Source of the DNA: Erysipelotrichaceae bacterium
GTDB lineage: Bacteria > Bacillota_I > Bacilli_A > Erysipelotrichales > Erysipelotrichaceae
DNA length: 37,485 nt
Direction: 5' to 3'
Assembly: GCA_017397025.1 (NCBI GenBank)
Contig: JAFQKG010000183.1
Span: 1 to 37,485, forward strand
This document shows positions 1 through 37,485 of this stretch, one piece after another. Below the pieces are notes generated by a model, which saw only the letters and a program-made list of their open reading frames with translations, did no database searches and had not been told where the DNA came from. How positions within the stretch are numbered: position 1 is the stretch's first letter; each line of letters begins with the position of its first letter. Position numbers and translations under genes: made by a program.

Positions 1-925
1 CATCAAAATAGACAGGAACATAGATCGTTCCGACCAGTCCTTCCTTTTCGACTTCAACCATTTCTGTCCAGATATATGAGCGCACTTTGTTGTCTAGATC
101 GTCAAAGTACTGATAGTCTTTTCCGATTGCTTCTTCACATACTGGGATCTCAACTGGCTCAGCATCTTCCTCATCGGATGGCTCAGGAATATCAACAGTA
201 CAACCTCTAGTCTGCTCCTCATAAACGGTCCACGTATCGATATGAAGGTCATCTGTCCAGTCGATTCCTTCATTGACATAGAACAGATCTGCCTTGTACT
301 CACGTAGAGTCTTGAGGTAATCTTCGATGTCATATTGGTTGTCCTGTATCAAAGCCTCTGCCTCAGCAAGTGTGCATTCATCACCACACCCATCCTTGAT
401 GAAATAAGCTTCTTCGATATAGCTGTGAGCTGTATAGATGGCTTCAAGATAGGAAATCACAGCTTGAGAAGACTGATTGAAATCATGAGAAAACTTGATA
501 TGGATCTTGCTTTCTTCTTCCCAACCCGCAAAATTCCATTCACCCATAGTGTCGATATCACTTGGAAGCTCCCCTTCTCGAAGTTCGACACCATGAATCT
601 GACTGACATAATCATTGATGTATTTATCGACAACTACGGTTTCAGCATAATAATAGTCTTCAAGGATGTCCTTTGTTTCACTCAGATTTACGACACATTT
701 ATCGTTCATGAACAGCTCAACTTCATCACTTTCTCCACCAAAAGATGAAAACAAAGTCATGAGAGATGCTGGTAAAAGAAGTGCAATCAATAGTGCGATG
801 CTCACAAAAAAGATGGTGGATGAGCTAAAGAAAAGGGAAAGTACTTTGAATACTACACCCATGATAGACATCAAAGCGCTTGTCCCCTTTTTGATTAGAT
901 TATTGGATTCATCGTACTTGCTCAT
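1..925 (-). CDS. Membrane-anchored conjugation-element protein, 3' end outside window
   Basis: An open frame of 308 codons runs from the ATG at 925 down to base 1 without a stop, so the gene is truncated by the window edge. The start overlaps the end of the TrbL-like gene by 17 bases and has an AGGTGA ribosome site, so the two are probably translationally coupled. The first 20 residues are polar, residues about 21-60 form one strongly hydrophobic segment, and the rest is acidic and rich in Tyr, Asp and Glu with four or more Cys, which fits an anchor plus a large extracytoplasmic part. In many Gram-positive conjugative elements the gene after the TrbL/VirB6 protein encodes a membrane-tethered cell-wall hydrolase (CwlT/PrgK type). 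That would fit by position, but no catalytic domain is visible in the part present, so the function is inferred only. Confidence 0.75.
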   Translation of the reverse strand, partial: MSKYDESNNLIKKGTSALMSIMGVVFKVLSLFFSSSTIFFVSIALLIALLLPASLMTLFSSFGGESDEVELFMNDKCVVNLSETKDILEDYYYAETVVVDKYINDYVSQIHGVELREGELPSDIDTMGEWNFAGWEEESKIHIKFSHDFNQSSQAVISYLEAIYTAHSYIEEAYFIKDGCGDECTLAEAEALIQDNQYDIEDYLKTLREYKADLFYVNEGIDWTDDLHIDTWTVYEEQTRGCTVDIPEPSDEEDAEPVEIPVCEEAIGKDYQYFDDLDNKVRSYIWTEMVEVEKEGLVGTIYVPVYFD

Positions 926-3179
926 GGTCATCACCTAAGCTCTGAAGCTCTTCTGGCTCAGTATATCGATTCGAGAGATCTTCAGGATATGAGTCTGTAT
1001 CGAATCTTTCTGGAGCAGTTTGGAATTCATCGAAGTCTTGAACATCGAATGGAACCATGTCTGAACCATTTTTCTGATCGTTCTGTCTCTTGAGTTCCTG
1101 TTCGATCTGATGGATAGAATCGGCAATCGAAATGAAGGATTCTTTCTTATCTCCCTTTTCATCGGTAGTTGTTTCCATGTGGAACTGAGAAGTACGAATC
1201 TCATCCATCTGCTGACCAAGACCATAGCGAATGTCATCAAGGCTTGAAGGTGCATTCACATGAGTGATTTGGAAATCGCCGTTTGTATCCATACCGAAAT
1301 GAGCAACATAATGGTCCACATCGCCATATTTGTCAGAGTTCTTATCCCCACTTCCTCCAAATGAATAAGGAACACTGTCATTCAGTTCAGCGACCATGAT
1401 GCCATTTTCTGCAGTATGGAATTCTCCATTTGAACCAAATGGAATATGTGCTGTCGGATCTTTTTGGTTAGCATCTGGGGTGTTTGGATTGACACCGTAG
1501 AAGCCACCTGAAGAGACAATACTTCGATCGATTGGCTGGAATGAACCAGTCTTGACCATTTCAGTTTTACCATCTGGTTTTGTGATTTTCTCTTCGATTT
1601 CGGCACCGACAAATGCTGCCATAGGTTTTTTCGTTGTCTTTCCATCAGGTCCAACCACTTCACCCATGAAAGCAAAGCCTCGTACACCCTGCTCCTGCAT
1701 CTTTTTGCTTGTAAATTCCATGGCGTTGCTGACAGGAGTAACACCAGTGTTGTACTTGTTGACCAAGCCCTTTGTAAGGTCATCCTTATTGATAGTTCTT
1801 GCTTCTGATTCAATATTGGTCTTTCCTTTGTATGGCTTTGTTTCAAAGATATCCTTATCTGATGTTGGATTGAGATTCTGCTTTGGATTCATCACAGCAT
1901 CACGAGCAATCTGAGCATTTGCAAATTCTTTCGTGTAGGCTTCATAAGCAGCATTGCTGTGTCCTCGTCCAACACCAACTCTTTCCTGCCATTTCATGAA
2001 ATCTTTCTTTTCCATGGCAGTCTTGCTTCCGCTTGTTCCCTGAGCCATCTGTGTCTGTGCGATCGCTTTTGCACTTTCAACCTGGCGATGTTTCATCTGC
2101 TCATCGAATGATTTTCCCTTCACTTGAGAAGCAGTTTCAACTGCGACTCTACCCTGCTTGTTAAGGCCAGAACCTACTGCTGGAGAGCCAATCTTCTCAC
2201 CATTGAAGCGTTTATCGATGGCACCTTTAGTAGCTGTAATGCCCTTAAATGCAGCCATACCAAGCCCTGCTGTTGTTGCAAAAGCTCCTAAAAAGCTTCT
2301 TGCTGCATCCTGATTTGGCATCGTTCTAAGCCCCAGCATATTGATGAACTGCTCTGAATTTCTTACAAATCCTAACAGTGCGATCACGACTAGGAATTTG
2401 GCAATATTTGTCGTTCCAACGACATTTCCTGGAGTAAAACCATCGATAAATCCGATGCCTTCCAGCTGATTACCTGTCATCGTCAGTGCAAACATGCAGA
2501 CTAGAAGTCCGAAAATTTGAGATAAAACACCCATGAACCACTCTTTGAGTAGTGATTCTGTGTCTTTTCCTGGGTAGAAAGCGAAGCAGATTGGCCCAAG
2601 AGCGATGTAGAGTGCAAAACTCAGATATCTTTCCATATAAGAAATCGCTGCCATCATCATCCCTGTAAAGATGGAGATTACAGCGATGATGTTCATGATG
2701 ATACCAAAGTCAAACACTGATGTAATTGAGATGCCACTGATATCGATCACATCCAAATCGATCATCTTATGGAAAAGTGGTGAGGATGCGAATGTGTTCA
2801 GAAGATCAATGATGAAGTCGACGATTGTTGGATAAAAAGCGATGAAGATTGCAGCAACAGCTGCCTTCATCAAAATCGTCATTGGTGATGTACTTTCCTT
2901 TCCTGTGATTGGATAAACCATCGATTTGATGATGGAAATCATAAGTACAATTAGAAGGATCACCATCGATAGCTTTTGTAAGAGTACAGTGAATTCGTTC
3001 CCCTCATTCATCCCAGACAAGATCCTGATGAATGAGTTCAATCCATCAAACGAAGCGAACTGAGCATCCATAAGTGTGTTGAAAATCACGGATACACCAG
3101 ACCAGATCGTTCCAAAAATAAAGGACCCAATGAGTCCTGTTACTATAAAACTTAATAAAAATGATACAATTGCCGTCAT
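909..3179 (-). CDS. TrbL/VirB6-like conjugative transfer membrane protein
   Basis: A 756-residue protein whose first roughly 300 residues hold about seven to eight hydrophobic segments, followed by a long hydrophilic tail rich in Lys, Gln, Asp and Gly. This two-part plan, with a TrbL/VirB6-type membrane core, is that of the inner-membrane channel component of conjugative type IV secretion in Gram-positive elements. It would form part of the DNA-transfer pore in the cell membrane. The start at 3179 has an AAGGAG ribosome site about ten bases upstream. The preceding gene is the VirB2-like pilin and the following one is a membrane-anchored protein, consistent with a transfer operon. The tail carries repeated GKTEM/GKTTK-like stretches but no recognised enzymatic motif. 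Confidence 0.8.
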   Translation of the reverse strand: MTAIVSFLLSFIVTGLIGSFIFGTIWSGVSVIFNTLMDAQFASFDGLNSFIRILSGMNEGNEFTVLLQKLSMVILLIVLMISIIKSMVYPITGKESTSPMTILMKAAVAAIFIAFYPTIVDFIIDLLNTFASSPLFHKMIDLDVIDISGISITSVFDFGIIMNIIAVISIFTGMMMAAISYMERYLSFALYIALGPICFAFYPGKDTESLLKEWFMGVLSQIFGLLVCMFALTMTGNQLEGIGFIDGFTPGNVVGTTNIAKFLVVIALLGFVRNSEQFINMLGLRTMPNQDAARSFLGAFATTAGLGMAAFKGITATKGAIDKRFNGEKIGSPAVGSGLNKQGRVAVETASQVKGKSFDEQMKHRQVESAKAIAQTQMAQGTSGSKTAMEKKDFMKWQERVGVGRGHSNAAYEAYTKEFANAQIARDAVMNPKQNLNPTSDKDIFETKPYKGKTNIESEARTINKDDLTKGLVNKYNTGVTPVSNAMEFTSKKMQEQGVRGFAFMGEVVGPDGKTTKKPMAAFVGAEIEEKITKPDGKTEMVKTGSFQPIDRSIVSSGGFYGVNPNTPDANQKDPTAHIPFGSNGEFHTAENGIMVAELNDSVPYSFGGSGDKNSDKYGDVDHYVAHFGMDTNGDFQITHVNAPSSLDDIRYGLGQQMDEIRTSQFHMETTTDEKGDKKESFISIADSIHQIEQELKRQNDQKNGSDMVPFDVQDFDEFQTAPERFDTDSYPEDLSNRYTEPEELQSLGDDHEQVR

Positions 3180-3207
3180 AATGCGATCAACTCCTTCCTA
3201 AAGTGAC

Positions 3208-3232
3208 AAAGCCACCCGCTTTGGATGGCTTT
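3208..3232 (-). promoter_or_regulatory. Intercistronic hairpin between pilin and TrbL-like genes
   Basis: On the minus strand AAAGCCATCC pairs with GGGTGGCTTT across a five-base loop (ten pairs, one G-U). No T-run follows, so it is not a typical intrinsic terminator. A hairpin here could protect the upstream pilin mRNA or slow read-through, letting the pilin be made in excess over the channel protein. That role is inferred. Confidence 0.55.
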
Positions 3233-3247
3233 ATCGAGATGAGGCAA

Positions 3248-3538
3248 TTACCAAGTAAATCCAACGCTGCTAGTAAATGCCTTGAGAGTGTCTAGGATAG
3301 TTGGAGCGAACATAATGATCAAGAATCCAACAAGGATTCTTAAGCCCCACTTCTTAGCACTAGCGACACTTTGCGGATCAGTCGCTGTCATGACTGTGAG
3401 ACCCAAGAAAATCAGCAGAATTGCACAGATTGGAAGTGCCATGTTTCGCACCATAGTTAGAATAGTACTGGCTAGGTTCTGAAGACCTTCTACGATCCCG
3501 TTGTTTGCATTAGTTACAGTTGGTAAAAAATTAAACAT
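3248..3538 (-). CDS. TrbC/VirB2-like pilin subunit
   Basis: A 96-residue protein with two hydrophobic segments (about residues 33-53 and 65-85) separated by a short polar turn with basic residues, the standard plan of VirB2/TrbC family proteins of conjugation systems. It would sit in the membrane and form part of the transfer apparatus. The ATG at 3538 follows a clear AAAGGAG ribosome site. It is the first gene of a run that continues with the TrbL-like protein, separated from it by a stable hairpin. The family call rests on size, topology and neighbours, since these proteins are poorly conserved in sequence. Confidence 0.75.
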   Translation of the reverse strand: MFNFLPTVTNANNGIVEGLQNLASTILTMVRNMALPICAILLIFLGLTVMTATDPQSVASAKKWGLRILVGFLIIMFAPTILDTLKAFTSSVGFTW

Positions 3539-3707
3539 GTGCTTTCTCCTTTCCTGCTTTTTTCAAAAAGCATAAAACTGAAAAGGCATTGAGATACTTC
3601 AAATAGAGACAAGATAGAGGAAGTGCCATCTCTTCAACTGAAGTCAAGACCTTCTATGCCTTTATCCTTGATATACCATACGATTGTCTAAAAAAAGGTA
3701 AATGGCA
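3539..3707. other. Intergenic spacer upstream of the pilin gene
   Basis: 169 bases with no credible coding frame. It contains a short self-complementary tract (GCTTTTTTCAAAAAGC at about 3555-3570) close to the pilin ribosome site, but I could not find a convincing promoter, so the transfer genes may be read through from the gene upstream. Confidence 0.4.
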
Positions 3708-4544
3708 TCACTTCTGAACGTATCCCCAAAATAAGATATTCAATGCTTTATATCCATCCTGACAGTGTGAATGAACATAAGTTCTTGAGCGATTCATCTC
3801 TTGTGCAATCGATGATTCAGTTTGACCACAGAAAATGGAGCTGATGATGCGATGAACATCCTTTGAAAATGGATAATTCTTCAAAGATTTGATGGCTTCC
3901 TTCATCGTAGAGAATGTGATCTTTGAATTCACATCATAAGATCTGATCCTGTCGTCCTTCATTTGTCTGACTGAATACAGGAAATCTTCAATACTATGGT
4001 ATGCGACATAAAGTTCTTCATCGACTTCATCAATAGAACATTTGATTCTTTCTACATATCTGTCAAAGTCCAAATATGTTTCTTCAAAGAGCTTGAGCAT
4101 TGCAGACTTCAGATACTGATTGAGCAAGTATTTTGAAGTCTTTTTATGATAGAAGACTGCATCCACAACAGCTTTTTCAGGATTTGAAAGGTCTGTAGAG
4201 TAAATCGAGAACTCAATGAATTTGATGATCTCATCAGTAAGCTTCAGATTCTTCAGCTGCAAAGCAAGATTGTAGTGAGTATAGATCCCAAAGTATTCTG
4301 TATCACTGTCTAATGCATGTTGCAGCGAGGCAGCATCAAGTTTCAGCTGTTTACGAGTTTCTTGCGCCCATTTTTGAGCAGGAAACGCGCAAAAATTGCG
4401 TGCTGCATTGTAGTATTTTGCGTGATCTTCGACGATTTCTCTGATGATCTTTTCGGCCATCAGTCTATGTTCGCACTTAGAATACAGTTCAATGGGCTCT
4501 TTTTCATCATTGAATATGAGTTTTACAAATGTGTTAAGATCCAT
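3708..4544 (-). CDS. Unknown protein with C-terminal HTH-like segment, mobile element
   Basis: 278 residues, mainly helical by composition, without signal peptide or membrane segments. The last 50 residues (from about SSIFCGQTESSIAQEMNRSR) resemble a sigma-region-4/LuxR type helix-turn-helix, with a short helix, a turn and a recognition-like helix containing RSRTYVHSH. The N-terminal three quarters matches no family I recognise. It overlaps the preceding RNase H-like gene by 11 bases, so the two are likely co-translated, and it lies directly upstream of the conjugation genes. A role in regulating the transfer operon is a reasonable inference, but nothing in the sequence proves it. Confidence 0.65.
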   Translation of the reverse strand: MDLNTFVKLIFNDEKEPIELYSKCEHRLMAEKIIREIVEDHAKYYNAARNFCAFPAQKWAQETRKQLKLDAASLQHALDSDTEYFGIYTHYNLALQLKNLKLTDEIIKFIEFSIYSTDLSNPEKAVVDAVFYHKKTSKYLLNQYLKSAMLKLFEETYLDFDRYVERIKCSIDEVDEELYVAYHSIEDFLYSVRQMKDDRIRSYDVNSKITFSTMKEAIKSLKNYPFSKDVHRIISSIFCGQTESSIAQEMNRSRTYVHSHCQDGYKALNILFWGYVQK

Positions 4545-4944
4545 TCTTTCTCACCTCTTTGCTCAGTCGCTTTCCAACTGCAAAAAGAACATCTCCATCC
4601 CCTTTGACTGTGAGATTGATCCTGTTCTTTTTTGAAAGTTCAACTACCTTATTCCATTTATCAAGATCTTTGGTTCCCTTTGAAAACTGATTCTCCTTTT
4701 TAAACTCCCTTTCCCATTCAAAAGGCAAATGATCATGATTGGAATAATAAACCAGATCGACATTTTGACTTGCTTCCATGATTTTAATGAGTCCTTCTAA
4801 CAGCATCCCGTGATGTGATTCAGACTGATTCACCATTGGTTCAAGCTGAAATGCCCTTTTCCCATCAGTGATAGTAAATACATACACGTCTTCTGATGTC
4901 CCAACAAATACACTTATCTTTCTCATGGTGTTGGTATACCACAT
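4534..4944 (-). CDS. RNase H-fold-like protein with degenerate active site
   Basis: 136 residues. The order of segments resembles RNase HI: an early strand (KISVFVGTSEDVYVFTI), a helix where the catalytic Glu would sit (MLLEGLIKIMEA), a strand and turn YYSNHDHL where RNase HI has YTDS, a helix with DLDKWNK, and a late VKGDGDVLFAVGKRLSKE where RNase HI has the KGH...N..AD..A region. Several acidic catalytic positions appear altered (for example Asp to Asn in YSN), so nuclease activity is doubtful. A start at 4926 (MRKISVF) is equally possible, since neither ATG has a clear ribosome site. The gene overlaps the HTH-containing protein downstream and has 10-bp direct repeats just upstream. The RNase H comparison is by eye and of moderate certainty. 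Confidence 0.6.
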   Translation of the reverse strand: MWYTNTMRKISVFVGTSEDVYVFTITDGKRAFQLEPMVNQSESHHGMLLEGLIKIMEASQNVDLVYYSNHDHLPFEWEREFKKENQFSKGTKDLDKWNKVVELSKKNRINLTVKGDGDVLFAVGKRLSKEVRKNGS

Positions 4945-4953
4945 GGTTTTGAC

Positions 4954-4987
4954 GTCGAAAAAACACGAAAAATGTCGAAAATTGTCG
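4954..4987. promoter_or_regulatory. Iteron-like 10-bp direct repeats
   Basis: GTCGAAAA, CACGAAAA and GTCGAAAA begin at 4954, 4964 and 4974, and a further GTCG begins at 4984. The period is exactly ten bases, about one helical turn, so a protein could bind every copy on the same face. The repeats lie between the divergent RNase H-like gene and the maturase gene and may control either. Confidence 0.55.
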
Positions 4988-5021
4988 TCTCTAAAGTTTG
5001 ATACCTACTATCATGTCGATA

Positions 5022-5051
5022 TTGATTTCTGCACAAGGAACAACGTATACT
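5022..5051 (+). promoter_or_regulatory. Promoter of the sulfatase-maturase gene
   Basis: TTGATT (5022-5027), an 18-base spacer and TATACT (5046-5051) stand 25 bases before the maturase start, with a TTTGGAGG ribosome site between. Confidence 0.6.
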
Positions 5052-5075
5052 TGTATCAGATGATTTGGAGGCAAT

Positions 5076-6173
5076 ATGCGTTATTTTTCGACATTAATAA
5101 AACCTGCAGGAGCACTATGCAACATGAATTGCTGCTATTGCTTTTATCGTGAACTTGCCCAGCAAATCAATAAGCCAAATCTAATTATGTCCTTAGATAC
5201 TACAGAACATCTGATTCAAAACATATTGTTCAATCTTACGGAATTAACAACCGTCACCTTTGCCTTTCAGGGAGGAGAGCCCACCCTTGCGGGCATAGAT
5301 TATTTCAAACATTTTGTAGATACAGTCAATATTTATAAAAAAGACCATCATATAATTCAGTATTCCATTCAAACAAATGGCTATACGCTCAATGAAGAAT
5401 GGTTCAATTTTCTAAAAGAGTATCAATTTCTTGTTGGAGTTTCACTGGATGGATTTCCTAGAATCCATAACCAACTGAGAAAAAATAGTCTTAAACAAGA
5501 CACCTATGAAATCATCATCAAAAATATTCGTGAGCTCAAAAAGAGAAACATCGAATTTAATATCCTAACAGTTCTTACTAACCAGTTAGCAAAGTATCCA
5601 AAAGAGATGTTTGAGTTCATTTTAAAAAATGAATTCAAAAACATACAATTTATCCCTTGCCTACCCGAACTAGATCAAATGAAAAGCGCCTATTCCATTC
5701 AGCCAAAAGAATTCTTTCAATTCTACGATGTGCTGTTCCCAATGTGGTTCAAAGAATTCAAGAGAGAAAATGTCATTTCGATTTCCTTTTTCGATCAGTT
5801 TGTCTCAGCTTTTGCAGGAATCAGGCCACAGGGATGCGGAACACTGGGCAATTGCACAAATCAGTTTGTCATTGAAAGCGATGGTAGCATCTATCCTTGT
5901 GATTTCTATGTTTTAGAAAAAAATAAACTGGGGAATATCCATGAAACAGACATAAAAGCTGCAGCTTATGGAGAGGTTGCTAGACAGTTCCTTGCTGAAC
6001 CAAAGAATATGAGTGCATTGTGCAGTACGTGCAGATATCAGCCATTATGCAAAGGACAATGCAAACGCCAAAGTATCTGCTTCTATACTGATCACTACTG
6101 TGCAATTCAGAAATTCCTTTCAAAGTATGAAAAAGAATTCCTTCAAATTGCTTTAGGAATTAAAAAAAGATGA
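5076..6173 (+). CDS. Anaerobic sulfatase-maturating enzyme (radical SAM, SPASM)
   Basis: A 365-residue cytosolic radical SAM enzyme. The SAM cluster motif C-x3-C-x2-C is at Cys15, Cys19 and Cys22, and the QGGEPT motif at residues 65-70 contacts SAM. The C-terminal third carries the Cys-rich SPASM pattern (GCGTLGNC near 250, then CDF and the CSTC...CKGQCKR cluster near 320-335) that binds two more iron-sulfur clusters. Enzymes of this kind oxidise the active-site Cys of sulfatases to formylglycine without oxygen. The target is almost certainly the convergent sulfatase next door, which has the matching C-I-P-A-R site. The start has a GGAGG ribosome site five bases away. Its AT-rich codon use differs from the flanking element genes, suggesting it arrived as cargo. 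Confidence 0.93.
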   Translation: MRYFSTLIKPAGALCNMNCCYCFYRELAQQINKPNLIMSLDTTEHLIQNILFNLTELTTVTFAFQGGEPTLAGIDYFKHFVDTVNIYKKDHHIIQYSIQTNGYTLNEEWFNFLKEYQFLVGVSLDGFPRIHNQLRKNSLKQDTYEIIIKNIRELKKRNIEFNILTVLTNQLAKYPKEMFEFILKNEFKNIQFIPCLPELDQMKSAYSIQPKEFFQFYDVLFPMWFKEFKRENVISISFFDQFVSAFAGIRPQGCGTLGNCTNQFVIESDGSIYPCDFYVLEKNKLGNIHETDIKAAAYGEVARQFLAEPKNMSALCSTCRYQPLCKGQCKRQSICFYTDHYCAIQKFLSKYEKEFLQIALGIKKR

Positions 6174-6200
6174 ATTTCACGTATGTGAGATTCATCTTTT
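6165..6200. terminator. Bidirectional terminator between maturase and sulfatase
   Basis: AAAAGATGAATTTCAC pairs with GTGAGATTCATCTTTT over a GTAT loop (16 pairs, one G-U). A-runs on one side and T-runs on the other let it work in both directions. Both stop codons fall inside the stem. Confidence 0.85.
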
Positions 6201-7781
6201 CTTTTGGATTTCTTTGATTTTGTTTAAATCTAGTGTCTTTGAGAAGTAATCCTGATCCAAAAGGTTTAGATCAACAACTGGTTCATGTTCAATTGCTTTT
6301 TCAAGTTCTTGTTCCAAAGACCAGAGTTTCTCAACATCTTCCTGTTTGCTTAAATGAGCAGGAAAGAACGGCGGATTGTTCTCACGATAGAAGTTTGGTT
6401 TGAAATCTTCCAGTGAAATAAAGTCATCATTCATAATGCCTTCATTTAGACCGTGACGTTTTTCCATTTCTACAGCTTTCTTCCTTAATTCACATGAAAT
6501 TTCTTTTGCTTTTTCATTCTGCGTAACAAATAGATTTTCAGTTTCGTATTGATCGTTTACCAAATCAAACAGTTCTTCTTTGCCACCACCATAATAATAG
6601 TTATATTTATATTCCTGTGTTCTTACTGATACCCATCTTCGAGAGGCATGTTGATGCTCAATAAACTGGAACGTTCTATCCTTAGAATCACTGAAAATTG
6701 ATGCTCCAGGATAATCAAATTCTTTAGGCATTGACAATCCAGCTGCATCCATCATCGTAGGAAACAAATCATTCAAGTCAACAAACTCAGATCTTACTGT
6801 GCCTTTCCCTACCATTTGTGGCCAGCGAACAATCATCGGTATTCTACATGATGCGTCGTATGGCAAAAACTTTTGATATGTACCTAAATCCCCTAACATT
6901 TCTCCATGGTCACTAGTAAATACAATCATCGTGTTTTCTAACTCGTCCATATCTTTTAATTGTTGAACAATACGTCCTACCTGTTTGTCTACAAAAGATA
7001 TTGCTGCATAATAAAGCTCACGGGCTCGCATCAAAGTTTCCTTATTAGGATAATCTGCAATAGGTATATTCTCCTGCGCCAATGTTGATAGTGGCGTTTT
7101 GGATACTGTAGGTTCTGGAATCTGGACCTCTTTATATAAATCAGCCCAGTTTTCAGGAACATCAAGTGGAGGATGAGGGGCTATAAATCCAGCCCAAATC
7201 ATAAATGGTTTATCTTTGCTTTTGGTCTTAAGATATTCAATCGTTTTGTCTGCAACCCAAGTAGAGCCGTGATGGGCTTCATCCACCAATGATCTCTGAG
7301 GCTGCATGTACAGCATATGACGAACCCCATGTAGACTTTGGAGATATTCATACCCATTATCCTTTAAATACAATGCATAATCATCATCTTCTCTAAATCT
7401 TGGTATTTCATCCATTAGATATAAACGATGAAACCCATTGTGTCTGCGATATGGTTGAAAGTGCATCTTTCCTACTGCAATTGTGTCATAACCTGCATCT
7501 GATAAACACTGTGCAAATGTTGGTAAATGGTACGGAATTTGATGTGAATCATCAAAATAGTTATCATCAAAGGTATGATGCTTACATCCTAAACCAGTCA
7601 ATAAATTATGGCGAGCAGGAATGCAAACTGGATTATTAGAAAATGCATGCGTAAACAGACATCCTTCTTCTGCAAGTTCATCCAAATTTGGTGTAATCAT
7701 ATGCTCATAACCTGCACAATGCAGTGTATCATAACGCTGCTGATCAGTTGTAATAAGCAGAATATTGGGTCTTCCAGCCAT
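6192..7781 (-). CDS. Cys-type sulfatase (formylglycine-dependent)
   Basis: A 529-residue alkaline-phosphatase-superfamily sulfatase. The modification site is C53-I-P-A-R57 (C-x-P-x-R). Metal and substrate positions visible include TTDQQR at 11-16, GKMHF at 104-108, APHPP at 201-205 and TSDHGEM at 289-295. There is no signal peptide, so it should act in the cytosol on a sulfated compound taken up by the cell. I cannot name the substrate from sequence. Choline-O-sulfate, sulfated sugars and mucin or glycosaminoglycan fragments are all possible. Conversion of Cys53 to formylglycine is presumably done by the convergent maturase. The start has a GAGAGGT ribosome site. The pair lies between two blocks of conjugative-element genes. 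Confidence 0.92.
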   Translation of the reverse strand: MAGRPNILLITTDQQRYDTLHCAGYEHMITPNLDELAEEGCLFTHAFSNNPVCIPARHNLLTGLGCKHHTFDDNYFDDSHQIPYHLPTFAQCLSDAGYDTIAVGKMHFQPYRRHNGFHRLYLMDEIPRFREDDDYALYLKDNGYEYLQSLHGVRHMLYMQPQRSLVDEAHHGSTWVADKTIEYLKTKSKDKPFMIWAGFIAPHPPLDVPENWADLYKEVQIPEPTVSKTPLSTLAQENIPIADYPNKETLMRARELYYAAISFVDKQVGRIVQQLKDMDELENTMIVFTSDHGEMLGDLGTYQKFLPYDASCRIPMIVRWPQMVGKGTVRSEFVDLNDLFPTMMDAAGLSMPKEFDYPGASIFSDSKDRTFQFIEHQHASRRWVSVRTQEYKYNYYYGGGKEELFDLVNDQYETENLFVTQNEKAKEISCELRKKAVEMEKRHGLNEGIMNDDFISLEDFKPNFYRENNPPFFPAHLSKQEDVEKLWSLEQELEKAIEHEPVVDLNLLDQDYFSKTLDLNKIKEIQKKR

Positions 7782-7833
7782 AAAATTACCTCTCTTCTGT
7801 ACACAGTATATCAGATTTCTTACATTGTCATCT

Positions 7834-7882
7834 TAAAAAGAAATCCCATTGAATACTTTCTTTCAAGAAATCAATAGGATTT
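7834..7882 (-). terminator. Terminator of the element sigma-factor gene
   Basis: On the minus strand AAATCCTATTGA pairs with TCAATGGGATTT over an 18-base loop, followed by CTTTTT. It begins 17 bases after the sigma-factor stop codon. Confidence 0.7.
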
Positions 7883-7899
7883 TAATAATGTGCTATCTT

Positions 7900-8739
7900 T
7901 TAATGATAGAAACCATTGTTTTTTACGGCGAAATAGTCTTTCATCACTTCTGATGAGCCGAATTCATCACGAATGTTTTCCATTTCATCCGCAAATTCTT
8001 CTAAAGTGATACCAAGCTCTTCACAGATCTCTTCAGCTGAGTAATCATCAATGAGAAATTTGATGATATCTCTTTGGGTTTTAGTGAAACTAAACTCTTT
8101 CTGCAGTTCATTGACGACCAGATCTCCATCATCACACATATCTTCCTCATGATTGACAGTATATGAGATGACATTGATCAGTGAATCATCGTCTTCATCC
8201 CCATAATTCCCATCGATTGGAACCATACTGGAACCTCTGAATGCCTTTTGAGACATATCCAATGCATCAGTTGTGATGTTACAGATTTCAGCCAACTCTT
8301 TATAGGACAAATTACGCTCTGTTCCCTGATGATAGTAAGCATCTAGGCGGAAGATCTTAGCAATTTGGTCCCACATATAGTCTGGGATTCGAATCGTTTT
8401 ATCATGCTGGCGGATATCTCTTACGATTGCCTGGCGAATCCAAGGCACAGCAAATGTCGAAAGTCTGAATCCGCTATGTACATCAAATTTATCTAATGCT
8501 CTCATGAATCCAACAACACCTGTCTGGAACAGATCTTCGTCGTTGAGAGCCCATGTTTTTCCTTTGTGTCGTTTGACACAGCTACGTACTAATTTGAAAT
8601 TCGATTTGATAATCAAGTCTCTTACTTCTGCAACCACTTCAGGATCAGCAGAATAATGATAAAGCAACAGGTACTGAAGTTCTTCATCTTTCGATAATAC
8701 TCCATGTTCATTGATACAGTCTCTAAGCGCAGCGTTCAT
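7900..8739 (-). CDS. RNA polymerase sigma-70-family factor, mobile-element type
   Basis: 279 residues. Region 2 is clear at about residues 45-115: a core-binding NFKLVRSCVKRHKG, the LNDEDLFQTGVVGFMRALDKFD helix, and the promoter-melting/-10 segment RLSTFAVPWIRQAIVRDIRQ. A region-3-like part follows (SYKELAEICNITTDAL), and a weaker region-4-like part lies near 215-260 (FTKTQRDIIKFLIDDYSAEEICEELG, shown in part). It resembles group 3/SigF-like factors more than ECF factors. It may direct transcription of element genes. The promoter is covered by two inverted-repeat operators, so its expression is probably tightly repressed. Ribosome site GAGAGGA, start ATG at 8739. Confidence 0.85.
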   Translation of the reverse strand: MNAALRDCINEHGVLSKDEELQYLLLYHYSADPEVVAEVRDLIIKSNFKLVRSCVKRHKGKTWALNDEDLFQTGVVGFMRALDKFDVHSGFRLSTFAVPWIRQAIVRDIRQHDKTIRIPDYMWDQIAKIFRLDAYYHQGTERNLSYKELAEICNITTDALDMSQKAFRGSSMVPIDGNYGDEDDDSLINVISYTVNHEEDMCDDGDLVVNELQKEFSFTKTQRDIIKFLIDDYSAEEICEELGITLEEFADEMENIRDEFGSSEVMKDYFAVKNNGFYH

Positions 8740-8762
8740 ATTGATGTCCTCTCTTTCTTAAT

Positions 8763-8811
8763 AATATGGTATTCCCCATATTCGCTTTTGTCAATATGGT
8801 TTTACCATATT
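8763..8811. promoter_or_regulatory. Paired operators over the sigma-factor promoter
   Basis: Two inverted repeats AATATGG-n-CCATATT occur at 8763-8782 (six-base spacer) and 8793-8811 (five-base spacer), centres about 30 bp or three helical turns apart. On the minus strand TTGACA (8794-8789), a 17-base spacer and TACCAT (about 8771-8766) form a promoter for the sigma gene. One operator overlaps the -35 box and the other the -10 box, the layout expected for a dimeric repressor binding cooperatively. The repressor gene is not identifiable in the window. Confidence 0.7.
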
Positions 8812-8978
8812 TTGCCAAAAATTGACATCCATAAATCCACGCTGTTCAATTTTTTGCCATGTCCCAATAACAAAGACTTAGGTACCCCTAAAAGCGCTCA
8901 GAAAGCGTTTAAACCGCATTTTTTCATTTTTTGACAAAAATTCGCAAGAATTAATCTTGTTTTTGGCATTTTTCCATG
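8812..8978. other. AT-rich noncoding spacer with inverted repeats
   Basis: No coding frame. It contains CTTAGG/CCTAA (about 8878-8891), AAAGCG repeated at 8891 and 8902, and an imperfect inverted repeat around ACAAAAATTC...GAATT (about 8933-8952). I assign no function. A protein-binding or replication/transfer site is possible. Confidence 0.3.
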
Positions 8979-9012
8979 AAAAAAGGGACTTAGAACGAAA
9001 ATTCTAAGCCCT
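8979..9012 (-). terminator. Intrinsic terminator of the 9037-9567 gene
   Basis: On the minus strand GGGCTTAGAA pairs with TTCTAAGTCC over a short TTTTCG loop, followed by a T6 run. It lies 25 bases past the stop codon. Confidence 0.85.
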
Positions 9013-9036
9013 ACTTCGATTAATAATATTTTTTTA

Positions 9037-9567
9037 TTAGTTTGCTCGGTTGCCCCAAATCTTCTGAAGCAAATCATGGATGTCCATCTCTTCGATTTGA
9101 GAGATTTCTACCCCTTCTTCCAGGACCATATGAAGGATGGAGTCCGCATAGTACTCAAAAGATTCATTGCTTTCTGCCTTCAAATAGCATTCCAGTGCGA
9201 TATCACTGATTCTCAATGCATCTTGGTGAGTCAGTTCATTTCCAAAGCGGATCGCACGATATCTGAAATAGCTTCTCCAAAACCAGATATCATCCTCGCA
9301 GAAATACTCGTTCAGATTTTCGTAGCTTCTATCTTTCAGATCTTGATTGAAAGCTTTCAAACAGAGATGGAAAACCATTTGTTTGATTGCAGCCTGTACT
9401 TCTGAATCTTGGCTTGCATCATTGTCTGTGAATGTAACAGTTAGGTTATCAGGATCGATTTTTGCGATGACCTTCCCTTCTTCAGTCACTTCACAGGCTT
9501 CAACATACCATTTGTTGTTTTTCGGATCATAGCAATCCGTTGTTGCTAAACTTACTTTTTTACTCAT
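9037..9567 (-). CDS. Unknown element-encoded protein
   Basis: 176 residues from the ATG at 9567, chosen because AAGGAG lies eight bases upstream; a longer frame to 9585 has no ribosome site. The protein is acidic and soluble, with an N-terminal beta-like part (residues 1-50) and a helical remainder rich in Asp, Glu, Tyr and Trp (WFWRSYFRYRAIRF near residue 95). No motif is recognised. It follows the unknown 9624-10085 gene but is separated from it by a strong hairpin with a T-run, so it may be expressed at a lower level or from its own promoter. Codon style matches the other element genes. Confidence 0.65.
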   Translation of the reverse strand: MSKKVSLATTDCYDPKNNKWYVEACEVTEEGKVIAKIDPDNLTVTFTDNDASQDSEVQAAIKQMVFHLCLKAFNQDLKDRSYENLNEYFCEDDIWFWRSYFRYRAIRFGNELTHQDALRISDIALECYLKAESNESFEYYADSILHMVLEEGVEISQIEEMDIHDLLQKIWGNRAN

Positions 9568-9584
9568 ATTCTTTTCTCCTTGCA

Positions 9585-9609
9585 AAAAGCCGTGGTCACG
9601 ATGACCACG
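9585..9609 (-). terminator. Intercistronic terminator/attenuator
   Basis: On the minus strand CGTGGTCA and TGACCACG pair perfectly around a TCG loop and are followed by GCTTTTT. It falls between two co-oriented element genes and would reduce read-through into the 9037-9567 gene. Confidence 0.75.
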
Positions 9610-9623
9610 ACCTCCTATTTTCT

Positions 9624-10085
9624 CTAAAATGGCAGTTCCTCTTGGAACTCGACGCAGACAAAGTGCTTGATGAAATCACCATAACAGACGATTGTATCAC
9701 CACTATGGTCATCGAAGTCATACTCGATGACTCCATTTAAGTGATAATTATCAAAATCCTGTTTGAATTTGTTGATGTCTTTTTTCTTCCAGCAATCATC
9801 AACAAATTGCAGATAAGGATAATAGAACATTCCACATGAACCCATGGATACAACTTTATTGAACAGAAAATTCATCAAGTTTCCGGTTTCATTGATTTGT
9901 GGTCTTACCACTATGTCCTTCAAATGCTCATAAGCAAAATCAGCCACATCATCCTTATCACAGCTATCATACGCCTCCATCGTGTAGAACGGAGTCTTAA
10001 TCGTGATTTTGATATCGACCTCATTCTCGACGAATGATGAGTCGCATAACACTTCGACCCTTACAGACTGAACATCTTTCAGCAT
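9624..10085 (-). CDS. Unknown element-encoded protein
   Basis: 153 residues, acidic, no membrane segment or signal. It starts with a strand-rich part (VRVEVLCDSS, then VDIKITIKTPFYT) and ends with a second strand-rich part (GVIEYDFDDHSGDTIVCY), with a Tyr/Phe-rich centre. I recognise no family. Its stop and the primase-like gene start are ordered in the same transcript, only four bases separating the upstream stop (10090) from this start (10085), so it is very probably co-transcribed with the primase-like gene. Confidence 0.6.
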   Translation of the reverse strand: MLKDVQSVRVEVLCDSSFVENEVDIKITIKTPFYTMEAYDSCDKDDVADFAYEHLKDIVVRPQINETGNLMNFLFNKVVSMGSCGMFYYPYLQFVDDCWKKKDINKFKQDFDNYHLNGVIEYDFDDHSGDTIVCYGDFIKHFVCVEFQEELPF

Positions 10086-10089
10086 AGAA

Positions 10090-11223
10090 TCACCCTTTCT
10101 TCTTTTCCAAGGCTTTGTCTCGCCTCATTTTTCTTGCAAGAAACCAATCATCGATTCCTTTATAAGCAGGATCCCATATCATCTGTTCTCCTTTGAATCC
10201 TACTCCAGAAACCATCTTGCCTATTCTTTTGATTGCTTTCTCGACATATTCATTGGTCTTATAATCCATGTCGAAATACAGCTCGATCTTCTCACAGCCA
10301 TGATTTTTCAAGAAGACAAGTTCTTCCTCCAGATTGCCGCAGGCATTCACACCAGGGATTGCAATAAAGTATTTCCCTGAAAGTTCAGAAGCAACATCTG
10401 CTTTTAGTGGTCCTTCTGTCATACACACAACTTTAGGGATGACCATTTTGCCATCTTGCCAGAAATTTCTGGTGTAATGGATCTTGTTGCAATCGCCAAC
10501 AGAGACACCGTTCTTCTTGTTGATTGAAGATAGAAAGATATATCTAGTATCTCCTTTGTCCATTCGGATCTGGCAGCAGGATATCCTCATTCTTTCACCC
10601 TCATGGCTTACGATTGGAATGATAAAACCGTTGTTTGGAAGGTTAAACTCGATCTCATCGAACAGCTCATTATCTGTTGCGACATCGTATTTGACATTTC
10701 CAAATACTCCCGGAACACCTTTAACAGTGTCAGATGTTGAATTGTAAAACAGTTTGGGTATACCTTTGAAGACCTTTTCTGCAGATGGAATAGAACTGCA
10801 GGACGCATAACGACCTTTGACTGATTGGGATGACAATCCTCGTTCAATCAAATTATCATAGTGTTTTTGATTCAATTCTCCCGCATTGATCATGCGCATA
10901 TAAACTGCGCTGCGGACCATTGGCGAAGCAGTCTCGATTTCTTTGGTATACACTTTTTTGATGACAGGAACAGCGCTGTCACAGAGTTCTGCATAAGCTG
11001 CATCTCTGGTTATTCCTCTTAATTTAGAATGGAGAGCGACCGCACTGCCAGACCAGTCACATGCAGGACACCTGCATACGCCTTTTGCCAGATTGATATT
11101 GAATTTCCATGTTCGATTGCACTCAGGACAGTTTCGAACTGTCGCTGAGCTTCCACGAATCCTCAAATCCTCCTCTGAATAATTAAGAGCAATGACCTTT
11201 TCCATCAAAACTTCATTACTCAT
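10090..11223 (-). CDS. CHC2-zinc/Toprim primase-like protein
   Basis: 377 residues. A zinc ribbon is formed by Cys32-x2-Cys35 and Cys52-x2-Cys55 (CPEC and CPAC), as in the N-terminal zinc-binding domain of DnaG-type primases. A Toprim domain follows at about 265-345, with the acidic TEGPLKADVA motif and YFDMD. The helicase part of phage primase-helicases is absent, and the RNA-polymerase part is hard to see, so this is a short mobile-element primase-like protein that may prime element replication after transfer. The ATG at 11223 follows AAAGGA. It heads the operon of two downstream unknown genes. Confidence 0.82.
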   Translation of the reverse strand: MSNEVLMEKVIALNYSEEDLRIRGSSATVRNCPECNRTWKFNINLAKGVCRCPACDWSGSAVALHSKLRGITRDAAYAELCDSAVPVIKKVYTKEIETASPMVRSAVYMRMINAGELNQKHYDNLIERGLSSQSVKGRYASCSSIPSAEKVFKGIPKLFYNSTSDTVKGVPGVFGNVKYDVATDNELFDEIEFNLPNNGFIIPIVSHEGERMRISCCQIRMDKGDTRYIFLSSINKKNGVSVGDCNKIHYTRNFWQDGKMVIPKVVCMTEGPLKADVASELSGKYFIAIPGVNACGNLEEELVFLKNHGCEKIELYFDMDYKTNEYVEKAIKRIGKMVSGVGFKGEQMIWDPAYKGIDDWFLARKMRRDKALEKKKG

Positions 11224-11511
11224 ATTTCTAAATCCTTTCCATTGGGATCACTGTCGAATATCGCAGTAATATGTAGGATTGTCGCTGCAGCTATTCTTAG
11301 GCTTCCAATTTCACCATGCCTTTCTAAACCTTACAAATAGATGCATAAAGATTTCGTACTCAGCATGATAAAAATTATTTTTACAATCAAACTTTTCAGC
11401 TTTCTTATCCATACGAACAAAATCTTAATTCACTGTTTGTATAACATAAAAAAAACCCATGATTTCTCAGGGGTATAAAATGATATACTTGATTTAGTGA
11501 GGTGTGAATTG
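11224..11511. other. Divergent intergenic region at the edge of the element genes
   Basis: 288 bases between the outward-pointing primase-like gene and the plus-strand 11512 gene. It is AT-rich, contains a possible -10 box TATACT (11484-11489) for the plus gene, and shows no tRNA, no integrase gene and no direct repeat that I can identify as an attachment site. Confidence 0.4.
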
Positions 11512-11991
11512 ATGTCCGATGTAAAAAACTATCAAAAACATTTACTTCATATTTATCAAAATTTATATTCGTCTCGTTTGCTTCCGATTGAAGCAAGAGT
11601 GAAACCCGTAAAAAAACTTGTCAACTACTTCAAAAAGAATCTAACTGAAGAAGTTGAGAAAGAAAACAAAGAAGTTCTAGAAGCGCAGCAGCTGCTGTAT
11701 GAGACTCTTTCAGAAGCGATGCATTTTGAAAGTTCTTATAATCTGCTATATGCTGCTTTCAGTAAAGCAAGAGATCAGCTAAGACATGATCCAGAGCAGT
11801 TTGGCGGATTTGGCGATTTGCTAGAACAAATTCCATGCAAATCACCCGAAGAATCGATCATCTATCTTCTTTCAAAAGATGAAGCAAGCGTTGATTTTCT
11901 TGTCCGCTTGTATCTTGCAGAGCACAATGCTATCCTCCACCCTGAAGTCTTGCGCAATAATCGCAAAATGTTTGATGACCTTGACTTTTAG
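11512..11991 (+). CDS. Unknown small helical protein beside the repeat RNA
   Basis: 159 residues from the ATG at 11512, chosen for the GAGGTG ribosome site seven bases upstream; GTG (11497) and TTG (11509) are poorer alternatives. The protein is soluble and predicted almost entirely helical, with an early basic stretch (ARVKPVKKLVNYFKKN) and an acidic Glu-rich stretch after it, then LEQIPCKSPEESIIYLLSKDEASVD in part. No family is recognised. It is the only plus-strand gene in this area and is convergent with the long repeat RNA, their terminators lying back to back. Whether it works with that RNA cannot be told from sequence. Confidence 0.7.
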   Translation: MSDVKNYQKHLLHIYQNLYSSRLLPIEARVKPVKKLVNYFKKNLTEEVEKENKEVLEAQQLLYETLSEAMHFESSYNLLYAAFSKARDQLRHDPEQFGGFGDLLEQIPCKSPEESIIYLLSKDEASVDFLVRLYLAEHNAILHPEVLRNNRKMFDDLDF

Positions 11992-12025
11992 GTTTCTGTC
12001 TTTACTCACCATATATATTACTGAA

Positions 12026-12055
12026 ACAGGAGAAATCGAACTCTCCTGTTTTTTT
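12026..12055 (+). terminator. Terminator of the 11512 gene
   Basis: ACAGGAGA pairs with TCTCCTGT over an eight-base loop and runs into T7. It ends 13 bases before the oppositely oriented terminator of the repeat RNA. Confidence 0.88.
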
Positions 12056-12067
12056 GTCTATAAACAC

Positions 12068-12096
12068 AAAAAAGCCTCAGCTTTTCAGCCAAGGCT
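12068..12096 (-). terminator. Intrinsic terminator of the repeat RNA
   Basis: On the minus strand AGCCTTGGC pairs with GCTGAGGCT over TGAAAA (nine pairs, two G-U), followed directly by a T6 run. Confidence 0.88.
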
Positions 12097-12129
12097 ATAA
12101 TTTATCTGCAATTTCCTTTCGTCTTCCGC

Positions 12130-13900
12130 CGGATTCAATCCCTACAGCTGCTTCCTCCGACTCACCTTTGTCTTTCGACTTCCTTAGGCCATCCGTTCCT
12201 CGGCTTTCACCGTCTCACTTCAACTTTCTTCCTCCGCTTCTTTCGCATTCTTTCGTTTGCGCCAGGTTTGGATTCTGACTACTCAACCTCTGTTTCTGAT
12301 TTTCCCACATCTTCCTGACTCCGTCTCACAGTGACTTTATCAGTGCTCGTTCTCTTCTTTCGATTCGAACGTCTTCCCCGTTACCTTTTGCCTGATTTCT
12401 CGTGCATTCCTTCACGGTTCTGGTACTCACACTTACTGTATGTTTCTTTTTGCCCCTCCCTGATTCGCTCCCACAGCTGTTCCTCAGGTGCTTGTTTCCA
12501 GATTTCTCTTTCCACACTTTCCATTTCCCTGTAGCTTTCTTTCGTCCGCTTTCGTTCAACTTCCGGCTACTCAGCTTTCTGTTTCTTCCTTTCTGTTCTT
12601 CTCGTTTCAACCTCACAGCGGTCTTCACGATGCATCCTTTCCACTTTCGTTTTCAGGACGTCCCCGTTACCTTTTGCCTGATCTCTCATGCATCCCTTCA
12701 CGGTTCTCTTACTTGGCACTACTGATGGTTTCTTTTCGTTCTACCCTGCTTCGCTCCCGCAGCGGTTCCACAGGTGATTCCCTTTTGAATTTCTTCTCTG
12801 GGACCAATGCATTGCTTTCGTTTTCTTTCGTCCACTTCCACTTTAGCATCTCACTACTCAGCTTACTGCTTCTTCCGTTCCTTTTCTTTCCAGTTTCATC
12901 TCACAGTGACTCCTCTGGTGTGCGATTTGGCTTTCACCTCATCGCTTTCCCCTTTCTCTTTGACCTGATTTCTCATGTCTTTGATCCAGGTTTTTGTACT
13001 TGGCTTCCTGTTTGTTTCCTTTCACTCTGCTCTGATTCACTCCCACAGCTGTTCCTCAGATGATTCCCTTATGCCTTCGCTTTCGGGACTTTCTGCTTCC
13101 ATTCCACTTTCTTTCGTTCGTGTTCTGTCCGCTTCATGCTATTCAGCTCTCTGTGTTTTCCTTTCCACTCTTCCTAGGTTCGCCTCACAGCGGTTACCCC
13201 CAGTGCACGTCTCAGCTTTCGCTTCCTCGTTTTCCCCTTTCTTTTTGACCTGATCTCTCATGTCATTCTTCTAGGTTCTTGTACTCGGCTTCCTGTTTGT
13301 TTCCTTTCGCTCTACCCTGTTTTACTCCCACAGCCGTTTGACAGGTGATTCCTTTCGAATTTCTCCTTCAGGACGATTGCATGACTTCCGTTTTCTTTCG
13401 TCCACTTCCGTTTTAGCAATTCGCTACTCAGCTTCTGTTTCTTCCGTTCTCTTCTTCCCGGTTTTGTCTTACAGTGACTTTTCCAGTGCTTCAGTTCTTC
13501 CTTTCGGTTTCACTGTGTTCCACCTTATCTTCCATCTGGTTTCCCATATTTCTTTTCAGGCTTCTGATACTTGGCTTTCTGTTTGTTTCCTTTCATCCTT
13601 CCCGATTTCACTCCCACAGCTGTTTCACCGGTGCTTCCCTCTGTCCACTTCCTTGCGTCTGTTTCTTTGTCGGGATTGTCTGCGAACTTTCCACTTTCTT
13701 TCGTCCGTTTCATTTCGCTTCTGATTACTTGGCTTTCTGACTTTCTTTTCCCTTCTTCTCGATTTACCCTGTCAGCGGTTCAATCGAAATTTGTTTCCTC
13801 TTTAGTACAGCCTGTTGCCATGCTTTCCATTAGATTCTGGTACTCAGCATCCTGCAATTCCTTTCTCCAGCACTCTTTCGCCTCACAGCGGCTACTTTAA
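12130..13900 (-). repeat. Degenerate tandem array, nested 143/286/572-bp periods
   Basis: Plus-strand anchor B (CTCCCACAGCTGTT-like) occurs at about 12138 (degenerate), 12467, 12753, 13039, 13324 and 13610; the last five are spaced 286, 286, 285 and 286. Anchor A (CTCACAGYG-like) occurs at about 12325, 12612, 12900, 13184, 13468, 13769 and 13882. A and B alternate every 136-149 bases, so the 286-bp unit is itself two related halves. Successive A copies alternate between a TGAC and a CGGT ending, and B copies between CTG and CGG/CCG, which gives a 572-bp order above that. A third anchor, TTTCTTTCGTCC-like, at 12535, 12821, 13106, 13391 and 13693 confirms the spacing. Copies are heavily diverged, so the array is old, and its ends (before 12320 and after 13770) are most degraded. 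Confidence 0.88.
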
Positions 13901-14002
13901 TGCTTCAGCATTTTCCTTTCGGACTTTAGCTGATTTCCCATGGCTTGCGCTTTAGGTTCAGGTTACTTGGCATTAGGATTTTTCTCTTTCGATCTTTATC
14001 CT

Positions 14003-14033
14003 AGCTGTTTTTCTTGGTGTTTCCCAAGCAGCT
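14003..14033 (-). other. 5'-terminal hairpin of the repeat RNA
   Basis: From the predicted start the RNA reads AGCUG CUUGG, a GAAACA loop, CCAAG, five A bases and CAGCU. That is a ten-pair stem with an A5 bulge starting at the first transcribed base. Such a 5' hairpin could protect the RNA from decay. Confidence 0.7.
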
Positions 14034-14038
14034 CGCTT

Positions 14039-14067
14039 ATAATATCAGGCAAAAATACAACTGTCAA
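14039..14067 (-). promoter_or_regulatory. Strong sigma-A promoter of the repeat RNA
   Basis: Minus strand TTGACA (14067-14062, perfect -35), 17-base spacer, TATTAT (14044-14039, five of six). The predicted start is at about 14033. Confidence 0.87.
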
Positions 14068-14070
14068 CAG

Positions 14071-14107
14071 TTTTTTTAACATTTTTTGGATTTTTTTAAT
14101 ATTTTTT
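14071..14107 (-). promoter_or_regulatory. Phased A-tracts (UP-element-like) before the repeat RNA
   Basis: On the minus strand four A-runs of six or seven bases begin every ten or eleven bases (plus-strand T-runs 14071-14077, 14082-14087, 14091-14097, 14102-14107), ending three bases from the -35 box. Helically phased A-tracts bend DNA and bind the RNA polymerase alpha subunit, so this should raise promoter strength, as at rRNA promoters. Confidence 0.75.
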
Positions 14108-14185
14108 GAATGAAATCGCTTTCTTTTGAACAATTCTATCCAAATCCTCTTTTTCGAAGGCGACCCATCGTTTCAGCAAGAAAAA

Positions 14186-14208
14186 AAGGAGCTTTATAGA
14201 CTCCTTCT
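14186..14208 (-). terminator. Terminator downstream of the YesL-like gene
   Basis: On the minus strand AAGGAG pairs with CTCCTT over TCTATAAAG, followed by T7. It lies about 220 bases after the YesL-like stop codon. Confidence 0.65.
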
Positions 14209-14276
14209 ATAAGATAACCATTCACAATCATCACATACAGAATTCATCACCATTTCCTACAATTTACATTCTTCTG

Positions 14277-14387
14277 TTACCTATCGTTTGGAAAGAAGAT
14301 TACTGATGAAATCAATAATGCAATGAAAGCTATTATCAACTCTTGATTCGACTCCTTGACTCCATGCGAAAACCAAAAAACAAGCAC
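14277..14387 (-). CDS. Possible small hydrophobic peptide or gene remnant
   Basis: An open frame between the YesL-like gene and the terminator reads ...WPFVLVFWFSHGVKE, then ELIIAFIALLISSVIFF, ending NDR at 14277, with two hydrophobic stretches. The only start I see is a GTG at 14387 without a ribosome site, and an in-frame stop lies just upstream. It may be a decayed membrane protein end or a small membrane peptide. Low certainty. Confidence 0.2.
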   Translation of the reverse strand: MLVFWFSHGVKESNQELIIAFIALLISSVIFFPNDR

Positions 14388-14425
14388 AAACGGCCAACTT
14401 ATTTCAGATGTTGATTATTTTCAGA

Positions 14426-15040
14426 TTACAAATGTATTTTTTCTTTAAATCGTTCAAATGTTTTCGGTAAAAACTGCCACTGAAGATAAGAAAGAATCCC
14501 TGGAGAAAGGACAAGAAGCTGCATCATGAAAAGGAAAAACAAGCCCGGAATCGCCAGATTCAACAGAAGCATCATTAGTGCTTCATATGGGCATTTTAAA
14601 CCAAATTGGAGTGCACACAAGATTGTATTCTTCACTCCAGCTGTCAACTCTTCCGCAACAAGTACAAAACTCATTGTCATTTCAAACACAACAACCATCA
14701 AACTGATAGTGACAATTGTCATGCCTGCCATCTGGACCCAGTTCTCAGAACCTCCATAAAACAAAAGATCAAAGCACAAAACAAAAATGATTATCAGATT
14801 CATTAACCAAATAAGCGTGGATTGTTTAAAGTGTTTTTTAAACGCCGCAAAAAAACTAGTAAAGATTTTTTTCTCACCTTCACAAACGTAGCATTTCATC
14901 GCTTTGTGCATCGCCGTCATGGACGCTCCTAATGTGATGACTGGAATACTGCAGATAATCCCAAGAAATCCAAGCACTAGCATATATGTGACCTTCTCAC
15001 TCCATGTCGCAAGAAAATCATTGTTTTTCTTCTTTGTCAT
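14426..15040 (-). CDS. YesL-family (DUF624) membrane protein
   Basis: 204 residues with five or so hydrophobic segments (about residues 17-42, 72-95, 104-128, 152-172 and a last one near 178). The N-terminal LGFLGIICSIPVITLGASMTA (shown in part; start LGFLGIICSIPVITLGA) and the short Cys-containing YVCEGE loop are typical of the YesL/DUF624 family, found near sugar-use genes and sensor kinases in Firmicutes; the biochemical role is unknown. The start has an AAAGAGG ribosome site. The upstream operon's terminator is only about 50 bases away, so it probably has its own promoter (possible TACAAT -10 box near 15070). Confidence 0.8.
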   Translation of the reverse strand: MTKKKNNDFLATWSEKVTYMLVLGFLGIICSIPVITLGASMTAMHKAMKCYVCEGEKKIFTSFFAAFKKHFKQSTLIWLMNLIIIFVLCFDLLFYGGSENWVQMAGMTIVTISLMVVVFEMTMSFVLVAEELTAGVKNTILCALQFGLKCPYEALMMLLLNLAIPGLFFLFMMQLLVLSPGILSYLQWQFLPKTFERFKEKIHL

Positions 15041-15090
15041 TAGTTAGCCTCTTTTCATTACAAGATGTATTGTAACACATTTATTTTATA

Positions 15091-15115
15091 TAAAAACAGC
15101 CCTTGCGGACTGTTT
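15091..15115 (-). terminator. Terminator of the uvrA-osmC operon
   Basis: On the minus strand AAACAGTCC pairs with GGGCTGTTT over GCAA, followed by TTAT. It starts eight bases beyond the OsmC-family stop. Confidence 0.85.
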
Positions 15116-15122
15116 CTCTTTC

Positions 15123-15497
15123 TTATGCAAAGTACAATTGAATATTCACTTCTGCAACACTTCTGACCATAACCAGCATACTGCATTGAGCACTGGCTTG
15201 ATCGAATGCTTCTGTCACTGCATCAATGGAATTCTTCGTCTTAATTGTTACAGCGATATCCACTGTTTCAAGTGTTGTTGGAACTGTTTGACGCTTTATT
15301 CCTGTGACTTCCAAATCACACCACTCAACATCCAAATGCAGATGATCACACAGATCCAAAAAGGTAGCATAGAAGCATCCTCCTATTGCCGTAAACGTCA
15401 GATCATAAGGACCGACACCTGTTTCTCGGTTCATTTCAATACGCTGATGATTGATCTGTGTTACTCCGTGAAATCCATTTTCAAAATGAAGTTTCAT
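15123..15497 (-). CDS. OsmC/Ohr-family protein
   Basis: 124 residues, the short form of the OsmC fold. Typical features are the N-terminal sheet with GVGPYDLTFTAIGGC, where a Cys (about residue 41) starts the central helix, and a second Cys about residue 105 in the ASAQCSMLVMVRS helix, the position of the redox Cys pair in OsmC/Ohr proteins. Members reduce organic or lipid peroxides using thiols, though some short members lack proven activity. It starts three bases after the trxB stop codon and is the last gene of the operon, so a thiol-redox partnership with thioredoxin reductase is a sensible inference. Confidence 0.85.
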   Translation of the reverse strand: MKLHFENGFHGVTQINHQRIEMNRETGVGPYDLTFTAIGGCFYATFLDLCDHLHLDVEWCDLEVTGIKRQTVPTTLETVDIAVTIKTKNSIDAVTEAFDQASAQCSMLVMVRSVAEVNIQLYFA

Positions 15498-15500
15498 GGG

Positions 15501-16421
15501 CTAGCCTTTCAGATAATGGAATACACTCTGTGCTGCGATTGCGCCATCATTTGTTGCGGTAACAACCTGACGCAGTGTCTTATGGATAACATCTCCAGCA
15601 GCATAAATTCCTGGTACCTTAGTTGACATGCTTTCGTCTGTCAAAATGTAGCGCTGCGCATCCAGAATATCCAAATGAGAAACAAAAGCAGTTCCTGGAT
15701 CTTGGCCAATGTATGGGAATACTGCTTTCACATTCAGTGTCATCTGTTCTTCTGAATCCACATTTTTCAAAACAATTCCTGAAACTTTGCCGTTTTCTCC
15801 AACAACTTCTACAGGGACATGTTTTTTAATCACATTGATTTTTTCATTTTCAGCAAGCTGCTGTTGAACGATTTCATCTGCACGGAAGACATCACGACGA
15901 ATCACAATGTGAACCTTTTTAGCAAACTGTGTTAAATACATCGCTTCTTCCAGCGCTGCATTGCCTCCACCAATGACTGCTACCTCATCACCCTTGAAGA
16001 AAGCTCCGTCACACACCGCACAGTAAGAAACTCCCTGTCCAGTGTATCTCTGTTCTCCAGGGATGTTCAAAAGACGTTCATCACGTCCAGTTGCAATGAT
16101 AACAGCACGTGCAGTCACACTTGTACCATCTGCAAGCATGATTTCTTTGATTTCACCTAAATCATTCAGTTTGACAACATCTCCATAAAGATATTCTGCG
16201 CCAAAAGCTGTACTGTGCTCAAACATTTTCAAGGCCAAATCTGGTCCTCCGCTAGTTACAAACCCAGGATAGTTGGAAATCTCGTTGGTTTTAACCAATT
16301 TTCCTCCAGGTGCTCCTTTTTCCAGCATTGCAGTTTTCAAACCTGCACGAGATGCATAGACAGCTGCAGTCATTCCTGCAGGACCAGCCCCCAAAATCAC
16401 TACATCATATTGTGCGTCCAT
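15501..16421 (-). CDS. trxB: Thioredoxin reductase
   Basis: 306 residues, the usual length. The FAD-binding GAGPAGMTAAVYASRAG motif is at residues 11-27, the redox-active C-A-V-C-D at about 135-139, the NADPH-binding GGGNAALEEA at about 153, and the C-terminal FAD motif YAAGDV near 275. It uses NADPH to reduce thioredoxin in the cytosol. The start at 16421 has a strong AAGGAGG ribosome site and lies inside the end of the lgt-phosphatase gene (22-base overlap), which points to coupled translation. Confidence 0.95.
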   Translation of the reverse strand: MDAQYDVVILGAGPAGMTAAVYASRAGLKTAMLEKGAPGGKLVKTNEISNYPGFVTSGGPDLALKMFEHSTAFGAEYLYGDVVKLNDLGEIKEIMLADGTSVTARAVIIATGRDERLLNIPGEQRYTGQGVSYCAVCDGAFFKGDEVAVIGGGNAALEEAMYLTQFAKKVHIVIRRDVFRADEIVQQQLAENEKINVIKKHVPVEVVGENGKVSGIVLKNVDSEEQMTLNVKAVFPYIGQDPGTAFVSHLDILDAQRYILTDESMSTKVPGIYAAGDVIHKTLRQVVTATNDGAIAAQSVFHYLKG

Positions 16422-17854
16422 GAATGTTCCTCCTTCACAATTTCAACTATTTCAATCAGATCTTTTATCACACGATTTGGATGTTCATCCATCATCGCCT
16501 GCCTTCTTTCCGGCATAAACAGATATCCTATAGTAAATGCCCCTGCATTTTTCCCTGCCTGAATGTCCGTCAGAGAATCTCCTACATAAATCAGAGAATC
16601 GTGACCAATACCAAGCTGACTGCAGGCTTTAAAGATACCTTCTGGATCAGGCTTGCTTTTTGTCACGTGATTTTCTGCAACGATAACATCAAAATACTTA
16701 GTCATGTCATTGATATCCAGGCCAAGTCGTGTTACATCTTCCACTTTCGTTGTTACAATGCCTAGTTTGTATCCCTGATTCTTCAATTCTTCAAGCATTT
16801 CCTTAGCGTTTTTCATTGGAAAAACTGTTTCAGGATGAATAGCCTTGTTGATTGTACGATATTCTTCCACTAAAGCATCCACATCCTGATCAGGGAAGTA
16901 TATTTTCATCATTTTGCGCAATGGCGGACCAAGGACAGACAACTGCTTTTCACGATCAAATTCTACTGTAGGTGCATACTTTTCAAATAAACGACGATAG
17001 CTTTCTAAAATCGCTGGCTCTGTATTCAACAGTGTACCATCCAAATCAAACAGGATAACAGGCTTAGCATCCTTGAACAGCTTTCTAAACACTCCAAGAG
17101 TTCCTAAGACACCTACAATCAAAAATGCAATGGAAGTCAACTGAGCCATGCGCAATGAACCAAACATCAGTGAATCAGTACGCAAACCTTCAATAAAGAA
17201 ACGAGTTACACCATACCACATCAGATAGGCATACACCATATCTCCACGCTTTGGCTTAGATACCTTTCGATAGACGAAATAAATTAATATCCACCCAATA
17301 AAATTGCAGGCACTCTCAAAGAAGAAAGTTGGCATGCGGTACGCACCATCAATAAACATTCTATCCGCAATAAAATCTGGCCAATGGGCATAAAAACTTT
17401 CAGAAACAATACCGCCATACGCTTCCTGATTCATGAAATTCCCCCATCTTCCAAATGTCTGACACAGCAGCATGTGAGGAAGAATGCAGTCACCTGTACG
17501 GAAATAATTCATTTTGTGTTTCCAGCAATACCATCCAACAAACAAAGCTCCGCCAACCAACGAGCCTTGAATTGCCAATCCACCTTCCCAAATCTTTATC
17601 AAATTGATTGGATTTGAAAAATAATAATCAAAATTGTAGAACACACAATACCACAAGCGTGCTCCAATAATCCCAAAGAAGAATGCTCCCATGAACAAAT
17701 CTTCAATGGTTTCGTTTGAATATCCATTCTTTTTAAGATCCCTTGCAGCAAAAGCACAGCCAAAAATACCGCCAATTAAAATAAATACAGCATACCAGGC
17801 AATCGCAAAGGGACCAATTTGCACAAATATGCGTGAGCTAGGAAAAAATTCCAT
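16400..17854 (-). CDS. lgt: Fusion: prolipoprotein diacylglyceryl transferase + PpaX-like HAD phosphatase
   Basis: 484 residues in one uninterrupted frame. Residues 1 to about 262 are Lgt: several membrane segments and the signature GRWGNFMNQEAYGG near 135, which transfers diacylglycerol from phosphatidylglycerol to the Cys of lipoprotein precursors. From about residue 266 a complete HAD phosphatase begins: DLDGTLLNTEP with the nucleophile Asp, TTKVEDV as motif II, a Lys in KSKPDPEG, and VGDSLTDIQAGKNAGA as motif IV. This half is like PpaX/Gph. In Bacillus subtilis lgt and ppaX are separate genes next to hprK, so here two neighbours seem to have fused. PpaX removes pyrophosphate made by HprK acting as a phosphorylase, and hprK is the gene directly upstream. 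The phosphatase would sit on the cytosolic side of the membrane. Confidence 0.92.
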   Translation of the reverse strand: MEFFPSSRIFVQIGPFAIAWYAVFILIGGIFGCAFAARDLKKNGYSNETIEDLFMGAFFFGIIGARLWYCVFYNFDYYFSNPINLIKIWEGGLAIQGSLVGGALFVGWYCWKHKMNYFRTGDCILPHMLLCQTFGRWGNFMNQEAYGGIVSESFYAHWPDFIADRMFIDGAYRMPTFFFESACNFIGWILIYFVYRKVSKPKRGDMVYAYLMWYGVTRFFIEGLRTDSLMFGSLRMAQLTSIAFLIVGVLGTLGVFRKLFKDAKPVILFDLDGTLLNTEPAILESYRRLFEKYAPTVEFDREKQLSVLGPPLRKMMKIYFPDQDVDALVEEYRTINKAIHPETVFPMKNAKEMLEELKNQGYKLGIVTTKVEDVTRLGLDINDMTKYFDVIVAENHVTKSKPDPEGIFKACSQLGIGHDSLIYVGDSLTDIQAGKNAGAFTIGYLFMPERRQAMMDEHPNRVIKDLIEIVEIVKEEHSWTHNMM

Positions 17855-17856
17855 TT

Positions 17857-18825
17857 TTATTCACCACCTAATTGTTTGAGCTTATTCTGTTTTTCAATAT
17901 GCTCATAAACTTTTTGTTCAAATTCTTTTGAACTATTAAATCCTTTTTCCTTCAATCGGAAATTTGTAACAACAGCTTCTATCAGAACCCCCATGTTTCG
18001 ACCTTCTTTAACCGGCAAAACAACTTCTGGGATGTTCAAATCCAAAATCGGATAAAAAAGCTCTTCTTCATTTCCAACACGTTTATACTCTTTTCCCTTG
18101 ATGAATTTTTCCAGATGAATTACAAGATGAATATCTGTTTTTTCAAGAAGAGATGAACCGCCAAACATTTTTGCTACATCAATGATACCTATTCCACGAA
18201 TTTCCAGCATGCCTCCCAAAAGTTCAGGTGCCTTCCCAATAATATGATTGTGAACTCTTGCGACATCCACTCTGTCATCCGCAACCAAAAGATGTCCACG
18301 GCGTATAAGTTCCAGAGCAATTTCTGATTTCCCCATGCCGCTTTCGCCGACAATCAATACACCTTTGCCATAAACATTCATCAAAACACCATGCAATGTG
18401 TCCTGAGGTGCAAGTTTTTCATCCAAAAAGGTAATTAAATCTGTCATCACTCGAAATGTCGGCTGAGGACTGCGAAGCACTGGAAAATTACGCTTTTCAG
18501 CAACTTCTCTTAATGTTTTCGGACATTCCCTATTCATTGTCAAAATCAAAGCAGGGGTAAATCCATCCAAAATATTTTCAAAACGTTCTTTCTGTGTTTT
18601 TTCATCCAGTGTCGCCAGATAAGACTCTTCTTTTGCACCAATAATCAAGACTCGACGAGGTTCAGTATGTTCAAAAAATCCCGTCAGTTCAAGTCCAGGA
18701 CGATTCACATCAGGGACAACAACCCAGCGCTTGAGAGAATCTTTGTCACCAACAAGATGCTCATATCCAAAATGCTCCACAATTTCCTGTATCGTTACTC
18801 GACCTTCAAATTCCAAGCTGTTCAC
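17857..18825 (-). CDS. hprK: HPr kinase/phosphorylase
   Basis: 322 residues. The P-loop GESGMGKSE lies at about residues 159-167, and the catalytic His of TLHGV is near 143. The family signature LEIRGIGIIDV is near 207-217. The enzyme phosphorylates HPr at Ser46 with ATP when sugar is plentiful and removes the phosphate with inorganic phosphate, releasing pyrophosphate. P-Ser-HPr with CcpA drives carbon catabolite repression, which ties this gene to the cre-like site before the beta-glucosidase operon at 29.7 kb. Start ATG 18825 overlaps the uvrA stop (ATGA). Confidence 0.96.
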   Translation of the reverse strand: MNSLEFEGRVTIQEIVEHFGYEHLVGDKDSLKRWVVVPDVNRPGLELTGFFEHTEPRRVLIIGAKEESYLATLDEKTQKERFENILDGFTPALILTMNRECPKTLREVAEKRNFPVLRSPQPTFRVMTDLITFLDEKLAPQDTLHGVLMNVYGKGVLIVGESGMGKSEIALELIRRGHLLVADDRVDVARVHNHIIGKAPELLGGMLEIRGIGIIDVAKMFGGSSLLEKTDIHLVIHLEKFIKGKEYKRVGNEEELFYPILDLNIPEVVLPVKEGRNMGVLIEAVVTNFRLKEKGFNSSKEFEQKVYEHIEKQNKLKQLGGE

Positions 18826-21647
18826 CCCTTCCTTAATGTTTCCTTCAAGTATTTTCCTGTCCAGCTGGCTTCACACTCTGCCACCTTTTCAGGGGTTCCT
18901 GAGATCACAACTGTTCCACCCTTATCTCCACCTTCAGGCCCCATATCAACAATGTAATCGGCACATTTGATTACATCTAAATTATGCTCAATCACAATCA
19001 CTGTATCGCCATTGTCCACGATGCGCTGAAGCACCTGAAGCAGCTTCTTTACATCATGAGTATGAAGGCCTGTAGTTGGCTCATCCAAAATAAAGACTGT
19101 TTTTCCAGTTGCCTTGCGCTGAAGTTCACTGGCCAACTTAACACGCTGTGCCTCTCCGCCAGACAAAGTCGTTGAAGATTGCCCTAGTTTAATATAGTCA
19201 AGACCTACATCATGCAATGTCTGCAGTTTTGATTTGATTTTATGAATACCACTAAAGAATTCTAGTGATTCTTCCACAGTCATTTCAAGCACATCATAAA
19301 TGTTCTTGCCTTTGTAAGTCACTTGAAGTGTCTCTTCATTGTAGCGCTTACCTTCGCACTCTTCACAAGGAACATACACATCAGGCAAAAAGTTCATTGA
19401 GATACGCTTGACTCCATCTCCCTGGCAGCGTTCACAGCGCCCGCCCTTGACATTAAAGCTGAAACGTCCTTTATCATAGCCTCGAAGCTTTGCCTCTGGA
19501 GTCAGTGCAAACAAATCACGTATATCATCAAATACACCAGTATATGTGACAGGATTTGAACGTGGCGTACGTCCAATAGGATCCTGAGAGATCTCAATGA
19601 CTTTGTCAACCTGATCAAGACCCTGAATTTCTTTGTGTGCACCTGGTTTCACGCGCACTCGTCCTAGTGAATGCTGAACAGCCTTGCATAATATTTCATT
19701 GACCAAAGAACTCTTTCCGCTTCCCGAAACACCTGTTACTACATTGAAAGAACCCAGCGGGAACGTCACATTGATATTTTTCAGATTGTTTTCTTTTGCA
19801 CCAATGATTTTGATTTTTTGACCATTGCCTTTTCTTCTTTTCGCAGGGATGCCAATTTTTTTACGTCCCGATAAATACTGACCAGTGATAGACTTTTCAC
19901 ACTGCATGACTGTTTCAGGAGTTCCTGCCACTATCACTTCACCGCCATGCACACCAGCACCAGGGCCAATATCAACAATAAAATCAGATTCCATCATTGT
20001 TTCTTCATCATGCTCGACAACAATCAAACTATTGCCTAGATCTCTCATATTTTTAAGTGTTTGAATCAATCGCGCATTATCACGCTGATGAAGACCAATC
20101 GATGGTTCATCAAGCACATACAGTACGCCTGTCAAATGAGAACCAATCTGTGTTGCCAATCGAATACGCTGTGCCTCTCCTCCTGATAAAGATCCAGCTA
20201 AGCGATCCAATGTCAAATATTCCAAACCAACATCCTTCAAAAACGTCAATCGATTCAAGATTTCCTGCGTTACTAGACGAGCAATTTCAGCCTTCATTGG
20301 GTCAAGTTCTAGATTTTCCATGTATTTAATGGCTTGAACAACAGACATCTGTGTCCATTCATGAATATTCTTCGTTCCAACACGTACACTCAAAGCCATT
20401 TCATTCAAACGCTTCCCATGACACTTTGGACATTTATGCTCTGCCATGAAGCTGGCATACCATTCTTTAGACATCGCTGATGTTGTTTCCAAGTAACGGC
20501 GTTCAATCATATTCACAACACCATCCAGATATTGATTTCGCACATACTGATTGCCTGTTCTTGTGGTAATGGAATAGGCAACGGGTTCAGAGGTTCCATA
20601 AAGCACGATATTCAAATTCTTTTCTGGGATTTGATTGATTGGCATATCCAAGTCCACTTTGGCATAATTGCACAAAACAACAAACTTCTGCCAATCCATG
20701 TTTTCAGAATCTACCTGATTTTTGTAGTATCGAATTCCCCCCTGACGAATAGACAAATTTCTATCTGGCATCAAATAGTCCAAATCGACACTCATCACAG
20801 AGCCTAAACCTTTGCAATGGTCACATGCCCCTAAAGGAGAATTGAATGAAAAAAGACGAGGCTCCAGTGCAGGAAGTGAAAACCCGCATTCCACACAGGA
20901 ATAATTGCTTGAAAAAAGAATTTCTTCTTCGCTCGCTTTTAATAAGCACAGACCATTGGCCAGTTTCAATGAATTTTCAATAGAATCATGCAGTCGAGAA
21001 CGAGAGTTCTCATTCTTCTTGATGCGGTCAATTACAATGTCCAGATTGTGCTTTTTGTTTTTATCCAGAACGATATCTTCCTCTAAAAGCCTCATTTCTC
21101 CATCTACATAAATACGCAGATAACCATCTTTTCTAAGTTTTTCAAAATAGTCCTTAAATGTACCCTTTTGATTGCGAGTGACTGGAGCCAGCACTTCTAA
21201 GCGAGTTCCATCCTCAAAAGACATGGCACGATTGACCATCTGAACAATGGTCTGACTTTCAATCGGTGTATTGTGAACAGGGCAATAAGGAGTTCCTACG
21301 CGTGCATACAGCAAACGCAGATAATCATAAATTTCTGTCACTGTTCCTACTGTTGAGCGAGGGTTGTTGCTGGTGGTTTTCTGATCAATCGAAATAGACG
21401 GACTCAGCCCTTCAATCATTTCAACATCAGGTTTTTCTACTCCACCTAAAAACTGTCGTGCATACGCACTCAAAGATTCGACATATCGTCTTTGTCCCTC
21501 AGCATAAATCGTATCAAACGCAAGCGAGGTCTTCCCCGATCCAGATAAGCCGGTCATAATAACCAACTGATTTCTAGGAATCTCAAGATCTATATTTTTC
21601 AAATTGTTTTCTTTTGCACCTTTAATTACAATTTTATCCTGATTCAT
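18822..21647 (-). CDS. uvrA: Excinuclease ABC subunit A
   Basis: 941 residues, full length. There are two ABC ATPase halves: Walker A GLSGSGKTS near 33 and GVSGSGKSS near 642, and signatures LSGGEAQRIR near 488 and LSGGEAQRVK near 830. Zinc modules are C-x2-C with SNYSCVECGF/CDHCKGLG (about 250-285) and CERCQGDG...CEECEGK (about 740-765). UvrA with UvrB finds bulky DNA damage in nucleotide excision repair in the cytosol. It is the first gene of a five-gene operon ending in the osmC-like gene. A promoter (TTGTAT, 18 bases, TATAAT) precedes it. Confidence 0.97.
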   Translation of the reverse strand: MNQDKIVIKGAKENNLKNIDLEIPRNQLVIMTGLSGSGKTSLAFDTIYAEGQRRYVESLSAYARQFLGGVEKPDVEMIEGLSPSISIDQKTTSNNPRSTVGTVTEIYDYLRLLYARVGTPYCPVHNTPIESQTIVQMVNRAMSFEDGTRLEVLAPVTRNQKGTFKDYFEKLRKDGYLRIYVDGEMRLLEEDIVLDKNKKHNLDIVIDRIKKNENSRSRLHDSIENSLKLANGLCLLKASEEEILFSSNYSCVECGFSLPALEPRLFSFNSPLGACDHCKGLGSVMSVDLDYLMPDRNLSIRQGGIRYYKNQVDSENMDWQKFVVLCNYAKVDLDMPINQIPEKNLNIVLYGTSEPVAYSITTRTGNQYVRNQYLDGVVNMIERRYLETTSAMSKEWYASFMAEHKCPKCHGKRLNEMALSVRVGTKNIHEWTQMSVVQAIKYMENLELDPMKAEIARLVTQEILNRLTFLKDVGLEYLTLDRLAGSLSGGEAQRIRLATQIGSHLTGVLYVLDEPSIGLHQRDNARLIQTLKNMRDLGNSLIVVEHDEETMMESDFIVDIGPGAGVHGGEVIVAGTPETVMQCEKSITGQYLSGRKKIGIPAKRRKGNGQKIKIIGAKENNLKNINVTFPLGSFNVVTGVSGSGKSSLVNEILCKAVQHSLGRVRVKPGAHKEIQGLDQVDKVIEISQDPIGRTPRSNPVTYTGVFDDIRDLFALTPEAKLRGYDKGRFSFNVKGGRCERCQGDGVKRISMNFLPDVYVPCEECEGKRYNEETLQVTYKGKNIYDVLEMTVEESLEFFSGIHKIKSKLQTLHDVGLDYIKLGQSSTTLSGGEAQRVKLASELQRKATGKTVFILDEPTTGLHTHDVKKLLQVLQRIVDNGDTVIVIEHNLDVIKCADYIVDMGPEGGDKGGTVVISGTPEKVAECEASWTGKYLKETLRKG

Positions 21648-21677
21648 ACATTTCGCACTCCATCAATTCTGTATCAT

Positions 21678-21707
21678 ATTATACCAACTTTTTCCTCCGA
21701 TATACAA
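21678..21707 (-). promoter_or_regulatory. Promoter of the uvrA operon
   Basis: Minus strand TTGTAT (21707-21702), 18-base spacer, TATAAT (21683-21678). No LexA-type box is evident around it. Confidence 0.65.
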
Positions 21708-21799
21708 TCAGACGCTTTTTTAAGTCATACTTTTTCATCAGATTGTCACTTTGTTGAATCAGCATATGACATATATGAAATCATTTTCATCCACAAACT

Positions 21800-21827
21800 G
21801 AAAGAAGGCCCTTGTCGGCCTTCTTTC
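21800..21827. terminator. Strong hairpin, likely bidirectional terminator
   Basis: GAAAGAAGGCC and GGCCTTCTTTC pair perfectly (11 pairs) over a CTTGTC loop. It would end the transcript of the XRE operon reading on the minus strand. The T-run is interrupted (TTCTTTC). Confidence 0.75.
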
Positions 21828-21955
21828 ATAGTTAAGGGGATAGAATGTCTGAAGTCATCAGGGAAAATGACTTCCTTGCAAGCTTATGATGTCCTTGCAC
21901 GAATAGATTACTTCATTTCTATCGGAATAATTTCGTTCTCTGATGTGAAATTATG
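21828..21955 (-). other. 3' untranslated region with two further hairpins
   Basis: Beyond the 82-residue gene the minus strand contains TAATTTC/GAAATTA (about 21925-21950) and GAAGTCAT/ATGACTTC (about 21850-21873), and TGCAAGGA appears twice. Together with the terminator this makes a structured 3' end of about 150 bases. The rest of the gap up to uvrA (21648-21799) holds the uvrA promoter and nothing else that I can identify. Confidence 0.4.
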
Positions 21956-22204
21956 TTAAAGCACAACTTTTATAATTTCTCCGTCTGCGCTTTCAACATG
22001 AACCAATTCCAGTCCTTTATACTCTTTCGCTATTTTTGCAAGTTCTTTTAAAAACGCATCCCATGTCTTCTGATCAATGTTGGCAAATTGTGGCATTTTT
22101 TCAATTCCCTTGGCAATCAAATTTCTTGTAAATATTGAATCAATCATCCAATTAGGAATAGGAATCGTCAAATCTCTGTTTTCTGCATGTATCGTAATTT
22201 TCAT
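21956..22204 (-). CDS. Small partner protein of the XRE regulator (SHOCT-like)
   Basis: 82 residues. The C-terminal half (an IDQKTWDAFLKELAKI helix, then GLELVHVESADGEIIKVVL) is clearly related to the C-terminal part of the preceding XRE regulator (a DLDALIALVDQ helix, then GKLVEVDSADGDHIEIFVE). This suggests a duplicated small domain, and possibly hetero-oligomers. It starts two bases after the regulator's stop codon, so the two are co-expressed. No enzymatic motif. A role as a modulator of the regulator is inferred. Confidence 0.75.
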   Translation of the reverse strand: MKITIHAENRDLTIPIPNWMIDSIFTRNLIAKGIEKMPQFANIDQKTWDAFLKELAKIAKEYKGLELVHVESADGEIIKVVL

Positions 22205-22206
22205 GA

Positions 22207-22701
22207 CTATTCCACAAAAATCTCAATATGATCCCCATCAGCACTGTCTACTTCAACGAGTTTGCCGACAAGTCCCTGATCAACTAAAGCAATCAAAGCA
22301 TCCAAGTCGATGGTTTTCAACACATCTGTGCCACCAACTTCAGGCATACTCATTCCCATCATGACCCCTGCTTTGACAAGAGCCATAGGCAGATTTACTT
22401 TGACTTTATCGCCATCCACACTGTTCACCAGTATCTTCAGCATCATCTGTTCAACCGGTTTTCTAAATTTTTCTTCAACAATAACAGGAGAATTCATATT
22501 TTCTTTCTGTTTCAGCAGTTCATCCAATGATACATGAAACAAATCGGAAATCTCTATCAAAATTGGAAGATCAGGAATGCTTAAATCATTTTCCCATTTA
22601 GATACTGCTTGTGAAGTCACATTCAGCTTTGCAGCTAGACCCTCTTGTGTTAACTCATGCAGTTTGCGTAGCTCACTGATTTTCTTTCCTAATGTTTTCA
22701 T
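22207..22701 (-). CDS. XRE-family transcriptional regulator with SHOCT-like C-terminal domain
   Basis: 164 residues. Residues about 6-60 form a Cro/C1-type HTH (LGKKISELRKLHELTQEG, TSQAVSKWENDLSIPDL). The remainder contains a membrane-free segment with VKVNLPMALVKAGVMMGM and an acidic strand pair at the end that resembles the small protein encoded next. The start ATG at 22701 overlaps the stop of an upstream 34-codon frame by the ATGA arrangement, so its translation may depend on that small frame. Probably autoregulatory, target unknown. Confidence 0.85.
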   Translation of the reverse strand: MKTLGKKISELRKLHELTQEGLAAKLNVTSQAVSKWENDLSIPDLPILIEISDLFHVSLDELLKQKENMNSPVIVEEKFRKPVEQMMLKILVNSVDGDKVKVNLPMALVKAGVMMGMSMPEVGGTDVLKTIDLDALIALVDQGLVGKLVEVDSADGDHIEIFVE

Positions 22702-22802
22702 CGAATAACCTCATTTCTTAATTTTTGTCTTGTCATTTCATGTTTCAGCATAACATGGTTTCTTTCTTCAGGATAGTAAAACCTGCAGATTCTTTTTTTC
22801 AT
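22698..22802 (-). CDS. Small coupled ORF (34 aa)
   Basis: Starts at ATG 22802 with AAAGGAGG seven bases upstream, and its stop overlaps the XRE gene start (ATGA). The peptide begins MKKRICRFYYPEERNH and is basic. The strong ribosome site and the coupling suggest it is translated, either as a leader or as a small protein. A longer frame to 22880 lacks a ribosome site. Confidence 0.45.
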   Translation of the reverse strand: MKKRICRFYYPEERNHVMLKHEMTRQKLRNEVIR

Positions 22803-22935
22803 CTTCATGCCTCCTTTTGACACTTTCATTTTATCCACAATGTTATAGAAGAACCATCGACACTTCGTTGTTTTACTCATCCTATTAGTTGATTTTCTCT
22901 CAACTGTAAGTTGAATTGCTTGTTTTCTGTTTAAA

Positions 22936-22964
22936 AACCAAAAAGACAGCCATTTGGCTGTCTT
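22936..22964 (-). terminator. Terminator of the small RNA
   Basis: AAGACAGCCA pairs with TGGCTGTCTT around a minimal loop, followed on the minus strand by TTTTTGGTTTTT. Confidence 0.8.
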
Positions 22965-23039
22965 GAATCTTTGTATATAAATCGATGAGTGCTTTCTTTA
23001 GCTCATGTACTTTCATTGCTGTGTACCTCATCGAAGGCT
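22936..23039 (-). ncRNA. Candidate structured small RNA (about 103 nt)
   Basis: A promoter (TTTACA, 17 bases, TATATT) predicts a start at about 23039-23038. An intrinsic terminator (GACAGCCA/TGGCTGTC then T5) ends it near 22936. Within it UCGAUGAG (23034-23027) and CUCAUCGA (22989-22982) are perfectly complementary, enclosing about 37 bases that contain two GUAC copies. A 38-codon frame (MKVHELKKAL...) could also start inside after GAGG, but it would run through the terminator. The RNA might be a leader/attenuator for the XRE genes or an independent regulator. Confidence 0.5.
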
Positions 23040-23044
23040 CAGTT

Positions 23045-23073
23045 AATATATCATTTGAAAATCCTTTTGTAAA
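23045..23073 (-). promoter_or_regulatory. Promoter of the small RNA
   Basis: Minus strand TTTACA (23073-23068), 17-base spacer, TATATT (23050-23045). Confidence 0.6.
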
Positions 23074-23252
23074 GCACTTTTTTAACATTTTTTACCTGCA
23101 ATCGGTTACAATCAAAAAAATAATTACATCATTTATTGCCAAACGTATTTCAGCCATCATTTATCTTATTTCATTTTCTAGGTACTGCAAATATTCTTGG
23201 CATTCTATCATCTTTGTTTTCATTGTACTAAGAGAAAAGAGGCATTTTGCTT

Positions 23253-24383
23253 CTAGTTAAAATAATCAAGAATGAAATGCATCACGATTTTCATTCCTGT
23301 TTCAAGTGATGAAATATCCACCTTTTCTTCACGAGTATGGGCCCCTATGCCTTCATAGCCCCCAAAGCAGCATCCTGCAACTCCATACGCAAAACAAATA
23401 TTACAGTCTGTACTTCCTGATCTTAATGCAGGCACTTTCTTAGTATGCGCTTCAATGACAGAAGAAACATGATCAATCACCTGTTTCATCTCATTAGGAT
23501 CTACATTTCCCATGCATGGTCTTTCACCAAGCACTTGAACATCAATTTCTACACCCATCTTCCGATATGCAGAAATCATGGCATCAAAGAACTGCTTCAT
23601 TTCATCTAGGTCAGTTCTGTCATCACTGCGATATTCAAACAGAAACTTCACCTCCTGCGCTATCGTGTTGACTGATGTTCCTCCTTGAATCATTCCCACG
23701 TTATATGTGCTTTTCCCTCGTGCTGGCACTTTATAATCATAGAGCGAAGATATTAGACTCGAAGCCACCGCAATCGCATTTCGATTACCAAAAGCACCAT
23801 AAGAGTGCCCACCTTCAGTCTTTAGAGTCACTTCATAACGAGTTGACCCTACGGCCTTCGTTACCAATGCCTTATATCCACCATCAAACGAATAGAATTC
23901 TTTTATTCTATCTGCATAACTATTCATTAAATAGCGGCTTCCTTCTAAGTTTCCCAAGCCCTCTTCACAGCTATTAAAGACAATCAAACATCCTTTTGGG
24001 CATTCAAGTTGATGTTCGATGATATATTTCGCTATCAACATCAACTCTGCTACATTAGTTGTATCATCTCCTACACCTGGTGCACATAGCCATCCATCTT
24101 TTTCAACGCACTCAAAACCTGTTTCATCAGGAAAAACAGTATCTATATGTGCCATAAACACAGTTAACTGATCTTTTCCCTCTGTATTCACAGGCAAAAT
24201 CACATTGAATTTTTCATCAATGAGAGCTTCTGCTCCAATTTTACTAAACCAGTCACGAATATACTCAGCCTTCTTCTTCTCACAATGTGAAAAAGACGGA
24301 ATTGCGCATAAATCCTTAATCAATTGAATCAATTCAGTTTGTGAGTTTTCCACATAAGTCAAAGCATGTTCAAGATTTTTCAT
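23253..24383 (-). CDS. M20-family metallopeptidase
   Basis: 376 residues. The metal-binding pattern of M20 aminopeptidases/deacylases is complete: MAHIDTVFP (His and catalytic Asp), GVGDDTTNVA (bridging Asp), NSCEEGLGN (catalytic Glu pair), a GSTDCN Asp and the late GAHTREE His. It should be a cytosolic di-zinc enzyme that trims peptides or acyl-amino acids, close to peptidase T-like members. The exact substrate is not clear. Ribosome site is weak. It stands alone between the small RNA region and the anti-sigma gene. Confidence 0.9.
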   Translation of the reverse strand: MKNLEHALTYVENSQTELIQLIKDLCAIPSFSHCEKKKAEYIRDWFSKIGAEALIDEKFNVILPVNTEGKDQLTVFMAHIDTVFPDETGFECVEKDGWLCAPGVGDDTTNVAELMLIAKYIIEHQLECPKGCLIVFNSCEEGLGNLEGSRYLMNSYADRIKEFYSFDGGYKALVTKAVGSTRYEVTLKTEGGHSYGAFGNRNAIAVASSLISSLYDYKVPARGKSTYNVGMIQGGTSVNTIAQEVKFLFEYRSDDRTDLDEMKQFFDAMISAYRKMGVEIDVQVLGERPCMGNVDPNEMKQVIDHVSSVIEAHTKKVPALRSGSTDCNICFAYGVAGCCFGGYEGIGAHTREEKVDISSLETGMKIVMHFILDYFN

Positions 24384-24423
24384 AAGTAATCACCCAAATC
24401 ATCATACACCAAAAACAAAGAAA

Positions 24424-24443
24424 AAGCCCAGTAATCTGGACTT
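24424..24443 (-). terminator. Terminator of the ECF sigma/anti-sigma pair
   Basis: AAGTCCAG pairs with CTGGGCTT over ATTA on the minus strand and runs into TTTTC. The anti-sigma stop codon lies at the start of the stem. Confidence 0.75.
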
Positions 24444-25581
24444 ATTTCTGATATTTACTAAGTTTGACATCCTGTATCATGATGAATTGAACATTTTCAT
24501 GATCATAAAGCTCTAGCGCATCTTTCAAAGAGGCATAGATTCTCATCCCTCTTACCTGTACACCATTTTCTTCTACATCTGCAATAATCTTCATCAAATC
24601 ATCACGACACCATGTGACATTGTTGTTTACTAAAAGTTTCATACATGATAAGTAATGGTTTTCAAGTTCTTTACTTGTATAATCGGGCAAAGTTCTCCAT
24701 AAATTATTAGACGGTAAAAACGCACTATCTTCATTTAATGTTAAAGATGGATAATTTGTCCATGTATCCCAGCTCATTTTCGCCCAATAAGTGTTTCCTT
24801 CATACAGATTGAATCCATATGGCCTATCCCAATTTTCTTCTGAAGACTCTATATTATTGCAATGTGTCACAGCATAAATGACTCTTGAATCCATATGATT
24901 TTTTTGGTACTCCAAGAGTTCATCTATTGAAACAGCTTCATGAAACATCACATCCAAAGAAACTATAGATGTTTCTGGTAAAGATTCTATTTCGTCATGC
25001 ATATCAATACCATCTTCAAAAAACGAATTCTGTATTAAAGCATTTTGAAATATTCTTCCATTCTCAAGATAAGAATACTCCCCAATAACGAAATCAGATT
25101 CACTGATTTTAATTTTTACAATTTCATCATTCCCATATGAATATGAAATTTCAAACAAGTCCGTCATCCACGCTGAAAACTGATAAATCCCCGGTTCCAA
25201 TTTTTCAATACCTGAAATAGAATTTTGTCCTTTTGATAAAACTTTTCCTGGATAAAACAAAGTAGTATACGCATGTGCATAGATAAATGCATTCATTTCC
25301 TCAATTTGCTCCTGAGTCCATCCTTCTATTCCTCTTCCTCCAAGAGTCATTTCCAATTCATCCAAATGAAAAGCATTCTTATCTTCAAGGTAATTCTGAT
25401 ATTTGCGAACTCCTGCAATACACGCTGCGGTGATTAACACAACAACAAGTGAAACAATCAATGATCTTCTCAAAATCTTCTCATTCATCTTCTTGTTGAT
25501 GATTTTTTCAGTTCTTTTGATTTCCTCTTCATTCATTGTCATTTCTTCATTCAAAAGTTCATCCAATCTCTTTTCTTCCAT
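24442..25581 (-). CDS. Membrane-bound anti-sigma factor (Sigma_reg N/C type)
   Basis: 379 residues. An acidic, helical cytosolic N-terminus (MEEKRLDELLNEEMTMNEEE) is followed by one membrane helix at about residues 38-58, then a large external part. The arrangement and the C-terminal VSLDVMFHEAVSIDELLEYQ region match proteins with sigma-factor-regulator N- and C-terminal domains, which sit directly downstream of ECF sigma genes. It begins one base after the sigma gene stop, with an AAGGAAA ribosome site. It probably holds the sigma factor at the membrane until an envelope signal is sensed. The signal is unknown. Confidence 0.85.
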   Translation of the reverse strand: MEEKRLDELLNEEMTMNEEEIKRTEKIINKKMNEKILRRSLIVSLVVVLITAACIAGVRKYQNYLEDKNAFHLDELEMTLGGRGIEGWTQEQIEEMNAFIYAHAYTTLFYPGKVLSKGQNSISGIEKLEPGIYQFSAWMTDLFEISYSYGNDEIVKIKISESDFVIGEYSYLENGRIFQNALIQNSFFEDGIDMHDEIESLPETSIVSLDVMFHEAVSIDELLEYQKNHMDSRVIYAVTHCNNIESSEENWDRPYGFNLYEGNTYWAKMSWDTWTNYPSLTLNEDSAFLPSNNLWRTLPDYTSKELENHYLSCMKLLVNNNVTWCRDDLMKIIADVEENGVQVRGMRIYASLKDALELYDHENVQFIMIQDVKLSKYQK

Positions 25582-25582
25582 T

Positions 25583-26071
25583 TTAAATTTCCTTTCTAGC
25601 TTTTTCTTTCAGCTTGTTTTTTGCACGATTTCGTATCACACGCAGATATTCCGCTTTTATGCTCAATTGGGAAGCAATCTGTTCATCTTTTAACCCAGAG
25701 GTCAATGTCAGAAGCAGCACATTTCTTTCCAATTCGGGCAATCTATAAATTTCCTGATACATCCATTTTCTTTCTTCTTCAAAAATCCATTTTTGTATCA
25801 AGCTATTTGGGTCAGCGATACTCTCCAGCAATTCCCGTTCTGGATAAACTACCCTTTTTTTCTTTCTGACTTCATCAACAAACAAATTCCTCAAAACCCG
25901 AAACAGCCATGCCCTTAAATCTGTTTTTCCATCGTAGGACAAAAATGCACGAACCATTGTATCTGCCACTAAATCTTCTGCATCCGCTTTATGCTTTGTC
26001 AAAGAGAGTGCATAAAACATCAGGGGACGATAATACAAATGATATATTTTTTCAAATTCTTCGTTTCTCAT
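25583..26071 (-). CDS. ECF-type sigma factor
   Basis: 162 residues from ATG 26071, picked for the AAAGGGGGA ribosome site just upstream (a GTG at 26086 would place that site inside the gene). Sigma region 2 is at about residues 5-75 (FEKIYHLYYRPLMFYALSLT, DAEDLVADTMVRAFLSY, LRAWLFRVLRNLFVDEVRKK). Region 4 is at 110-160 with LPELERNVLLLTLTSGLKDEQIASQLSI, each typical of ECF factors. It is co-transcribed with its presumed anti-sigma factor. Regulated genes are not visible in the window. Confidence 0.92.
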   Translation of the reverse strand: MRNEEFEKIYHLYYRPLMFYALSLTKHKADAEDLVADTMVRAFLSYDGKTDLRAWLFRVLRNLFVDEVRKKKRVVYPERELLESIADPNSLIQKWIFEEERKWMYQEIYRLPELERNVLLLTLTSGLKDEQIASQLSIKAEYLRVIRNRAKNKLKEKARKEI

Positions 26072-26130
26072 AAGTCCCCCTTTCACTAAATCAACGTTTA
26101 ATTTTTCTAATCATAACATTTTTTGTAAAA

Positions 26131-26159
26131 ATTAAAAAAGGAACTCTTTTGAGTTCCTT
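26131..26159 (-). terminator. Terminator after tRNA-Leu
   Basis: AAGGAACTC pairs with GAGTTCCTT over AAAA on the minus strand, followed by TTTTAATTTTT, 12 bases beyond the tRNA 3' end. Confidence 0.88.
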
Positions 26160-26171
26160 GCTTATCTAAGA

Positions 26172-26258
26172 TGGTGCGGATGACAGGACTTGAACCTGCA
26201 CGCTTTTAAGGGCATATGAACCTGAATCATACGTGTCTGCCAATTTCACCACATCCGC
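26172..26258 (-). tRNA. tRNA-Leu, anticodon CAG
   Basis: 87 bases including an encoded CCA. The acceptor stem GCGGATG pairs with CATCCGC. The D arm is GGTGAAATTGGCAGAC, and the anticodon arm is TATGA-TTCAGGT-TCATA with CAG in the loop (plus-strand 26222-26224). A long variable arm (GCCCTTAAAAGCG region) and GGTTCAAGTCC T arm follow. The long variable arm and the sequence identify a class II leucine tRNA. A promoter and terminator flank it, so it is a single-gene transcript. Confidence 0.95.
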
Positions 26259-26276
26259 ATTTGATGTTGCTTATAT

Positions 26277-26305
26277 ATTAAACAACATTTATAAATAGAA
26301 ATCAA
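26277..26305 (-). promoter_or_regulatory. Promoter of tRNA-Leu
   Basis: Minus strand TTGATT (26305-26300), 17-base spacer, TTTAAT (26282-26277), about 20 bases before the mature 5' end. Confidence 0.65.
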
Positions 26306-26326
26306 GAGTTTTTTTCATCTTTTTCT

Positions 26327-26815
26327 CTATTTATTGATTATTTGTCCACGCTTTACTGATGATCCACAAGTAAACCGAATACGTTCTTCCTGAATAGGTT
26401 CGGTAATAATCATCATGCAAGTTACATCATATCCAGCGTCTTTGACTAATTCCAAATTCACTTCAATAAGCTTCTGGCCAGCTTTTACTTTTTCACCTTG
26501 CTTAGCCAACACCTTAAACCCTTTTCCTTTTAATCTTACAGTGTCAATACCAATATGAACTAAAATTCCCATTCCATTTTCACATCGAACTGCAAATGCA
26601 TGACCTGTAGGATACATGACTTCCAAAGTTCCGTTAGATGGAGAGCATACAATACCATCATAAAGATTAAAAGCCAATGTTTGCCCCATCATTTCTTGTG
26701 CAAACATGACATCACTTACAGTTTCAACTGGAACAACATCAGCATTTCCCAGCGAAACTATATCATCATTCTGATAAATTGTTTCCTTTTTCAAAAAACG
26801 ATCAAACAATCCCAT
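26327..26815 (-). CDS. PTS glucose-type EIIA protein
   Basis: 162 residues from ATG 26815, chosen for its CAGGAGGA ribosome site (a longer frame to 26866 lacks one). The EIIA-Glc family pattern is clear: PSNGTLEVM, GHAFAV with His72, and GILVHIGIDT with the phosphorylated His87. It takes phosphate from HPr and passes it to the EIIB domain of the beta-glucoside transporter encoded just upstream, which lacks its own EIIA domain. A hairpin in the 71-base gap may lower its expression relative to the transporter. Confidence 0.93.
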   Translation of the reverse strand: MGLFDRFLKKETIYQNDDIVSLGNADVVPVETVSDVMFAQEMMGQTLAFNLYDGIVCSPSNGTLEVMYPTGHAFAVRCENGMGILVHIGIDTVRLKGKGFKVLAKQGEKVKAGQKLIEVNLELVKDAGYDVTCMMIITEPIQEERIRFTCGSSVKRGQIINK

Positions 26816-26849
26816 AGAATCCTCCTGATTATTTATGATTTTAATAAAG

Positions 26850-26871
26850 AGAAAGGGGTTTTTCAACCCCT
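26850..26871 (-). terminator. Attenuator-like hairpin between EIIBC and EIIA genes
   Basis: AAAGGGGTT pairs with AACCCCTTT over GAAA on the minus strand, followed by an interrupted T-tract (CTCTTTATT). It probably causes partial termination or mRNA processing. Confidence 0.65.
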
Positions 26872-26886
26872 TTACAAATTCATGAA

Positions 26887-28272
26887 TTATGCTTCAGCTT
26901 TCTTGCCCAAAAGGTAAGTAGCAACAAATGCAATCGCAGTAGCAAGTACCATAACTGCCATAGAAACCATGAAATTATAAGAGCCGCCACCCATTTCAGC
27001 TGGAGTAATATAAGCTGCAAATGAGATAAATCCTGGAGTAGAGATTACATACTGAGTCATACCAAGAAGACCACCGATGAATCCTCCAAGACCTCCGCCA
27101 ATCATTGCACCAATCAAAGGATAGCGCTTCACAAACAGAACACCATAAACTCCTGGTTCTGTAATACCGCAAAGTGCTGTAATACCAGCACCAGCTGCAA
27201 CCTGTTTTTCTTCTGCTTTCTTTGCAATCAGAGCTACCGCCAAGCAAGCACCGCCAACAGCCACATTTGCAGGAGCCATACCAGCACATACCAATGGGTC
27301 AGATCCTACTGCTGCAAGTAATGCAAAGCATACTGGATACAAAGCGTTATTCATACCGAAGAATACAAACCAGCAAGTAAATGCACCCATGAATGCTACT
27401 GAAATTGCTGGGAATGCATTGTAAACTGCATAGATTGCATCAGCCAAAACAGTACCCACAGTATTCCCAATAGGACCCAAAACAATCAAAGTCACTGGAA
27501 CTGTAATCAGCATTGTGAACAAAGGAACAAAGATTGTACGCATTGCTACTGGCAAAGTTCTCTGGAAGAAACGATAAACAACAGACATGAACAGAACTCC
27601 CAGAATAATTGGGAAAATGTTCGCATTGTATCCAATTGCCTGGATAGGGATGCCAAAGAAATCAAGTCCTGCTACACCATTGATACCGCTATACAGCAGA
27701 ATACATGCAAGGAATGCACCTAAATAACCATTTGATTTCAAACGATTTGCAGCAGAGAAACCAACAAATACAGGCAGGAAGAAGAATGTTGCCTGGTTGA
27801 TTGCATAAATCACTTGATAAGTTCCAGAATCAGATGTTACACCTGCAAAAGTAGTTAACAAAGTTAATACAGCACCAGTTAACCCTCCGGCAACTAGAAC
27901 TGGAATAACTGGAGAGAGAGTTCCGCCAATGAATGACAAAGTAGCTTCTACCCATTTACCTTTCACTGCACTGTCCTGTTTCAAAGCTTCTGCATCTTCA
28001 ACTGAGCCGCCTGCTTTGATGCCTTCATGTTTTGTCACTTCTTCATAAACATTAGGTACGTCCTGTCCAATAACATACTGATATTCACCGTTTTGAACAA
28101 TCAAATTCATCACACCAGGAATCTTCTTTGCTTCATCTTCATTCAGCTTAGAATTGTCCCTCAACTGAACGCGCAGACGTGTCATACAATGAGAAACATT
28201 AGCGATATTGGATTCACCACCGCAATTTTTGATGATGTCGTTTGCAATTTTAGCATAATCTTTCTTTGCCAT
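26887..28272 (-). CDS. PTS beta-glucoside-type EIIBC transporter
   Basis: 461 residues. The EIIB domain comes first (about 1-80), with the phosphorylated Cys in HCMTRLRVQL near residue 28. The EIIC membrane domain (about 105-460) has around ten hydrophobic helices and the family GITEPGVYG motif near residue 370. There is no C-terminal EIIA, which is supplied by the next gene. It imports a beta-glucoside while phosphorylating it. It lies one base after the GH1 gene, which would split the product, making a complete uptake-hydrolysis operon. Confidence 0.93.
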   Translation of the reverse strand: MAKKDYAKIANDIIKNCGGESNIANVSHCMTRLRVQLRDNSKLNEDEAKKIPGVMNLIVQNGEYQYVIGQDVPNVYEEVTKHEGIKAGGSVEDAEALKQDSAVKGKWVEATLSFIGGTLSPVIPVLVAGGLTGAVLTLLTTFAGVTSDSGTYQVIYAINQATFFFLPVFVGFSAANRLKSNGYLGAFLACILLYSGINGVAGLDFFGIPIQAIGYNANIFPIILGVLFMSVVYRFFQRTLPVAMRTIFVPLFTMLITVPVTLIVLGPIGNTVGTVLADAIYAVYNAFPAISVAFMGAFTCWFVFFGMNNALYPVCFALLAAVGSDPLVCAGMAPANVAVGGACLAVALIAKKAEEKQVAAGAGITALCGITEPGVYGVLFVKRYPLIGAMIGGGLGGFIGGLLGMTQYVISTPGFISFAAYITPAEMGGGSYNFMVSMAVMVLATAIAFVATYLLGKKAEA

Positions 28273-28273
28273 C

Positions 28274-29716
28274 TTATTTCATTTCCTTTCCCCAATCAGT
28301 ACCATTGGATTTAATCAGTCTGGAATACCAGTAGAAGGATTCTTTCTTAATTCTTCTCAAATCTCTTAAATCATCATCTGTACGATTGACAAACACTAAT
28401 CCATAGCGTTTTGCCATTCCATTTCCAGTTGATAATAAATCTGTAAAAGACCATGGATTGAACCCAAAGACTTCAACACCATCCTGAATTGCCAAACCGA
28501 CGTTATATGCATATTCTCTCAGATATTCAATTCTTTCTGGATCATGAATTTCCCCATTTTCATCTACATCTTCATGTGCTCCATAACCCGCTTCAGTAAT
28601 TACCATTGGCAGATGATACAAGTTCCACATGTATCTTAATGAATATCTCATGCAGACAGGATCAATATGCCAGTCCCAATCTGTCACTTCTACAAATGGA
28701 TTTCTTGCCAGTGCATATTCACCAGGGAAATTTGGATAAGTAAAATCACCCTTAATTCCTGATTTATTCAGTCCAATTTCCTGCTTGAAAGTTGGATCAG
28801 GCCACTTTCCAACATCTGAGCGATAGCAGTTGACCGCAATAAAGTCAATTTTTGCTTCTTTCATGAATTCCATATCACCAGGGAGTATCTTTGGATCAAT
28901 TTTATTTTCTTTCCAATAACTTTGAACAAATGTTGAATATTCTCTGTAATAATAGAAGTCATTCCAAATTTTCTGAGTCAGTTCTTCTGCATTCAGTGCA
29001 CCAATCTGATCTTCAGGCTTGCAAGTTTCTGGATAAATCGGAACATAGCCAGGAACTGGTCCAATCTTACCGTCTTCAACCATTTCATGACATGCAACAA
29101 CTGCTTTGGCATGGCACATGTTCATGATGTGATTAACCTGCCACTTTTCTTCAAACCAGTTTTTGCTTCCCTTAGATACACCAAGCCAGTCACCATAAAT
29201 GATCTGCATGTTCTGTTCATTGATGGACAGCCAATACTTAACACGGTCTCCAAAATGTTCAAAGCACACACGACAGTAATAATCAAATTCATCAATAATT
29301 CCTCGATCATACCAGCCGCCGTACTTTTCATCAACCCATACTGGCATATCATAATGATACAAAGTAACAATTGGTGTAATTCCTGCTGCAACTAACTCAT
29401 TGATCAAATTATTGTAAAATTCAATCCCCTTAGGGTTGACCTTTCTATCTGCTGCAGGAATAATTCTTGACCATGACAAAGAGAAGCGATAGCTTGTAAA
29501 ACCGCATTCCTTCATCAAAGCCACATCTTCTTTATAATGATGATAATGATCCGATGCTACAGAATTGTCTGCATACGGCTTTTTCGTTTGTGAGTTCAAG
29601 TCAATGATTGCAGGAGTTCTTCCACCTGCATCTGTTCCGCCTTCAACCTGCCAAGCCGCACTGCTTGCGCCCCATAAGAATCCATCAGGAAACTTAGGGT
29701 TTTGCGAATACTTCAT
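28274..29716 (-). CDS. 6-phospho-beta-glucosidase (GH1)
   Basis: 480 residues, the normal GH1 length. FPDGFLWGASSAAWQVEG at the N-terminus is the family start (first 18 residues of the barrel). The acid/base Glu is in SINEQN near 168, and the nucleophile Glu in VITEAGYG near 370, where many GH1 enzymes have TENG. It should hydrolyse phosphorylated beta-glucosides in the cytosol, giving glucose-6-phosphate and an aglycone or glucose. It is the first gene of the PTS operon, with an AAAGGGGAA ribosome site and a cre-like site just upstream. Confidence 0.93.
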   Translation of the reverse strand: MKYSQNPKFPDGFLWGASSAAWQVEGGTDAGGRTPAIIDLNSQTKKPYADNSVASDHYHHYKEDVALMKECGFTSYRFSLSWSRIIPAADRKVNPKGIEFYNNLINELVAAGITPIVTLYHYDMPVWVDEKYGGWYDRGIIDEFDYYCRVCFEHFGDRVKYWLSINEQNMQIIYGDWLGVSKGSKNWFEEKWQVNHIMNMCHAKAVVACHEMVEDGKIGPVPGYVPIYPETCKPEDQIGALNAEELTQKIWNDFYYYREYSTFVQSYWKENKIDPKILPGDMEFMKEAKIDFIAVNCYRSDVGKWPDPTFKQEIGLNKSGIKGDFTYPNFPGEYALARNPFVEVTDWDWHIDPVCMRYSLRYMWNLYHLPMVITEAGYGAHEDVDENGEIHDPERIEYLREYAYNVGLAIQDGVEVFGFNPWSFTDLLSTGNGMAKRYGLVFVNRTDDDLRDLRRIKKESFYWYSRLIKSNGTDWGKEMK

Positions 29717-29742
29717 AATAATTCCCCTTTCTATGCGTTATA

Positions 29743-29756
29743 TGTAACCGCTTACT
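29743..29756. promoter_or_regulatory. Candidate CcpA cre site
   Basis: TGTAACCGCTTACT matches the cre consensus TGWAANCGNTNWCA at all but the last base. It lies 27 bases upstream of the GH1 start, where CcpA with P-Ser-HPr could block transcription. HprK, which makes P-Ser-HPr, is also encoded in the window. Confidence 0.65.
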
Positions 29757-29782
29757 TATATTTTAAAGGGTCCACATTCTAT

Positions 29783-29796
29783 ATTTGGTTCCAAAT
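29783..29796. promoter_or_regulatory. Inverted repeat, possible RpiR operator
   Basis: ATTTGG-TT-CCAAAT is a perfect six-base inverted repeat between the RpiR regulator's terminator and the GH1 gene. It is a candidate binding site for that regulator. This is inferred from position only. Confidence 0.4.
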
Positions 29797-29804
29797 TAAG
29801 AAAC

Positions 29805-29829
29805 AAAAAGACTGTGATTATCACAGTCT
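29805..29829 (-). terminator. Terminator of the RpiR regulator gene
   Basis: AGACTGTGAT and ATCACAGTCT pair around a minimal AATA-type loop and run into TTTTTG on the minus strand. Confidence 0.85.
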
Positions 29830-30640
29830 ACAATGTTCCATATTTTCTTAAATACGTGCTGTAAAGCAAATCGAAGAAGAAACAAATTCCATATTCCGAA
29901 TAAACGCTCTTCAAATTCGTATAATCATCTCTACTAAGATGATACACTTCCTCATAAGTATCTTGTATATCTTTTCGATGTGAGGACGTAACAAGCGCTT
30001 TATATGCATGAATTGTACGAAGAATTTCATCTTGATGCGAAGCATAAATGCCCTTAGCAGAAACAACCATCACAAAGCTGTCTTTATCCAATTTTTTTAA
30101 GATGTCCATCTGCAAGTCATCTTCTTCGAAATGATCACAGAAGATACGTACAATTTTACCACTCAGCACAAGAGGACGCTGAAATTTTTGAAGATAAGAT
30201 TTTTCAGAATATGATGAAATCAAAATAACTTCTTTTGAATCATGAATGCGCGTAGCTAGTCGATCCAGAATGTCTTTGGTAATTTGCTGATTCAAATCAA
30301 CTATCATTTTCATCATTTCAAGCTGCATATAAACTACAAAGTCTTCTCTTCCTGCCAGCTGCATGAAATATTCGTACTGTGTACTTACCTTGCTGAAATC
30401 TGATTTCATATCCTTAAAATTATGATATCCCAGCTTTTGACAAAAGCGATGAATACTGCTTCGTGAAACAAGACAGCTATCCGCAATATCATACACACTC
30501 AACTCACTAATTTGATGATAATTATCAAGAAAAAAACGTGCCAATACAGTATCTGGCGAAGTTTGAGCATCATTGTTTAAAATAGTGCACAAGTCACTAA
30601 TCAAACTTAATTCTATCTTTTTCTTTTTTTCATTCATCAT
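29828..30640 (-). CDS. RpiR/MurR-family transcriptional regulator
   Basis: 270 residues. The N-terminal HTH (about 20-75) has the RpiR pattern SVYDIADSCLVSRSSIHRFC with KLGYHNFKDMK after it. The C-terminal SIS sugar-phosphate-binding domain is present but divergent (about 120-250, EVILISSYSEKSYLQKF). Such proteins bind a phosphorylated sugar and control the adjacent sugar operon, here the beta-glucoside PTS genes directly downstream on the same strand. Repression or activation cannot be decided from sequence. Confidence 0.87.
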   Translation of the reverse strand: MMNEKKKKIELSLISDLCTILNNDAQTSPDTVLARFFLDNYHQISELSVYDIADSCLVSRSSIHRFCQKLGYHNFKDMKSDFSKVSTQYEYFMQLAGREDFVVYMQLEMMKMIVDLNQQITKDILDRLATRIHDSKEVILISSYSEKSYLQKFQRPLVLSGKIVRIFCDHFEEDDLQMDILKKLDKDSFVMVVSAKGIYASHQDEILRTIHAYKALVTSSHRKDIQDTYEEVYHLSRDDYTNLKSVYSEYGICFFFDLLYSTYLRKYGTL

Positions 30641-30780
30641 ACTTCTGTACTTCCCAACTTCATTATATGCCTATTCAAATCGCTTGTCAGGAGTATCCCA
30701 ACAATAATAAATCCATACAACTATTAATTATACATCATTATTTATATCATTTTAGTACCAGTTTTTGAAACAGCATCAAG

Positions 30781-30809
30781 TTTAAAAGCGGGAATGATGA
30801 TTCCCGCTT
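30781..30809 (-). terminator. Terminator of the Old-Yellow-Enzyme gene
   Basis: AAGCGGGAAT pairs perfectly with ATTCCCGCTT over a four-base loop (CATC on the minus strand), followed by TTAAAC, 28 bases past the stop codon. Confidence 0.8.
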
Positions 30810-30836
30810 CTAAAATCCAAATAATGAATGAAAGAA

Positions 30837-32774
30837 TTATTTATAATCTCCGTTGATTCGTTTAACTGCAAGCCAAGCTTCGCTTGTACAATTAGCTAGT
30901 TTACGTCCTCTTACCGCATCACCAATGACATGTGTTTCAACGCCTTCAAGCTGTAAGCTTTCAACTACATCTTTACGAGATGCAAGTCCAAGAGCGGCAA
31001 CGGCTGTATCACATGCTACTTCCTTGACTTCGCCATCCTGTTCAACAATCAAAGCACCATCTTTGATTTCTTTTACAGTAGTATTGATCATTGTCTTAAC
31101 TCCAGCTGCAGTCAACTCTGTATTCAATGCAATCTGAGAGAGTGGTTCATCTTCCAATGCAATGCCATTTCTCATTTCAACAATTGTAACATCCTTGCCT
31201 GCCTGACCAAGCATCAAAGCAGTTTCAGTTCCTACTAATCCACCACCGATGATTGCAATCTTACCTTCTGCCTTAGTAAGATCCATGATCACTTCTTTAG
31301 CAGTGAGAGTCTTTTCAATGCCCAGAATCTTAGGAACTACATATTCAGAACCTACTGCGATAATGAGTGCATCAGGGTTGAGTGCTTCAACAGTTTCCTT
31401 TGTTGCAGGAGTATTCAAGCGAACATCTACATTGGATTTTGAAAGCTGAGTTTTTGCCCAATTCAGAACGCCGCGTGCAGCAGATTTAAAGTGAGCTTCA
31501 GTTGCTTCAATGAAATGTCCTCCTAATTCGCCAGTTGCTTCCAACAAAGTAACCTTATGTCCATGCAGATCTGCAACTCGTGCTGCTTCCATACCAGCCA
31601 TACCGCCTCCAACAACAACGACATGTTTAGGCTCAGCAACCTTATATGGCTTGAATTCTTTTTCACGACCTGCTTGTGCATTCACTTCACAACGAATTGG
31701 ATGTCCTGCAAAGAATGAAGTAATGCATCCTTCATGTCCTCTCATACATGGGCGAACATCTTCCAAACGTCCTTCTTTTACCTTATTGGCAAGATATGGA
31801 TCTGCAATCAGTGGACGGCCAAATGCCACTAAGTCACAATCATCATTCTGAAGTGCTTTTTCAGCCAGTTCAGGATTCAATGCATTGACAGTAATTACTT
31901 TTGCTTTTGTTACAACTTTCTTAATTGCACTTGCTAAATCAACAATTGCTCCTTCTGGTCGATACATAGGAGAAATCATCCAGTTTGCCATTGTTTCATA
32001 GTTACCAACAGATACATGAATGTAGTCCACTTCATCCTCAACTGCTAATCCAATAGCACAAGTGTCTTCACTTGTCAGACCACCATCTACATATTCATGT
32101 CCACTGATTCTCAATCCTACCAAGAATTCGTAGCCAACTTTTTCTCTCACTTTACGAAGGATATTCTTCAAGAAAGTCATTCGTTTTTCGCGAGTTCCCC
32201 CATATTCGTCTGTTCTCAAATTTGTATATGGACTTAAGAAACTGCAAATGAGATATCCATGAGCACCATGAATTTCAACACCATCAAATCCAGCACATTT
32301 TGCACGGAATGCTGCAGCTGCAAATGCATCTTCAATTTCCTGAATTTCTTCAACTTCAAGAGCTCTTGGCATTCTTCCTACAAATCCGCTTGGTTTTGCG
32401 CTTGGCCCTACGCATTCCATTCCAGGAACTGCTGCACCGCTTGCCTGAATACCGCCATGAGAAAGCTGTAAAATTGCTACTGCACCATTTTCTTTAATTG
32501 CCTGTGCCAGATAGAATTTACCTGCAATCAGATGATCTGTATTCAATCCGCTTGATGAAATCGAAGAACGTGATGCTTTAGAATCGACAAATGTGTTTTC
32601 AACGATAATTGCGGCAGTACCACCTTTTGCACGTTCTGCATAATAGTCACACATTTGCTGAGTAGTATCACCAATAGGTGTGCACAATCGTGTTTCCATT
32701 GGTGCCATGACAATACGATTTTTGAATGTGTAGCTTCCTACTTGAATAGGTTCCATCAATTTACAAGTACTCAT
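30837..32774 (-). CDS. Old-Yellow-Enzyme-type NADH:flavin oxidoreductase (FadH/BaiCD-like)
   Basis: 645 residues. Residues 1 to about 340 form the FMN-binding TIM barrel (QLSHGG, GVEIHGAHGYL, FGRPLIADP). From about 375 a pyridine-nucleotide domain follows (VVVGGGMAGMEAARVA, then GGGLVGTETA near 500). Between them is the iron-sulfur linker, but its usual C-x2-C-x3-C-x11-C reads CMRGHEGC...C, so the second Cys is missing and a His stands nearby. Relatives reduce C=C bonds in dienoyl-CoA, bile acids or other enoates under anaerobic conditions. The substrate here is unknown. It is divergent from an AcoR-like regulator that probably controls it. Ribosome site AAGGAGGG. Confidence 0.9.
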   Translation of the reverse strand: MSTCKLMEPIQVGSYTFKNRIVMAPMETRLCTPIGDTTQQMCDYYAERAKGGTAAIIVENTFVDSKASRSSISSSGLNTDHLIAGKFYLAQAIKENGAVAILQLSHGGIQASGAAVPGMECVGPSAKPSGFVGRMPRALEVEEIQEIEDAFAAAAFRAKCAGFDGVEIHGAHGYLICSFLSPYTNLRTDEYGGTREKRMTFLKNILRKVREKVGYEFLVGLRISGHEYVDGGLTSEDTCAIGLAVEDEVDYIHVSVGNYETMANWMISPMYRPEGAIVDLASAIKKVVTKAKVITVNALNPELAEKALQNDDCDLVAFGRPLIADPYLANKVKEGRLEDVRPCMRGHEGCITSFFAGHPIRCEVNAQAGREKEFKPYKVAEPKHVVVVGGGMAGMEAARVADLHGHKVTLLEATGELGGHFIEATEAHFKSAARGVLNWAKTQLSKSNVDVRLNTPATKETVEALNPDALIIAVGSEYVVPKILGIEKTLTAKEVIMDLTKAEGKIAIIGGGLVGTETALMLGQAGKDVTIVEMRNGIALEDEPLSQIALNTELTAAGVKTMINTTVKEIKDGALIVEQDGEVKEVACDTAVAALGLASRKDVVESLQLEGVETHVIGDAVRGRKLANCTSEAWLAVKRINGDYK

Positions 32775-32816
32775 ATTTTCCCTCCTTTTTCAGTTTATAA
32801 GCCTTGTGTCAAGAAA

Positions 32817-32845
32817 ATTATAGAATTCTGTAGAATTCATCGCAA
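32817..32845 (-). promoter_or_regulatory. Promoter of the oxidoreductase gene with operator-like repeats
   Basis: Minus strand TTGCGA (about 32845-32840), 17-base spacer, TATAAT (32822-32817). The spacer contains GAATTC twice, separated by TACA, an imperfect palindrome of 16 bases well placed for a regulator. Confidence 0.6.
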
Positions 32846-32858
32846 GAATTTCCCATTA

Positions 32859-32896
32859 TTCTCATAAAACTGAGAATTTATATGTTAATTTTCTCA
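32859..32896. promoter_or_regulatory. TTCTCA/TGAGAA repeats between divergent genes
   Basis: TTCTCA-n6-TGAGAA (32859-32876) and a further TTCTCA (32891-32896) lie between the oxidoreductase and regulator genes. Candidate binding sites for the AcoR-like regulator. Confidence 0.4.
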
Positions 32897-32933
32897 CAAT
32901 ATGATATCATATGTTCAATATGGAGGGCATTTT

Positions 32934-34901
32934 ATGAAACAGCACAAAGCAATTTATCAAGCATGGAATAAATATGTTGCTCATTCAACTCCTATCCCCA
33001 ATCATATTGACGGTGTACGTGATGAAATTACTGCTTCTTGGAAACGCAGCAAAGCAAAAATTGATCCTTTTCAAACACAAATGAAATTCGCTTCAAAAGA
33101 AGTATTGGAACAAAAGCTCCAAGAAAATACGCTTTTGATTCAAATTGCTTATCCTTATTTAGTTGAATTCTATCGACATCTTCAGTCCAATGATTATCAG
33201 ATTGTCTTAACTGACTCTGAAGGCTGCCAGCTGAAAAGAATTTCGCAAAATTCACAGCAGGATCAAATGGCAAAAGAAATTCAGCTGTTTGATGGCTGTC
33301 TATTCTCTGAAAGTTCTGTTGGCACAAATGGAGTAGGTGTCTGTCTTGAACTTCAAAAGCCTGTTATGGTATTAGGTTCAGAACATTATCTGAAGATGTA
33401 CCACAATGTTGCCTGCTACAGTTCTCCTATTTATGATTCTACTCATCATTTAATTGGCTGTATCCTTATTACTGGCCCTTTAGACTCTTATAATCCAATG
33501 ATTATGGGTATGTTAAGCGCAGCTGTTGCTGGAATCGAGAAAGAATTTGAACTCACCTCTGCACACCTTTTACTAACCAGTACAATGGACTCTTTTAACA
33601 AAGCAATTCTTATTCTGGATCATAACAGCAAGATTCTTCACTACAATCAAGTGTTGATTCAACTATTAAAGTTGAAACAAACAGATCTGACTGGACTTTA
33701 TCTTCATGATTTGATTGATGTGAATTCGCTCCCATCAATACTCAAAAATGCAGAGAATGAGATTGAGAACTACGAATGTATCATCAACAATATAGATAAT
33801 GAACAACTTGAATTAAGTGTTACAGTCAAACCTCAATCGATGAATACAACGTTGATTCTGATCGAGTCTCAAAACGATGTGCACCGCTTGGCAAATCAAC
33901 TGGCGGGATTTAAGGCTGTTGCCACATTTGATGACTTACACGGAAACTCAAGTGCTATCCAGAACCTTAAACTGATGGGAAAAGTCATGGCAAAAGCAGA
34001 AGGACCAATGTTGATTTTTGGGGAGACTGGAGCAGGTAAAGATATCGTTGCCCAAGCCATTCATAACGAAAGTGACCATAAAGATGGGCCATTTGTTACT
34101 GTGAATTGCAGCACCGTTCAAAAAGCATATTTAGAGAAAGAATTGTGGGGAATTTATGATGATGAATCTCCATCAGAACGGAAGCCTGGGAAGCTTGAAT
34201 TGGCGCATGGTGGAACCTTGTTTCTTGTGGAAATTTCTAATATGTCAATGGATGTCCAGGAAAAATTGGTTCAAACACTGCAAAAGAAATCATTTACTCC
34301 TCAAGGCTCACAATATGAAAAACTTCTTCACGTAAGAATTATCGCTTCAACCAGCAATAATCTTTACTCACTTGTAGAAAAGGGCATGTTCAGACAGGAC
34401 TTGTATTATCTTTTGAATTCTTTGCACTTGACAATTCCTCCATTAAGAGAAAGAAAAGACGATATTTATCCTCTATTAGCCCATACATTAAAAACATTGT
34501 GCGAATCCCTAGGGATTGAAGAACCCAAATTTGATGCTGAGAGCCTAGATGCGCTCATTCATTACAGATGGCCTGGAAATACGCGCCAGCTAGAAAGTGT
34601 AGTTGATTGTGCGCTCAATGCTTCAAATGGCAAAGAAATCACACTAGGCTCATTGCCTTTAGATGTAGTAAATGACTATTACGCAGAAAGAAACAGCACT
34701 TATTTTCAAGCTAATAATCGTGCCGAAAAAAACAATTCTTCACTCCATCCAAAAGCACAAGAATATTCACAGATTCTTTATGCTATCAAAGTACATAAAG
34801 GAAATGTAAAATTAGCCGCTGAGTCTTTGCACATGTCACTTAGCACACTTTATAGAAAGCTCGACAAATATAGCATTCATCCAAAAGATTTTATTCATTA
34901 G
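32934..34901 (+). CDS. AcoR-like regulator with degenerate sigma-54 AAA+ domain
   Basis: 655 residues from ATG 32934 (GGAGGG ribosome site). An N-terminal GAF-like region (about 60-200) and a PAS-like region (about 215-310) precede an AAA+ domain (about 330-560) and a FIS-type HTH at the end (HKGNVKLAAESLHMSLSTLY). Walker A is GETGAGKD. The GAFTGA loop that touches sigma-54 is absent: after ELWG the sequence goes IYDDESPSERKPGKLELAHGG. Walker B reads LFLVEI, with Val in place of Asp. So it probably cannot activate sigma-54 polymerase and may work as a sigma-70 activator or repressor, as TyrR does. It is divergent from the oxidoreductase it likely controls. Confidence 0.88.
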   Translation: MKQHKAIYQAWNKYVAHSTPIPNHIDGVRDEITASWKRSKAKIDPFQTQMKFASKEVLEQKLQENTLLIQIAYPYLVEFYRHLQSNDYQIVLTDSEGCQLKRISQNSQQDQMAKEIQLFDGCLFSESSVGTNGVGVCLELQKPVMVLGSEHYLKMYHNVACYSSPIYDSTHHLIGCILITGPLDSYNPMIMGMLSAAVAGIEKEFELTSAHLLLTSTMDSFNKAILILDHNSKILHYNQVLIQLLKLKQTDLTGLYLHDLIDVNSLPSILKNAENEIENYECIINNIDNEQLELSVTVKPQSMNTTLILIESQNDVHRLANQLAGFKAVATFDDLHGNSSAIQNLKLMGKVMAKAEGPMLIFGETGAGKDIVAQAIHNESDHKDGPFVTVNCSTVQKAYLEKELWGIYDDESPSERKPGKLELAHGGTLFLVEISNMSMDVQEKLVQTLQKKSFTPQGSQYEKLLHVRIIASTSNNLYSLVEKGMFRQDLYYLLNSLHLTIPPLRERKDDIYPLLAHTLKTLCESLGIEEPKFDAESLDALIHYRWPGNTRQLESVVDCALNASNGKEITLGSLPLDVVNDYYAERNSTYFQANNRAEKNNSSLHPKAQEYSQILYAIKVHKGNVKLAAESLHMSLSTLYRKLDKYSIHPKDFIH

Positions 34902-34925
34902 AAATCATTATTTATTAACAGTATA

Positions 34926-35000
34926 GAAAAAGAGGTCCATTGTACTGAACCTCCTAAAGTTGGTCCAACTTTAAGGGTTCACTTCACATTGACCTCTTTT
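34926..35000. terminator. Convergent terminator carrying a nested palindrome
   Basis: Outer arms AAAAAGAGGTC and GACCTCTTTTT form a bidirectional terminator between the AcoR-like and Nudix genes. Its loop is occupied by a 48-base palindrome (34941-34988). Confidence 0.75.
34941..34988. mobile_element. Possible IS150-like end-to-end remnant or mini-palindrome
   Basis: Left arm TGTACTGAACCTCCTAAAGT and the reverse complement of the right arm (TGTGAAGTGAACCCTTAAAG) are related and both continue as TTGG. TGTACTG...ACC...GTTGGAC resembles IS150-group (IS3 family) terminal repeats from memory. No transposase is present. It could be joined IS ends or simply terminator structure. Confidence 0.35.
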
Positions 35001-35020
35001 TGCACTATTCATTAACTTCT

Positions 35021-35551
35021 TTATTTTCCGTTTCTTTTCTGAATCAGTTTAAATGTCATTGCCATAGTTTTTGCATCCACAATTTCATTGTTCATGATCA
35101 TCTGTGTCAATTCATCCAAACTATATCTCTTTAATGACAGATTTTCATCATGATCAAAGTCTGTGCCAACATATTTCCCGCAACGTCCAGAATACATGTA
35201 GATTCTTTCCTGCAGATAAGCTCCTGTTGGAACACAAAAGCCAAGATATTCAACATCTAATGCTTCATAACCTGTTTCTTCCTGAGCTTCACGAATCACT
35301 GTTTCCATTGGGTCTTCTCCCGGTTCCAGCTTTCCTGCAGGATATTCCAGCATTTCCAGCTGCTGTGCATAGCGATACTGTGAAACAAGAAGATATTTTC
35401 CATCTTCATCCATCATTGCAATGCTTGCGCCGCCTGGATGTTCAATGATCTCACGTTCTGCAATGATTCCACCGTCACATTCAACGACATCATTTCTTAA
35501 ATTGATGATTCTTCCATCATAAATTCTTGTTGTACTGATATGTTTTTCCAT
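35021..35551 (-). CDS. Nudix hydrolase, ADP-ribose pyrophosphatase type
   Basis: 176 residues from ATG 35551, with GGGAT about ten bases upstream (a GTG at 35560 is too close to it). The Nudix box G-x5-E-x7-R-E-x2-E-E-x-G is complete: GKLEPGEDPMETVIREAQEE then TGYEA, near residues 75-100. The N-terminal part (TTRIYDGRIINLRNDVVE) is like that of ADP-ribose pyrophosphatases, which split ADP-ribose to AMP and ribose-5-phosphate. Last gene of the rhaM-HAD-Nudix operon. Confidence 0.9.
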   Translation of the reverse strand: MEKHISTTRIYDGRIINLRNDVVECDGGIIAEREIIEHPGGASIAMMDEDGKYLLVSQYRYAQQLEMLEYPAGKLEPGEDPMETVIREAQEETGYEALDVEYLGFCVPTGAYLQERIYMYSGRCGKYVGTDFDHDENLSLKRYSLDELTQMIMNNEIVDAKTMAMTFKLIQKRNGK

Positions 35552-35608
35552 ATTTTTCACATCCCGGGGTTCATTGTACCATAAAAGTCGTTTTGTGTAA
35601 GTGATTTT

Positions 35609-36421
35609 TTAATTATTATTGTATTCAAGACACCAGTCAATCAGTTGATGAACCGACCCAATTTCTCTTGGTACCTGCTGTTTAATTTCTTCACGCGCCG
35701 AGCTCATGACAAAGCCAAAAGGAATGCATTGAAGCATGCTTAAATCATTCACTTCATCTCCAATGGCAGCAGCTTGGCTCTCATCCAGATTCAGCAGGTT
35801 CAATATTTCTTTAACTGCAATGTCCTTTCCAACCCCTGGACATCCAAGCTCAATGTTATCCTGTCCACTGCTTGTTACTTCCAATCGCCCTTCAAAATGC
35901 TCACTCAGCTCACTCATCAGCCGCATTTTTATTTCCATATCTGCGCAGACCATAAAAATTTTATTCGGATACATCTCACGAGGCACACTAATATACTGTT
36001 CAACCGTTGTATTAAAGATTGCACCCCCATAGTTTTCTTCTACAAATCCATGTCTTCTCAGCACAACCCATTCCGTCCAATCCATATCCAGTGCAAAATC
36101 CACCTTATCTCCATAAGGCTCACAAAGATTCATGATTTCTCTAATCTGCTCTGGTCCTACTTCTTTTGACCACAAAACCTGATTGTCTAAAATGACTTTG
36201 GCACCATTGCAGGCAAGAATATCACATTCAATCTGGTGACGTTCCATCAACTCATCTCTAATACTTGAAGGTCTTCCGGTCGCAATGATAAAACGATTTC
36301 CTGCCGCTGTCCAGCGCTGAATGGCATTTTCATTTTCTTTTGTCATTGTACATTTCGTTGGTCCACCGTAAAACAATGTCCCATCCAAATCTGAAAATAT
36401 GACTCTAATTGGCTTTTTCAT
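35609..36421 (-). CDS. Cof-type HAD hydrolase
   Basis: 270 residues. HAD motifs: DLDGTLFYG near residues 11-19 (nucleophile Asp), IATGRPS near 46, and the late GDEVNDLSML metal site near 218. The large insert between them is the C2-type cap of Cof/YidA proteins, which dephosphorylate small sugar phosphates or similar compounds. The start is three bases after the rhaM-like stop codon. The pairing with a sugar mutarotase hints at sugar-phosphate metabolism, substrate not known. Confidence 0.9.
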   Translation of the reverse strand: MKKPIRVIFSDLDGTLFYGGPTKCTMTKENENAIQRWTAAGNRFIIATGRPSSIRDELMERHQIECDILACNGAKVILDNQVLWSKEVGPEQIREIMNLCEPYGDKVDFALDMDWTEWVVLRRHGFVEENYGGAIFNTTVEQYISVPREMYPNKIFMVCADMEIKMRLMSELSEHFEGRLEVTSSGQDNIELGCPGVGKDIAVKEILNLLNLDESQAAAIGDEVNDLSMLQCIPFGFVMSSAREEIKQQVPREIGSVHQLIDWCLEYNNN

Positions 36422-36423
36422 AT

Positions 36424-36744
36424 TTAATCCAAATGGAACACATTCTTCAAATCAACAGAAACAGGAGAATTATCCGGATTTGTATCCATGATATCTGCCA
36501 TATAATCCCACCATTTGCGATTGATGGCAGTATCTGCACTCTTGCTCCATCTTTCAGGATCTTCCAGCTCAATATATCCAAACAAGGTGTTCGTTTCTTT
36601 ATCTAAGAAAATCGTGTAGTTGCTTCCCCCATATTCATGAATCATTTCCTTCATTTCAGGCCATAATTCATTGTGCCTTCTTTCATACTCTTCATGAGAG
36701 TCTGGATAGACTTTCATTTTGAATCCTTTGATGATTTTTGCCAT
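36424..36744 (-). CDS. rhaM: L-rhamnose mutarotase
   Basis: 106 residues, the normal length. Family features are HNELWPEM near residue 24 with the catalytic His, NYTIFLD and LFGYIELEDPERW in the middle, and the C-terminal WWDYMADIMDTNPDNSPV. It interconverts the alpha and beta anomers of L-rhamnose in the cytosol. No other rhamnose genes are in the window, so they may lie elsewhere or the enzyme may act on another 6-deoxyhexose. It has a clear promoter and heads the operon with the HAD and Nudix genes. Confidence 0.92.
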   Translation of the reverse strand: MAKIIKGFKMKVYPDSHEEYERRHNELWPEMKEMIHEYGGSNYTIFLDKETNTLFGYIELEDPERWSKSADTAINRKWWDYMADIMDTNPDNSPVSVDLKNVFHLD

Positions 36745-36773
36745 ACTTGTTCCTCTTTCTTTTCTTTATCTTC

Positions 36774-36802
36774 ACTATACCGTTTCATACTTGATTTTTC
36801 AA
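36774..36802 (-). promoter_or_regulatory. Promoter of the rhaM operon
   Basis: Minus strand TTGAAA (36802-36797), 17-base spacer, TATAGT (36779-36774). It overlaps the divergent PHP-gene promoter's -35 region. Confidence 0.65.
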
Positions 36803-36820
36803 TTCTCATTTCATTATAAT
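36791..36820 (+). promoter_or_regulatory. Promoter of the PHP-family gene
   Basis: TTGATT (36791-36796), 18-base spacer, perfect TATAAT (36815-36820). Its overlap with the opposite promoter means only one may fire at a time. Confidence 0.7.
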
Positions 36821-36845
36821 AGGTACATCTTAAGGAGTTGATTTC

Positions 36846-37485
36846 ATGATTGCTAATTATCATACACATACCAAATGGTGCAATCACGCCAAGGGAGAAG
36901 CAGAAGATTACATCAGAGAAGCAATTCGTCTAGGATTAAAGGAAATTGCCATCACTGACCATGTTCCTCATATAGATAATTCAGACTCTGCACGCATGCG
37001 CTGGGAAGAATTTGAAGCGTACAATCAGCTTTTGGATAAAACGATTGAACAATACAAAGACCAGATTACGATTTACAAGGGATTTGAATGCGAATATGAA
37101 CCTGATGCTCTCGATTTTTACAAAACGCTGATTAATAAATATGATTATACTGTTATGGTTCTCGGCCAGCATTCGTGTGGAAAAAACAGAAAATACAACG
37201 TTTTTGACAACATGAATGAAGAGGGTTTAATAATTTATGCAGAAACCGTATGTACAGCTTTGCGTTCAGGATTGTTCTCTTATCTTGCCCATCCTGATGT
37301 CATTTTGTACAGCTATCCTCAATGGGATGATCACTGCGAACAGGCAATGAGAAAGATCTTCCAAGTTTGTGAAGAATTAAATATACCTATTGAAATCAAC
37401 GGACTTGGATACCATTCAAATCGACCTTATCCAAACTGGGAAATGCTGAAGCTCTCTAAAGATTACAAATTAAACTACTTAATCA
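36846..37485 (+). CDS. PHP-family phosphatase (histidinol-phosphatase-like), 3' end outside window
   Basis: 213 codons are open to the right edge, so the gene is truncated. ATG 36846 follows TTAAGGAG. PHP metal-binding motifs are present: NYHTHTKWC at residues 4-12, ITDHVPH near 37-43, a Glu in GFECEYE near 80, GQHS near 108 and AHPD near 152. Members close to HisK-type histidinol-phosphatase remove phosphate using a tri-metal site. No histidine genes are nearby, so the substrate is uncertain. Confidence 0.88.
   Translation, partial: MIANYHTHTKWCNHAKGEAEDYIREAIRLGLKEIAITDHVPHIDNSDSARMRWEEFEAYNQLLDKTIEQYKDQITIYKGFECEYEPDALDFYKTLINKYDYTVMVLGQHSCGKNRKYNVFDNMNEEGLIIYAETVCTALRSGLFSYLAHPDVILYSYPQWDDHCEQAMRKIFQVCEELNIPIEINGLGYHSNRPYPNWEMLKLSKDYKLNYLI

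Follow-up and report, generated by a model that had tools for sequence, protein, structure and literature searches.

Very few bacterial RNAs of great size and elaborate structure have been described, and only a minority of these have an assigned function. GOLLD has been described for bacteria and phages, ROOL was first met in rumen sequences, and OLE is known for its protein partners. Cryo-EM of these three has shown that such RNAs can form RNA-only complexes: GOLLD forms a closed nanocage of 14 identical chains, ROOL an octameric cage (8 chains) and OLE a dimer (2 chains) (PMC12286853).

The locus considered here lies in a window of 37,485 nucleotides, contig JAFQKG010000183.1 of an Erysipelotrichaceae assembly (GCA_017397025.1). 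Its minus strand is predicted to encode a giant RNA, shown by comparison with homologues in two Bacillota classes to belong to a structured, modular, non-coding family with its own promoter and terminator. The class is apparently undescribed and absent from Rfam 15. None of the Rfam covariance models (GOLLD, ROOL, OLE, HEARO, raiA and others) matched the window or the homologues at the gathering score, a search at E<=10 over positions 12000-14200 returned three unrelated chance matches only, and the open-licence papers searched contained no description of this RNA. A preliminary description of the locus, which recognized no known family, was therefore right on this point.

The giant RNA is like GOLLD and ROOL in kind only and is unrelated to both. 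GOLLD is also a very large, elaborately folded bacterial ncRNA and provides the model for a self-assembling role here. However, GOLLD repeats arise by assembly between chains, whereas these lie within one chain; and GOLLD occurs in bacteria and phages, whereas the copies examined here are on chromosomal contigs and phage and viral searches were empty. ROOL is likewise large and ornate and linked to the rumen, and we know of no internal tandem modules of this type in it. OLE, too, is a large, structured Bacillota RNA encoded by a gene of its own, but it has known protein partners, and no partner protein was found for the giant RNA. Sponge RNAs of the CsrB/CsrC type, which the giant RNA exceeds six-fold in size, also carry repeated elements in one multivalent RNA; they differ in that GGA in the giant RNA is only modestly enriched and not clearly in apical loops. 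Here, tandem modules sit inside one chain, their number seems to vary by whole pairs between species, and a class boundary is crossed. Such length variants from nature are material for structure work, and the giant RNA would allow a direct test of whether RNA alone builds size-variable particles in cells.

Gene boundaries and transcription signals

A minus-strand RNA gene with A-tracts, a TTGACA-17-TATTAT promoter, a 5' hairpin and a terminator had been proposed at this locus, and scans and alignments of the homologues place these elements as follows.

14111..14124 (-), CRE-like (CcpA operator-like) sequence AGAAAGCGATTTCA; homology in the 5'-end alignment reaches upstream as far as this sequence
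14071..14110 (-), repeated A-tracts, UP-element-like; A-rich stretch in every homologue with 5' sequence
14039..14067 (-), promoter TTGACA-17-TATTAT; promoter scan and conservation in homologues
12067..14033 (-), giant modular ncRNA, predicted transcript of 1967 nt; promoter/terminator scan, composition, homologues, covariation
14003..14033 (-), 5' terminal hairpin of the RNA; pairing kept across homologues
12067..12096 (-), intrinsic terminator; scan, and a comparable hairpin with a run of T in most homologues whose 3' end is present

The promoter (14067..14039) matches the consensus at 11 of 12 positions, has a TG before the second hexamer, and was the best in the region in the promoter scan. 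The alignment includes 10 copies whose 5' end is present, and each of them keeps TTGACA (TTGAAA in one short copy) together with a -10 element such as TAATAT. The promoter resembles those of tRNA-Leu in the same window and of tRNA-Lys at a homologue locus (L080), and a similar arrangement of A-tracts precedes both tRNA genes. An exact-pattern search of the source genome, using a pattern stricter than the RNA's own promoter, gave no match. Because the promoter is of the tRNA type, transcription of the giant RNA is probably high, in keeping with the strong promoter originally proposed. A stable-RNA style of expression is further supported by the copy at L082 (11571-13694), which is followed immediately by tRNA-Lys(ctt) and tRNA-Glu(ctc), neither a T-run nor a terminator intervening; its 3' end is perhaps made by tRNA processing. 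Among the loci scanned, this is the only one with tRNAs just downstream.

The stem of the 5' hairpin is maintained by different complementary sequences in most homologues (for example AGCUG/CAGCU, CUGUC/GACAG and UUCGCUU/AAGCGAA), with a poor fit in L085. At the other end, the expected terminator and its T6 were found, but the stem (12096..12073) has 10 pairs, 5 of them G-C, rather than the 9 first counted. The 3' sequence GGAAGACGAAAGGAAATTGCAG (12127-12106) is near-invariant: in each class, most copies match it exactly or almost exactly, and it is altered in L082. Homology ends at the terminator on the 3' side and, on the 5' side, at the CRE-like sequence within the genus and at the A-tracts elsewhere. 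A pairing between the two ends, AGCUGCUU with AAGCAGCU, is good in the window but by eye absent from L081, and was dropped. Beyond the terminator lies a convergent gene of 164 aa (11497-11991, plus strand) that has no Pfam match and a terminator-like hairpin of its own (12023-12052, plus strand).

The predicted 1967-nt transcript is 41% A and 31% G (72.3% purine), close to the 1.97 kb and about 70% purine given in the preliminary description. That account had also seen no lasting frame, and the longest minus-strand stretch free of stops is indeed 108 codons. Open stretches on the plus (antisense) strand reach at most 199 codons, compared with a mean of 212 in shuffled sequence; these long frames occur because a purine-rich opposite strand yields them by chance. 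Nearly every indel between homologues is a single nucleotide, and the open stretches are no longer than in shuffles; the giant RNA is therefore non-coding. A protein-coding tandem repeat gene was also sought as a conserved open frame, and none was found across the homologues.

Repeated modules and their covarying hairpins

Self-similarity of the transcript peaks at 286, 572 and 857 nt, a period of 286 nt, or 2 x 143. RAGUA motifs, spaced mostly by 142-145 nt, delimit 14 half-units of about 143 nt, and two types, A and B, mostly alternate through the middle of the RNA. The repeat build noticed earlier is thus more ordered than had been described. The half-units were placed with alignments of each type and with R1, a covariance model trained on 30 half-units of type B.

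13858..13976 (-), half-unit 1 (5' domain); R1
13739..13853 (-), half-unit 2 (short); R1
13582..13738 (-), half-unit 3 (A type, longer); type assignment and R1
13438..13580 (-), half-unit 4 (B); B alignment and R1
13296..13437 (-), half-unit 5 (A); A alignment and R1
13154..13294 (-), half-unit 6 (B); B alignment and R1
13011..13152 (-), half-unit 7 (A); A alignment and R1
12870..13009 (-), half-unit 8 (B); B alignment and R1
12725..12867 (-), half-unit 9 (A); A alignment and R1
12582..12722 (-), half-unit 10 (B); B alignment and R1
12439..12580 (-), half-unit 11 (A); A alignment and R1
12295..12436 (-), half-unit 12 (B); B alignment and R1
12175..12294 (-), half-unit 13 (diverged; approximate boundaries); RAGUA motif and relatives' alignment
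12106..12174 (-), terminal half-unit 14, A-type hairpin and GGAAGACGAAAGGAAATTGCAG (approximate start); weak R1 match at 12110-12209

R1 detects 13 of the 14 half-units, missing unit 13 and matching the last one weakly (E=0.037). Although trained on B units alone, it also matches A units; the two halves are therefore homologous and derive from one ancestor. Counts accurate to about one unit were obtained from R1 matches and an A profile, with the terminal unit included and some weak units placed by spacing: about 14 in the window and in contigs C83 and C91, about 12 in L085, and about 10 in L086 and L081. The differences seem to be whole A+B pairs, which would come and go between relatives. 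Two B half-units of one RNA (L012, 1316-1741) are 90% identical, and such near-alike neighbours within one RNA suggest duplication or conversion of modules, recent in L012.

A single alifold over A and B units jointly gave almost no structure because the units were misaligned; splitting the alignments by type before structures were derived solved this. Scored on the same alignments from which the structure was derived, the B units (n=30) have four helices with 16 pairs, in which 94.5% of 476 cells are paired and the covariation score is 0.618, compared with 0.259 in shuffles. Changes on both sides occur in 15 of the 16 pairs, a count of events that are not independent, as the units are related and several come from each RNA. 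In a control that retains this relatedness, with partners slid by 1-3 columns, 18-42% of cells pair. A units, scored in the same way, have 14 pairs, with 94.6% paired and both-sided changes in 10. Covariation over homologues, proposed earlier as a check, thus agrees with the reading of the locus as a dedicated structured ncRNA gene, as do the kept promoter and the lack of any Rfam match or coding signal. The locus thus shows what characterizes large structured ncRNAs in general, namely covarying secondary structure in a predicted independent, non-coding transcription unit.

Three covarying hairpins make up the B type: the first is in two parts and has purine-rich internal loops, the second is capped by GAAA, and the third has a 7-nt loop containing CUGUGA. 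GAAA loops closed by 2 bp number 21, versus 4.8 in shuffles (z 7.8). The symmetry of most of the purine-rich internal loops suggests straight, rod-like helices containing sheared G-A pairs; kink-turns were considered, and by eye the loops look symmetric and none fits. Relative to shuffles, single-sequence folding energy has a mean z of -1.7 for B units and -0.3 for A units, and each half of the RNA has a z of about -2. Such unremarkable energies would be expected if noncanonical pairs carry much of the fold.

Homologues and their genomic sites

In a whole-genome search, two of the three other species examined from the genus proved to carry homologues; identity is 86% over the full length in G002, which has further copies, and 82% in G001. 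A repeat-derived pattern, searched for in the genomes of 84,980 bacterial and archaeal species, returned 10 stretches. Nine are real by blastn (64-89% DNA identity), and the tenth, in a Planctomycetia MAG (L020), had no wider similarity and was discarded as chance. Three loci are the same contigs as those from the genus (L022 is C30 and L023 is C83 of G002; L026 is C91 of G001) and are not separate homologues; six genomes reached via homologue loci were also searched. The homology search suggested for the repeat unit thus led to two classes: the carriers are Erysipelotrichaceae and, in the other class, Oscillospiraceae/Oscillibacter (Oscillospirales). Wherever a source is named, it is a MAG from the gut of a ruminant (water buffalo, sheep, roe deer or goat). 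The RNA on an Oscillibacter contig (L084) is 80% identical to that of C83 over 748 nt, and its flanks have 58.6% GC, versus 38.5% in the window; presence across classes is therefore not simple mis-binning.

R1 detected the RNA in 5 of 245 genomes of the family and in 3 of 397 from the family of an Oscillospiraceae carrier, whereas samples of the order (394), phylum (392) and class (391) contained only already known carriers; these samples overlap, and the filters in runs over 40 genomes were stricter, which may have cost some weak relatives. By these searches the giant RNA is rare and patchy in distribution. Phage and plasmid DNA, and viral contigs searched with two patterns, yielded no copy.

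The genes flanking the RNA vary by locus (enolase, MntP, MgtE, Na/Pi cotransporter, alanine dehydrogenase, MATE, dUTPase and others), and no family is common to all neighbourhoods; the Na/Pi cotransporter is near the L015 and L081 copies and is not general. These two contigs, one from Erysipelotrichaceae and the other from Oscillospiraceae, also share a run of genes (L015 564-4006, L081 15505-18925) that are 84-90% identical at the protein level and that we take to be a pst phosphate operon. Gene transfer between classes, or a shared history of the regions, is possible.

Several copies occur at unrelated sites in G002, G001 and G272, and many contigs terminate within the RNA, as expected of assemblies at repeats. 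The trxB neighbourhood of the window occurs in G001 without the RNA, and the G001 copy sits elsewhere. There are two short copies of about 300-370 nt with few half-units, namely L080 and a G002 copy of about 370 nt made of the 5' part and the 3' end. A 5'-truncated copy lies inside a gene for a cysteine-rich secreted protein (L079, 8500-9000), with shared sequence GGCGAAAGCGGA at a junction that could reflect insertion, recombination or an assembly chimera. Given the differing sites, the empty G001 site and the short and truncated copies, the gene either moves or is frequently lost and regained. On inspection of the end alignments of the copies alone, neither inverted repeats at the termini nor duplications of the target were evident.

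Candidate functions

The best explanation, which we judge slightly more likely than not, is a chromosomal gene whose product is an abundant structural RNA that acts as a multivalent scaffold or self-assembling particle. The RNA would be highly transcribed from its tRNA-type promoter and would fold during transcription, forming rod-like hairpins in a chain, with GNRA or 7-nt loops as their caps, and the repeated A/B modules would form a multivalent platform. Docking of one module on another might build a particle, much as separate chains assemble in GOLLD and ROOL; alternatively, the modules might bind many copies of one partner, the scaffold speculated on in the preliminary description; changes in module number would set size or valency. 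More tentatively, and rather unlikely in our estimate, the 14 (or 12, or 10) half-units of the single chain, paired as A+B modules, may fold into a closed particle with pseudo-symmetry. This would be the intramolecular equivalent of the GOLLD 14-mer, and its size would evolve as module pairs are gained and lost. Against the structural-RNA reading in general stand folding energies that beat shuffles only modestly, and searches that turned up neither a partner protein nor a neighbouring gene shared by the loci. The short forms suggest that the full module set may not be needed, unless they are decaying copies, and the very patchy distribution is odd for a core structural part.

That distribution, with 80% identity between a contig flanked by 58.6% GC and Erysipelotrichaceae flanked by 38% GC, fits a selfish, non-autonomous mobile RNA element existing mainly to be copied, perhaps by a reverse transcriptase or recombinase in trans. 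The several copies per genome, the empty orthologous site in a sister species, and the one 5'-truncated and two short copies point the same way. However, no associated enzyme was found nearby, no inverted repeats or target duplications were noticed at the aligned ends, the phage, plasmid and viral collections searched hold no copy, and covariation in every module together with the kept promoter exceeds the needs of a passive element; we regard this reading as possible but unlikely. Decayed tandem-repeat or purine-biased DNA with no RNA function would account for the repeats and the strong purine skew, but is scarcely credible given the compensatory base-pair changes across two classes, the kept promoter, the near-invariant 3' motif and unit numbers that change by whole pairs; the B-unit covariation largely refutes it.

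A sponge for a small RNA or protein was also raised in the earlier account; such a multivalent sponge, titrating a small RNA, a CsrA-like RNA-binding protein or ribosomes, gains little from motif counts. GGA occurs 87 times versus 68.6 in shuffles (z 3.6) and AAGGAA 14 times versus 6.3, and purine linkers recur between hairpins, but ANGGA reaches only z 1.9, AGGAG is depleted (z -2.5) and GGAGG is not enriched. By eye, GGA is mostly in linkers and internal loops, unlike the apical loops of CsrB, and at paired positions covariation preserves the pairing but not the sequence, which is unexpected for a plain sponge; we consider this improbable. It is very improbable that the RNA is a processed leader or spacer of stable-RNA operons with no function of its own: the tRNA-type promoter and the L082 copy before tRNA-Lys and tRNA-Glu would suit a leader, but downstream tRNAs occur at that one scanned locus only, a terminator-like hairpin belongs to most copies whose 3' end is present, and the modular structure is conserved.

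The upstream sequence AGAAAGCGATTTCA, which we liken to the CRE consensus and treat as a candidate site, lies about 45 bp upstream of the -35 element, a placement known for activation by CcpA, and could link the giant RNA to carbon supply. In most copies of the genus, TGTAAGCGTTTTAA stands at this position instead of AGAAAGCGATTTCA.
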